Shown here: positions 1 to 64,000 of the stretch, piece by piece
How the letters are laid out: each line of letters starts with the position of its first letter
Numbering within the stretch: the first letter of the stretch is position 1
Assembly: GCA_951394045.1 (NCBI GenBank)
Contig: OX595986.1
Span: 1,674,001-1,738,000, forward strand
Length of the DNA stretch: 64,000 nt
Source: Nitzschia sp. DOCU1
Taxonomy: Eukaryota > Bacillariophyta > Bacillariophyceae > Bacillariales > Bacillariaceae
Reading direction: 5' to 3'
The notes under the pieces: model-generated
The model's database searches: none
What the model was told of the DNA's origin: nothing
The model's input: only the letters and a program-made list of their open reading frames with translations
Position numbers and translations under genes: made by a program

Positions 1-3000
1 TCATCAACCTTTGAACGCAACGCGAGTATCGACAACATTTCGACAAGCTCCATTGCAATGGCCAAATCCGTGCATCTGGTAAGATGTCTCAAAATTGAGT
101 TCATTGTTAGCTTCAAGGAACTTGCGATGGATATTGTGTTTTGCTCATCTGCTACAATTGCGTCCGTAAGTGGTCGTTCGGCCCCCATGATGCATCGGTA
201 TAAGCCAAGGAATTCGACCAAGGAAAGGAGCTTTCCTTCCCCTCCATCCGCGTCAGGTTTCCGGTCGAGGCTCAGTTCCATGGTTAACAGAAGAAGTCGG
301 AAGTATGCAGCTGTCAAGGTCGAAATCTGTTTCCTTCGTTTCGTGTCAAAGCAGGATTCCTCGAGTCTTGTCACTTTGGATGACAAGAATGCGGCAAGAC
401 GAAGGCACTGGGCAAAAAAGGGCTGGATTCTCGCCAATTCACGAACCAATGAATGCGGTAGGTTGGTGGGGGGCACAGTACGACAACGCCCAGAAAAGCG
501 CTGCAGATGTCCATTCAGATGCTCCAAGATGTTCAACCTCAGCTCAATAATGGTGTCGTAGCTCGTATCCACAACGTCTCCTTCTGATTGTTGCGATAGT
601 TTCTCGATGCTGGTGATGAGGTAGGTGTCGTGGGATGGGTCGACAAGACAATGCCAAAGCACTTCCGACTTAACGTATTCATCGGTCGACAAAAAGATCG
701 AATGGATAGTTTTCAATTGTTGCGGAGCAACTTCGATGTCCTCATGAAGCTCCTGCTCGTCCGTGGCCGTAAACGTCAGCGCGAAGTGTTACGCGATTTG
801 CGAATGATGCCCCCCGGAGCGAACTTACCATCTTTTCCAGCAACAACCCCACGCCTTTTACCCCTCTATTCCCCTTTTTCGGACGACCCCTACCCCGTGA
901 ATCACCGCTGGAAATCCGCCTGAAGGCGGTCCCCATGACACGACACTTTGCTACAAGGTCATATATTTTTGCCAGCTGGAACTGCATCAAACGAGTTGCC
1001 TCGACCCTTTCCTGGCGGTTTCCATCTCCAGCCCAATCGTCCAATACATATGCGAAATGGGCGTATGTGTTGCTCAACACTGCAGCCGATATCGCAAGGC
1101 CTAGACAGTATGACATACTGGAGCGAAGCAAACCTTCTACAATTTCTGCCCTCGTAGATCTGCTCTTCACTAGCTTCAAGACCTCCCCAAACTCTTTGTC
1201 ATGTGACCCTTTCGACCACACGGATGATACTGTCGACGTGTCAAAGTCGTTCAGTGCCCATTTCATGAGGTCCACAACTCGCTGTTGCTTGACATTCGTA
1301 GCACGAAGCATCGAAAGATCCTTCAAAGGGAACTCTAAAGCTGCTTCTACCCATGCATGTGGGATCCACTTGCCCTTCGACCTTTGCCGGCCGAGTGACA
1401 AGTAAGAATCGATCAAAAGAAAGAGCCACCTGCTACAGACTTCCCACTGGGATGGGGAGGAGAAATTTGGATCCAGGTGGAAAGCATCAAAGGAAAAGAC
1501 CATCTTGTGATATTTCCGCTTCTTTGATCCTTCGTTCTTGAAACATTGCGGTCGAATAGCGTATGCCAGTCCGGTGGCCTTGTTTCGTGACGCATTGTCA
1601 TTATTGCCCGAATATTGCACTACGCGTGAAGCCATCAATATTGACGTCAAGGTGGGGAAGATCCCAGGGATCAAATTGCTTTCCGCTGTGTTGCCATTAT
1701 TGGCACTCCACGTATGAAAAGAACGGATGGCCCACAGACCTTGAATGGCAACTCTGGGATGTGCCAGGCGACTTGTCGGAGGTAACAGAACCGTTCGGAT
1801 CGTCTGCCACAGCAACGACACCAATTCCGGTTGTTCTTGGCCAATTGAAACCAGTTCCGATGCCAAAAGGAGCCCACGAACGCACTTGTCTACCGCCCTG
1901 TCGTCCTGTTTGTCGCGAGTCGTTTCACCATTGGAAAATAATAGCTCTCGCGTGACAAAGAAAGGATCTTCATCAAATCCATCGTCGACAGCCGTTTGCA
2001 ATAATCCATGCTTGTATATCAAGACCAACACTCGGCACAGACTTTGAACAGTTTCACTGTCGATAGCATCACTATTCGCGCACAGTGACCGTGCAAAAAC
2101 AGCTTTGTGCGGATCGAGAAAATCAGGGTGCCTTTGCGCAACAACGACCAAGATTCGCACCACATTGGAAAGAACCTGTCGGAGTACCATTGTGTCGGAA
2201 CTAGCTTTGCTTGACCCGGATGCGTGCGATGGTTTGCTTCGTGCTTCATTCATCGTGAATAGGCACTCCTCAATTATTTGAATAAGCGATGAAACCAACT
2301 GGTGTCTCTCTTGTGTACCACATGACGTTACAAGCTCGACCCCAAATTCTTTTGCCAACTCTGCCACCTCCAAAGTCGCCATCTTTGGACTACGAGCGGG
2401 ACCGAGGCACAGAAATATCAAGAACCACACCAAGTGACCGTGGACAATTGCAGAGACATCTAGCCCTTCATTGACCCCGATCAGAGATAACAGTTGCTGT
2501 TTCTGTATCGCACCGTGCAAAATCGCGTCATCCAACATGTGCTGTACCAAAGGACCATGATCCGAGTGCTCGCGGTGCATCAAGAGTATCATGATATCCA
2601 GGGGGCCAAGACGGCATTCTTCTCGAGATATCGCGGGAGTGCTGCTGCTGCATTCATCTTCCAAGGTAGCCAGATATTCTTCCAAGAATGACGTGTACTG
2701 TTCTTCCTCGACAAAGCGCAGAAACGTCTGTACCAAGGAACGAAATGGAAGCTTTAAAGTGTCATTGTCCCCTTGCAGCGTTTGCAATTCGTTTCGTATT
2801 GCATCCACTGCCAATGACGACAAGTCTTCGTCGTCACTAGTCGTGGTTTCTTCACTAGTGGGGGTAGTAATGTTCTCAATCAGGCACGTAACGACGGTCC
2901 CGACATTATCCTTTGGAACTTGTGGCATTTGCTCGATTACAAACTCAAACGCGTCTCTTTTAGGAATCCTCCCTGTAGCTGCTAATCGTCGTAGACATTG

Positions 3001-3441
3001 CACAACCAGGGGTAACGAACTAGAGTTTTTCTGCACCAATCGCTTGAAAATGCCCAGTATTTCCAAAGCAATGTCCTTGTCCTTGTCATTTGGAAGAATG
3101 GCGCTGGGCAAGAACTCGAGAATATATTCCAGGCCCGCATCTGGCAAATGAGCAGAACGCCGCAAGATGGAACACCAAGTGGTTCGAAAGAGAGTGTCGC
3201 CGGGTCCCAGTTCTTGGACGACCCTGGAGACGGTTTCCCTGAGGAATAAATGAACCGATTCGTTGGGAAGACACCGCCTTTGCAGATAGTCATTGACGGC
3301 ACCTAGAATGGTCACACAAGCCTCTCGACTTTGTTCATCGGTAACGTCTTTTTGTTCGAGCACTTGGACTTCACGCCGAATACTGTCTTGCCACTTTTGC
3401 AGCCAGGGTGCCTCGGGCGAATCGCGATCTTTGCCACTCAT
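1..3441 (-). CDS. FANCI-like helical-repeat DNA repair protein (C-terminus beyond the window)
   Basis: Two exons are visible: 829-3441 (871 codons from the ATG at 3441) and 752 down to the left edge. They are joined in phase 0 across a 76-bp intron with a GTAAGT donor and CAG acceptor. The frame stays open to base 1, so the C-terminus is missing. The product is an all-helical, leucine-rich protein without signal peptide or membrane segment. Helix blocks near residues 150-200 (FEFVIEQ), 270-320 (LGPLDIMILL) and 770-840 match, in order and in hydrophobic pattern, my recollection of animal FANCI, the FANCD2 partner monoubiquitinated in interstrand-crosslink repair. A basic stretch, RGRGRPKKG, lies just before the intron. 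The assignment rests on low-identity pattern matching; another HEAT-repeat scaffold remains possible. Confidence 0.5.
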
Positions 3442-4110
3442 TGCGACGTTTTACACGGAGCAGAACACATGCTTTGCGCGTTTCAGAAGACTGACTGACT
3501 GACTGATGACTCCTTTCAAATGAAGCCCCCAAAGAATAAACCAAAGAGCTCTGGCGAAAAACCTGCTGGAAATAGATATGAATAGAACTGATGTAATTAC
3601 AGGTAGCTTTTCTGCAACGCGATCCACAACCGAAAATCTTTTGAATGGAAAAAGGGGACAGGAAAAGTTGGATGCCGCAGAGCAGGGGAAAGACCTATGC
3701 CCCCCCCATTTGAGGACGCATGGGTCCGATTTCCTTTAGTCCAAGTAGTCAGATTCGAACTTTGTTCTTCCAAAACAGAATTTCTCATCCGATCGCACCA
3801 CAACCATCCATGACATAAGATTTGCCTCCAACGTCAACATCCTCCGATACATCATCCTCTATCCATCAAAGGAGAACCAGACGATTATTAACGTTTGACT
3901 CGGCCGCCACAGGATATGTATCCACTGCACTCATTATCTTGAGCAAAGCATTGGTGTTGAAAACTGCTCTTCCAGTTTGCCTGAACGACCAAAGAACAAA
4001 CCTTGTTTGTCAAATGATGCATATAGCCACCTTTCAGTTCATACATTGGCGGCAATTTCCATAGATAGATTCCGTTCGTAATGTCATTTTCATTATAGCA
4101 TTGACCTGAC
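3442..4110. other. Intergenic region between divergent genes
   Basis: This 669-bp stretch separates the starts of the FANCI-like gene (minus) and the HAD-like gene (plus), so it should hold both promoters. A GACT microsatellite of about 4.5 units lies at 3489-3508. I see no convincing coding sequence or recognisable core promoter element. Confidence 0.5.
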
Positions 4111-4953
4111 ATGGCCATTCCTGCGTCTACAAGACGACGCCAGCCGGTAGGGAAAAGAACAATGTGGGTGTTCTTGGGCTTTGCGGCATCTCTAGTGGTC
4201 GTGATGAAACGTTTCCAGAGTGTCCCAGCGCCAACAAGCGACCATGCGACTGTACGGCTACAAACCCCACCAAGTTTGACCCACAGCAACAAGATGCAGC
4301 CAGCCGACAATGATGATGCGTATGAGGGTCTTTGCCGCCGAGCGGCACGACGACTACAAGAACGTAAGTGATTTCTCGAGCAGAACGGATTGCTCCATCC
4401 TCATATATCTCACCCATGATTACTATGATTCGTCTCGTGTGTATCATCATTGTTACATACAGTCAGCGTACAAGTGGTAGCTTTGGATTTTGATCTCACC
4501 ATTATTGACCTTCACACCGGGGGGAACTGGGAAGGAGATGCTACCACACTGGTATCTCATGTTCGGCCACAAGTCCAGTGCCTGATGCAACAAGTCAAGA
4601 AGCTTGGATTGCACGTCGCCGTGGCCAGCTTTTCGGCCCAAGAAGAACTCCTACGCGAGACGATCCGTCTTGCCATGAGCGACAGTGATGGTACTTCCAT
4701 GATTGTTGTGGGCGGAAGAAATAGTTCCGAGAAAACGGGTAAACGGCGGCAACTGGAAAAAGTATTGGACGCCATGGCTTCCAAAAATGCCCCCCAAAGT
4801 ACGGATCGTAGTCCGGTAAAAGCCAATACACTTTTGATTGATGATGATCCAGGGAATATCCGCATGGCACGCAAAGATGGGTATTTGTCATTTTGGTTTG
4901 ATCCGGATCATGCGGATTCCTTCTTGTCGTCGATCCTAGAGTGGAGCCCCTGA
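4111..4953 (+). CDS. Membrane-anchored HAD-like phosphatase domain protein
   Basis: Exons 4111-4363 and 4463-4953 join in phase 1 (donor GTAAGTG, acceptor ACAG) to give 247 aa. A short basic N-terminus is followed by one hydrophobic segment at about residues 18-32, a signal anchor or signal peptide. The C-terminal domain has the haloacid dehalogenase signature: DFDLT at residues 93-97, where the first Asp would be the nucleophile and the second the acid/base, and an acidic loop LLIDDDPGN near 207-215 that would bind magnesium. The match is to small HAD phosphatases; the substrate cannot be told. The initiator is the first ATG and the frame is open across the whole fold, so the gene looks intact. 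Confidence 0.75.
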
Positions 4954-6014
4954 TAAGCCAGCAGTGGGACGGGGGATGATTGGTTGTTGGGTATGGACAT
5001 GCGATAATCTTCTTCCGGGATCATAGTATGGAGATTTGATACCTCTCAGTTTGGAGTGAGTGAGCCAATGCCCCAGAAGCTCCTCTCGTGTTGAATTGCA
5101 AAGCGACGGAGACGAAGATTTACACCAATTCTCGTCGGTGGTTCGAGAAAAAGATGACCTGGTCTTGCCTGCTTCCTTTGGATCATCCGCCGTATTGCTT
5201 TTGCTATGACTCGACATTACAGCAGATCGCTGCTCTCCTTGAGGAATTATGGGTTTCTGGAACGACGCAATGATGGTGCTCCCGCAACGCCATTTTCTGT
5301 ACCCTGTTCACTCCGCTGAAACGAACTGCTGAAAATCTACGAGCTCCCTTGCGGGGCAGGGTAGTAGCACTACTCGTGGTCAACTACACAACGCTACTAG
5401 TTGTTGGGGGGTTTCCCTCTCTACAGAGGTAGAGTCAGGCGGTACAGAATGCGAGCTTTCGCTAATTCCTCTACTACCCATACAGACAGAGGAAGAGCGC
5501 AATTTGTCTATTATTATGGCTGAATGGTACTCTAGTTCCGCTATTTCGTTGACACCCATGACAACCTGTGAAGTTGGAGTTCCTCCTCTCCGAGCCAAAG
5601 TGCGTTTTTGCGCACGGGCAACAAGGCACGACTCCGCGAGAAGTGGTCGAATGACCACGATATTTCATTGGTGCAACTTGACTCTCTCCAAGTGGAGGGA
5701 AGGAGAACTGATACGACAATGACTTGAAGCACGCACCTGAACTATCTTCTGTAGTTTGCAATCTCTGGTTCGATAGCAGCTGGGCTTGTTGTTGATGGTC
5801 TACCTAAGGCGACTCTGCAGCTACAGCTAGGTTGGTGAAAAATATGTCCTACTATCAGGTTAAGGACCAAAAAGAGTGCAAAATTGAGCTTCTAGCAGAC
5901 CCAAAATGGAGCGACGACGACGCTTGTGGTTGCAAGAGATCTATCGTCGCAACCTAAAAAGCATAGCGAAAGAAAAAGGACCTCCCTGAATGTGGGAAGA
6001 AAACTTGGCGATGA
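4954..6014. other. Intergenic, no supportable gene
   Basis: About 1.06 kb. Short frames on both strands around 5380-5760 begin at non-ATG codons and show no domain, so I do not call a gene here. Confidence 0.4.
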
Positions 6015-6767
6015 CTATGCCGATTGGACGGCCTTTTGTGCTTGCACATTGACAACTTGAATTCGCTTGGAGAGACTGAACGGCGGAGGTGGAAGTGCAG
6101 AATGCACAACAGACTTGGGGGAAGCGCTTGGAGTGACCTCGGGTGAAAGCTTTTGTTCCCCGCTCTTGACGCTAGCGAGTGCCAAAGCGGCTTCAATGAA
6201 TGCCTCTTGTTCCGAGGTCAGTGCCTCTGTTGGAGACCGGGTCTTCATACGCTTTGCTTGTCGGCTCTCGCTTGGTTCGGACGAGCTCTCTCGCTTTCCC
6301 CCAACGACGCACGAGTTCGAGGACATTTCCTGCTTGGCGTTTGGGGTCGTCAGGAAGGGTATTGATGACATCATCAATCGCGGCGGCTGAGGCATTGGCT
6401 TTCCGGATGGCAGTCTTGGAAGGAAGAGTGCTGGTGTCTTTTGAACAGCAGTGAGAGGAGCATGCATTCGATGGGGCACTTCCTCATCGTTGTAATACAC
6501 CCCACTCCCCATTGCGACAGCACGGCCACCAGGCCTGAAAGCTGGATCGTGCGGTGCTGCCGGCTTCAGATAATGGTTGCGAAGCGCCGCCCGTTCGCGT
6601 AGAAGTCTCAGCGCCTCTTGGTTGATAATGTAAGATGCAATTTCGTACATCGGATCGATGTTGTTAGTAAGGGTATCAAGCTGTTGCTTTGACTTTAGTT
6701 TCAATGAGAAAAGTGTCTGAAGGTGGAAGCGCAAGGAAGACGTCGAGCTGAAAGGGCCGACCAGCAT
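6015..6767 (-). CDS. Uncharacterised low-complexity, probably nuclear protein
   Basis: A single-exon 250-aa frame from an ATG at 6767. I do not recognise a family. Residues about 25-70 look helical and contain IDPMYEIASYI followed by an Arg/Glu-rich helix. The rest is rich in Pro, Ser and Ala, with a basic cluster AKRMKTR near residue 170 that could act as a nuclear localisation signal and an alanine-rich helix after it. No signal peptide or membrane segment is present. Length and an uninterrupted frame favour a real gene, but the disordered composition gives little to judge by. Confidence 0.5.
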   Translation of the reverse strand: MLVGPFSSTSSLRFHLQTLFSLKLKSKQQLDTLTNNIDPMYEIASYIINQEALRLLRERAALRNHYLKPAAPHDPAFRPGGRAVAMGSGVYYNDEEVPHRMHAPLTAVQKTPALFLPRLPSGKPMPQPPRLMMSSIPFLTTPNAKQEMSSNSCVVGGKRESSSEPSESRQAKRMKTRSPTEALTSEQEAFIEAALALASVKSGEQKLSPEVTPSASPKSVVHSALPPPPFSLSKRIQVVNVQAQKAVQSA

Positions 6768-7889
6768 TCACCCCATAGGTCCAAAGTAGGAAATAGGGCG
6801 GCATTTTTACTCTACGCACGCGCTCGCTGATCGCCCCCTATCATATCGGCCAAAGCCGCCTTGCTTTTGCGAAGACACCCGAGTTCGTCTATTCTTCTTC
6901 TTATTCTTACCACCAACAAGCGAGCAAGCCTCTTCCTCTTCCGGGGTAAGGTTAGATTGGAGAACGGCATTAACGTTCTCACTTCTGACATTTCCCTTGG
7001 AAGTTGTGCAGACACCCCGCGGGCAAAAGTACTGAACTGTGCTTCTTCGAGCGACCGTTGGGCTACCAACTCCGTGCGCCCGTTTCTAACTTTCTTGTAG
7101 CCTTCGCCATCGTATCGTCGTGTCGGGGCCAAGGAAGAAACTTGATCTGACGTCAACGCCGGCCTCCCACTTTGCTCTTTGGCTTGTTGTATGCATTCTT
7201 TACCTCAAAGTTTCGTTATGCTACGCTGTATTGCCTCTACCGGTAGCTGTTTTGCGCACAACCGACGAATGTGCTTTGGGGAGAACCCTGCTTTATTCGT
7301 AGGAGGCACTAATCAAACGAGCACAGAAAATATCACTCCGGAGGAAAATTGGAAAAATAGCCCAAGGAAGCCACACATTATGCCCAAGGATTTTTGCTAT
7401 CGTTCTAAGAGTATCGAACTACGAGCCATTGACACACGTCAGTGAGCTTCGCTTCCTTTTCTGACGATTACGCGAGCTTCTTGGGGATTCTTGAAGTTTG
7501 GCAGGTTGTCCGTGAGAGGTTTGGGGACTCTTACATAAACGTGAAACAGCTTGTTGGTTACCGGTCGGAAGTATTCGCACTTCGCATTGTTCTGGTTGGT
7601 GATCGCCAGGTCACTGTCACGCATCTAGTGATTGGAAGTTCCGGAGCCAAATCCTTTGGTGCCTGAACTTGAATGGGAAGTTTGATCTCGCCCCTTCGCG
7701 ATAAATGTATGGTTAGAGACGCTTTCAAGTGGGGCAGTAAAGTAAGCTGGTTCGTGGGATCCACAACTTCAAAATAAGAAGGAAGAAGCGACATCGGTTG
7801 GCAATGGTCAACAGATGCCTGCTTCTCCTTCTCCACCCTTTTCGATCGTTGCTCTCGGAGCCGAAACATCCCACTCCTCAAATCAGTGC
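6768..7889. other. Intergenic, possible decayed coding sequence
   Basis: No complete gene is supported. On the minus strand two short overlapping frames, about 7558-7860 and 7439-7624, read plausibly as one protein broken by a frameshift near 7600-7640. The first frame lacks a good start and neither shows a known domain. Confidence 0.3.
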
Positions 7890-8666
7890 CGTTCCATACG
7901 AGGAGGGAAAAAGAGTCCGCAAGGGGGGGTAGTTAAATACACCGTTAGGGTTTCGGCGGCTCCCTTTCCATACGGGTGTGGCGCGCCGCAGCCCCAAAAG
8001 TCCGCAAGTCAATCTAATCAAAGCCATTCGATGTAATCGAATTCTATTCAAAGTAATCGACTGCATTTCAATTTATTTGGTTCCCTCCACTGGGAATCAA
8101 TTAGATTCAATTGCGTCTCCACAAGCCGTTTGCCTCTAGGAAGGATGATGACGAACACATCACCGGCGATAGTGACTGTAGGCGTGCTGTAGTACCACCA
8201 GCCGCCAACAAGAGGACGGAAAAGCCTTGCAAACGAAGCTGATGAGAGCGGCGGTGCCGATGGTGAAATGAAATAAGAAGAAGGCAAGTTGACTGATTGT
8301 TGGCTGATTCAAACTGGATTGTCCGGCCATGCAAAGCTTTAAATTGTCTCTCAATCAAACTTTGCGATGGTAGTTATCGCTTGGGTTTGAAAATACAGTG
8401 GCAGGTGTGGTTTGGGTTTGAAACGATGAACACGAAATGATGGCCGCCATTTTGACGCGAGTGAAAACAAGCTAGCACAAGGAGTCCATGGATTCATTTC
8501 TAAGAGTCGAGCGGTTCAAACAAAAGTCCGCATGCGGAGTCCGCAATGCACCTTTTGGGGCCATTGCGGACTCCGCACGGCATCCAAAAGTCCGCAAAAT
8601 TCCGCAGTTTTGGGCGGGGGGAAAAAGAACGGCTTGCGGACTCTTTTTCCCTCCTCGTATGGAACG
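7890..8666. mobile_element. 777-bp element with perfect 34-bp terminal inverted repeats
   Basis: Bases 7890-7923 and 8633-8666 are exact reverse complements over 34 bp (inner ends AGTCCGCAAG and CTTGCGGACT). The interior is non-coding. It repeats the word AGTCCGCA several times near both ends (7998, 8525, 8586) and holds a 16-bp perfect hairpin at 8533-8577. This fits a non-autonomous foldback or MITE-like DNA transposon. I could not find a clear target-site duplication in the flanking bases, so the exact outer ends are uncertain. Confidence 0.65.
8533..8577. repeat. 16-bp perfect hairpin inside the inverted-repeat element
   Basis: Arms 8533-8548 and 8562-8577 are perfectly complementary around a 13-nt loop. 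Each arm carries a near-palindromic TGCGGAGTCCGCA-type core, so the arms could also fold on themselves. It lies about 60 bp inside the right terminal repeat. Confidence 0.75.
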
Positions 8667-9367
8667 AACCTCATGCAGCCTGTAGCGCCGGATCAGGACC
8701 AAAACCATACGAACATAGATAGATACAACTAAATGCTATAGCCCTACCTGGTACGTATTTTGAGACCACAGGTCCAGCGCAATTAGTCGAGTGAGTCATT
8801 GCACTAATCCAGATGAATGATGTCTATTAGCTTACCTTTACGGGACAGCAATCTGTGATCCACACGAGAGATGCAGGACAAAATGTCCCGGAAAAGTTTG
8901 TCTGATCAAGTTTCCCCTCTATGTAAAATAGCGCTAATTTGATCATTCGAACGATCATTAGAACTTCACAGGACAATTGTCCTCCATTCGATTTTGGACT
9001 CCAAGGACTAACTTTTTCAATGACCTGCGCGCACCTCCACCGTGATCGGCCAGATTGCATCTTCTCAAAACAAGGATATCCTACCGACATGATCATTTCA
9101 TTTTTGAAATATTCAATTCAATCATAGCTGATCCTGATGCCACCACCACTCCCATCGAACAAGGAAAGGAAGATGATTAAGCTGTGCCGACCAGAAAGAA
9201 AGATTTTGAAGCTGATTTTTCGGGCACAAGGCTCTACAACTGTCTACAACCAACCCGTTGAACCGAATGCGGCGCCAGTTGTACGAAGAACATTTTTACC
9301 AAATGAATACTCGCTACGGGAGAAGTCATTTTTACTTGTTTGTTGAGGATCGGTTAATTTGATGCAT
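8667..9367. other. Intergenic, no gene seen
   Basis: A 701-bp AT-rich stretch between the inverted-repeat element and the 3' end of the giant sulfotransferase gene. I see no coding sequence or repeat worth calling; it probably includes the 3' untranslated region of the giant gene. Confidence 0.4.
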
Positions 9368-12300
9368 TCATCTCGAATAATAGCTATTCATTGATCTGAT
9401 GCATAGAAGGAACAACTCCACAGTCAAAGCGGCAGTGAATATGCTCCAAACTACCTTCGGTAGCAACGATTTCCAGGCAATGGAAGTATATGAATCCATA
9501 TTGTCGATTTGGCAATGGACGAATTCTTCTGGCACAAACAACTGGTAAAAAGTGCAATCGGCATCCCAGGTGCTTTGATTGTATCCCAGCGAAGAAGCAG
9601 CAACTCGCTGTTCTTCCGACATCCCACCCCATGTGGCGGGAAAGTTTACAGAACCATCCATTTCCCACACCTCATCATTGAATCCCAATGCTTCCCATCT
9701 CGCTCGCATGGTACTATTCAAATCTTCCCACGCAAGGTCGTCTCCAAACTGATCGTGTAGGCCATTTTCGACCTTCACGACATATCCATCGGTGACATGC
9801 AAAATGTGGTATTTCCCATTGTCTTCAAACTCGTCGCACTTTGTTCCAAGTTCGGCGCATAGGCCTTGGACAAACGACCAATAGGCAATTAGGACAGGCC
9901 CATCATGCAATGCCTCGAGTGCCATGGCAGCAACCTTGGCGTCACCTTCTGGTGTCCATCTGGGTGAGTGTACAAGAGTCGGCCCGATAGTCAAATTGAT
10001 TCCAAGATGTTTCGCTAGAGGTGTGACGGTATCACGCAGGCGCTGTCCTCGTCTGGTCTTGTCTTCGACCAAGGGTGCAATGATAGTTCTTGGAGCTTCG
10101 TTGACTCCATTGTCAAACTGAGATATCAAACGCCTGGCCCTGGTCTTCCCGCGGGGGCCCAAAGCGTCGGGGTATGTTTTATTTGTGGTTTCGGCGTGGT
10201 AGACCAGGTAGATTTTACCAGATGGTTTCTGTCTGTGACTAGCACTACTTCGAGAGACTTCGAACATGCGTTCGCCACAGACAGCGACGTCGGAGCCATT
10301 GTGGCCTTGACTTTTTGATACGACTGACTCGCAAACTTCATTCAAGATAAACCCTCCATCGAGACTGCCAGATTCGCTCAGGATGACCGTGGGACGCCTC
10401 CTCTGTAGCAGCTTTTCGTATTTGAACAAGCGCGATCCATCATGCTGGTTGAAGCGGACCTCGTTCCCATAGGCAGCTTCGAAATAGCTGTATTTCCACG
10501 GCCCAGCTACAGATGTTCCAAAGGTCTCAGCATAGCCCCCACAAAACTCGTGTCCATCTGTAGACGGAATGCAAGTCGCCTTGACACTTTTCGTACGACG
10601 CTGATGCATCAGAATTCTCCATCGCTTCATCGGCTTATCGTACCATAAAGCGGGCTCCTCCAAATCGCAAGGGCACGAATAGTGCGGATCAGAAGTGTTG
10701 AAGCCGCAGTTCAATGGAGCATCCAAAATGCCTCGTGATCCCACAATATCGAACGCACAGCCCGAACGGGAGCATCCATCCTTTGCTTGAACAATTGTGA
10801 AGTATCGACGGCTCGTCGGATCGATAGCGCAAGTGTCTAGAAGAAGTGTGATTGGTCCCTGCAATGACTCGGCGTACAGAGACTGCCCAGCCAGTAAACC
10901 TGTTCCAGCAATAACTTCAGTCGGTTCCGTCGTCCACCGAATACGACTAGAGTCTCCAATGGAGCTGGCTCGGTTCCTCGTGTGGCATAAGGTAATATTA
11001 TGGTTTGACATGAGATCGAGCAGCGCCGCCTTCATCACGTCCTCGTTCAGTGTCTTGGTCAGGTTTTGATCGCGAGCGTCAATATTGTCAGTGAGATCGG
11101 CCTCTTCAATAGGAGAGAGGGCTTTTGATTCGTTGAATGGAGACAGCTCGAACTTTTTCCCCCCAATGAGAAAGGGGAGCCGCGACGTCTTGTCGGACAG
11201 GTAATCAAGCAACGTCGCCTTGACGTTCGAGAGAGAGCACTTGCCATAAGAATGCAATATTAGAACTAACTTCACTTCCAGTGGATCTTTCTCCACGTTA
11301 TTTGCATTGGATCTGAAAATCAATAAAATCAAGCGGAGAAAGTTTCTGCAATCTTTGTAGCGAGTCATCTCAGACGTAAAGCCTGGAAATCTTTTGTCTT
11401 TGTAGAAGTGATACTCGGGACAGAATTCGCAAGCTCTACCGGGCACGCTGCATTGATCACCTTCGAGGAATCTCAAATGAGTACTATCAAAAATAAATGC
11501 TCTCTGGTCCGACGACGAGGTCATCAGGCCGATGTTCTTAGCATGAATGTCTTGGAAAGAAAGCCCAAGTCGCTCGGCAAAAAGCAATGTGTCCAGGACT
11601 GGAAGCAAAATTTCCGCCATTTGTTTTGCTCCGGCAATACGATGGCTCTTGGAAGGCAAAACTTCACTGCGAGTCGTAAAGACATCCTCGAATGTCTGAA
11701 ACTCCCTAAGTGGCATGACCAGAGTTTTCATCCTAGGCACCTTACCAGCGGTCTGAAAGGGCTCGTCTGTCACGGCGCCCCATATCGGAAGCCATCCTGA
11801 GAGATCAATGCCCGACTTTCTAGCCGCAAAGAATAGAAGAGCGCCGATGTATTCCTGATCGACGATGGAATGCCCGTATCGCACTTTTGCTGCCCCGGAG
11901 TGAAGACAGCTGACAATTCGTCCCTGAAAATGACACATATCTGTCTTTACGGCAACGCTGCAAGCACGCTCTGTTCCAGGCAGAGAGATCACTGCTTTGT
12001 GGACTACTCCCTCACTTCCTAACCCCAGTATCGGAAGACGATCCGAATCAAGAATGTTTTCACTCGGTATATGGACGATCTCTTCCTGGAGACTCCAGCA
12101 GCCACCTGGTTCATGATCATGATTAGTCAAAGATTTATTCACACCGCCAAACGCATCACGAAGCGTGTCGTACGTGCAGGGGCGAGGATTCGTCGACGAA
12201 AGCTCGCTCAATGAGTGCTCTTCTGTGACATCGTCACTTCTCCGGATCAGTAATGATCTCAGGTAAAGGACAACACTTCTCAGGGTGCACTCTCCTTCTC

Positions 12301-15300
12301 TGTACTTCATTTGACGGAGTTCACTCTCAAACCTTTTGCTGAGGACTCTCTCTTCCTTCCTCAGGTTGTCCAAGAGCATATGGTTGTCCACCATTAAGAG
12401 AAAAGAAATGAATTTCTCGCAGTTCCTGTGTTTAAGCATATTTGCTTGAAGTAGCACCTCCCCGCCTTCTCCCACGGCATCTTGCTTGGACAGAATTTCG
12501 GCGTCTGTAAGGACAACGGCATGCTGGGTACCATTGGACAGAACTCCAAAGCCCTTCGGCGTCATAATATTTGGAAGATCGAAGTTATTGTGCTCAGCAA
12601 ATTCCAAGGACTCGGCCAGAGGCAGCCAGAATTGTGCTATTTCCATCGGCATTGGCTTTAAATATGCGCCGAGAGCTCGTTGGGCAATGATGTCATTAAG
12701 TGGACGATATTCATAGCCTGCCTCAAGAGTGGGATAAATATACCCGACAATCCTCTTCTTCTTTGAATTTGTCGAATCTTCTTTCATAACATTGCCCCAT
12801 AATGGCAAAAGTCCTTCAAGAGTGATATTTTGTTGGAATGCAGAGATAAAAAGGAATGTCGATACCGTTGAGCCGAGGTCAGCCGAAATAGTGGAACCTT
12901 CGTCGAGGCAATCGACGTCGGCCACGTTTACATCATGGCAAAAGTCGACGCTGATAAGGGCTTTACAAGACGTTTCAGGAGATAATTTGATGGTTGCGAC
13001 TCTCGATGATCCTCGACCTTGGTACTGAAGAGACGACCTCTCGGAATGCTCAAGTATGGCATTAGCAGGCACCTCCAAGATGAGCCTTTGGTTTATGTCC
13101 TCCTCTCCCGAACAGCCAAAACTACCGAACGCAGGTAAGAGCATATCGAATGAGCATGTGGAGGCTGTCCCCTCTTGATTCTCATCACCGAACACACCTA
13201 TGTCTGTTTTTTTCGATGCCGAGTCCGGTACTTCTAGGTAGCGAGCTACGCGATTCCATGTGAAATTCGACGACAGTTTCCGAAAAACACTTTCCATAGC
13301 CGCTCGCTGATGGTCCAAGTAGTAATGGCTGTAGGTCTTGCCCGCCTTGAAAACAGCGGCCTTGCCACCTGGCATTTCGACGGATTGTTCCATGAAATCC
13401 ACGAGGCGCGTGACGGTTCTGTTCCAATCACTGGCGTAGTCTTCGTAGTGGATTACCAACACGGGTACATCAAGCTCAATCGCCACTTCATGTGCATGGT
13501 TGTGCCATTGAATATAGCGCAAAAAGTCTGTGTGGCATGGCACTGTCTTCAAGATATCCCAAAGATCTTCTTCGATAGGAGGAACAAAGCCGTCCACTTT
13601 TGTCCAGCTATCAACATGATCGCGGCAAAAAGCAACGAAACCTTCAGGGTCGTCTTGATAGCCAACGAGCTCGGGGTTCTCTTCCTTGTTTCTCCGGCCG
13701 AGATGGAATCTAGCAACGACATTGTCGAATGGATCTCGGAAGACGTGCACGATTTTTCGGACAGAAGTAGCGTCGTAGAAAAATTCCTTTTTTCCGTTGT
13801 CGACGGCCTTGGTGTATCGCCCACATTCATCAAAGAACTCTTGTTGGGTAACCACGGACTTGTCGTAAGGACAACGAAAACAACGGCCGCCACAGTGTGT
13901 CTTTGTCAATATGAGGCCTCGGTCAGGACGCGACGATTGACCTGGTACCCAATATGGACCACCATCAGCTCCGATTTGCACTGAAGCGAGCTCTCCCTTT
14001 GTTTCGGTTCCGTAGTTTGTTGCGGTTGCGATGCCGGACAAGGAAGCCACAAGCTCTAATGTGTAGGAGGTCCCGGAGTTTGGGAAGGTCATCAGCCACA
14101 CAAGCTGACGGCCATGAGACGGCTGATGGATTCCGAAATCAACAACTGAATGTTGTTGACCTGTATTTTTCTGTTCTATTCCGCCAATAAAGTATTGTGA
14201 GGTCTGGTCCCATGTAAAGTCCGAAGACAATTTCCGAAAAACACTTTCCACAGCCGCTCGCTGATGGTCCAAGTAGTAATGGCTGTAGGTCTTGCCCGCC
14301 TTGAAAACAGCGGCCTTGCCACCTGGCATTTCGACGGATTGTTCCATGAAATCCACAAGGCGCGTGACAGTCCTGTTCCAGTCGCTGGCATAGTCTTTGT
14401 AGTGGATCACCAACACGGGTACATCAAGCTCAATCGCCACTTCATGTGCATGGTTGTGCCATTGAATATAGCGCAAAAAGTCTGTGTGGCATGGCACTGT
14501 CTTCAAGATATCCCAAAGATCTTCTTCGATAGGAGGAACAAAGCCGTCCACGTCTGTCCAGATATCAACATGATCGCGGCAAAAAGCAACGAAACCTTCA
14601 GGGTCGTCTTGATAGTCAGCTAGCTCAAACTTGTGATAGCTGATCTTTCGTGCGAGATGGAATCTAGCAACGACATTATCGAATGGATCTCGGAAGACGT
14701 GCACGATTTTTCGGACAGAAGTGGCTTCGTAGTAAAATTCCTTTTCTCCGTTGTCGACTGCCTTGGTGTATCGCCGACATTCATCAAAGGACTCTTGTTG
14801 GGTAACCAAGAACTCGTAGTGAGAACAAGGGAAAAAACAACGGCCGCCACAGTGTGTCTTTGTCAAGATGAGGCCTCGGTCAGGGCGTGAGGCCGGACTA
14901 CGGATCCAGTAGGGACCAACATCAGTTCCATTGTAAATCGAATCCATTTCCCCCTCTGTTTCGACTCCATAGTTTGTTGCTGCTGCGATACCGGAAAGGG
15001 AAGCCGCAAGCTGTAATGTGTAGGAAGTCCCGGAGTTTGGGAAGGTCATGAGCCACACGAGACCCAACGCTTGCTTGCTGGCTGGTTCGTGCTGTGAAAC
15101 ATGGATCCGTTCCCTCTGCCTAAATGTATCCTTCGTCGATAGGGTTTCCCAGACACGATCCAAGCATTCATGGCCACAGCCTTCATCTCGACCATAGCAA
15201 TTGTGATCATTGTTGGGTGGGCCATCCGCGGTACACGGGAAAATGGCCTCGTCTTCGCATCGCAGTTTTGCCAAAGCAAGTGCACGCCGAAAGGAACGAA

Positions 15301-18300
15301 GATGTTTCGAGAATCCATCTTTCTCGAGCGCTTCAATGGTAAGGTCTAGACTCTCGCTCGCTGCGCGATGTAAGAGCAAGTCTTGATAATTGTTGATCTC
15401 CCATTCATCGGAAGCCAAGAATGAGTGCATAACAGGTGTAGTTCGCTTTGGCACCATCTTGACACACTTCAGGTTGCCTTGTGAATCACTTGTAAAAGCG
15501 TACGCTTGGCGTTTGGAACTGATGTGCAAGATATCGGCAATTTCAAGGTCTAAGAGCATCATCAGCACGACGAGAGACTCTTCCATCCTCTCCGTGACTC
15601 CAATGAAGTCATATGCTTCTACAATATGGGGGACAATTTCTTCATCGTCTTGAGTTGTGTTGAGGTCCTCCCTCAATCTAAGAAATTCCACCTGGTAGTT
15701 CGCTAGCGGAACTCCGCCGACAGTAGTATTTTTCGCCCACTGCGAGTATAGTACGAGTGGGGAAGGAGTAGTGAGAATTTGTTGGAACCGAGCATACGAA
15801 TGATTCCTTCCAAACACCACTTACCTCGAGAAACTTCTCATCCACGTCGACACCTTCGGCCAAACCAGTTTTGGAGACAGCATGGTAAAAGAACGACGAC
15901 AAGACTCTATCCCCAGGATTTCTCACGAACGTCCAGAGAAATGACCTCTTTCGATCCCGACTTCCATAGTCGAACTTTTTCCTGGGAGAACCATGCCCGA
16001 CTTTGAAGTTACAAGTCCAGTTGCGACGACTGCTGCTGGTGCTTTCGTTGATTGCTTCGGCGTTCGTAGTGTTGCTACCCGGGTTAGTGGCTTGGCGGAA
16101 CGGATACCGCTTCGCGATTCTTCGTGCCACCCCTGCAATCGTAGTCGAAGCAGTCCTTGGGATCTATGGGCGCACATTGCGTTCATGTGTCAAAAGGGGA
16201 AGCAGTGCGGCCATGTCAGTGAGATTCTTCCTGAATGTGCTGTGCATATCGCATCGAACCACTTTGTCATCGTCGGGGCCACCATTATTGGAGTCATCGA
16301 CATGGTCAATTTCTTCCAAGCTCTCAAAAAACGGATTTTCTTGTTACTTACCTTGACATAGAAAAACCCGCGCTTGGCCGACTGTCCGTCTGGCGGGTAG
16401 CACGGGAAGCCCGATGGAATTTTGCTGAAAACCCGAGAAAAATTGAGAAGGTTGTCTTTTTCATTGGCACCTTCATAATTGAGTGCTGCAGCAAGACTTT
16501 TGGTGTTATCAATACTTCGAGCACGGATACTCGTACCAATGCTCCAGTCGTCAGCGGCACCAAGGTTTCGATTGTTGGAACTCGTCCAGTTCTCAAGAGC
16601 AGAAGAGTCAACGATGGGCAACACGCCATCGATCACGTTATCGACCACAGTCGCTCCATAGAGGGTTCTTGGTTGAGACCTCACCGAGGAGCCGATGTGC
16701 ACACTCTCCCAATCTCGCGATCCCATTGCGATCCCAAGCGCGATCGAGAAGTTAGGCGACAATTCCAAGATGACATTTTCCCGGACGACAGTATTGCTGA
16801 AATTTCCCTCGAAGGGCTCATAATCCACCAGACTTATTCCGACACGCAGCGATCTTGTTTCGCAAAGAACCAGGTTTTTTTCCACAAGCGAGCCAGGAGC
16901 GCCAAAGAGCGACAGCCCCACATCGGTAGCGTCCATGATGACATTCCTTCGCACCTGACTGCCTCTGCACGCCAAGGCGATCCCAACTGCCAACCGATCC
17001 AACGAGGCTGGATCGCCGGATGGGCCGAAGACGCTGTCCTCCACCAGCGCACCATCGCACCTAGCTGCAGGATCGCCTTCTGCGAGATGGAGAGTTGCCC
17101 AACTTCTGGTATTCAAAGCGTGGATACCCTGAATAATCTGACCACTTCCCCCGTTCCCAGCTTGAATCAACGCGTTCTTGGTGTATTGGGACCGTTCTAC
17201 CGATCCAAGCAAGGGCCGATTTCCATCGATAATCACATTTGTGAGGGAGGCAAAGCTTTCTTCCATTCTCACAGCCACTGCAAGCGAAGGATCGACGATG
17301 GACAGAATCGCACGGCTGTCATCGCTCGGCTTTCCCTGAGTGAATACGGTTTGGTGTTTGTAAGTGTACTCTACGGGTCCGGTAAGATTGAATACCGCTC
17401 CTTGGCAGAGAACGGCCTTTGAAAAGGGACCAGATAGCTTGGAGTTGATCGAGTGCTGATCGCCGGAGGGAATGCAATCTTCTACCGTGTCATGTAGCTG
17501 GATAATGGACCCAATGATGAATTCAAGATTGGCGTTTTGGAATTGTTCTTGGAATGTTCCCTGGGATGTTTCCAGATTGATGAGAAAATCGGCGAAATCC
17601 GGTAAGGGGGGCCGGCAGTTGCTGGAGACACTGTACGGCGCCCCAACAGTGCTTCGATCAGCTTCGTCAACGTTTCCATCCGCAGTCCAGTTCTCGACTC
17701 CATCGATGACAAATCCGTATTGCAGTCCTTTCCCTCTAACAATATTATTGATCACTGTGCCATTGAAGAGTCTTCTCCGAGCTTTTCCGTTCTCTTCCGT
17801 CGCCCCGCACTGCCAAGTTCGGTGACCCATGGCAATACCAACTCCAATCGTGCCATTGTGTAGGGCTTCGATAATATTATTTCGGACGACGCTGCCGGAG
17901 AAGTTTCCCTCGTAGGGATCAAAATCAACAAGAGTGATACCGGCACTGGCAGTTCTCTCCATTGCAAGGATGTAGTTATCTTCAATGACCGTGCCCATCG
18001 CCCCAAACAGGACAAGGGCAACGTCGGTTGCATCAACGATGGTGTTTTGCCTCACGATACTCTGTTGGCATGCAAACGATACCCCGTCCGCCCACAAGCC
18101 TCCCTGGTGATGACCAGCGGGTCCAAACGTGTTCCCTTCGACCAAGGCGCCTCTGCAGCTTTTCGTCTCGTCTCCCTCGATGAAATGAAGAAGTGTCCAG
18201 CTCCGTGTGTTCATGGCGTGGGTATCGGAAAACACTTGTCCCACACTCCTCCCCCCTGCTTGAATCAAGGGCTTGAGATAGTCGTCGCCCTCGGCATGGG

Positions 18301-20689
18301 AGAGGGTTGGACGATTCCCATCAATCACGACACTTTTTACTTGAGCATGGTCCGAATCTAGCATGCTGATCGCAACAACCACAGATGGATCTGCCAGCCG
18401 CAAAACGGCCCTTTGGTCCCCGAGGGGGAAACCTTCCGTGTATACGGCTTGGTGTGGGGATGTCATTCTAATAGAATCTTTGAGTAAGAAGACTGATCCA
18501 GGGCAAAGCATGGCCCGACTAAAAGGTCCAGAAAGCGCGTCATTGATTTCTTTCTCTGTCCCTGATGGGATACAAGATATGTCCACTTCGTTTTTGATCT
18601 CATTTTTGATGATGTCTTCAACGTTGACCGGGGTGTCCTTGGTTTGCCAGACAACACGCTCCTGCAAGACATCAATGACTCTTAGCACTCCATCCTTGCC
18701 GAGATGCAACACTGGCCAACTGGCGCGGCCGTCATTTTCACCGATAGTTTCAATTTGCCACCGTGATCTTGTTGATCTCCAAACTACCAGGCGGCAAGCT
18801 CCAGCAGTAGTTACCAGTGTGGGGAGAGGACAGTCTTCATCTGGGCCCTTCCGGAATTGGTGAGTCAAGACAATCGAGCCGGAATCTTCTAATGTCAGAA
18901 AGGCATATTCAACCTCCTTTATTTTTGGAGATTTTTGAAGTGCATGCGGAGGTAGTCTCCAAATAATGATTGGAGTCTTGTTGTTCGGGGAAAGATCCTC
19001 AATCACGAGAGAACCTTCATCATCGATTTGAAAACGGAAATGCTCATTTCGCAAGGAAAGTGTCTGGTCCGGGCGATTGGCATAACGGACCAATCCATCG
19101 TGACGGACGAGCCCTTCAGAAATTTTACCGCCTGGGATTAAGAAGCTTCCCATACAAAAGGGTTGATCCCACCAAGTCTTGAGATTTGACTGTATCGCGA
19201 TGTTCGCTGGTGGTTGCAACTCCCGTAGGCAATCATGAAATATGACATGCTCGCAGGGGCGGCGATCATCAATGTTTGCAAAGGATTGATATTTCTCATC
19301 AACGGTCGCTGTGTAGCTGCAGGATTCTTCAAGAAATGTCGACATGCGATAGATTGCCAGTCCGCCAAAGCACGATCGAACTGGCACGATGCCGTCCCTG
19401 TTGTGGTCACCCGTCCTCTCCAGAAACTCAAAGATATGTGCTTGGGTGAAGTTACCGAACAACGGATCCGAACGGATGAACGAGAGAGTCTCGTCTTCCC
19501 TCGGAAAGGGGTGCAATCTACCACTGAGGGGGTACAAAAAGGTGCTGTCCTCGAGTACCGTGGCATAGATATCGTAGTATCCAAATGGGCGATGCATCAA
19601 ACCTGCTGCACATATAACGTCATAGTCCTTGCCATGAATGATTCGATGGGCTTCTAAGAGAATCTCTGCATTGCTCGGCATACTGTAAAGATCAAGATCA
19701 GCCATGACTACTGCCTCAGTGACTTTTTCTTTGTGGAAACCCGTTTGGTCTTCGAAGGAAGATTGGCGGAAACCTTTGAGTTTCGCTCGAAGGTGGTCAC
19801 GTAAGAAGGCAATCCGCTCGACGCGGTTTGTGATGGTTCTGGCAGAAGGAGGATCTTGGCCGAAGTCCGCAGTGCCACATTGGGATTTCGCCACTTGTTT
19901 TCCGTAGCACTGCTCTTGAGCGCTTGCGAATCTCTCGGCAAGCTCATGACCACCGTGGCGTGTAGAGACGTGGATATTTGCTTGGTACTCACAGTTTAGT
20001 TGCAGGAGTTGAGACAGGACCTCATTTTTGAACAGCGTGGCGTCTAAGCCAAGCCCCAAGAGATGAACCCTCCCTTTGGTGCCGCGAGCGAAATCAGATC
20101 TGTATGAAGATCTCGGCTCAGAGCACGGGATCCTCGATGAAAATGGAGAGAATTTCATAGATTTGAGGTCTTCGTCCGTTCGTTTAGTATCATCATCCTC
20201 AATCTCCTCAACGAGACCGCACATTTCTGATTCGTTGGCTTCCGTTTCCTTTCGTGTGCTCGTAGTACCGGCTGCAAAATAACTTACGATGTGATGGGTA
20301 ACATCAACATAATGATGATGTTCTTCGGTCTTTTCCTTGAACACGGACGCTGTCTGGATCGCGGTGGATGATGCGCTGGATAGCTTTTGAACGTCCCTAT
20401 CGTCTCCGGCACTAGTAGAGGAGACCCCTGTTGTGGTCGTCATGGAGCCGGCAGGATTTGGTCGCCCTGATGGTATGTTTGCCGATGTGAACATCATGCA
20501 AACATGGTACAACATTGTCGTAGGGACAGCAAAGAAGACAAAAAGGCGAAGGTACATGATCATTTTTGTTCTTGGCTTCAATCGAATGCCCTGATGGCCA
20601 CGCTCGTCTTGTGTTGTCTGTTGGTTGTTCTCCTTCGTTTTGCTACTGCTGGCTTTTACTGTTGCTGCTGCTGCTGCTGCGACCTTCAT
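9368..20689 (-). CDS. Giant multidomain sulfotransferase/glycosyltransferase-like membrane protein
   Basis: Three exons, 16352-20689, 15825-16163 and 9368-15739, join in phase 0 at both introns (188 and 85 bp, GTAAGT donors) to give about 3,682 aa. The exon 1/2 junction falls inside the first sulfotransferase motif, GFFYVK+IPRTASTTIAG, which is the main reason for treating this as one gene. Order of modules: signal anchor about residues 43-65; CAP59/GT69-like glycosyltransferase about 160-540 (ADLDLY, SCFGGLAIY, CEHVIFH); lectin-like 570-710; two right-handed beta-helix domains 720-1080 and 1110-1430; sulfotransferase 1 about 1439-1650 (FVRNPGDRVLSSFF); sulfotransferases 2 and 3 with P-loops FPNSGTSYTL near 1790 and 2108; two kinase-like modules about 2440-2720 and 2785-3100; GH43-like propeller about 3150-3390; degenerate histidine-phosphatase-like domain from about 3400 (LVYHAET); C-terminal hydrophobic helix about 3659-3680. 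A role in making sulfated polysaccharide in the Golgi is inferred. Confidence 0.7.
13262..14615 (-). repeat. Recent in-frame internal duplication of the sulfotransferase module
   Basis: About 13262-13660 and 14217-14615 are nearly identical DNA, offset by 954 bp, which is exactly 318 codons. They encode the C-terminal halves of sulfotransferase modules 3 and 2. The upstream halves of each module are still alignable but more diverged, so either the duplication is recent or gene conversion has homogenised the 3' halves. The frame is intact in both copies. Confidence 0.8.
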
Positions 20690-20948
20690 CCACCAGGCAA
20701 GTGCTGTTTGTTGTTGTTCTTTCCCGTGGCGGCGGAGGCGATGTTAAAAAAATCCTGGAAGGCTATGATAGGACTTCAAGGATGAAGCTGAGAGCCACCG
20801 AGCGGACCTTCGAGCACTACCGGTAGTAGGATCGGTATCGTACGTGGCTGAATCCATTTACCAGAGAGGAAGTTATAATTATTGCTATTAAATCATGTAT
20901 TGATACAGTTCCACTTATTGCTGTTAAATCGATTAAAGGCTCTTACGA

Positions 20949-21290
20949 ATTACCATCTAGATAATGATTCGTCTCGTACCTGGTACGCTGGTGCTGGTGG
21001 TGTCGTCCCGGGCTTCACTTACTTTCAAATCATCAATTAGAGGCTCTTCAGAAGAATTACCATCTAGATAATGACTCGCCTTGCACATGGTACAGGGCAT
21101 TTGGTTCTTCATTCCTGGCGCTGGTGGTTCCCCCGGGCTTCACTTGGTTAAATCATTCAGTGGCTCTTCTGACAAATTACCATCTAGATATAATGATTCG
21201 TCTTGTACTATATGGTACTGGGTTTCTTCATTGCTGGTGCTGGTGGGGCCCCGGGCCTCGCACAGTCGGAAGTTTATCTCTCTCTAAATT
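20949..21290. repeat. Three imperfect tandem repeats in the shared promoter region
   Basis: Units beginning at the word TACCATCTAG (20951, 21058, 21178) are spaced 107 and 120 bp. Each continues with AATGATTCGTC-like sequence, a GGTAC word, a GCTGGTGCTGGTG-like stretch and a CCCGGGC-like stretch. They lie between the divergent giant sulfotransferase gene (ATG at 20689) and the sulfatase (ATG at 21541), so they may carry regulatory sites for either gene. Confidence 0.7.
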
Positions 21291-21540
21291 ACAACATATA
21301 ATGATCCTTGTCTCAGGGCACTTTGTTGCGCTGGTGCGTTAAAATGGAATCCGTTACATCGCGACCTTTTCGATTATCTTTGGCATGGCACGCTCACCCC
21401 TCTACCGGTAGCTACTGTCTGTACCCATATCAAACAATTCGCGGGGGAGTTCTCCTCACTGCTGCTGCCTGGTGGATCATTCCATTCGGATCAGCAAACC
21501 TGCGGAAATTTAACACTGATCAAGAACAGCAACCACGAGA

Positions 21541-23985
21541 ATGGTGCGGGTACATCGATCGGGGCGAAGTCGGTCCAGACCATGGCTCCCCGCAAACGGA
21601 TCGTTGCTACTACGGGTGGTTGGAGTCGCGGTGCTGTCCATTTGGTTCATGGAATCCCCGCCACCGGTTGGTCTGGAGGACGACAAAACATTGATCTACT
21701 ATCATCATCTGGAACACAGCAGTGGCAGGAGGAAACCCGCCCAGCCTCATCCTGCAGGGGCGGCTATCAGTGCTAGTACTACAACACGAATAGATGGCGA
21801 CCGACCCAATATTCTATTCCTCATCACGGACCAGCAACGATTCGATACTATTCGTCGAGTCCAGGATGAACTTTGGTACTACGAGAATGCCACCAAGATT
21901 CAAACTCCCAACCTCGATCGATTGTCCAGAATAGGCGCTTACTTTGAGACTGCTTACACGCAGTGTGCGGTGTGTGCTCCCGCTCGAACGACTCTTCGCA
22001 CTGGCTGCACCGTGGAACGAACAGGTGTGCAGCGAAACACGCTCACTGAAGAGCCCGTTTACGGAGAATCGAGTTTATTTACTCAGCGTGTCGAAGCTCT
22101 CGAGGGGCTTGATAAGATCCTGAAAAGGTATGGAGGATACATCAACGAATACTACGGGAAATGGCATATGCCACAGCGACTCTGGAACTCCATCGAAAGC
22201 AATGATTATGACTACCACAGGGGGACATTCGAATTTGACGGCACAGAAAAATTTACGCCCAAATATCGACGATTTCTGAATCATTTCGAAAAACAAGGAA
22301 ATATTTCGAATGTTTTGGATCCGGGGATGCAGCGGGACACGCTCTCTACATGGCCTTATTCTCCAGTTGAGATCGACTCGCGCTACAACCGGTCTACCGG
22401 CTTGGATCTTCACACAGCAGATGAGTTGAAATGGTGGCAGAAAGTTGAGTCTTCTCAAGCTGGTGTTAGCAAATTCGGCCATGAGTATTCCAGTTCCTCT
22501 TTTTTCACCAATATGGCAACGAAAGCTCTAGATCGATTGGTGGCTCAACGCGAGCAAGACGGAATCAACCATGGGCGCCCGTTTGCATTGACAGTGTCTT
22601 TTCACAGTCCGCATCCACCCATGATTGCTTCTCCTGAACACTTCCAGAAGTACGCTGGTATTCGGTCTAAAAATCGAAATCTCCTAGTCCCCCCAAGCCT
22701 ACATGACGATTTGCAAAACTCTGCCTACAGCTACTACGATAATATTGCATCTCAAGATCCCAACTACCACAACGAAGAGATGGTCCAAAAATGGACCGCG
22801 GTTTACTACGCTCTGATTGAAGAAATCGATGAACGAATCGGGGTGTTATTAGAGCATCTTGGAAACCAGGCAAGCAATACCTTGATCATATTTACTTCAG
22901 ATCATGGAGAAATGCTCGGTGCCCATGGGATGCGCGGCAAGTCAAATTTCTACGAGGAGTCCTCGCGCGTCCCGCTTTTGATCTCGTGGCCTGGGGTCAT
23001 TCCAGAAAGAACTGTGGTGAAGGAGGCGGTGAGTCACTTGGATATCTTTGCCACGATTCTAGACTATGTGGGTCTGTCACGATACGATGGGAGCGACGGG
23101 AGCAGTCTACGACCTCTGGTAGAAGGACGTTCTTACAACGCTGACTACGACGAAGATGTAGTGGTGTCGGAATGGGATGGAAGGATGCCCGATGAAGATG
23201 ATCCTTCCAAACTGTCGCCACGGATTGATAAGAAGCCAGCCTTGATGATTCGGAAGGGCAGCTACAAACTAATGACGCAGAAACTCGCCAAATCCGACAG
23301 GATGGATATGATGTTCAATCTCAAGGTAGATCCATTTGAGCTGAACAATCTACTGGGCCACAATGCCGTGGTTTCCTCAGTCTCAACGCGAGAAAAGGCA
23401 GAACATTTGCGTTGTCTTCTCTTGGATTGGATGCAGCGTATGGATGGGGCAGACCCCTATGTCCGATACTATAGCGATCCAGGGGCTAACTACTGGGAAG
23501 GACGAGGGGACATCGAGGAGGTTCGGCGTCGACAATCCTGGCCAGCCTTGGATTTTTGGGTGAGCGATTCGAAACTTAAATTTGGTCGTCTTGTCTGGGA
23601 CGGGCTTGAATTCGTTCGGAACGAGTACTTGTATCTTGGGACGAGGGCAGCCGATGAAACTAAGAGTGGGTCGGCTGAGATTGCCAAGATCTCCATCGTG
23701 GGACGCGATTCGGCGTTCTTCCGCATCCAGACAGACGACGCGAGGGGCGCCGACGACTTGTTGCCCCCTTCCGTCAACAAGAGCAAGAAGGGCAGTCCCG
23801 TGGATATGGTTCTTTACAAGAATCAATGCGGTCGGATCAAGGTCTCTCTGTCCACGAAGTCATCCTCACTCTTGCCCTCAACCCTAGATGCGTCACTTCG
23901 TATCGAACGCCGTGGGGCGGCTGTCCGAGAAGTCATGCTGTGGGTTTCGGGTTTCGGCGCTGGGACCCACTTGTCCTACCAGTAA
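21541..23985 (+). CDS. Type I sulfatase (formylglycine-dependent)
   Basis: A single-exon 814-aa protein. An N-terminal hydrophobic segment at about residues 22-36 suggests a signal anchor and secretory location. The alkaline-phosphatase-fold sulfatase domain starts near residue 88 (ILFLITDQQRFD) and has TPNLDRL, then the CxPxR site as C145-A-P-A-R149, whose Cys is converted to formylglycine in this family, followed by TTLRTG. GKWH and SDHGEM(L) motifs follow, with a C-terminal domain of about 250 aa. The enzyme would remove sulfate from an ester or polysaccharide. It lies head-to-head, about 850 bp away, with a gene that appears to add sulfate, which points to joint control of sulfated glycan turnover. 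All key residues I can check are present. Confidence 0.9.
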   Translation: MVRVHRSGRSRSRPWLPANGSLLLRVVGVAVLSIWFMESPPPVGLEDDKTLIYYHHLEHSSGRRKPAQPHPAGAAISASTTTRIDGDRPNILFLITDQQRFDTIRRVQDELWYYENATKIQTPNLDRLSRIGAYFETAYTQCAVCAPARTTLRTGCTVERTGVQRNTLTEEPVYGESSLFTQRVEALEGLDKILKRYGGYINEYYGKWHMPQRLWNSIESNDYDYHRGTFEFDGTEKFTPKYRRFLNHFEKQGNISNVLDPGMQRDTLSTWPYSPVEIDSRYNRSTGLDLHTADELKWWQKVESSQAGVSKFGHEYSSSSFFTNMATKALDRLVAQREQDGINHGRPFALTVSFHSPHPPMIASPEHFQKYAGIRSKNRNLLVPPSLHDDLQNSAYSYYDNIASQDPNYHNEEMVQKWTAVYYALIEEIDERIGVLLEHLGNQASNTLIIFTSDHGEMLGAHGMRGKSNFYEESSRVPLLISWPGVIPERTVVKEAVSHLDIFATILDYVGLSRYDGSDGSSLRPLVEGRSYNADYDEDVVVSEWDGRMPDEDDPSKLSPRIDKKPALMIRKGSYKLMTQKLAKSDRMDMMFNLKVDPFELNNLLGHNAVVSSVSTREKAEHLRCLLLDWMQRMDGADPYVRYYSDPGANYWEGRGDIEEVRRRQSWPALDFWVSDSKLKFGRLVWDGLEFVRNEYLYLGTRAADETKSGSAEIAKISIVGRDSAFFRIQTDDARGADDLLPPSVNKSKKGSPVDMVLYKNQCGRIKVSLSTKSSSLLPSTLDASLRIERRGAAVREVMLWVSGFGAGTHLSYQ

Positions 23986-24350
23986 TGCTGGTGTTGGCCA
24001 GTACTGGTGGGCGGGAGGTTAATGCTCGTAGGATTGTGCACTCTTCTTTTAATATTAGCCGCTTTGTTCCATATTCAAAATGATGCCCACCAACATGAAA
24101 TTGCGCTCTTTTCCATGCCAACATTAACAGCTTAAAGCAGCCATTCTCGTCAGCATCCGACTCTTCGACGTCCACTTGCGTTGGTCATATGCCACTCGTT
24201 CTGCGGTATTTTGCACATTCTTCGGCATCTCAAACCCAATCATAGCCGTTATAAGTTTCAAAATCAACAACAATGTTGGGTTTTTACAGTAGGCGGTGGA
24301 CATGATACGTTACCTTCGTTTTGCAAGGAAAGGGACTCATGACCGGGACA

Positions 24351-24746
24351 TTAGGAGAGATCAGACCCGTAAAGTTCGTAGTAGCGTTGCGTGATCCTTC
24401 GGATGATCTCTTGGTTCGTTAGCTTGGCTTGTTCGGAGGCAAAGAGATTTTCATCATATTCAGTAGCGTGCTGTGAAATCGATTGTACAATTTCATCATT
24501 GGCTCTAGCCCAACGAAGCACATCTTTCAAACCTGAGAAGTCTCATCGAACGGGGATATAGTGATGGAATGGAACAAGCTTGTCCTCCATGGCCCATGAG
24601 ACGTAAGCTGGTGGAGGCAGGCAGACCACCGAATTACAACAGAGCATCCATTTGAGACCCGATGCCACATCGTTCCCTTCAATACTCAGAAGACAATTGT
24701 ACCGAAGCAAGACACCAAGAACTTTGGGCATGATTATTATGTCCAT
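24351..24746 (-). pseudogene. GT90/CAP10-like glycosyltransferase remnant
   Basis: The minus strand encodes only the C-terminal part of a CAP10/GT90-type (O-glucosyl- or xylosyltransferase family) protein: LLRYNCLLSIEGNDVASG, LKWML, a VVCLPPP loop, SWAMEDKLVPFHHY, then DFSGLKDVLRWA and a terminal helix ending LYGSDLS before a TAA. One in-frame TGA (near 24541) interrupts it between YIPVR and DFSGL, and nothing like the N-terminal three quarters of the family is visible upstream, where the TSR3 gene begins to intrude. Truncation plus the nonsense codon point to a pseudogene. Its closeness to the sulfotransferase and sulfatase suggests it once belonged to the same polysaccharide group. Confidence 0.7.
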
Positions 24747-24866
24747 CCCAGAAGAAACAAGTCAATCATTGTTCGTCCATTCATCGCTTCGCCCTTTCTA
24801 CGCTGCGGCGGTGGTTGCGGCAAATCATGCAGACGGGTTGCTTGTTTACAACACTTTCACTTTAGC

Positions 24867-25772
24867 TCAGTCTTCGTCATTGTCTTCATCTTCTCCATAA
24901 TCCTCATGAAGTTCGTCTCCTCCATCATCCACGGATTTGACAATGTAGTTTCCGAATTTATCCAATTTTAATTCTTCTTCCTCAGATTCATAGTACTCAT
25001 CATCGCTTGGTGGAAGATCATTTGAGGGCATGTCTCCCGTGGTATCATCTTCCTTCTGATGTTGCGCCATCTGAAGCCATTCATTTTGCTTTTGAACGAC
25101 ATCCGCAGAGTCCGTACATGTCGAATAAATGTCCAAAACTTGACGATTCAATGACAAAAATTCTTCTCCCCAAGAAAATTCGTTCATGACTACCTTGGCC
25201 GCTTCTGGCTTGCCACAAATATACAAGGTTGCCGCTGCCGCCTCCGCACAAGTCAATTTGAATGGTCGCCCGTAGTTTACACTGTTGGCTGCCACCATAA
25301 ATGGCAAGAGTCGATGATGCCCAGATTGCATTTGTTTGAACGGAATTTCCTGCAGTCGTGCCCAAGAGCAGTCAATGAGGGACATTCCGCCCTTTTCAAG
25401 AATCTCCGTATCCGCAGGGCTGACTGCCACTTTTGCTTCCGGACTCAATACGATCCCCCGAAATGGACTTTTCAAGGGCATTTTATCAAAGATTCCTCTC
25501 CTCGCCAATCGAGCACCGGAACATCGCTTGGGATCGCACTGTTGAAAGTCCCACATTCGCAGTTTGATGCCAGCCAAGGGATTGACAGGAGGAGGAGCAG
25601 CAGGGGATCCTCCTTCTTCACCGACCGACTGACAATACGCCATTTCTTCATTTCTCCGTTTGACGTCATCATCGCGGCTGAAATCAGACATGCCACCATT
25701 GCGAGCATGTTGACGGTGGGAACTTTTCGGTGCTTTGTTGCCACCCCGGTTACTGCCTTTATTCTTTCCCAT
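24867..25772 (-). CDS. TSR3: 18S rRNA aminocarboxypropyltransferase Tsr3
   Basis: A single-exon 301-aa protein starting at the ATG at 25772 (MGKNKGS); the frame extends upstream only through a GTG. A basic, low-complexity N-terminus is followed by the diagnostic block MWDFQQCDPKRCSGARLAR, then LSP and VSPAD, IDCSWARL, LLPFMVAANSVNYGRP and WGEEFLSLN, as in the RLI/Tsr3 family. Tsr3 transfers the aminocarboxypropyl group of S-adenosylmethionine to a hypermodified pseudouridine of 18S rRNA late in 40S maturation. The C-terminus is an acidic tail rich in Asp and Glu, as in many eukaryotic members. The frame is intact. The gene is divergent from the DUF1997-like gene. Confidence 0.93.
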   Translation of the reverse strand: MGKNKGSNRGGNKAPKSSHRQHARNGGMSDFSRDDDVKRRNEEMAYCQSVGEEGGSPAAPPPVNPLAGIKLRMWDFQQCDPKRCSGARLARRGIFDKMPLKSPFRGIVLSPEAKVAVSPADTEILEKGGMSLIDCSWARLQEIPFKQMQSGHHRLLPFMVAANSVNYGRPFKLTCAEAAAATLYICGKPEAAKVVMNEFSWGEEFLSLNRQVLDIYSTCTDSADVVQKQNEWLQMAQHQKEDDTTGDMPSNDLPPSDDEYYESEEEELKLDKFGNYIVKSVDDGGDELHEDYGEDEDNDED

Positions 25773-26231
25773 TGTTCTTGTGGTCACCAGATTGATTCAG
25801 GAAATAGTATATACCGCGGAGCAAGTTGCTGGTATACTGTAGTTGAGAGAGAAATGGCCAATGGATACCAGTGTGGCGGCGACGAAAGATAAGACATCCT
25901 CCCTCCAATCGGTCGAAGGAAAGACGCGCGATTTTGGATATCCGACATCTTGGACTCAAAGTTGTGCGCTTTTGGACCGCGACACGTTCTATCGTGATTT
26001 TTGGCGCCGAGAAAAAAATGAGTCGAGGTCGTCGGCCGTCGGTGCCACCTCACCACCACAATTGCATTCCGCGTGTGGCCATTGATCATCGCGACAGTGA
26101 AAAGTGGGAAAGGAGAAAGAATTCGAAACGAAGACTGTAAAAGTAGTAACAATCACAACCTGTCCGACGGCAAGAGAACGCGGAACAAAGCATCGCCTTT
26201 CGTTCCTTCGCCTTTCCAACACCCTCTAAGA
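25773..26231. promoter_or_regulatory. Shared upstream region of divergent TSR3 and DUF1997-like genes
   Basis: The 459 bp between the two start codons must hold both 5' untranslated regions and promoters. I see no TATA-like box or repeat that I can assign with confidence. Confidence 0.4.
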
Positions 26232-27125
26232 ATGCGTTGGTCACTAATACATACCTTTTGCCTGTTATCGGCACTTGGGACACAACAGGTGTTGTCGTTT
26301 CAGGTGCGCAGTTCCTCTCGCCTGCAAAGCAATGCATTTAGCATCCCACCAGCCACTGCCAGAAGAGCAGTGTCGTCGATTGATGAAAGCATTGAGGAAG
26401 ATTTAGGCGAAGTGGTTGTGGCTGATACTTCCAAGGCCGAGCTCAAGTTTGTCGCTCAAATCGCGACACAGTCCAGTGCACTTTCCTACAATTCCAAAGA
26501 CGAGGTCATTTCCTTTTTCCAGTGTACTCAAAATCGCAACATGTTCATCACAGCAGGTGGCAAGAGAGAATGCCAAATGATATCGGTTTCGCCAAAGATC
26601 CTTGAAGACTGGACCAAACTTTGTGAGGAAGAAGGCACAGCAGTACCCCAAGAAACGGACGAGGTGTTCACTGTCAAAACAGGTGGAGTCCAGTTTCCTG
26701 GCCTGACTCTAGAAACGTCTGCCATCATGGGAATCAAGTTGATTGATGAAGACACTGGCCCGAGATATGAAGTTACTATGATTGGCGACGAGCGAAAAGT
26801 TAAGGGTCTTCCGCCAATGGTGTATATCTTCAACAAGCTGACCGGCGGAGGTAGTGGAAATGGAAGTTCTTCCAATTTTTCCACTACACACATCATTTGC
26901 GAGTTTAGCGAATCAGAACGCCAAGTTGTGTTCAGGACAGATACGACGCTCACAATCAATGTCAAGTTCCCTGCCATTTTGATGAAAATATTGCCTGCCA
27001 ATAAGGAAAAGATGGAGGAACAGGGTAGTCAAGCCATCACGAAAGCAGTCGCGAAGGATGTGGAAGCATCCATGGTGGCCTACGAGGAAGTATTTCTACG
27101 GTCGTTCCGTGAATTCCAACGATAA
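26232..27125 (+). CDS. Plastid-targeted DUF1997-like (SRPBCC-type) protein
   Basis: A 297-aa single-exon protein from the ATG at 26232 (MRWSLIHTF); the longer open frame upstream lacks a better start. The N-terminus is a signal peptide (LIHTFCLLSALGTQQVLSF) with a Phe directly at the likely cleavage site, followed by a Ser/Arg-rich transit-like stretch, the diatom plastid pattern. The mature part alternates beta strands (VYIFNKLTG, THIICEFSESERQVVF, TTLTINVKFP) and ends in helices with an EEQGSQAITKAV block, like the DUF1997 family of plastid and cyanobacterial proteins with a START-like fold. No enzymatic role is known for that family, and the family match here is tentative. Confidence 0.6.
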   Translation: MRWSLIHTFCLLSALGTQQVLSFQVRSSSRLQSNAFSIPPATARRAVSSIDESIEEDLGEVVVADTSKAELKFVAQIATQSSALSYNSKDEVISFFQCTQNRNMFITAGGKRECQMISVSPKILEDWTKLCEEEGTAVPQETDEVFTVKTGGVQFPGLTLETSAIMGIKLIDEDTGPRYEVTMIGDERKVKGLPPMVYIFNKLTGGGSGNGSSSNFSTTHIICEFSESERQVVFRTDTTLTINVKFPAILMKILPANKEKMEEQGSQAITKAVAKDVEASMVAYEEVFLRSFREFQR

Positions 27126-27803
27126 TCCAAGGCATTGAGAGACTATTTGATTGACTCCTCCTGAAAATGTAGCGCACGGAGTCGACACTCTACCAACCAA
27201 CACCGAGACGCCCAATGCACATGGATGTGCTTCCTTCGTGGTTCCTCTTCACGTTAGCTTCACTGATTTCAGCTCTTCTGATCGACTTTTTCTTGGACTC
27301 TCTTGCCAACTCGTAGATTTATTAGTAGCTACACCTACCAGCATGCGTACTAGCTAGTTTTTAGTCCCGGCGAGCGCCCGTGGTCAACACCGGAAACTAC
27401 TTGACGGCTGATTGAACATAGATAGTAGCACTATCTCTCCGGGCAAATAGGCGTGACAAATGAAATGCCTGTTCTACGGTCACTCTTTTCTGCTTTGAAC
27501 TTTGAGTAATGGTTAGTCTGAAGACAACATTCACTTCAGTGCCTGCGTCTCCGTATCTACATAGTTTCTGGTGCAAGAATTCGACCCCAACGACTCAGAT
27601 ATCGTCTTACCTTCAACCGCATTGTGTATGCGCGTATCTTCTCATCTTCAAGCGATCTTCGTTTCTCGTTCCGAGATCTTTGGTCAGCATAGTGTCAACC
27701 CCCGTGCGAGGTGTGCCATCACCATCATTCTCCAGTTGTCGACGATCTACTTTCTCAATCGAATCTTGTTGCTATCAGTTTGTGATAATCGAGTTGAACT
27801 ACA
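27126..27803. other. Intergenic, no gene seen
   Basis: These 678 bp separate the DUF1997-like gene from Psb31 in the same orientation. Frames at 27509-28070 overlap the Psb31 coding sequence in other phases and look like shadows. Confidence 0.4.
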
Positions 27804-28485
27804 ATGCAGATCCAAAAGTCCTTCGTTGTCGTGTTGTCATCTCTGGCATTCATTCCAGCCACGGCCGGGTTTGCACTACAAGATGTCAGGACGACACAGC
27901 GAATTGCATCTGCATTGGAAGCGTCAAGGAGGGATTTCGTCGAAAGGGCCGCATTTTTACCAGCGGCGATGGCACTTGGTATTTCCTTCGAGGCAGCGAA
28001 CGCATCAGGGGGTGCTACGGCTGGTGGAGCTTATCTCCTTTCTGCCAAGCAACGTTACAATGAGCGAGTGAAGGAGGCCGTCAGGGGGCTTCTCGCGTCC
28101 GAGAAATCGCTCGCCTCTGGAGATTCCAAGGAAGCAAAGGCATATTTTGCCTCCGAAGAGGCGGGTTCTTGGAAAGACCTAACTGCTGCGGGATACCTCC
28201 TATCCAACGCGTTTAGAAGAAATTCCTCCGCAGCGCCCGACTCGTTGCCCTCTGTGAAGGTAAGCCTCCGAACGAATTTTAGTGTTTCCGCGTCGGTTTC
28301 CTCATAGACTCCTGCCATTTTTTCGATTACAGAAATACAAAGCGTTTGCTGCCGAGGTGGATAATCTTCAAAAGGTCCTGAAAAAGAAAGGAGCAGAAGC
28401 GGCGGCTGGGGAATTTCCAAAGGTTGAAGCTGCCTTGGATGCATGGCTTGCGGAAATCGACCTTCCGGCTTCACGGGAGCTGTGA
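27804..28485 (+). CDS. psb31: Psb31-like extrinsic photosystem II protein
   Basis: Exons 27804-28259 and 28333-28485 join in phase 0 (GTAAGC donor, TTACAG acceptor) to give 202 aa. The presequence has three parts: a signal peptide ending at ATAG|F (residue 23), a plastid transit part, and a thylakoid-lumen signal with twin Arg (RRDF, residues 42-45), a hydrophobic core and an ANA cleavage site near residue 67. The mature protein of about 135 aa is all-helical: LLSAKQRYNERVKEAV, AYFASEEAGSWKDL, TAAGYLLSNAFRR, KYKAFAAEVDNLQ. This matches what I recall of diatom Psb31, a four-helix extrinsic subunit that stabilises the oxygen-evolving complex on the lumen side. It is intact. Confidence 0.85.
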
Positions 28486-29558
28486 GGTCAGGTTTGCGTA
28501 CCTGCTATGCACTAGCTAGTCATACAAAGCTCATTAGACTGTTGATGCGCTAGTTCCCGTCAGGACGAGACACAACGGGAAGCCAGCAGTAGCGATATCG
28601 CACGATTGTTGAGTCAACAGTGATGGCACGAATTATAGACATAGATACCGGAGGCACATGGCTCTAACAAGAAGAAAATCCTTTTCATACACCACATCTC
28701 GTTATTCTGTTTGTAGTTCGGTAGAAGAAGCTCCTATATTCTTGTTTGGCATCGAGAAAAGTCGTGTCCAAGAAGCCCCTTTGGAGTTAGAGTGGATGGG
28801 AAAGAAGCAAGGAATAGAAGGCAAATTCTCTCACACCACCTTCTATTCCACGACCACAGCACCCTGTTTACTCTCTTCTGCTTGCTCCATTCCCATCCAT
28901 TCTAGAAGCAGCACGACCACACAAGCAGCGGCAATGATGGCGCGAGGACTATCGTCTGATGTTTTGGGAGCAGGTTTAGCAGTGATATGAATGCAAGGAG
29001 TAAACTATGTTGTGCTCGAGTAGTAGTCGGTAGCTAGTAAGTCTGAACTATATCTTGAGAGAAAGGCAAGTGTCTCGAGAAGAAATATCTTTGAATTGGG
29101 TCGTCATATGTCTCTACAATATGCAGTGTACCTTGGTGAGTACCAATGAGATGCCAATTCATCACCTACAGCGCTGAGGAAAGTAAATGCTCCAGATTCC
29201 CAGTCACCGTACGGCCGTTTCAAATAAGTTACGCGGTGACTATTGATCCTCAATAACGTATATTCGAATTCCTGAGGAATACTTGCGCGGGCATATTTTG
29301 CACATACAGTTTGCACTAACGGACACTTCGCTTCGCTCGAAAACGCGTGGTAAAACCAACTAAAAACTTGAACACCGCCCGGCACCCGCGCGGGCGGCCG
29401 TCATGCTTGCCAGTCACACGGTTCTTTCGCAGGCCCAGCCAAAGAACGAAGCGCAACGAAAGGTAAAACGAAGTCGCTCTTGCTTGCTGCCTGCGTTCCT
29501 TTTGAAGAGTGGCCAAGCGATCACCACAACATTTTAATTGTCCATTATTTTTACACTC
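28486..29558. other. Intergenic, no supportable gene
   Basis: About 1.07 kb. A 110-codon plus-strand frame (28658-28990) and minus-strand frames around 29104-29660 show no domain or codon pattern that I would trust; the latter overlap the start of the next gene. Confidence 0.4.
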
Positions 29559-30019
29559 ATGTCCAACGCAATTATTACAGAAGACATCCCTGCTCCAATG
29601 AATATTGCCACTATCTCCGCCGGTTTTGAGAAGGGTGATTTCCTCGTCCGAGAAGAGCAAGGAAACCGCGTGTACTTTGACTTTTTTGAAGAGGTGGGTC
29701 GGTTCAACATGGTCATTTAGTTTCGCCGAAACGGAATTGTACGCTCACTCATTTGCATTCTTTTTCACTGCAGGCATTCAACTACATCTCCAACAAGGGA
29801 TATGCCCGCATGTCCCGAGAGGATGAAAAGCACTGGGTTGACCTTATGAATGTGATCCACGATAGTGTCAAGGGAGGAATGAAATACAACACTGGAACTC
29901 TGTTGATGGTTCTTTCTCGGCCAGTCATGACTGTGGACGGAGTCCCTACGGTTGAGAAGAAGGAAATCGCAAAGGTGAAGACTCCCGCCAAGCCCGATAG
30001 CAAAATCCTGAACCCGTAA
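29559..30019 (+). CDS. Uncharacterised small soluble protein
   Basis: Exons 29559-29693 and 29774-30019 join in phase 0 (donor GTGGGT, acceptor TGCAG) to give 126 aa. The joined reading FDFFEE+AFNYISNKGYARM is smooth, and both exons are free of internal stops. The protein is acidic-to-neutral without signal or membrane segment. It has a short N-terminal strand region (GDFLVREEQGNRVYF), a helix containing EDEKHWVDLMNVIHDSV, and a C-terminal Lys/Pro-rich tail. I do not recognise the family. Gene structure and composition support a real gene. Confidence 0.65.
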
Positions 30020-30319
30020 ATTGTTTGATACCTTGGAAATTCGTGGGTTGGGACGGAGGATTTATGTTGGCAGATAAATTTGGGATGGTGTGTATTGTGT
30101 CTGTACACTATGATGAGAAGGGCGGTCTAGTAGAGAGAGCGCGACAATGCTGTTTGCCGCTCATAACTAGTTAGAATTCGTAACATAATTCGTACAGGTA
30201 CCTGAAAGCCTGCCTTTTGATTAGGTGGCTCGTCCGTTGTGTGCACGAAGGATTAGTGATTGGTGTCATTCTCTGAATATCAAACAATAGTATTACAAAG
30301 ATTTCGTCTAGATTACTGC

Positions 30320-32415
30320 TTATGGCATAGGCCTTGAACTCCTCGCCCCCGAGGCTTTCCAGGACTGTATGTCCCGGATATCCTTTGTAAGATTCAGAAT
30401 TCGTGTCAGCAGGGCAACATTTAGCGGACCATGCTTGGATGGATGCAATTGATGGGAAGTACTTTCGGCGTACTCAATTGAGCTAGCAACTAGTTCCGCA
30501 AAAGAATCCAGCCTCTGCGTTGGTTGTATAGAAACAGAAAGGTGAGATGAGTGGTCAACGACTGTCAGCACACCTTCCGACCGGAAACTATTGCACTTAC
30601 GTCGAGGGATGATCCAAACTCTCTCATAATCAGTTCCTTCCGTGAATCATCGGATTCCATATTTAGACAATACGCAAGAATTCTAAGGTTTCGAGATTTC
30701 TCGTCATGAGAAAAGGCGGCTTCTGTCTTGATGCGTTCCCGCAAAAGTTTCAACAAGAGCAGTAGCTGTTCCGGTGCAGATTTTGGGGCCATTGGTTTCT
30801 TCAAGGCAGAGCTTGCGGCTTGTTGTATTTCTCTCTCCAGCTCATCTTGTAGTACCTTCTGGTTCTTGGGGTCGTTAGGATTGAATGTCTCTACCCGCTC
30901 TCCCTCGTCCGTCGTGTCGACCAACCATAGCTTTTCAACGGCATCGTCTTCGACCTCGGCGAGTTTGCTCATGGAATTTTCCAGTTCCGTGACTTTCTTG
31001 ACGCTGTAAACCACCTGTTCCACTTTCTTTTCTTGCTGACGAATCGAGTCGTTCAAAAAGTCAAGGAGAGAATCGTTCAACTCTCCTGCCTCATCACTCG
31101 TTTCATCACTACTCCGAGTCATTGTAGCGAGAGTCATATCCAGACCTTCAATCCCCTCGCTCACTAGCTTATCCAAGAGCATTGTCGCTGTCTCCCGCGC
31201 GAGACGTCGGACTTCGGCCCGACGATAACCCTCCAGAAAGGACCGGACTTTGGATACCTGGCGGTAATGACCCCCACCGCGATCCTTGTCGTCACCCGCG
31301 GCTCCATCGTGACCCACTCCTCGAAGTTCGAATTCCCGTAGAACTTCGGCCAGGACCGCGCCGCGCCCTGTACGAAGGCTCTTGGAGGCCCTGGTAAGCA
31401 TTTCCGTGGGCACGGTACTGGGATCAAATCCCACAAAATTGGGTACTGAGTATGGATCGGCTTGTCGACGACGCATCACTCCACCCATCAATGACGAAAG
31501 ATCATCATCAACGTCCTGTTGAAAACCAGGCGCTCCAGACATGGCCAATAGTGTCTGTACCAGTTCCGAAACTTGTGCTTTGGCCGCCTCTACTTCAGTG
31601 GTAGTCGCCGCCTGTTTCGACTTTTTCTGTGGGTTGTTGACATCCCATGGAGCATCCATGGGATCCGACATGCTACCAGAAATCATTGGGTCGTTTACGG
31701 CGGCTTGTCCTGGTTGTGCCGCTGCAATACCCGTCAAATCATTGTGATCGGTGGTGGAATAGACCGTGACGACACGTTCTCCATTTGCATCCGGTTCCAC
31801 GGGAGGCGGTGGAGGTGCCGTCAAGCGCGCCTGAGAATTCGTTTCCACTGCCTTCATGGATTTCTTCTGGGATTTTGTATCATTTTTAGCAGTGGATTCC
31901 TCGCCCGGTACATTGGCAGGATAATAAAAGACAGCCTCGTCGTCGTCGTCATCATCAATTTCCTCTCCCTCGACAATTTCAAATCGCTCCCGCTCATCGT
32001 CGGATCCTTCTTCGACACGCTTTCGACGATTTTCCAGTCGTTGTCGTTCTCGTTCGGCCTGTTCGGCCGCAAAGAGTCGTAGCCGTTCCAGGAGTGCTGC
32101 CTTGGTGCCTTTGGTGTCCAACCCAAATTGTTCGCACAAGTCGACGAGTTGAGATTTTGGCGTTTGACGAAGCAATTCTTCATCGCTCATATCATCATCA
32201 GTATTGTCATCTTGCGGAATGGATGAGCCAGTGGATGGAGGATTGCGTGCACTGGACACGTATCGTTTCGAGTAAGACGAAACCGAGGACCGCCGCACAG
32301 AAAACGGCGGGGGCGAAAGCGAAAAGGCATCGGCCATTACATCAGGGTTCCGAAGCACCGTAGCAACCGCGCCGACAAGGACCACGACGCCAAGACGGGT
32401 ACGTATTGTCCTCAT
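30320..32415 (-). CDS. Plastid-targeted SAP-domain protein
   Basis: Exons 30601-32415 and 30320-30514 join in phase 0 (GTAAGTG donor, ACGCAG acceptor) to give 669 aa. The N-terminus has a hydrophobic signal (VVVLVGAVATVL) and an ADAFSL motif resembling the ASAFAP plastid cleavage motif. A SAP motif, a helix-turn-helix that usually binds nucleic acid, lies at about residues 89-118 (LVDLCEQFGLDTKGTKAAL). Then come an Arg/Glu coiled helix, an acidic run and a long helical C-terminal half with no domain I recognise. A plastid nucleoid or RNA-related role is inferred from SAP plus targeting. It is divergent from the prenyltransferase gene. Confidence 0.7.
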
Positions 32416-32899
32416 GTTTGATGTAAGCAGAAGAAGGGACGGATTATCCTGTAATTGTCGGACGATAGGAGGTGATAGGATAAGCGATGAGAAGAGATTG
32501 CAAACAAGATCTAGAAGCGGACGCGTTTTCGGATGGATGGCTGGAGCGGCACCCAACCCGCCGCGGAAAAGATTCTTCCTTCGTTTGATGGGCGCGCGGG
32601 CCGTTCCTCGGAGGAATACGCTCGTCCGTGCGGCTGCCGTTGAATGACCGTTTGTGTCACGGTTAATCAGTCTTGCCACGCGGTCCAGTCTCCGATTGGC
32701 ATGGCACACAATCGTCAGTCGCAAATTTCGAGCCGGGAGACGCCGTTGTTGCGAATCATGATGCCACCATGTCACTGCCGACCAACTCAAAACAAATCAG
32801 CACATTACTTTTGCAAGAGACCCTTGGAAGCTTTTCGACCGACTTGGACTTGGTTTGTGGTTTGATATTTAAATTGGATACTGACAAGGACGAAGTACC
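32416..32899. promoter_or_regulatory. Shared upstream region of divergent SAP and prenyltransferase genes
   Basis: A 484-bp stretch separates the two start codons of two plastid-protein genes. The minus-strand frame of the SAP gene stays open upstream of its ATG to about 32790, but that extension would bury the signal peptide, so I place the start at 32415. Confidence 0.4.
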
Positions 32900-34239
32900 A
32901 TGAAATTGCGGCCGAATTCTTTGCTACTCGGCTTGTGCCTAATCCTCCAACAGGCACGAGGCTTCATGCCTACGACAAGTTCTGCGATCGCGTCGAGAAA
33001 CATGTTATTGCGAGTTTCTAATAGTGTCCCATCAATCAGGATATCACAGACTAAGATGAAACGAGCTCCGCCTTTGCGAATGTCAGTGGAAGGAGACTTT
33101 GATGCCGATGCCATCTCCAAAGCCAGGGACGAGGCCAAGTCGGGTTCTTTCAAGGCCAGGATGCGAGCCTTGTACAAGTTTACACGTCCACATACGATTC
33201 GGGGCACCATCTTGGCTTCTATCGCTGGAACCATTCGAGCCTTGGTTGATACGCCGGGTGCGATTGCGAATGCGAATTGGGGGACGATGCTACCTCGTGC
33301 TTTGATTGGAATGGTGGCTCTGCTGCTAGGAAATGCCTTTATTGTCGGAATCAATCAGATTTATGACAAGGATATTGATGAATTGAACAAGCCATTTTTG
33401 CCTGTGGCTAGTGGTGAAATGTCCAAGCGAGCGGCATGGATTGCGGTTGTGGCGTCGGGGGCTGTGGGACCCATTTTGGTGTACGTAGTTTTGGCACGGT
33501 TGGCGGTGGTCGATACCATGGTAAATGACATTTGCACTGGTTACGCAACATTCTCACATCATTCTGTGTACATGTACGATACAGCAAAAACTTTTTCCCG
33601 GATATTTTGTTCAAATTGTACTCGTTCGGATTATTCCTTGGCGGCATCTACTCTGTTCCACCGATTCGAACCAAGAAGAATCCTGTTCTTGCCGGTCTAA
33701 CCATTGCTACGGTACGAGGATTTTTGTTGAACTTTGGTGTCTACTACGCTGTCAAGGATGCTGTTGGGTCTTCGTTTCAATGGTCGCCAAAGGTTGCTTT
33801 TGTTGCTCGCTTTATGACCATGTTTGCCACAGTAATTGCGGTTACCAAGGATTTGCCAGACATTGAAGGGGACAAGGTAAGCGCTGCGAAATTAATCTGA
33901 TGAAGTTCCAGTACTGTGATAGCCCTCTCTGACAGAATCAAAATTCCAAAGGCTTTCCAAATAGAGACATTTGCAACTAAAATCGGCGTGAAACGAATCG
34001 CTCAAGGAGCATCCCTATGTTTGTTGGCCAACTATGTGCATGCCATTGCAACCGGCCTCTTGTCTGCTCCTGGTACCTTTCGCATGGTCCCCATGATCGG
34101 GGGTCACCTAGCACTTGCGGCGATGCTGATTTTTAGATTCCGTGAGCTCGATCCTGACTCGATGGCATCCGTCAAGAAATACTACAAGCACATTTGGGAT
34201 CTCTTCTACTTGGAGTATGGTCTATACACATTGATCTAG
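32900..34239 (+). CDS. Homogentisate prenyltransferase (phytyl- or solanesyltransferase), plastidial
   Basis: Exons 32900-33480, 33585-33876 and 33952-34239 give 386 aa; both junctions (GTACGT and GTAAGC donors) restore the family consensus GPILV+[15 protein letters not shown] and DIEGDK+[11 protein letters not shown] signal peptide ([15 protein letters not shown], Phe at the cleavage) plus transit region indicates the plastid. This is a UbiA-superfamily membrane enzyme: first Asp-rich motif [14 protein letters not shown] near residue 151, second KDLPDIEGD near 284, and about eight hydrophobic helices. It would prenylate homogentisate with decarboxylation on the way to tocopherols or plastoquinone. 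The sequence does not let me decide between phytyl and solanesyl donors. The gene is intact. Confidence 0.88.
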
Positions 34240-34310
34240 GAGAACGGGGATGACGATATACTTACTGCTAGCTAGGCTCAGAAGCATTATCTAAAGCACA
34301 TACCCAACAC

Positions 34311-34676
34311 TCAAATCTGCTCAGATGAATCATCGATTGGTTGTAAGGAGCATAATAGACCTTCTATCTCGTATAAGTAGACCAGATTAGAGCGCATCCA
34401 AGCAGCGGCACCAGCAGATAACAAGTTGATGAGCCTGTATAGCTCGCTCGCAAGCGCTTGCTCTAGGATCAAGTAGAGAGCCAAAGAGCTAGCTAGTAGC
34501 GAAAAGGCTGAAGCCATACCACTTGCTGGCATCCTTCCAGCTGCAAAGGATCCCAGTGCAAGCAACAAGGTAAAGTGGGAAGGTCTAGATTCCGAAACCC
34601 GTGCATGCGTTTTATAGCCGTTATCGATTCGATCACGAAATTCTTTCATTTTAAGATTCCTAAATTGTGATTCCAT
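34311..34676 (-). CDS. Small hydrophobic protein, uncharacterised
   Basis: A 121-aa frame from an ATG at 34676, convergent with the prenyltransferase gene. A basic N-terminus (KMKEFRDRIDNGYKTHARV) precedes two hydrophobic stretches (FTLLLALGSFAAG and FSLLASSLALYLILEQALA) and a third weaker one, suggesting a two- or three-helix membrane protein. I do not recognise it. The run of alanine- and leucine-rich segments could also arise by chance, so this is a weak call. Confidence 0.35.
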   Translation of the reverse strand: MESQFRNLKMKEFRDRIDNGYKTHARVSESRPSHFTLLLALGSFAAGRMPASGMASAFSLLASSLALYLILEQALASELYRLINLLSAGAAAWMRSNLVYLYEIEGLLCSLQPIDDSSEQI

Positions 34677-34985
34677 GTTTCACTTAAATAGCAACAATGT
34701 CGGATGGAGAAAGGAATCCTTGATTTGGATCCTAGTTCGGGATTTGGTGCACTCGAAAAGATATTTGGCATATGGCGACGCACGTTGCTTGTTTTGACCG
34801 CACGTTTTTTACGATCGACATGAATCCGATTGCTAACAGCAACATTGCATTGTGATCATTCCCTTCCGATCACCAATCGGCAAGAAGGAGAAAGGGGCCC
34901 GCTTTTTATTAAGCTCGCCTTTCTGATCATATCTCGAGTGTCTCTTAGTTGCGAAAGCATACTTTGACCTGGACATTGTGCAAGC
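34677..34985. promoter_or_regulatory. Upstream region of asparagine synthetase
   Basis: A 309-bp stretch that should contain the promoter of asparagine synthetase on the plus strand and, if that gene is real, of the small hydrophobic protein on the minus strand. I see no specific element. Confidence 0.35.
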
Positions 34986-36928
34986 ATGTGTGGTATCTTT
35001 GCCATCTTCTCCTCCAGTCTCCCGGAGACAGATTTGCGTCGTGAGCTGATCACCTGCTCTTCGCGGCTTCGTCATCGCGGACCCGACTGGTCCGGATACA
35101 AGGTGATCGAGGCCGACATTTCGAACGATCGTCCCCTTCCTCATGGAATCGCCCACGAGCGTCTTGCCATTATGGACCCCGAATCAGGTTCTCAGCCCCT
35201 TGTATCTGCCGACGGACATATCATTGTGGCTGCCAATGGTGAAATCTACAACTACAAGGAACTCTATGCTTCCCTCAAGAAGCCCTACAGTCCAAAGACT
35301 GGATCTGATTGTGAAGTTATCTTGCCGTTGTATGATGAGCACGGTCCCACAGAAGCCATGGTCAACAACTTTCGCGGAATGTTCAGCTTTATCCTTTACG
35401 ACAGGAACAAGGACTTGTATTTCATCGCTCGCGACCACATGGGAATCACCCCTCTGTACATTGGGTGGGGAAATGATGGATCTGTGTGGGTGGCGTCGGA
35501 AATGAAGAGTCTTATCGGTGAATGCGCCAAGTTCCAGAACTTTCCTCCAGGACACATCTACTGCAACAAAGGCGAGAAAGCGGGAGAATTCCAACGCTGG
35601 TACAAACCCAACTGGGCACCTGAAATGTTGCCAGGTGGTCCGTTGCCCACCGACCATTACCAAGGCGTACGTTCTTTGCATTTCGGAAGATTGTCATGTT
35701 TTGTGTCCAAGATACTCACCAAGTTATTTTTTCGCCGTAGGATCTTTTGCGTCATGCCTTTGAACGTGCTGTCACTCGTCGTATGATGTCCGATGTGCCA
35801 TGGGGTGTTTTGTTGTCGGGTGGTTTGGATTCTTCTTTGGTGGCTGCCGTTTGTGCTCGCAACATCAGTCGTCGATCCACGTCTTTCCCGAAACTTCACT
35901 CTTTTACGATTGGCTTGGATAATTCTCCTGATCTTCAAGCTGCCAAAAAGGTCGCTGACAAGTTAGGCACCATTCACCACGCATACACCTACACGCTGCA
36001 AGAGGGGGCGGATGCCATCCGTGACGTTATTCGTGCCATTGAGACTTACGATGTGACCACAATTCGAGCTTCGACGCCCATGTACCTCATGGCCAGGAAA
36101 ATCAAAGCCATGGGAATTAAAATGGTTATTAGCGGAGAAGGTGCCGACGAAGTCTTTGGTGGATACCTGTACTTCCATAAGGCCCCCAATGCCCGAGAAT
36201 TCTTTGATGAAACTGTGGACAAGTTGAGCCGTCTTTACATGTACGATTGCTTGCGTTGCAACAAGGCCATGAGCGCCTGGGGAGTGGAGCCCCGTGTTCC
36301 CTTTTTGGATGCTGACTTTTTGCAAGTGGCCATGAACTTGGATCCCAACGAAAAGATGATTAAGAAGGGCCCTGGTTTCTCCAAGGAAGATACCAAGATT
36401 GAAAAGTGGGCCGTGCGAAAGGCTTTTGATACTCCCGAAGACCCATACCTTCCCGACGAAATTTTGTGGCGTCAAAAGGAACAATTCAGTGATGGTACGT
36501 GTCCCACTTTAATTTTGGAGATGCGTCCTGGACCATATGCTTATGCAAAATATTTTTAATTTCGCTTAGGTGTTGGATATGGATGGGTCGACCATCTCAA
36601 GGAAATTGCTGACAATGAGATTTCGGATCAAATGTTTGCCAGCGCCGCCAACCGTTTCCCCCACAACACCCCGACTACGAAGGAGGGATACCGTTACCGA
36701 ATGATTTTTGAAGAGTTCTTCCCTGGTGAAGCTGCTGAAAAGACCGTCCCTGGTGGAAAGTCGATTGCCTGCTCGACGGAGCGTGCCATGGCCTGGGATG
36801 CCTCGTTTAGCCTTCGTGCGGATCCTAGCGGTCGAGCTGCCGGCGTTCATGATTCTGCGTACCATGAACATTTTGTGGCCGACACTTTGATTGGTGATGA
36901 GCCTTCGGCCAAGAAACGAAAGGCTTAG
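34986..36928 (+). CDS. ASNS: Asparagine synthetase (glutamine-hydrolysing)
   Basis: Exons 34986-35666, 35741-36494 and 36570-36928 (GTACGT-type donors, TAG acceptors) give 597 aa. The protein starts MCGIFAIF, so Cys2 is the N-terminal glutaminase nucleophile once Met is removed. The class II amidotransferase domain continues with [19 protein letters not shown] and NGEIYNY. The synthetase domain has the PP-loop SGGLDSS near residue 252 and [11 protein letters not shown]. It makes asparagine from aspartate, glutamine and ATP. Length and motifs match AsnB-type enzymes. No targeting presequence is possible with Cys2 at the start, so it should be cytosolic. The C-terminus ends in a basic AKKRKA tail. 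Confidence 0.96.
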
Positions 36929-37231
36929 AGATTGTAATATCGAAATGTTAACGTCTGCATGCTACATTATTATAAACATGGCGATGTTCTACAATGTAGA
37001 GACTAGAGGGGCCAAGCAAGTACTAGAAAGTTCCTTACCTTTTGGTTGTATGGGCCATAGAGTAGTGTATGTCGAAGCACCAAGGCCTTTCGGTTTTTGC
37101 TGCCTACCCAGTTTCAGTCGGCGCAAGTGCGTGGGAGTCCAAAGGGATTGCATGGAACCAGACTTTCATCGTTCATTCCACTTTTGACCCTAATCAGTTA
37201 TCCTGTGCTGATCATCTTCACAACATGTTCG
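36929..37231. other. Intergenic region between convergent genes
   Basis: A 303-bp stretch between the 3' ends of asparagine synthetase and the Cys-rich protein gene; presumably untranslated regions. Nothing else is seen. Confidence 0.4.
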
Positions 37232-37678
37232 TCAGGTTATTTTGATCGTCCCATCCTTCTCCAGTCCATTCCGAGCAAAATAGGATGCTACTACTCGATT
37301 CTTGCACGTTTGCAGACTTTCTTGAACCCCCTTGCACTCCTTTTGGCAAACCGAGCGGTCCATGCCCTGACACCATTCTGCTTCACACAAGGTCCAAGCC
37401 TTGAGTTCCATGGGGCATCCTCCCAAATTAATATACCGATAGGCTTTGCTGACGACTTGACGGCATTTAGTGGCGGCGGATTGTAAGGATTGACAATTGC
37501 CGGCACATTTATCGGCCGCGGCCATGGCCGCTTGACAATGTTGCCGAAAGGGTGGAGACAAGACTCGCATGGCAGGATTGCCCAGGGTCATGCTGGGAGC
37601 GGTCCATAACGTCACGAGACAAACGATGTACCCCGCCATGACAATGGTAGCTTTGATGCGATCCGATAAAAGAGGCAT
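37232..37678 (-). CDS. Cys-rich small protein with N-terminal signal anchor
   Basis: A 148-aa frame from an ATG at 37678. A hydrophobic segment at about residues 11-30 (ATIVMAGYIVCLVTLWTA) is followed by a helical region with about ten Cys spaced as paired motifs: CQAAMAAADKCAGNC, CRQVV, GCPMEL, LCEAEWC, CQKEC and LQTC. Such paired Cys in helices resemble CHCH-type hairpins stabilised by disulfides, so an oxidising compartment (secretory lumen or mitochondrial intermembrane space) is plausible. I do not recognise a specific family. It is the last host gene before the transposon block. Confidence 0.6.
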   Translation of the reverse strand: MPLLSDRIKATIVMAGYIVCLVTLWTAPSMTLGNPAMRVLSPPFRQHCQAAMAAADKCAGNCQSLQSAATKCRQVVSKAYRYINLGGCPMELKAWTLCEAEWCQGMDRSVCQKECKGVQESLQTCKNRVVASYFARNGLEKDGTIKIT

Positions 37679-37948
37679 TATTGTAAATGAAATAGACTAC
37701 TGGGGTGCGATGATGGCATTGCCAACAACACCCAGAATGGCATTCATTCGAAGGATGAGGAGGATGTTGGAACAAGGGGCGCAAACTTGATTGGGTGTGG
37801 TTACACATGCGCGTGGGAGCCTGACGTTTCGGGTGGGGGAGTAGGCGGGGACGTACCGTTGGTATGATTGGGGTTGGGCACCCTCGACGCCGCAGTGGGT
37901 GCTTAGCCTGGGCGAAAGAAAACGTAGCGTGGATAAGGCGTGGGGTCC

Positions 37949-38054
37949 TGCATTCGTTGTGGCTCTGCCATGTGGAGGAGTCGAGGTAGTCGTGTAATGA
38001 CGGTTGTTGGACGTGGAAAAGACGGTTGTGCTGCATACGTTGTGGCTCTGCCAT
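37949..38054. repeat. Pair of 23-bp direct repeats just outside the transposon
   Basis: Bases 37949-37971 and 38032-38054 share 22 of 23 positions (core CGTTGTGGCTCTGCCAT), 83 bp apart. They lie immediately left of the proposed left end of the rolling-circle element at about 38071. They may be host tandem repeats or part of the element's terminus. Confidence 0.7.
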
Positions 38055-38141
38055 AATGCACGTCGACAACGTTAATGGAAGACTCCATTTACATAATGTT
38101 TATATTTGCTAGATTTAAAGAAACAACATATAAAGAGTGCC

Positions 38142-38158
38142 ACAACGCCCAGCGTTGT
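38142..38158. other. Short perfect hairpin at the left side of the transposon
   Basis: ACAACGC and GCGTTGT form a 7-bp stem with a 3-nt loop, ending at the stop codon of the large minus-strand gene. It may act in transcript 3' end formation or in transposon end recognition. Confidence 0.5.
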
Positions 38159-41100
38159 TAGTCTGATGCCGCCGGTTCCTTCCTGGTTGATTTGCCACTG
38201 TTGCGTGGTGATTTACGTTGGGGAGACCCACCGCCGTCTTGAGGCGTCTGTTGCACTGGCTTCTTCTTGTTTTTGGTGGTGGAGGCTGCGTTTGTCGTAT
38301 GTTTCCCTGCTCCTTTCTTGTGCCTCGCCGGAGCCTTGTCATTGTCCTCCGTTACCGATCCCTTCTCCTTGGTTTTGTTGGAAGACGTCGCGTCGGCGAC
38401 TTGTTTCGGAGAGGCTTTGTTCCCGGCCTGATTCGCTACCTTTCTTTTCTTTGCTGGCGGCTCGTTCGTAGCAGCAGAACTGTCCTCCGTTACCGATCCC
38501 TTCTCCTTGGTTTTGTTGGAAGACGTCGCGTCGGTGACTTGTTTCGGAGATGCTTTGTTCCCGGCCTGATTTGCTACCTTTCTTTTCTTTGCTGGCGGCT
38601 CGTTCGTAGCAGCAGAACTGGCGGTGGACTTTGCATTGTCGTCGAGGAGGGGGTGGTACAGCCTCCCTTCCTTGATGACAACCTCGGTAGCCTTTGCATT
38701 CTTTTCAGACAAGGCGGTAAGGGCGTGGTTGAAAACAGGAACGAAATGTTGCAACTGCGGTCCAAGTATCTTCGTCGCACCGCTGTCCTCACTTTGCAAC
38801 AATTGATTCACGGCAGAAAGGAGGCTTACGAAGACACCTGTGTTGATGCCTCCCGTCGATGCCAAATCGGTCGCAGACGATTCGCCCTTACTGTTTTGTG
38901 CCCTGGTGAGTTTCTCTTCGAAAACGACGATCACCTTCTCGTCGGGGTCTGTCGAAAGCTTATTCTCAATGAAAGCGGAAAGGGACAATCTCCTGTCATT
39001 GAATGCCAAGAGCTGATCGACGAGACTCATGAATCCGTCCATTCCTTTTTTGTTTGACAACCACGGCTTTCCCGTTTTTGGCTCCAACAAACGGAGGAGT
39101 TCGTCACCGAGATATTTCGGACTGTCGTCATCGTCGTTGTCACTCCCGGCACCGTCTGCTTCCTCCTCTGCAACTCTCCCAGTCTTGCCTGAATCAAGGA
39201 GCTCGTACGTTTCCCGCCCATACGCACAATCCTCATCAAACTTTCGAAGATAAAGGGCATAGAGGACACACAACGCGGATATATACCGGGCGGGGTAAGG
39301 ACCGTCTTCTGGACGCTTGATACCGTCAAGTTGTGCAACCAAAAACTACCGGATTGGTCGATAAGAAAGGACGGACAACGACATTGTAAGAAAGCAGCAA
39401 TCTTAATGGCATCTCCCATTAATAGCTCCTTACCTTCAGATCATAGTTCTCTTTTCGTTCTTGTACCATGATCCTCTTCTTAAGGTCTGCAGCCGTGGCT
39501 TCTTCTTCGCCTTTATGCAAAAAGGCATATTTATCGTAGTCAATCTTAGACAACTCAGCAATGAAGATCATCAGGAAACGAGCTTTGAAGTAATTGACGA
39601 GTTTGTGGCGTGGTTTCGCAGTCTGAATGCCTTTGTCTCTGATCTCGAAGTAATGCCTGACGATGTTGTCGATCGGCGTTATGACACTGTCATTCAACCA
39701 TTGAACACTCAGTAAATGCTGGACTTTCGGTTTCCCGAGAAAGTCGTGGAGCACCGAGAAACACTTCGTCGAAACGAGACTCGTCTTGACCAACCAAACT
39801 GCAACCCAGAGTTCCCGAAAAGACTGGTTGTGTTGTTTCTTGGTCGTTTCCATGCCCATGGTGTAGTAGGCCTTGGATCCGATATTCTCGATTTTCACAG
39901 CCATGGGGGCCGTCAACACCTTCTTGGCAAAGAGGCGATTACACCTAGCCAGGTCCGGAACAAATTGTTCTTCGGCTTCATTCTTCATCTTGTTGATCTT
40001 ATTCTCGTCCTTGACTTTACCCGACACCCCAACCCATGTGTACAGCCCGGTGATCAAGATTCCCAACATTTTTGACAGGTACATTCCAAACACTGTATTG
40101 TCCTTGTGCCCAAAGAAACACTCTTGACCTAGCAGCCAATAATCGCGATCATTGTTCAACCCTGAATAGCCATAAAGGGGGTCGTCCGCGATTTTTTCCA
40201 TGGTGTTTCGCAGTAGCTGCCTGAAGTCGTCGTGATAAGTGAGTGTACGAAACGTTTGCGTGTCGTAACTGTAGGTGTTACACTTTTCGATGTCATTCTG
40301 GACAATCGCACGATCTATTTTCGTGAGTGTGTATCTTCCCTGCCTCGTTTTGTCGTCGTAAGTGTATACAAGTCTCAAGGTCATGTCATCGACCAATGTC
40401 CCCGCTGACGGAAAGTCGATGGCCCTTCCATCTTCTACTCGCAGAGGAACGGGGTCTCTGCTTCCAAACCCTAGCATCGCGCGATTCAACAGGTAGGTTC
40501 TGTGGGTACCTTCTAACTGTGCCAAACGAAATGGCGTGATCATACGAAAGAACGCCGCGAAATGTCGAAAGGCTTGAACCGTGGTAGTGTCACCTTCACT
40601 CGTCTTTTCCTTGTAGCGGTAGTGGAACCCCATCTTCCCCAAAACGGCGTTTAAGTGACTGACGGTTGTCATGTCTTCTGCTCCAAAACGGTTCATCAGA
40701 AGCGGGAGATCAACGACATCGTCATAGGCTTTGATGCTTTGGTCGATTGGATGATAATGATACCCGAAGAATCCTGCAAGACCCCAGTAAACATCAAGGT
40801 CTGGCTTTTTAACCGTGACATTGGGTACATTGATACCAAAGTGAAACTTCGGATCCCCAGCACTATTCCAGGAAAATGTGACGGTGGAGCGCAAAGATAG
40901 CACTGCTTCCTTGAGTACTTTCGAAGCCGGGGCAAGGCAATACGGCATACTGACGACGACACCGTTTTGCAGGTACTGGTGGTTCGCCTCGGACGAACCC
41001 GTCAACAAATTCTCAACTCCGTCCTCTTCGAAAACTGTTTGGTCCGGACGCCGATGGTTGAAGGGTGGGGCTATGATCTCCCCACAGCCCAGGGGGTCCT

Positions 41101-41671
41101 GGTCCTGCAATAACCAAAAACAAAATGGCGAGAGTACAACGTGATGTTGTTCTCGGAAATTAAGAACCTCTTTTATTTTGAGGTCCTTAGCGTATTGGCG
41201 GTAGTCCGCTTGAGCCCCCGTCCAATCAAATATCTCGCGCATCTTTTTTGCATGCTTAAGATACAGTTGCATGTTGTTGTGCAAAAGCTTATGGAAGTCA
41301 TCTAGTGGAGATCAGGGTTAGGATTAAGTGTTGTCAAGAAGGAAGAGTGTAATTGTGTATGTCTTACCTCCAAGATACATTTCAACAGTATTAGTTTTGC
41401 CATATTCGACTTGTAGTTTACGTTGTTTCAAATACGATTTGATGGCGGTATGTGCGGTCCGATGCATATCTTCAACAGTATTACGTAATTGTTCTCTATC
41501 CTTTCTCTGGTCCTTTCCGTTGTTCTTCGGACTCGATTCCGCCACAAGTCCAGGGGCTGGCGACGCAGGAAGGGACGAGAACGCGGTAACGTCTGTGTCG
41601 AGAAGCGTGGCTTCGAACTCATCGGAGAAGAGGTGAGCTAAGAAGTCGAAGGTTATCTTGTCTTCCGCCAT
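38158..41671 (-). CDS. Transposon-borne 1,119-aa nuclear protein of unknown function
   Basis: Exons 41368-41671, 39434-41301 and 38158-39345 join in phases 1 and 0 (GTAAGA and GTAAGG donors, TAG acceptors). The start is the ATG at 41671 (MAEDKITF); the frame upstream is open only through a GTG. I recognise no domain. The central 620 aa look like a compact mixed alpha/beta fold rich in aromatic residues. The C-terminal 150 aa are basic and disordered, with two PPAKKRKV sequences matching a classical SV40-type nuclear localisation signal inside a 46-aa tandem repeat. Nuclear action with the transposase is an inference from position and these signals. It is head-to-head with the 439-aa gene. Confidence 0.7.
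38341..38616. repeat. 138-bp tandem duplication encoding NLS-containing repeats
   Basis: Two nearly identical 138-bp units in exon 3 of the large minus-strand transposon gene encode 46-aa repeats, each with PPAKKRKV and an NKTKEKGSVTED end. Only a few base differences separate them, so the duplication is recent. Confidence 0.85.
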
Positions 41672-42454
41672 GGTCGCCACGGTTTAGGACAAGTTGGCGA
41701 TGTTTGTCGTAGATCGAAAACAATGAGGATGCCAGAAAACGACACTATCTGCCGCTGTCGATGCAAAACGGAAGGTGATGGGAAATCTGCTCGAGACCAC
41801 GTAAAATGGGCGAGTAGGTCGAGCAGGGGAGGCCACGTCGATTTTTTTAATTAGAAATTGCCGCTGATGGAGCACGCCGGCCTCATTGGGGCACATGGTC
41901 AAATATTTCACGACTCAACGAAAAATTAAAACGACTAGTAGTTTTTGGACCCAGCCATTTTGTCGAAGCGAAATTTATGTACTTAGATGGATTGTCTAGG
42001 AAATTTCGCAAGATAAGGAATTTTATTTAGACAACAGGCAAAGCACTATTTTCTTCCGGACGATATTTTAGAACACCTACAGATCACACATACACCAACC
42101 TTTATTCCATATCCGAACGGACAGAAAACACATATCAGGAACGGGTTTCCTGTTGTTAATGGCCGGCTCCATTATCGTCGGGGGAAATATTTCGGTCCGA
42201 TAACAACATTTGAAGCCACATGTATTCTCCCCTATTCCCATGAGTTTCTGTCGCTGTTGGAACAATGTTCCTTGCAAACCAATATGGCTGATATTCTTGA
42301 ACGACGACAAAGATGTCGCTGTTCCGACTTCGTTTGTGGCCTGTTGGAGATTATATCGGCGGTGAAAATTGAAAATTTCAGTAAGCTTTTTGTGTCTAAT
42401 TTCGGAGGGACAATCCGACTTGTGTTGATTGTCTCATAAAAATAGTTTCACATC
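41672..42454. promoter_or_regulatory. Divergent promoter region inside the transposon
   Basis: A 783-bp non-coding stretch between the start codons of the 1,119-aa gene (minus) and the 439-aa gene (plus), AT-rich toward the plus-strand gene. I see no family repeat here apart from a TTAATGG word at about 42157. Confidence 0.45.
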
Positions 42455-43774
42455 ATGAACACTCGCAACAAGAGCACTCGTCACCCGTCCGAGGGTAAGG
42501 GTGGCTTGAAGAATAGTCGATCTGCAAGTCAAAAAGAAGGTAAGCAGTCCATGGCTAACGAAGATAAAGTAGACACCTTTGTGGCATGCGAAGACGGGAC
42601 GTCTTTCCTAACAGAAGAGCCTGTGGAGGTACAGGCAACTACAACCCATCATAGCTCCCCACCCTTCACTTGCATCAGAGTGAATGGGAAGATTACAGTT
42701 GTAAGTGATATATCTACACTACCATCACTTCTTGTCGAAGCAATGGGACAAGACGGCACAAACAAGGTTGAGGTGCTCAAACTTAACAGCGCCGAGTCAC
42801 TCATGAAGGCAATGGAAAGTTCCAACGTAGAAGAGAAAGAAAGCACACTCCTGGAAGACCATACGGTTGCGAGAGCGAACGGAAGTCCTCCCCTGGTCAC
42901 TCCTACGAAGCCCAGTAACGCAGAAACCGTTTCCAAAGGGAACGACCTGCCGGTACTCAAGCGCGCCGCAGCCCCTCATAACCCTTACGCAGCATCAGCA
43001 AAGCGAGCTCCGGGGAACGGCGGCAGAGAGGGGACATTCGAAACTGGGTCATTCGCCAAGAAAATGAGAGAAAACAGAAAGACATCTGGAATGGAAGCCA
43101 TGATTCATATCACAAAGGACGTCCCTGCGCTGTTCCCCGTTAAGATCGGGGTGCTCGACTTTGTAAACCCAGTCCAAAATTTCACCCATTGGCTGCATCG
43201 CGCTCCAAAATGGATTGCTGTTTTGAATATTTTCAAAGAGTCTGGCGAAAAAGGAATGGAGAAGATCAACCTGTTCTTGTCATATCTCGCCTCGGTACAA
43301 CTCCGAGACCCCGCAGGCGAGGACAAAGGCCACACTATGGTGACAAAGGGCAAAAACGGGCAACTCTCCTTGACGAGTGATGTATTCCTGTTTTGTTACC
43401 CTATGAATACCCGGACGGATGAACTCGTATCTTACGTACGAGAATCTTTTGGCCCGATCTTCAAAGACGAAGAAATACAGGGTATGTACTTTGAGGAATA
43501 CATGTCAACGAGCTCGAACGCGAATGCCGAGAAGATGCTCCAGGTCCCGGGTCCCGACAATGGAGACCAGATCGGGAAGTATTGGTCTCAACTACAAGGG
43601 TCTCTAGGTGAAAACTGCTCGATCATCACACACGAGTCACTTGACGATTTCCTCACCTCAGAGGGGATCGCGGACGCACTGAACACGTTCGCCGGAACCG
43701 ATCTGACCGAAGCATGTGTGAAAGCCAAGACGATCCCCGAAGGTCTGAAAATGTTTGTCTACGGTCGCGAATGA
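42455..43774 (+). CDS. Transposon-borne 439-aa protein of unknown function
   Basis: Single exon from an ATG at 42455. The first 190 residues are hydrophilic and probably disordered (basic start MNTRNKSTRH, Ser/Thr/Glu-rich middle). The C-terminal 240 residues look folded, beginning near DVPALFPVKIGVLDFVNP and containing FTHWLHRAPKWIAVLNIF and DVFLFCYPMNTRTDELV. I recognise no family. The stop lies only 138 bp before the RepHel start codon on the same strand, so the two genes may share transcription or be co-regulated. Its position next to the transposase suggests an accessory role, for example in DNA binding, but nothing in the sequence proves this. Confidence 0.65.
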   Translation: MNTRNKSTRHPSEGKGGLKNSRSASQKEGKQSMANEDKVDTFVACEDGTSFLTEEPVEVQATTTHHSSPPFTCIRVNGKITVVSDISTLPSLLVEAMGQDGTNKVEVLKLNSAESLMKAMESSNVEEKESTLLEDHTVARANGSPPLVTPTKPSNAETVSKGNDLPVLKRAAAPHNPYAASAKRAPGNGGREGTFETGSFAKKMRENRKTSGMEAMIHITKDVPALFPVKIGVLDFVNPVQNFTHWLHRAPKWIAVLNIFKESGEKGMEKINLFLSYLASVQLRDPAGEDKGHTMVTKGKNGQLSLTSDVFLFCYPMNTRTDELVSYVRESFGPIFKDEEIQGMYFEEYMSTSSNANAEKMLQVPGPDNGDQIGKYWSQLQGSLGENCSIITHESLDDFLTSEGIADALNTFAGTDLTEACVKAKTIPEGLKMFVYGRE

Positions 43775-43912
43775 GTCCAGATGGAATTCCTTGTGTGTCG
43801 TATGGTCGTAACTTTGTGATGTATTACACGGGATACACGGTACATGTAACTGTTAACTAATGATCGTTCATTTCATCGTCATATAGGTAAACGAAAAGCG
43901 CGAAACGCCATA

Positions 43913-46900
43913 ATGACGAAGGCAAAGAAGATAAAAACGGCGAAAAAGAACACCGAGAAGGGAACACAAACATCCATCGTGTAAGTGAAAAGACCGACGT
44001 TTTAATGGCTCAGCCCATTAACACGGTGCGGTTTGTGTCATTTATTGGAGAATGCCATTAACACTTAATCTTTGAACGCGCACAGTACCCCGAGAAAACA
44101 CCACGACGACAGGAACACACCCGTCATCTGTCGAGATGGCGTCGACCTTTACATGAACCACCCCCGTGCACACGATGCAAATCTTCGGTTCGAGCAATTG
44201 AACGCCTCGGTTGTCCATGTCCGTTGCCCTTGTTGCCGTATTGTGTCTACTAAGTTGAAACTTATCAACAAAAGGGGTGTGTGCAAACGATGCTCAGATA
44301 AGAAGGCTCGAAATGCCACATACATTCCACCTTGGCTTCCTACATGGCAAGACGAAGACAAGAAGACACATTATACGGTCCCGCAATGCCTAAAGGTTCT
44401 CCGCGAGGGCGAAAAGTTGCTCATTCAGCGTGTCTCCACATACGTTCCATTGCGGTTCATGAAAGGGGGTTCCCATGCAAGCAAAGGCCATGTGTGTTGT
44501 TTCCCGAAACAATTACAAGACTTTGTGACGGAGCTTCCGCGGAAAAAGGTCGAAGCCGTTAAGGTCATAAGGCGGTTTGTCGGCCCTGACAAAGAGATCG
44601 ACGAACGGACCTTTGCTATAAGAAAGACGGTCGTCCTGGATGCACTGCGATGGCTGAAGAGGTACCACCGACATTACAAAGACATCATTATCCAGGAAGC
44701 AAATCTTAGCTGGATGAATGGCGAAACAGAAGCCGAGCTTGACGTCGTGGTTGTCCAGAAGCAAAGTCCCTGTGACAGGAAAAGAGAGCAGGAGGCTACC
44801 GTCAATTTACGTGTACGACCAGAACCGGACGACAACGAATATCCGGCGTATGGTGTCGTCCGCTTCGACAGCGACAATCTTTTACCGAAAGCCAGGGATC
44901 AAGCAACCGTTGCCATGGTGAGAGACATGGAACAACGTGCATTGGATGCCACGTCGCGACTTAACATTGATAACAATGAACGCAATTCTCCTGTGCCAAA
45001 CGCAATGGAGTTCCCCGAGGTTGGAACTGAAGCCATCTCCGAATATGACGACGACTACAGGATTTTCTGTTGTGCGTTTCCCTGGCTATTCCCCGGCGGT
45101 GTCGGTGATTGGGGAGATATCCCTGAAACGGAAGACATGACCGTCGAAGAATGGGCTAAATATTTGCTTATGTACGAAGACGGGAGATTCGCACGTGACA
45201 AAATCTGGTGCTTTTATGCTCTCAACTATGTGCAACGCAAGAAGAACATGGAACAAGGCTCTTTCTTTGTGAGGACGTTTGCCGGAAGTGGTAGTCCAAA
45301 AACCATCGAAGACCTGCATAAGTTGATTGACGATGGCGACACTTCATGGATCGAAAAGATATCGTATTTTGGCAATATCGTTCGGGGTAGTGCCCCGTTT
45401 TGGCGTCAAAGACGAGAAGAAATCCAGTCTTGGATTTTGTACCACGTGTTAAATGGTAATGGCGCCCCTACCGTATTCGTTACACTGAGTTGCGCGGAGC
45501 ATTACTGGCCGGACGTTAAGCGTCTACTCCGGGAACGAAAAGGCTACGAGAAGGCCCATGACGGGTTAGCTACGGGAATCACAAAAGACGACGAAGATGA
45601 GGATGTCTCTGTGCACGAATATACGATTGTCATACAGGAATACTTTCAGATGAGGGTAAAACACTGGTTCGATACGGTGGGGAAAGACGTATTTAATGTG
45701 AAGCATTACTGGCTTCGATTCGAATTCGCGCCGGGAAGAGGTCAGATCCATGCTCACTGTCTCTTGATAACGGACAACCTGGGTGTCCAACAAAGGGCTT
45801 ATGACGCAATGAAGACGGTACTAGAAAATGACATTCAGGACGACATGGAGCTTGCGCGCGCCAAGGTATATCAGGAATGGACGGAAAACGACCTGTGTAT
45901 GACGGCATCTTTACCCAATGACTTCGAGAGGCCAGTGTCCTTACAAGGCAAACATCACCCGGCATCCAGGGTGCTATCTGAGGTGAAGGACATGAAACAA
46001 GATGCAGTTGACCTCATGTTGACGGTGCAAAACCATGTCTGCACGGACTATTGCATGCGCAAGAGAACAGTGTTGTAAGTGACGGCCTCGCTAGTAGATG
46101 ACTGCTGAATGTCGATAGTAACAACCCTCTAACACGTCGCAAAGCCGAAAGGACGAAACCAAGAAAAGCCGACAGCGCAGAGTATGCAGGAATGGATGCG
46201 GTGTCGAGAAGACCGCAGGCGCTTGCGACACCCCCGGTTTTCCCAAGAACCATCACGCCTGTATAAGCACTGCGGCGCACACAGGGTACAAGCGGTTCGA
46301 ATTGCCTCGACGTATTGCAAAGGAACGAATCAACACGAACCCGACCTCGATGGCTTTGATTCACGGATGGAGAGCTAACTGCGACGTCAAGATTCTACTG
46401 TTCGAAAGCGACCCGAAAAACCCTGACTCCGAAGATATCACCAAAGTGACCAATTATATTGTGTCATATGCTTCAAAAGGGGTGGAAACATTACAACACG
46501 AGCGTCAGCAACTACGGATGTTAATCCTTGCAACTGACGAAAAGACAGGTTGTGAACGTGACGTGGTTGCGTTGGCAAGAAGAATATTGAACAGATACGT
46601 CGGCGAAAGAGTCGTTTCGAAGCAGGAGTGTATGGTTCAGCTTCTCGGGCTTGACTTGTGGGTATGCAGCGAATCATTCCACAGAATTAGCCTGTCGGGC
46701 TACACAAAGATCGACAGTAGGGGGACAACAGGAATGAATCGAACGCTTCGTGACTACGCCTACAGGAAAAATGTACGTACAATTGTTAACGGGCGGTTCC
46801 TGACGTGCAACACAACGAATCTAACTTGTTAATGGACCACACCAAAAACATCACTACCAGCATCTTGGCATGTCTTTGATGACTTGGTTTCTTGCCGTGA

Positions 46901-49161
46901 GATCTAAAAAAGGGAATCGTACGATCATTCCGCATTTCCCGGGAAGAGGGGTTTCTTCTGTTTATCCCATCACAGATCACATGGCTAAAATGTTGCTTCT
47001 AATTTACAAACCATGGGACATTACCAGGCATCACGGCGACAGTGGACACCCCCACATGTTGCGGTCGTTCTTACAGTCTGCTGATTGTCCTGAGTCCTTG
47101 AAATATACATTCAAACGTGATCGATATCGTGCCACGATAAGGCAACAAGAACCAACCGACAAGCCCGATAACGAGACCCAGGACGTAAGAGAACCTGTCG
47201 ACGAAGCGATGCGAGAAGCAATCGATGCATTCTCGGTACTCCCGTCAAACCACGCCGTATCGTTGGTCCATGAATATCCATTCGAGTTTGGGTTCGAATA
47301 CGATTGGAGTATACCTAACTCTGGGTTCGAAATTGACATTCAGGTCGGCGCGACGTGGTTAATGCAGAGGATCGAGGAAGCAGAGAATGTGACAACGAAC
47401 GGCATTCGCTTGCCGACCAATCCCCGTAACGGGAACAAACCTTACGAGTTCGAAGAACTTAAGGGGCAACAACGAGACATTGCACTAGAAGTGATGCAGA
47501 AAATCAAGGAATGGACCGAGGTTGATTTGCAGTCAGACCTTACAGATTTCTGTCCGTTGCACCTAACGATCCGAGGGCAGGCGGGAAGTGGGAAAACAAC
47601 CTTGATCCATACGATAGTAACGATGGTCGTAAGTTTGTTCAGCACCAACGAAAGTGGGGTTGTTGTGTGTCCCTCAGGGTGCGCGGCATTCAACGCCGGA
47701 GGGAAAACACTACATGGCCGTTTCCATGTGAGCGTTCACAGCGTAAACAACAAGCTGGAACCTCCACAAAGAGCTTGGAACCGGATGATCAAGGAAAACG
47801 GGCGGATTGTCGTTTTAATCATGGACGAAAGGAGCATGACACCGGCAGATGTTTTGGGGTTTGTCGTGTCGTATCTTGTGTATACTGCACACAACGGCAA
47901 GAACCAAAATGCAAGAGGTGGGTGGGGTGGGATACCCGTGGTGTTGTTCTTTGGGGATGACGGTCAGTTACCCCCGATTGGAATTGGGTCTTTCGATTTT
48001 AAAACAAGTTCACGAGAGAATTGGAACGGTGGGCATTATTTAGGTATGCAAACCTTCCTCGAAATGGCAACTGACGTGCGTACTCTGAACGTTAATTACC
48101 GTCAGAACACCAACCAAGACACATATAGACAGATCCTGGACGAAGCCTACACGGGGATTGTGACAGATACCGGTGCCGAAAGGCTTATGGAGCTTCATCT
48201 TGATAACCCGCGTTTTACAGACGAAGATCGTACAACAATCCGTGATCGGTCAATTCATGTCTTCGCGAATAAAGAACCAATGGACAAACACAATAATCGA
48301 CAACTGTTTCTCGCTACGTCGGCACTGAACCCAGTGGCATGTATAGCTGCCTCGGATGACGCACGGAACAAAAGGCACTTGTCGGAGTGCGGACTTGTTA
48401 AATCATTGACAATCGCAAGGAATTCACGTGTATGTCTCCAAGGCCGTAATCTTCGGCCAGAATGGGGCTTATACAACAATGCGTCGGGGACGGTGATAGA
48501 TTTGGTATTCAAAGAAGGCGAATCCCCCAACAGCAAAAGTCTCCCGGTGTATGTGCTTGTCGATTTTCCTTCGTATACGGGAAAGGCGTTCATTGATTCA
48601 CAGCCGACGTATGTGCCTCTGGTTCCAGTCACTGTTCATTGCCAGAAAGGATGCTGCGCGAGAACACAGTTGCCACTTCGACTTGCATATGGCCAGACCA
48701 TACACACCTTCCAAGGACTTACAGTCGGTACAGACGACAACCATACGACCTACAAAACACCGTCGATCGTAATCTATCCTGGTTCGTTGTCCTTCGAAGG
48801 AAAAAACCCGGGCCTCTTCTATTCGGCCTGTTCTAGAGGTACTACGATCGGGACAGCTGAAGACCCGCTATCATCGTCGATCTACTTTCAAGGACAATCT
48901 ATGTCAAAAGAACGAGTCGCCGACATGACACGGACAAAGAAGGGTGAAGTTTTTAAACGGATAATCAAAAGAAAACAATGGACGGAGTTACTCGACAGCC
49001 ACAACAGGCGGGTCATTTTCAGCGAGAAAGAAGAGACTGAGATCATCGAATGGATGAGGACAACGAAGCACACTCCTTCGTCGCTGGATGCAATCATCTC
49101 GAAATACAACGTGGCAAATACAAAGTTACTGACACGAACAGATGAATCAACGAACTATTAG
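43913..49161 (+). CDS. RepHel: Helitron HUH endonuclease and PIF1-type helicase
   Basis: Four exons, 43913-43980, 44086-46074, 46145-46772 and 46861-49161, give 1,661 aa; phases agree at all junctions. The third acceptor could instead lie at 46168, shortening the protein by 8 aa. Modules: basic N-terminus; zinc ribbon (CPCC...CKRC) with a DUF6570-like block (GEKLLIQRVSTYVPL) about 55-150; Helitron-like N region; HUH motif GRGQIHAHCLL near 573-583; HVCTDYC zinc motif near 675; the two-tyrosine motif TNYIVSYASKG near 789-799; PIF1 helicase with Walker A GQAGSGKTTL near 1133, DERSM near 1217, GDDGQLPPIG, VNYRQ, TFQGLTVG and FYSACSRGTT near 1552. The HUH tyrosines nick DNA and stay bound; the helicase unwinds for rolling-circle transposition. 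No inactivating change is visible. Confidence 0.92.
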
Positions 49162-49206
49162 ACAACTGTTCGGTCCAGATTTATTCAGTATTTGCGAATT
49201 TGCAAC

Positions 49207-49288
49207 TTAATGGAAGACGCAAATAACATACAATTGGATATCAGCGTAATGAAACTTTTTGGAAGATACCAATAACACACAATTGGAT
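49207..49288 (+). repeat. Two tandem copies of the transposon's dispersed repeat
   Basis: 49207-49239 and 49256-49288 share 27 of 33 positions (core GGAAGA...AATAACA..ACAATTGGAT). They lie between the convergent RepHel and 222-aa genes. The first copy shares TTAATGGAAGAC and a following ACATA at the same spacing with 38072-38095 at the left end. Confidence 0.8.
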
Positions 49289-49956
49289 CAGACATCAAAG
49301 CCGACTCCGTGTGGACCGTCCATCGCACATGTCATGTCGTATTCTACGGCGGGGCCGCCTCTGAGTTCACGAAGATGGTCTCTCTTGTACCCAATTGCCC
49401 TGATATGGAAACGACCCAACCACTCTTTCATCTCTTTCGATTCGGCATTGCGGATAGCAAGCTCCCATCCTTCGATATCACGGTCCCAAACCTCGGACCA
49501 GTAGAAGGTCTCGCTCACGAATGCGGTGCCATCATCGCGGAAGGATATGAGTTTGTATTGTCTTGCTCTCTCGTACAGCTGGGGTACAACGGCAAGCGCA
49601 TCAAAGGGGTTCTCGTGGTTATCGCTTAGCCATTCTGCCACGAGTGCGAGGTAACGGACGACCTGTTGATACACGAACGCGTCGAATGCGTGGTATTTCG
49701 TCTTCCGAAGATCCTCGAATTCATCTCGGAACTGTCGGAAGTGGCTCTCTTTGTTTTCCCTGAGCCTTTGAGTGTTCCACTTGCAATGAGGAAACAGGTC
49801 CATTGCATCAAAAAACAAGAACGTATGTTCCCAGTATTGCAGACGGTTTTCCAGAAAATGGGTCACAAAACCGAGGATTCTTTCGTTCCGTCCATCGTCG
49901 TTTTCGTTTCGAGTGTCATCGTCTTCGACGCTCGAGATGGATACGGTGGAAGACAT
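49288..49956 (-). CDS. Transposon-borne 222-aa protein, paralogue of its neighbour
   Basis: Single exon from an ATG at 49956. It shares with the 387-aa protein encoded just to the right the blocks WEHTFLFFDAMDLF, a Tyr-rich helix (YQQVVRYLALV) and KLISFRDDGTAFVSETFYWSEVW, so the two are diverged copies of one family. No known domain, signal peptide or membrane helix is seen. It lacks the C-terminal extension of its paralogue. It is convergent with RepHel, and its stop codon touches a copy of the dispersed repeat. Confidence 0.65.
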   Translation of the reverse strand: MSSTVSISSVEDDDTRNENDDGRNERILGFVTHFLENRLQYWEHTFLFFDAMDLFPHCKWNTQRLRENKESHFRQFRDEFEDLRKTKYHAFDAFVYQQVVRYLALVAEWLSDNHENPFDALAVVPQLYERARQYKLISFRDDGTAFVSETFYWSEVWDRDIEGWELAIRNAESKEMKEWLGRFHIRAIGYKRDHLRELRGGPAVEYDMTCAMDGPHGVGFDV

Positions 49957-50227
49957 GATGATATGTGATTATTTCATTCGCAATGTCGATCGTCAATGTG
50001 CAGTTGGTGCCGGTCGCAAATGGGCAAGGGAAGCGTTGAGTCGTTCACAAAATAAAAATCAACCGTTGGATTAAGAATACAAACACACGAGGCGAACGAC
50101 AGGGAGAATCGTCGAGAACAAAATGAGACACGAACTCGCAGAAAAGACAAAAAAGATTGTCGTTGGGGGGTTCCTAAGTATTTATAATCCTGGCGACAAA
50201 ATGACACAACGAATGGCCACGAATCAT

Positions 50228-50253
50228 AAATGTTATTGGTGTCTTACAAAAAC
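50228..50253 (-). repeat. Inverted copy of the dispersed repeat, left of the 387-aa gene
   Basis: Matches 51596-51621 at 24 of 26 positions in the same orientation and matches the plus-oriented copies when reverse-complemented (shared ACCAATAACA). Together with the other copy it brackets the 387-aa gene. Confidence 0.8.
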
Positions 50254-50272
50254 AGGCGGACCCTTTTTCCAA

Positions 50273-51436
50273 CTAAATGACGACAGGCGTCCTGTTGCCT
50301 TGACGGCGTTCGCTATACTTCATGCAATATTCGTTGCATGCATGAAGATTGAGTGCTTCTACCACACGGGCTATCTCGTTTTCCAAGAAGTCCATATTTG
50401 TGTCTGTGGAAGCCAGGACAGGCAAACAAACGGCCGGGTCGAATACATCGCGGAGCGGACCCGGAATTTCATCGGCATGGGATGAGCGGCGGGCCCGTTC
50501 TTCTCTCCGATGCATGTTCAATACGGGCGCCAGACGCTGTGAGTAATCGTACCAATCAACGCCAACCTCACGAATGGGCGCAAGTGTATCGGTGTTTCGT
50601 TGAAGACTCGCTCGTTGGATCAAGGATGGATTGTATGCAGGGACCCTAAGTTGTGGACCTGGTAGTTCAGGGTTGTTTATGATTGGGAACCGAAGGGGGA
50701 AGTCCCTGGCACGAGGCAAAGCAAAGTTCCAACGCTCTTCCCGATTCGAACCAATTGGAATGATCACCCTTGGCAACACCCACACGCCCGAGCGACAGAC
50801 AGGAAAGTTGTAAGCAACGGGCAGACCACCGTTGGTATCGGACTCGTAAGCGACAGGGAGGCCGTTCTCTCTCTCCGCTTCACTGTATCCGAACGGGCCA
50901 CCTGCCCGTCTCGACAAGATCCCGAACCATTTCCCAGTGGTGGGGGTCGGATTCGCAACAACTCGACCAGACCACATTTCGTCGAACCAAACAACGTTCC
51001 AATAGAAACTGTTTTTCTTGAGAACGGATCCGTCGGCATCAAACTTAATGAGTTTCAGCACAGATGCCCGGCGGTGGTACTTCCTCATCTTTGAACGAGT
51101 GATCCGTACATGCGCATGGTCCACGACGACGGCGGTAAGGTAAGAGTACAACATGGAAGTGTATTGTTGGTACATCTTCCGGTTAAATACTTGTGGACGA
51201 GCAAGAACAGGGTGCCACCACATTTCAATCAGTTCGTCAAGAGCCTCACAGTGTTTCATTTTAACCTCGTTGTGGTCGGGGAAGGTGGACGCGAACATAG
51301 CCATGGCATCGAAGAAGAGCAACTGGTGCTCCCATTGTTGGAGCATGGAAGATTCCCATTCCTCTTCGGTAAAAACGGTCATCATGGGTAACAACATGGT
51401 TAACAGGATCCCAAGATTTGAGCACAATTTCGACAT
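50273..51436 (-). CDS. Transposon-borne 387-aa protein with Helitron-like Cys tail
   Basis: Start taken at the ATG at 51436; the frame runs further upstream only to a GTG. The first half is paralogous to the 222-aa neighbour (WEHQLLFFDAMAMF; KLIKFDADGSVLKKNSFYWNVVW). The second half is Pro/Arg-rich. The last 25 residues contain LHACNEYCMKY, which resembles the HVCTDYCMRKR zinc motif of the RepHel protein encoded nearby, yet the frame stops before the rest of that module. A hydrophobic N-terminus (LGILLTMLLPMM) may be a signal sequence or the result of a missed upstream exon. The function is unknown. Confidence 0.6.
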   Translation of the reverse strand: MSKLCSNLGILLTMLLPMMTVFTEEEWESSMLQQWEHQLLFFDAMAMFASTFPDHNEVKMKHCEALDELIEMWWHPVLARPQVFNRKMYQQYTSMLYSYLTAVVVDHAHVRITRSKMRKYHRRASVLKLIKFDADGSVLKKNSFYWNVVWFDEMWSGRVVANPTPTTGKWFGILSRRAGGPFGYSEAERENGLPVAYESDTNGGLPVAYNFPVCRSGVWVLPRVIIPIGSNREERWNFALPRARDFPLRFPIINNPELPGPQLRVPAYNPSLIQRASLQRNTDTLAPIREVGVDWYDYSQRLAPVLNMHRREERARRSSHADEIPGPLRDVFDPAVCLPVLASTDTNMDFLENEIARVVEALNLHACNEYCMKYSERRQGNRTPVVI

Positions 51437-51595
51437 TATGACACCCTCATGACGAGACAAAGAAGGAGAGAGCACCTTGCGGGATTTAGCTGAAATAATA
51501 TTAGTCGACCGTTAGAAGCGAATATTTCGACTCTTTTTCTTCCTGGGAGCCAATTCGCAATATCAGGTTTCACAGTGAAACAGACGCAAATTCCA

Positions 51596-51621
51596 AAATG
51601 TTATTGGTGTCATACAATAAC
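51596..51621 (-). repeat. Right-end copy of the dispersed repeat
   Basis: Its reverse complement matches the left-end copy (38071-38095) at 19 of 25 positions, giving candidate subterminal inverted repeats of the transposon. A GC-rich hairpin at 51662-51680 (6-bp CGCGCG stem, 7-nt loop) follows 41 nt farther out. Confidence 0.7.
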
Positions 51622-52308
51622 TGGCAATCAGACAATAGTCGACTACTTCGACCGTAGCATCCGCGCGACCGGAGCGCGCGAGTCGCAAATCTCTTTAAAC
51701 AACGAGGACATTTAGGGAAACAAACGTATGTGGAGTGTCCCAACAAAATCCGACTCTCCTAAACAAGATAATGCGGAAAATCGTTATCATTCAAAACAAT
51801 TCATTACTGGACAAAAATTTCGCAAAAAAAAGTGGCCGCAGGCTCTTAAGATTCCGTTTTATACAAGGATGTATGTCTCCCAATTCACAATTCGACGTCG
51901 TCCCACCAAATACGGATTTCCACGTCTCGTGATCGCACACACATAGACGACCTTCGGGGATTAACCCACTGCGGCTCCATAATCCGATTCAACACGAGTC
52001 CAGTTCCACGACTCATTTACGACTGACTCAGTTTCTCAAAGCTCGAACACGACGATGGCTCTCCAACGCGAGCTGGAAGGGAGGCTCCACGTGTCGTAGA
52101 TGCATGATGGTGAGATTTTGGCTTACTGCTTTTTCCGATGAGAGGCAGAGACCTTTGCTACAAAGTGACTTACAAACTGATAGGCGATCTGCTAAAACGT
52201 CAAGAAGCGTTGAGGACAGGCTGTGGATTGTTGGTGACTGCAGAATATCGTACTTGCACTTTCGAATACCGTCAGAGGCCCGACCTCGACAACCAGCTTT
52301 TGGTGAAG
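51622..52308. other. Right edge of the transposon and upstream region of cysteinyl-tRNA synthetase
   Basis: No gene is called. The GC hairpin at 51662-51680 and the AT-rich stretch after it could be the element's true end. The frame of the tRNA synthetase is open back to an ATG at 52138, but that extension has no targeting or domain character. Confidence 0.4.
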
Positions 52309-54023
52309 ATGCCGACTCTTTTTCAACTATCGGTTTTCCAGCTCTTGTGCATCTGCGTGACGCACGGGTGGACGAGACAACCTCTTCGATCTACTACAAC
52401 GTCATGGTCACTGTCAATGGCGACCGGCGACATATCGACTCCGACAAGAAACGTCCTCCCGGAAATACTACTGTTCAATTCCAAATCACGCACAAAAGAA
52501 CCGCTTAGACCCATTGCAAGCCCTTCCGTATCGATGTACACGTGTGGACCTACGGTGCGTTTTGAGGCTGACTCCGCCAGCAGATCGCTGAATTATGGAC
52601 CATTCCTCAAGAGTGTTGTTTTCCCTTGCAGGTATATGATTATGCTCATGTCGGAAATTTCAGGGCTTTCTTGACCTATGATTTGATCAAACGGGTTCTT
52701 CTGTACTTTGGGTACGATGTCACTCACATATGCAACTTGACTGATGTCGACGACAAAATAATAAATCGGGCAAACGAGCAAAAGATCGAAGATATCACCG
52801 ATCTTACGCGAAAATTTGAGGAGTATTTTTTCGAAGACTTGCGTGCATTGAATGTTCTTCCGGCCGACAGGTACCCTCGCGCAACGGAGCACATTCCGGA
52901 AATGATGGAAATGATTCTCGGACTCTCGAAAAAGGGTTTGGCCTATGAAACGGACGATGGCTCGTGGTATTTTGCGACAAATAAGAAAGCTGGCTACGGT
53001 GAGCAGCTAGTCGACCTCAATTTTGAGGAGATGGAAACGAGTGAACGAGGTCAGGAAGAACTCAAGCAGAATCCTCGTGATTTTTGCCTATGGAAAGCAT
53101 TCAAGTCGGGCACTGACCGAGAAGATTCTTCTTGGGAGTCATCTAGAATCCGCCGCGGAAGACCCGGGTGGCATCTCGAGTGTTCAGCGATGGCACGCAA
53201 GTATCTGGGTGACACAATCGATATCCACGGCGGCGGTATTGATTTGAAGTTCCCCCACCACGAAAATGAGATTGCGCAATCAGAAGGATTTACTGGCAAA
53301 ACGTTTTGCAACTGCTGGCTTCATAATGGCTTCGTCAACATAAACGACGAGAAGATGTCAAAGTCTCTGGGAAATTTCATGACACTCAAGACGGCTTGTC
53401 AAACCCCAGAGCAAGTTCGAGCCTATCGCTACCTGGTGATAAGCTCGCAGTATCGCAATCCTCTTAGTTTTACTCCAGAAGTTATGTCGGCTGCAGAGAA
53501 AACGCTAAAACGGATCGATGCAGCCATGGAACAAATTGACCATGCGCTGATAGGAGTGAATTCAAGCTTGAACCTAGATGAGAGCACACCCGCCGTTATG
53601 GAAATATCAAAGGCTTTGCAGAACTTTGAGGCTGCATTACTTGACGACTTGAGCATGCCACGTGCATCAGCATCGCTATTCAGCATCATCAAAGTTGTGG
53701 AGAAAGAGCTTAAAGCGAAAGCCAAAGATTCTGCGTATGATTTGAATTTGTCGGTTTTAAAATTCGCCAAGGATGCATTATTACAAATGGATAAAGTGTT
53801 CGGAATCTTCTTCGCGGTTCCACAGTCAGAGGGTAGTTACCCGGCTGATAAAAGCAGCGATGAGATTCCGCCAGAAGTCCTTGATTTGGTATCACAACGA
53901 GTGCAAGCTAAAGAGGCCAAGGACTGGGAACTAGCCGACGCCTTGCGATCTAAAATATCCGACCTTGGCTTTACGGTCAAAGACGTCAAAGGTGCAGAGC
54001 CTGTCGTAAGCCGATCATCTTAG
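52309..54023 (+). CDS. Cysteinyl-tRNA synthetase, probably organellar or dual-targeted
   Basis: Exons 52309-52554 and 52632-54023 join in phase 0 (GTGCGT donor, TTGCAG acceptor), restoring CGPT+VYDYAHVGNFRAF. With the start at 52309 the protein is 545 aa and begins with a hydrophobic signal-like stretch (LFQLSVFQLLCICV), suggesting plastid import; an internal Met (MATGDISTP) would give a cytosolic form, and an ATG at 52138 a 602-aa form. This is a class I synthetase with the HIGH-type motif AHVGN, zinc-binding CGPT, CSAMA and HHENE sites, and DEKMSKSLGNF for ATP. It charges tRNA-Cys. All catalytic motifs are intact. Confidence 0.93.
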
Positions 54024-55017
54024 AACCGACCATTCGGCTGACGTAAAACTTGAAGTTTCCAAGGCTGCGCCTCTTGCTGTATTTGTTGTTCTTCGCCCAG
54101 AAATCGACAGGAGTTCCAGTACCAAGCCGCGTCATCTGCTTTGCCATCCCGACAAGGCATGCTAGGGTTTAAATGGAGATTCTCCCTCGACATTTCAAAG
54201 GAATTCGTTATATGCAATTATCACAACCGCGTATTCTTCTTCTCTTCGAGCAGATTCACCTGTATCATGATGTGGAATTCACCAAAAGAGAAACACAGTC
54301 GATATTGCGACAAAGCTTCTACTATACGACCTCTTTGTCGCTAGACGTAGTACATTTCAATGGTAGAACCTTGTTGTCCAGAATACCAGTTCTGTTCTGA
54401 TCTTTGAATGGATATCATGCATAATACTTGGACTGTATCGACGAACTGCAGATTGCGCAATCGACAGAATGAATCGAATCAATCGAGGAGAGGAGGAGGA
54501 TGGAAGTTTTGAAGTTGTCCTGCCGGCGTGCGTGACACTTGAACCGCCGGTCACGCGCGCCGGACGAGAGCGCTTGCCGGCGCGCTTACATAGGAGAGGA
54601 AAAGACCCTTTTGGAAGCATCCAAAATCATCCCGCTCGCACGGCCCGACCGACGATGGCGGCAAAGCATTTGAGATAGGCATCTCTTGCGCTGCCACCAC
54701 CTTATTTACCTGCGCTACGATTACGATTCAGAGGAGAAGAAAAGGGTAGTGTCCATTACACCTGTTTCTCTTGTTGTTTGCTTCCTGGGCAGATTGTTGC
54801 AGCACTGCTCTCCTACTCTTTTCCGTGGACCCCTTGTTGTACCACTCCAAGAATCCTGACGGGTCATTCTTGGTGGGCAATTAACGTGACAAAAAAACAA
54901 CCCCAGAAGCACCAATTCTCCATCTCTCTTGTCCACATACAATTACAGTCCACGCTTTCCACAAAAACGTTCCTGATTGATTTTCCATCAAACTAGTAAC
55001 TGCAGCAGCCACACCAC
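54024..55017. other. Intergenic, no supportable gene
   Basis: About 1 kb between two plus-strand genes. A CG-rich patch around 54525-54585 repeats CCGGCG and CGCGC words. Short frames here show no domain. The last few hundred bases should hold the promoter and leader of the antiporter gene. Confidence 0.4.
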
Positions 55018-58000
55018 ATGTCGTCGGCCTCTCTGGTGGACGATTATCGTTGTAAGGAGAAATCATTGCCATTGCCGCCATCTTATACTAATACTTCCGG
55101 TGAAACTATCACTGCTGATCCTGTGGTGATTGTTCACGTTATCAAACCCTCACAACAACAAGACAACATGGGAACGATTTCGCCTCGCACCCGGCGAAAA
55201 GGTGGCACTCTTAACCGATTCTGGATGGTCAGTGGACTCGTCCTGGTAGTCCTGATTGGCATGTTCTATGACAGTAGCAATGTACAATACGAAACATCCG
55301 CAGGGGGTCCTCTCGGTGGAGGAAGAACCATCCCCAAGCCTCACACAACGTCACATCATCCACGTTATGATGTCAATGCTCCACCGAACAACCAACAAGA
55401 AGACGGCGGATCATCTCAGGCCTTTGATTTTACCAGCTTGCAACAACCACAAACCATGTGGGAAGATTCCCAAGATGACCATCCGGAACCAAAGTCTTTT
55501 AAATTCAAAACATCAGCCGCAGCGTCCAGCACAGCAACAGCAAATAGTGGTAGCGGCAACGTGTTTTCCCTTTTCAACTGGCGTCGATTCGAACAACAAG
55601 TGCCCCGAAAGGATACGTTCAAAAAGAAGAAAAAGACCAAGAAACAGGCCGCTCAGCAGCAACTTCACCCGATTCCCATCATTGATGATAATGACGATCG
55701 TGTACCCAAAGCGGTAGCTGGAGCTGTCTTGCGAGCCGCCGATGCGTTGTTATGTCGAGAGTCAGTCATTGATTATGTCATCAACGCGACAGACCGCAAA
55801 GATGAATGCGATGGACTCAAAAAAGCCTACACCAAGAATTGTGGTGGGGATGATGAGGAAGAGATGACGGCAGTAGCACGAAGAAGAAGACGGACATTAG
55901 AGGAAACGGCTGCGAAAAAGAAGAAGAATCCAGTCATTCAGTGGCAGCGCTGGATTCATGAGCAGATACATTCCATACAAAGGCATGGGATATGGGGGAG
56001 ACTTCATCATGAGCCGACTGTATATTTGATGGAAGATGAAATTTTGAATGAGTGGAACGAAGCTCAGTATATTGTCGAACGGGGGTGGGATCTCATGAAT
56101 GATGAAACGACAACAATATTAGAAATGGAAGAGTATATGGGGTCGTTGTCGTCAGCAGCACAGCAGCGACGGAAATTAAACGAGGCTGACGATTTTGCGC
56201 GGAAGGAGCAACGCCTCGAGAAGAGAGAAGAGCGGAGCTTTAAGCAGGCGGCGGGAGTTGGAGGGGCTGGAGAATCCACTGTGAATGCGGCAGCACCACC
56301 GCCTACTCCTCCCCTTCCTCCTCCGCCCCCCAACAAGACAGCTATAATCAACAGAGAGAGAACAAAGCTCTCCAATCTGGCCCTGCCTACAACCAAGCAT
56401 CACGTTTCTGAGAAAATGATCAGTGAAACTCTCCTCCTTTCCCAAGAGGATCGTCTCATGGCTCACGTCAAGGCGGCTACCAGCAACGTCACGGCTAATG
56501 CTGTTGCGGATGCTGCCAAATCCGCCAAGGCAGTCAGTGATACATATGAATACGTCGCCAGCGTCCTCAATGACCCAGGCTCTATTGAAGCCCGGACGTG
56601 TTGTACCTCCATTCTTAATGTCTTTCATGAAAATTGTTTTGTGGATGAAGATGAAGAAATATCCGACAGTCGACTGTTTATAGTCGTCGCGGTCATTGCT
56701 TTCTGTGGTATGATCAAATCATTGATTCGGCACTTTCAAATTCGGTGGCTGCCAGAAGCTGCCGGCTGTATCCTTGTGGGAGGTACGTTTTGGACTGTAA
56801 AATTTGCTACGGGTGCCGTTTATTTGGTTCGCATTCTTACACCTCCACACATTTGGTGTAGTCGCCGCTGGTTGGGTGCTCACCTTTTGGCCTCACAATG
56901 ACTTGAGTTTTGACGGAAAATGGTTTCTCCGAATCATGGTACCACCCATTATTTTTGAAGCGGCGCTCAGCATCGACAAGCGATCGTTCAATCGCCACGT
57001 TGTGCCTATTATTTTTTATGCCATTATTGGAACGCTTGTGTCGACGGGCTTGACGGCCATTTTCGTACACGAAGGAAGCAAATACTATCATGGGTACTGT
57101 GACACCATCCCAGTCATTGAATCGTTGGCATTCGGAGCCTTGATCTCGTCGATTGATCCGATTGCAGTCTTGTCGGTGCTTAGCAACATGGGCATGACCG
57201 ATACAGATACGATTTATGTGGTCATTTTTGGTGAATCCCTGTTGAATGATGGAGTCGCCATTGTGCTTTATCAGACGCTTGTCCACTTTTTGGATATCAA
57301 TATGGAAGTCGATAGCAACGCGGTCATGGCCGCCGCCATTCACTTTTTGGTTGTTGCCGTTGGATCTTTGTTGGTGGGACTAGGCTCGGGAATCTGTTGT
57401 ACGGTATATTATTGGGCGATGCATGGGTGCCAGACTCCATTGGTGGAAGTCCTCATGTTTTGCTGTTGGGCACTGCTGCCATATTATGTGTGTGATGGCA
57501 TTGAATGGTCGGGTATTGTCGCTGTCGTCGCTGCTGGGTTTGTCATGGACATTCAAGTGGTGGGGCAGTATTCCCCACCGGACGACCCCACAGATGCAGA
57601 CCAGCAAATCTCCCCGTCTCGTGCGGCACGAAGACGTAGGGAACGGCGACCTATTTTCTCGATCGAAGGACACCTTTCGAAGGAAGCCAAGACGCACATT
57701 GGATTCGTGACTGAGATAATTGCCACCATGATGGAAACTGCCATCTTTGCGTATTTGGGTCTCTTTCTTTTCAGCTCACGCTATCACTGGAACAACTACC
57801 ATACCATGATTGCAATCGGTGCCTGTTGCGCCAGCAGAGCTGTCATGATTCCTTCCCTGAGTACTTTGGCGAATTGGATTACCAAAGTCCAGCAAGTCCG
57901 AGCCAACTGCCGATACCAACAGCTGCCGCAACATGAGGACGAGGCTGGTAAACAAAACAATCCAGCTGGTGTGATCATTGACAGAAAGATGCAACTCGTG

Positions 58001-58429
58001 CTGTGGTTTGCAGGCTTACGTGGAGCCATGTCGTTTGCTCTGGTCGAAGACATCCCGCCCTATGACACGGTGACGGGAGAAGGGACACGATTAAAGTCCG
58101 AGCTCAAAGCCATGACGTCGGCTTGCATCATCTTTACAGTATTTGTCCTTGGTGGCATGACGTACTACATGATGGACAGCCTAGGCATGGCGCCGTCCCA
58201 TGCCAAGGCTGAATCGGGAGGCAAGAGCAACCTGGAACGAGAGATGGAAATGATCGGTTTGCTCTCCTCTTCAATGTCCAAAAAGATGGCGGACGACTAC
58301 TTTGTTCCAGAGGAAGAGCCCGAAGAATTTGAATATCAGAACGACCCCATGACGACCTCGATGCCCAACGCCAGATCCCCGCCCCCAGCCTCGGGGAACA
58401 TGTTTCGGCAGCGAACTCAAGCTAACTAG
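55018..58429 (+). CDS. Na+/H+ antiporter (CPA1/NHE type) with a long N-terminal extension
   Basis: Exons 55018-56782 and 56862-58429 join in phase 1 (GTACGT donor, GTGTAG acceptor), completing CILVG+VAAGWVLTFWP, for 1,110 aa. The transporter core from about residue 555 has some 11-12 hydrophobic helices with the ion-binding SSIDPIAVLSV near 687 and the NHE signature FGESLLNDG near 711, then a late GLRGAMSFALVED segment. It exchanges Na+ or K+ for protons. Unusually, about 550 residues precede the core: one membrane helix near 68-85 and then a charged, low-complexity stretch with two Cys-containing segments (LLCRESVIDYV...NC and ARTCCTSILNVFHENC) that could be disulfide-linked in a lumen or outside the cell. 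The cytosolic tail is short. Confidence 0.9.
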
Positions 58430-58527
58430 AGAATATTGTTACCTTTGGTTTCTACTTTTATCTGAACTACTATCGCTGAAAACGTCAGAACGGCGTTCTT
58501 TTAGAAGATCACCCATCCCCATTGCAT

Positions 58528-59142
58528 CTATTTGTTCTCTTCTTCAAGATCGGAGAAAATCATTGGATCCGATCGGATCAATTGTTCCTTGTATATGGGG
58601 GGGGGGGGGGGAGGAAGGAAAAAAAAGGCAGGAATCAATTTGAGAATCGGCTTGCATTGGGGACATCGTTTACATGCTGTTGGCTTACGTACCTTGTACA
58701 GTTCCGCCATTTCAAATGGGTACTTTCCACACATGGCCTTGCCATTCTGGTTGGCTTGCTTCAATACAGTCGCCGCTTGATCTTCGTCCATATCTTCCAC
58801 AATGGCACACATTCGTTCCACTACATGGGCTGGATCGTACGCGTCATCCCCCAGCAACATCAATTTGAACATGGGCGCTTCTTCAAATTCTTCGTCTCGT
58901 CGACTAATTGGATCGTGCGTCTTGGCCTTGGACTGCTGCTTGACCTTTTCTTTGACTTTGGTTTCGGTCTTTTGAGCAATCTTGACCGCAGGTTTGGCCA
59001 GGGCAGCACCACCGCCACTGTCGCTTTCTCCCTTGCCGGCCTGAAGAATCACGTGATGATTTGTGTGTCGGACGCCAAAGAGAGCGGGAGCAAACGCGGA
59101 CGTCAATTGAAAAATTGAGAGCAGAAGCAGAATAAACTTCAT
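58528..59142 (-). CDS. clpS: Plastid ClpS adaptor of the Clp protease
   Basis: Exons 58693-59142 and 58528-58587 join in phase 0 (GTACGT donor, acceptor ATACAAG) to give 169 aa ending YK+EQLIRSDPMIF. The presequence MKFILLLLSIFQLT is followed by SAFAP, the textbook diatom plastid cleavage motif. The ClpS core follows from about residue 88: APMFKLMLLGDDAYDPAHVV, MDEDQAATVLKQANQNGKAMCGKYPFE. ClpS binds N-degron substrates and hands them to the ClpC/ClpP machine in the stroma. Reading through the intron gives a Pro-rich run that is an artefact. A run of 15 G at 58597-58611 in the intron gives a C-tract next to the acceptor. The gene is head-to-head with the ABC-class ATPase. Confidence 0.87.
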   Translation of the reverse strand: MKFILLLLSIFQLTSAFAPALFGVRHTNHHVILQAGKGESDSGGGAALAKPAVKIAQKTETKVKEKVKQQSKAKTHDPISRRDEEFEEAPMFKLMLLGDDAYDPAHVVERMCAIVEDMDEDQAATVLKQANQNGKAMCGKYPFEMAELYKVRKPTACKRCPQCKPILKLIPAFFFLPPPPPPIYKEQLIRSDPMIFSDLEEENK

Positions 59143-59477
59143 CTTGGGATATTTTCGAATACGACTCGATGCAAATGTACTTTGATAGAAATGAGTTTAG
59201 TTGTTCCTTGATGATGTTTGTTGTGATGTTGATTGGTGTCTCTCGTCGAAACTCTCTCGCATCATCGTCGGTGGCCAGTTTGCGGCCGCTGACATTTCCA
59301 CGCGGAAGCAAAACTTCCACGTGGAAATGCCTCGTGCTTGGACTTCCATTCGTGAATGACGCAGTCGTGCTATCCAAAATCCACCGACGACCGTCCAAAT
59401 CGGTCGTCGGTCTTGCATTCCTGCAACACCAACATCGTCATTGTTGTGTTGCTGATACTGATATTGACTACCTGACC
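59143..59477. promoter_or_regulatory. Shared upstream region of divergent clpS and ABC-class ATPase genes
   Basis: A 335-bp stretch. The ATPase frame is open upstream of 59478 to 59169, but the extension reads as unlikely protein and the RGG-rich MSYRGG start looks natural, so I treat this stretch as non-coding. Confidence 0.45.
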
Positions 59478-61709
59478 ATGAGTTATCGAGGCGGTGGTGG
59501 CGGAAGAGGCGCCAGCAGAGGCGGTGGTCGAGGTGGAGGAGGGGGCCGTGGACGGGGCGAGTACTACAAGAACAAATATGGAGGTGGTGGTCGCGGTGGT
59601 GGCCGTGGCAGCAACAACGACAACAAATCGGAGAATAACAACGAAGACGACAGTGACATGTTTCGTGCCCACCAGTCCACTGGAGGAGGCTCTTACGCTG
59701 ATTTACAGCGGTGCCTTGAACGAATCGACGGCAAACAATACGGCGCCTATCACGATTTGGATACACCGCCAAATCGAGGATGGGTCAACAGTCATGTCGG
59801 GTTTGAGCTCTTTGTCGGACGAGCACAGTCGGATTCCTTTGCGCCTCCCACTCGCTGTCGTGTGGTCGTTCAAGCCAGTAAAGCTGGCTTTCCTCCATCT
59901 CTGTACTCGAATCCAGTGCGTCGCATGGCACTGGCCGATTATGTCTTTCGAAGCTTTCATGCTCAGTGCAAAAGACTCGGGGCAGACTCTGCTTTGGATG
60001 GAAAGGGATGGAGCGGTCCCAAGGGTGGGGATATTCAGATTATGGAGCCTGGACAACATGTGTTAGAACAATCTGCCATTCGATTTGACGAGCAAGGAAA
60101 CATTATTGCTCAACTATCCATTAATCTGCCGGCACGCGGACGAACTATTCTGGGACAGGCAGCCGAGGAAATTCTAGGGAATGTGCTACCGACTATGGTG
60201 CAGCATGGTTTGTACTATAAAGCACTCGATGCCAATCGACTTCATAACCATGTCGATTCGGTCGAAGATCAATGCTGGTTACAGGCCCAGCTGGATCGTC
60301 GGAATTTGGTCGCCTTTGTTGTCAACGGGGCCATTTTGCCGAGAAAAAGTGGATCGGACGACCGTCCCATGGATTCTTCCCAGGCCATTGCCTTTTCTGC
60401 TCCCCAGCGGTTGGAAGTTTCGTTTGATTTGCCCAATCGGAAAACTACCATCACTGGTATGGGCATTCCGAAAGGCATCACCTTGATTTGTGGAGGAGGG
60501 TTTCACGGCAAATCCACTCTCTTGGAAGCTTTACAAGTGGGTGTATATCCCAAGCTCCCGGGAGACGGGCGAGAATTTTGTTTGGTTTCTCCCAATGCCT
60601 TTAAAATTCGTGCAGAAGATGGGCGCTGCGTTCAGTCGGTCGACATTTCTTCCTTTATCAATAACTTACCGTTCGGGAAAGATACAACATGTTTCAGCAC
60701 ACCAGATGCCAGTGGGAGCACCAGTCAAGCCACTAATATTGTCGAGGTAAGAGTTTGGTGGGCTTATTTGATTGGTTGGTTGGTTGGATGGGATATTGTA
60801 GCTGCTTTGCCTGCAACTTCCGTGGCTTTGTAGTGCGTTTTTATCCCAAGAGCGATATTACACCAGAAAGGAATGGGCGGGTAACACCAACCTTCTCGTT
60901 TGGTCATTCGTGGAACAGATGTATTGTGCAACCTGCTGTTGGGTCGCAAAACCCCTTCCAAGCTGTGAAAGTGTTGTAAAGTTGCTGATTCCAACATTCT
61001 TGTTTATTCTCCACAGGCCCTGGAAGTTGATGCCGACTGCTTGCTCATCGATGAAGATACGTGTGCTACGAATTTTATGATGCGAGACGACAAGATGATG
61101 CAGCTGGTGGCCCCCGAAAAGGAGCCCATCACTCCATTCTTACGAATCGTTCGGCCGCTGTACAATGACTTGGGCATTTCTACAATTTTGGTAGTAGGGG
61201 GTGTCGGAGATTACTTTGACGTGGCGCACAATGTCGTGTTGATGGACTGTTATCAATGTCATGATGCAACGGAACGAGCCAAGCAGATTGTGGCCACCAG
61301 CGCGAGTCAGCTACCGCATTCGGCCACTGTCGATGCCCCATTGCGATCATTTGAACCCCGTGGCCTCTTTGGGAAAGCATTTGTGCCGAATGGAAAGGTC
61401 AAGGTAAATTCGCAATCCACGATAAGTTATGGGGAAACAGAGCTCGACATTTCGGGGCTTGAACAATTGGTGTCCAAAGCACAAACAGCTGCTATTTCAA
61501 GCGCCCTTCAGCGAATTTCAGATATTGTGCAAGAACGGCAATCCATACGCCAAGTTCTTGCTGCTTTGGAGCAAACGATGAACGCTGAAGGTTTAGATGG
61601 CCTTGCTCCAGGACAGTATCATGGGGGGATGGCGCGACCAAGGCGCCTTGAATTGGCAGGTGCAATCAATAGACTACGAAGGACAAACAGCATCGTACAG
61701 ACTAGATAG
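59478..61709 (+). CDS. ABC-class P-loop ATPase with an RGG-rich N-terminus
   Basis: Exons 59478-60746 and 61017-61709 join in phase 0 (GTAAGA donor, CCACAG acceptor) to give 653 aa. The first 55 residues are Gly/Arg repeats (RGGGGG, GGRGRG) of the RNA-binding type. The rest matches the 'predicted ATPase of the ABC class' family (PF09818): GFELFVGRAQSDSFAPP; Walker A CGGGFHGKSTLLEAL near 338-352; GDGREF; Walker B LLIDEDTCATNFMMRD near 432; EPITPFLRIVRPLY; VVGGVGDYFDVA near 482. The biochemical role of this family is poorly known; the RGG tract suggests contact with RNA. The 270-bp intron is the longest in the window. All nucleotide-binding motifs are intact. Confidence 0.9.
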
Positions 61710-61767
61710 TCTAAAAAAGTTACAAGCTGCGAACATCCCTCCGCCCCCAAAACAGCCGCCAACGTGC

Positions 61768-63486
61768 TCAAATTTCGACCCGTGCTGCCTGTAGCTTTTG
61801 TTTCAAAGCCTTGATTTCCTCGTCCTGCTCCCGAAGCATCTTTTCTAGCCGAATGACTGTAGTTCTCCTTTCATGATCCATAGCTGATATCTTTGAGTCA
61901 GCTTCTGCTCTGATTCTTGACTTATCGGTCTTGACTTCCACCATCTGTTCTTGGAGCTTCTTGATGATGCCTTCATAGTATCGACTGATCATAGCGAGCC
62001 GTTTCCTCAGCTTTTCGGATGTTTCGAGGGACGCCCTCATCATAGCATGAAGTTGGTCGATCTTGTCTCGCATAATGGCAACTTCCTTCGCCTTCGCCAA
62101 CAGACGCCTTTGCTGGCGCCGACGAAAGAGACCACACATTCGGTTCTCCCTACTTTCGTCATCGTCCGCTTCGGCAAACAGCTTGTTTGGACTCCGAATC
62201 ACTTCTGAGAATGATCGATGTCGTCGATGAGGCGAGTTTGTTGACATCGAGCTCATAGATACAGTCTTGTTTGGTGACGGCGTCTGGGGATTTTCCCGAA
62301 AAAAGTTGCTTGAATGCTTAGCCCCGAAAAAGGGAAAGGCGTCGGCAACCGTCGGGCTGTCTCTTGCGCGGTGCATGAATCTAGCTGGCGTCGTAGGATC
62401 ACTTGCTGAGGCCATCCTTTGAATGGGCGGGCTGCGGCTCTTCAGAGGCGGCTGCTCCGTGAACCCCCGATTGAGTCTGCCTGATTCGCTGGCACTGTCC
62501 AATGGGGAAGAAGGTGGGATCGGTGGGATTGCAGAGTCTGGCCGCGACGACAATGGCCGCAAAATAGCCTGATCCCGCAGCGCATCAACTTTTGCAACCT
62601 CCTCACGCCCTTCTTGGAAAGCCTCCAAAAGACTGGAAGACCCGGCAACAGCGGAAATATCAAACATACGATCCACACAAGTCTTCAGATCATCCCGGAG
62701 CTTTGATGCATCCGCCTTGAAAAGATCCCTTTCAAGTTCTAAACAGGAGACTCTCTCCTCTTTCTCTTCGAGTTGCTGTCTCAAATCCTCAGCCTCTGCA
62801 GATCGTTCACGCAGTGCCCTTGTAGCAACTTCTAGCTCCGTTTCCACTGTCTTCAACTGATCCAAGGCCATGACAATATCCATTTGCGAAGCCTCTTTCC
62901 TAATCTCATTGATGGCGGCTTGGATTTCACTATCCGTTCCTTCCATGTACAAATTGATCGAATCAATATCATCGCTTTCTTCAAAGTCCAGCATTCGTTC
63001 AAATCCATGCAAGGAAGATTGATCAAACACGTTCGCGGCAATGACCGATGTTGGGGAAATCTCACGCAGATTTTCCACGTACGATCGTTGCAACGTTTCT
63101 GTAACTTCATCCAGGGTCTCTTCAAAGGATTTACACCCAGTCACACAAGACGCAGAACTATGGACGGAAGAATCTTCAATCAGGCCATCGCGTTGGTTCG
63201 ATGATATGGTATCCGAAGATGCCACGGAATCCTTGTGCTGCCCGTAGCCAGTCGGCTCGGGTTGCTGCTCCATCAGAGCCAATATCTGGCTCTGTTCCAC
63301 GAAGAAGTCACCGAGCGAAGTGATGTTGTTCAAACGTCCTTGCAATTCTGCGTGCTCATTAGAAGCATGAACTTCACATTCTGGCTCCGACACCACACTA
63401 TCGGAGCCGCCTAATTGAACCCTTGTGCTGAGTTGTTCGTCCATTTTGCAAAGTATCCCAGGAGTGGCTTCGTCCATCATGTCCAT
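61768..63486 (-). CDS. Coiled-coil protein of unknown function
   Basis: A single-exon 572-aa protein from the ATG at 63486. A helical, acidic N-terminal half leads into a coiled coil at about residues 205-275 (heptad-like LKTVETELEVATRALRE and following). A Ser/Pro-rich linker with many SP and TP sites follows (PPIPPSSP, TPSPNK, SPHRRHRSF), possible targets of proline-directed kinases. A basic RRRQQRRLL segment then leads into a second coiled coil from about 475 to the end. No catalytic domain, signal or membrane segment is seen. Overall architecture suggests a cytoskeletal or scaffold protein. It is convergent with the ABC-class ATPase gene, only 58 bp away. Confidence 0.7.
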   Translation of the reverse strand: MDMMDEATPGILCKMDEQLSTRVQLGGSDSVVSEPECEVHASNEHAELQGRLNNITSLGDFFVEQSQILALMEQQPEPTGYGQHKDSVASSDTISSNQRDGLIEDSSVHSSASCVTGCKSFEETLDEVTETLQRSYVENLREISPTSVIAANVFDQSSLHGFERMLDFEESDDIDSINLYMEGTDSEIQAAINEIRKEASQMDIVMALDQLKTVETELEVATRALRERSAEAEDLRQQLEEKEERVSCLELERDLFKADASKLRDDLKTCVDRMFDISAVAGSSSLLEAFQEGREEVAKVDALRDQAILRPLSSRPDSAIPPIPPSSPLDSASESGRLNRGFTEQPPLKSRSPPIQRMASASDPTTPARFMHRARDSPTVADAFPFFGAKHSSNFFRENPQTPSPNKTVSMSSMSTNSPHRRHRSFSEVIRSPNKLFAEADDDESRENRMCGLFRRRQQRRLLAKAKEVAIMRDKIDQLHAMMRASLETSEKLRKRLAMISRYYEGIIKKLQEQMVEVKTDKSRIRAEADSKISAMDHERRTTVIRLEKMLREQDEEIKALKQKLQAARVEI

Positions 63487-64000
63487 GGTTTTATCTATCT
63501 ATTGTGACGGAGTGCCAGAACTCCCACCATGTGACGAGAAAACAACCCCCACAATGTTCACGGCGAGTGAAATGGAGTCTCGTGGGACTGCCACTTCTCC
63601 ATTGGTCGTGGAAGGGAGCGCCCGTTGCACCACTGTTACGCCAAATCCCATCGAAAAACCCCTCACCGTGGAATTTTCCTGGAACCATGTGGAAAACGAA
63701 GACGAAACTTTGGACATTGCGAAGCAGTAGCATAAACTGTGTACTGCCGTGGGCAAGTGTCAACGTTCGAATCTGGATCGATCAAGACAGCCAGGCGCCG
63801 GCGGAAGGATCGTTGCAATCGTTGGTGCCGTTTCATGTGACAAACACACTGACAGCAAAATATCAAAATACCCCAGCGCTCCTGCGTGTAGTAGTCTCAT
63901 CTTTCCATTCATTTCGTTCCACCAATCTACTACCTAGCGACCCAGCGCCGAAAGGGAGGATAGTCGAACCCTTTCACTAACCATATCTTCTCTGTATTGT
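63487..64000 (+). other. Possible 5' part of a gene running off the right edge
   Basis: A 58-codon plus-strand frame from an ATG at 63554 (MFTASEMESRG) ends at 63730, and another frame from about 63725 to 63980 reads protein-like (VRIWIDQDSQAPAEG). They could be pieces of one gene divergent from the coiled-coil gene, but I found no convincing donor and acceptor to join them. Confidence 0.25.

Follow-up and report, generated by a model that had tools for sequence, protein, structure and literature searches.

A Helitron is generally portrayed as a single transposase accompanied by passenger genes. In the parts of PMC4067079 and PMC5148889 drawn on here, canonical Helitrons encode Rep and helicase, insert at A|T without target duplication and end in 5'-TC and 3'-CTRR. 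A palindrome of 16-20 nt lies some 11 nt inside their 3' end. Helentrons, as characterized in the relevant part of PMC4067079, are large, multi-ORF elements with subterminal inverted repeats and short non-autonomous partners, in which an AP endonuclease is fused to the Rep-helicase protein (RepHel), RPA or OTU accessory proteins occur and insertion takes place within TT. Helitron2 (FoHeli) elements, according to the portion of PMC5148889 that treats them, have asymmetric terminal inverted repeats, hairpins at both ends, no endonuclease and a TTTT|T or C target, and in one FoHeli subgroup an additional ORF lies upstream of the transposase on the opposite strand. The proto-Helentron-Pi of Phytophthora infestans, as far as the pertinent section of PMC4067079 describes it, measures about 14 kb, encodes a RepHel without endonuclease, hypothetical ORFs of 218 and 266 aa beside it and a SET-domain gene, inserts at A|T without duplication and has 5'TT and 3'CTAG ends.

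The element that we found in the window (the whole 64,000-nucleotide stretch analysed here) is Helitron-like and not a Helentron. It shares Rep, helicase and duplication-free A|T insertion with canonical Helitrons, but has five genes, an asymmetric inverted repeat and CAAGG and CTCCA as its ends. Where these carry their 3' palindrome, a 3-bp stem 12 nt inside its 3' end was all that was seen. Large size, multiple ORFs, subterminal inverted repeats and short non-autonomous derivatives sharing its ends are features in common with Helentrons; asymmetric inverted repeats, absence of an endonuclease and an extra opposite-strand ORF recall Helitron2, from which it differs in its target; shuffles fold as well as its 5' and 3' ends do (z 0.36 and -0.01). 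The proto-Helentron-Pi resembles it in size, endonuclease-free RepHel and insertion at A|T, the additional ORFs being likened by presence and not by homology, but has different ends.

Boundaries and coding content

The sequence-only reading had placed the edges of a rolling-circle transposon at 38071 and 51621, about 300 and 360 bp from the boundaries in Table 1, which are fixed by a second copy on another contig (C3), by 16 left and 15 right ends (counts that include those of the window and C3 copies) and by an empty site. The two copies align from end to end without indels over window positions 37768-51980 (14,213 bp), with 20 substitutions, 19 of them within the element, and the full-length copies are 99.87% identical. 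The left boundary is CAAGGGG and the right boundary CTCCA; CAAGG is present at all 16 left ends and CTCCA at all 15 right ends (once as CTCGA), A or T stands before A-CAAG in every one of the 20 left ends counted, and the 3'-terminal 15-mer CCACTGCGGCTCCAT occurs exactly 34 times in the genome as against zero for its reversed control. The empty site, TGTTGGA-AT-AATCCG or AATACG in an LTR-like repeat of which three copies were read, indicates for one insertion, that of the window copy, that the element entered between A and T and duplicated no target sequence, with a left match of 7 bp; flank searches for empty sites of the C16 and C3 insertions recovered occupied halves only. Comparing occupied and empty sites, as had been suggested, did define the ends at A|T, but the CAAGG and CTCCA termini and the asymmetric inverted repeat had been missed. 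In the sister families too the 5' arm of this 12-bp repeat stands at a similar place; it was seen in C6, C1b, the short C27 copy and, with one changed base, C3a.

Table 1. Positions of the element and its features in the window
Feature	Position	Strand	Description
Whole element	37773..51979	+	14,207 bp; CAAGGGGCGC...CTGCGGCTCCA; between A (37772) and T (51980)
5' arm, asymmetric inverted repeat	37889..37900	+	GCCGCAGTGGGT; 116 nt inside 5' end
Palindrome 1	38072..38091	+	3' of gene A; left edge repeat of the sequence-only reading
Gene A	38158..41671	-	1,119 aa; exons 41671-41368, 41301-39434, 39345-38158
Palindrome 2	39403..39422	+	intron 2 of A; exact
Palindrome 3	42156..42175	+	between A and B
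Gene B	42455..43774	+	439 aa; open frame
RepHel	43913..49161	+	1,661 aa; exons 43913-43980, 44086-46074, 46145-46772, 46861-49161; DUF6570, Helitron_like_N, PIF1
Palindrome 4	44002..44021	+	RepHel intron 1; exact
Palindrome 5	44042..44061	+	RepHel intron 1
Palindrome 6	46829..46848	+	RepHel intron 3; 2 mismatches
Palindrome 7	49207..49226	+	3' of RepHel; 2 mismatches
Palindrome 8	49256..49275	+	between RepHel and C; 3 mismatches; related copy at 50231-50252
Gene C	49288..49956	-	222 aa; open frame
Gene D	50273..51436	-	387 aa; N-terminal half paralogous to C
Palindrome 9	51601..51620	+	upstream of D; 3 mismatches; right edge repeat of the sequence-only reading
3' arm, asymmetric inverted repeat	51964..51975	-	ACCCACTGCGGC on +; 4 nt from 3' end

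An intact four-exon RepHel amid four intact, close-packed frames on both strands had been read from the sequence, and so it proved: the five genes occupy 81% of the element as coding sequence, with no internal stop in any of them. The RepHel splice model, which scored highest among 52 combinations (the 14 listed span 1,643 to 1,665 aa), joins domain matches lying in separate exons (PF14214, E 1.1e-21; PIF1, E 1.3e-11), keeps the catalytic motifs HAH and YIVSYASK (HUH/Y2) and Walker A intact and matches Pif1-type structures (best E 9.6e-12). Rep, with HUH and two tyrosines, and a Pif1-type helicase are joined in one protein, the combination by which Helitrons are broadly recognized, and with the ends and the A|T site this upholds a rolling-circle transposon with RepHel. 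The three-exon model of gene A is one of 3 splice combinations and has a C-terminal 46-aa tandem repeat with PPAKKRK motifs. The suggested diatom host is supported by 18 matches in the assembly to the silicon-transporter family PF03842 (best E 8e-181), which we take to point to a diatom.

Accessory genes in related elements

Genes A and B are in place in three diverged families. In the two sister families A is 31-37% and B 40-44% identical, with order, position and orientation unchanged, while RepHel exons are 51-63% identical (51-75% across the three families), A and B thus diverging faster than RepHel. The RepHel tree comprises ten sequences from this genome only. Of the six loci of the window's RepHel group, all have A (in truncated form at C1b) and five have B, which is missing at C1b, a locus lacking 8 kb compared with C6; neither was among the matches listed, for the best candidates scored, near the other 19 of 26 PF14214 matches. 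Gene A has 13 matches at 10 loci, and those A or B matches listed that do not run full length and stop-free are pieces (C15, C11, C9, C1b) or bear stops (C24, C8, C12). Genes C and D adjoin two of the six RepHel loci of the group. Six RepHel genes belonging to a distant group have C homologues 2.8-3.0 kb upstream, oriented differently from here, and a search of the sister-family segments did not find C; the distribution of D is local. Both sister families carry a mitotic-type cyclin, plainly derived from a cellular cyclin, and a gene E, neither of which the window family has. The accessory set of four genes travelling with RepHel that the sequence-only reading foresaw therefore holds for A and B within the group, but C and D do not form one set with them; RepHel copies never accompanied by the extra genes, named there as contrary evidence, are not what is seen for A and B in the group, but are what is seen outside it among the matches listed.

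Similarity searches gave few relatives. A Pfam scan of B, C, D and exons 2 and 3 of A yielded no family over the cut-off, no NCBIfam family matched A exon 2, B, C, D, the C6 cyclin or the C6 gene E, and no DNA-binding domain was recognized in B or A exons 2 and 3 (Pfam, and NCBIfam where scanned). Structure models of A exon 2 (three sequences, mean pLDDT 31) and C (pLDDT 41) were unusable; with the C model Foldseek gave 35 matches up to a limit of E <= 10, of which none reached E <= 0.001. Against PDB sequences B had no match and C two (E 1.1-1.2); no relatives were found for B in prokaryote genome contigs or for RepHel exon 2 and A in viral contigs. Among public proteins, A (residues 1-960) had two hits, one at 95% covering 64% of the query and one at 36%, in a search that scored the 7,988 candidates with the most shared words, B one besides itself (88%) and C two besides the window's D (97% and 60%). 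The hits at 95, 88 and 97% share a longest contig of 11,843 bp, suggesting that a single record probably contains all of A, B and C.

Palindromes of the three families

Nine members of a palindrome family, TTAATGG-N6-CCATTAA with at most 3 mismatches, are dispersed inside the element, and the opposite-orientation repeats once thought to mark its edges are two of these. The whole window has 11 such palindromes, where 100 shuffles lead one to expect 2.4 (sd 1.58, highest count 7), and all nine in the element lie outside exons, with a chance of about 3e-7 if independent. Each family has its own palindrome, the best 7-mer-arm class numbering 4 sites in the window family, 6 in C1a (counted from 14.5 kb) and 11 in C6, whereas 30 Markov shuffles of each never gave more than 2. 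With one mismatch allowed, no family's complete palindrome turned up in the long element of another, but half-sites of the C1a and C6 types are present in segments of other families. Palindrome sequences differ completely from one family to the next, and the scattered layout is kept; of the ten C6 sites listed, two fall inside frames counted as coding, in which introns were not resolved. Site-specific recombination sites, considered for the arm and spacer layout, are disfavoured because spacers vary from site to site. All ten short copies read retain one window-type palindrome at 3 mismatches, which does not represent ten independent events since the copies share ancestry, and a short copy near C27 has an exact C1a-type palindrome. 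The palindrome retained in short copies is degenerate.

Alternative readings and proposed mechanism

Judged from sequence comparison, the locus is very probably a recently mobile, apparently autonomous Helitron-like transposon of 14.2 kb; the proposal for A and B made below is much less certain. That it is a true Helentron, as its size, extra ORFs and subterminal inverted repeat might suggest, is most improbable: domain and structure comparison of RepHel gave no endonuclease match and the target is A|T, for which reasons the Helentron-like lineage initially proposed is abandoned, no RPA or OTU family appeared in the scanned parts of A-D (B, C, D and A exons 2 and 3), and, as a further ground for abandoning it, the inverted-repeat arms stand 116 and 4 nt from the 5' and 3' ends as against 2-4 and 38-60 nt in the HINEs of mites. 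A nested or fused pair of elements, in which another transposon inserted beside RepHel brought C and D, would be compatible with the C homologues beside another RepHel group in a different orientation and with the failure to find C in sister segments, but the whole 14.2 kb is one unit at two places, the second copy having no indels, and a search for CAAGG/CTCCA-type ends found no second pair inside, leaving this reading with little probability. It is unlikely, if somewhat less so, that A-D are host passengers without a role in the element. Helitrons are known to capture genes (PMC6431247, in the part drawn on here), the distribution of C and D is patchy and the sisters' cyclin is of cellular origin; against this, A and B have kept order, orientation and open frames over families whose RepHel exons are so far diverged, their full-length stop-free matches listed all adjoin a RepHel, and A exon 2 has a dN/dS of 0.16 against the C24 copy, a ratio by which gene A is under purifying selection.

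A different question is raised by the palindromes, which could be RNA hairpins acting in 3'-end formation or stability, or tiny palindromic insertions accumulating where coding is undisturbed. This is compatible with the transposon part of the favoured explanation, and we regard it as a substantial possibility, though a doubtful one. Palindromes lie in introns and 3' of genes, most shuffles fold less well than the hairpin at 38060-38100 (z -2.0), and some C6 spacers and flanks are alike, such that some sites may be duplications. However, palindromes are also found upstream of genes, shuffles fold as well as the two-site stretch at 43975-44090 (z -0.88), the sequence differs from family to family with arms conserved and spacers mostly variable, and gene-less short copies retain one palindrome.

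For the Helitron-like transposon that we favour, the known Helitron mechanism suggests that RepHel would nick at the CAAGG end, its Pif1-type helicase would peel off one strand, strand transfer would stop at the CTCCA end, with the inverted repeat marking the element's ends, and the freed strand would be joined into an A|T site. C and D may be optional helpers, C having perhaps been exchanged between RepHel groups, and the cyclin of the sister families would tie the element to DNA replication in the host. We tentatively suggest that A and/or B might be element-specific DNA-binding proteins that read the family's palindromes and control expression, replication or copy number; family-private palindromes with a kept layout, together with the faster divergence of A and B than of RepHel, fit a co-changing protein-site pair. 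Equally speculative is the view that these diatom transposons form a clade organized like small selfish replicons and not like simple transposons, in which the fast-diverging A and/or B of each family would read private palindromes, present in nearly every intergenic gap and in introns, for self-recognition and control, and in which the cyclin of two families would push the host towards DNA replication.

The nearly identical full-length pair makes this element a candidate for observing a Helitron as it moves in an alga. Two accessory proteins, A and B, have remained beside the transposase while the families, each with private dispersed palindromes, diverged deeply. If A or B binds these palindromes, a eukaryotic rolling-circle transposon would here encode its own layer of regulation, and three matched protein-site pairs in one genome could then be used to test specificity.

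Gene content and limits of the element

The window occupies C2:1674001-1738000 of the 52.1-Mb assembly (C numbers denote contigs), and silicon-transporter genes (PF03842; 18 matches in the assembly, the best at E 8e-181; one of 14 control genomes gave a signal below the cut-off) support a diatom host. The intact RepHel gene and four neighbouring intact frames described in the sequence-only reading were recovered as five genes (A, B, RepHel, C and D) lacking internal stops, with splice sites that are predictions, and coding sequence makes up 81% of the element, here called WIN. Its RepHel protein contains DUF6570, Helitron_like_N and PIF1 domains (Pfam) and intact HAH (HUH-type), YxxxYxxK and Walker A motifs; domain searches including Pfam returned no endonuclease match.

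The same reading had placed the edges at 38071 and 51621, and these are replaced by those in the table on the basis of a copy alignment, inspected ends and empty sites. WIN aligns with a second RepHel locus on C3 in a single full-length blastn match (window 37768-51980; 14,213 bp) with 20 substitutions, 19 of them within the element, and no indels. Genome searches with the two element ends listed 39 and 26 matches, many of them forming left-right pairs 0.6-8 kb apart. We inspected 16 left and 15 right ends, including those of WIN and the C3 copy (spurious matches, a left one in L054 and a right one in L053, were left out, and L063 gave no left match), and added ends from sister families, leaving out a spurious left match in C27. 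In all 20 left ends counted (the 16 plus C1b, C6, C27 and C3a), A-CAAG is preceded by A or T, and the right ends terminate in CCAT (14 of 15) or CGAT (one). The 15-mer at the 3' end occurs 34 times in the genome and its reversed control not at all.

Occupied and empty sites were compared, as had been proposed. WIN is inserted within the opening bases of an LTR-like repeat, a stretch of which is present at 16 other places listed in one of the genome searches with the element ends. Three repeat copies have the empty site TGTTGGA-AT-AATCCG or AATACG, as against TGTTGGA-A[CAAGG...CTCCA]T-AATCCG when occupied, which places the insertion between A and T and shows that no duplication accompanied it. 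The left flank matches over 7 bp only, apparently because the repeat starts there; we infer an LTR because the repeat begins with TG and has copies in pairs ~5-6 kb apart. The arms of an asymmetric inverted repeat lie 116 nt in from the 5' end (GCCGCAGTGGGT) and 4 nt before the 3' end (ACCCACTGCGGC). C6, C1b and a short copy near C27 have the 5' arm at about this position, as does C3a with a single base altered.

Features of the WIN element and of related loci (bare coordinates are window positions; L numbers are extracted genome segments)
Feature	Coordinates	Strand	Remarks
WIN element	37773-51979		
Gene A		-	1,119 aa; three exons (splice prediction)
Tandem duplication	38343-38618		138 bp, final exon of A; doubles a 46-aa stretch with PPAKKRK motif
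Gene B		+	439 aa
RepHel		+	1,661 aa; four exons, GT-AG introns (splice prediction)
Gene C		-	222 aa
Gene D		-	387 aa
LTR-like repeat stretch	51980-52031		adjoins WIN insertion; source of empty-site comparison
RepHel fragment	C2:1655054-1655479		~19 kb upstream of window
Sister element	C3:2787565-2808896 (L068, L014-L016)		internal 5.7-kb head-to-tail duplication with second RepHel; duplicate 99.9% identical
Mitotic-type cyclin genes, two sister families	L012:4750-5346; L020:2841-3797	-; +	antisense to RepHel, syntenic
Locus with two element-type ends	C8:1729436-1736533		~7 kb; A, C-like and D-like pieces, no RepHel match
Short copy	C27:43674-44430 (L023, L024)		757 bp; C6-like left end, exact C1a-type palindrome

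Accessory genes at related RepHel loci

PF14214 has 26 matches genome-wide. In a tree built from ten RepHel sequences of this genome, WIN, C1a, C3a (two copies), C6 and C1b stand apart from C5 with C27 and from C2b with C5b. With C3b, the near-identical copy of WIN and outside the tree, the WIN group comprises six RepHel loci (WIN, C3b, C1a, C3a, C6 and C1b), of which C1a/C3a and C6/C1b are the sister families. The proposal that the accessory genes travel with RepHel holds for A (6 of 6 loci, truncated at C1b) and B (5 of 6, C1b being without ~8 kb relative to C6), but not for C and D, each present at 2 of the 6. Between WIN and its sisters, identity is 51-63% for RepHel frames, 31-37% for A frames (25% for the C1b remnant) and 40-44% for B; RepHel frames of C1a and C6 are 68-75% identical.

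Among the matches listed, A has 13 at 10 loci. Four of these loci have no PF14214 match: C24, C8 and C12, where the frame contains a stop, and C15, where A is split into two pieces. B likewise has 8 listed matches at 7 loci, among them fragments at C11 and, with one stop, at C9. Exon 2 of A compared with the stop-bearing C24 copy gave a dN/dS of 0.16 (619 codons, one skipped; 59 synonymous and 38 non-synonymous differences). The C8 locus in the table is possibly a fourth family; its A sequence is 48% identical and has one stop.

Gene C has 17 matches in the genome. It is present in WIN, C3b and a copy at C4, which also bears a stop and from which it differs by 8 synonymous and 11 non-synonymous changes (dN/dS 0.34), too few to lean on. 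Six homologues (26-31%) lie 2.8-3.0 kb upstream, on the same strand, of six RepHel genes of another group (C7, C5, C1, C10, C6 and C12), represented in the tree by its C5 member, with the others assigned by similar PF14214 matches. In WIN, C lies downstream of and antisense to RepHel, and this difference in position and strand indicates that C was exchanged or captured separately. The remaining eight matches are copies or pieces of D, a paralogue of C found in the WIN family (with a premature stop in the C3 copy) and partially at C4, C8 and C9. A profile of C found no match in the C1a, C3a, C6, C1b, C2b, C5 and C27 segments. The C5 segment of the C-bearing RepHel group has 19 scattered TTTACGCA/TGCGTAAA sites.

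C1a and C6 share the gene order A(-), E(+), cyclin(-), B(+), RepHel(+), E being an extra gene of the sister families. Their cyclin frames match Cyclin_N (1.5e-40 and 9.5e-32, respectively), are 44% identical and have cyclin B1 as nearest PDB relative; C1a has an intact MRAIL stretch and C6 an altered one. Of the 12 matches in the genome, three are open frames within elements (C6, C1a and C3a) and two are stop-bearing relatives, at C5:1135548 and C9:434890 (the latter 2 kb from a B fragment). Three more are smaller pieces, and the other four, at 24-27%, are distant and probably represent host cyclins. In the WIN family, the 0.8-kb gap between A and B has no cyclin or E match.

Palindromes of each family

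The repeats that had been described at both edges turned out to be members of an internal palindrome family, TTAATGG-N6-CCATTAA, with nine sites in WIN and two elsewhere in the window (≤3 mismatches; shuffles, mean 2.4, maximum 7). All nine lie outside exons (chance ~3e-7 if sites are independent), in RepHel introns 1 and 3, A intron 2 and intergenic spaces. C1a and C6 have palindromes of their own, TTTCGTTA-N3-TAACGAAA and CGACCTTTTGC-N7-GCAAAAGGTCG, respectively. At one mismatch, the window contains 5 WIN motifs and the C3b segment 6, C1a and C3a contain 7 and 10 C1a motifs, respectively, and C6 and C1b contain 12 and 1 C6 motifs. Among the full sites listed, 3 of 3 for C1a and 8 of 10 for C6 fall outside the frames counted as coding, those of C6 being unspliced. 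The best palindrome class has 4 (WIN), 6 (C1a, covering 14.5 kb of ~15.6) and 11 (C6) sites, compared with ≤2 in 30 Markov shuffles each, and 10 of 10 short WIN-type copies inspected keep one site, at 3 mismatches.

Ten segments contained a single cross-family full site (one mismatch allowed), of C1a type near C27, in a 757-bp non-autonomous copy whose composition suggests exchange between families. Against specificity, half-sites are present outside their own family at one mismatch; the 9-letter C1a half-site, for example, occurs 6 and 10 times on the window's two strands.

Relation to known Helitrons and a candidate role for A and B

Rolling-circle transposition by RepHel proteins is well established for Helitrons, and RepHel would move the WIN element in this way. 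Helitron rolling-circle transposition is covered in PMC6431247, and Helitron1, Helitron2 and Helentron are defined here as in PMC5148889 and PMC4067079; the comparison also took in PMC12477816. Extra hypothetical ORFs beside RepHel are already known, and the kind of element is therefore known. Titles and abstract openings of the papers listed, mostly in the open literature, gave a weak negative for diatom Helitrons with conserved accessory sets, for a transposon-borne cyclin and for family-specific dispersed palindromes.

Domain searches recognised no binding domain in B or in exons 2 and 3 of A, and the structure model of A exon 2 was unusable. The way the sites are distributed, the differences in the sites from one family to the next and the more rapid divergence of A and B fit a candidate palindrome-binding role, in which A and/or B would bind the palindromes of their own family site-specifically.
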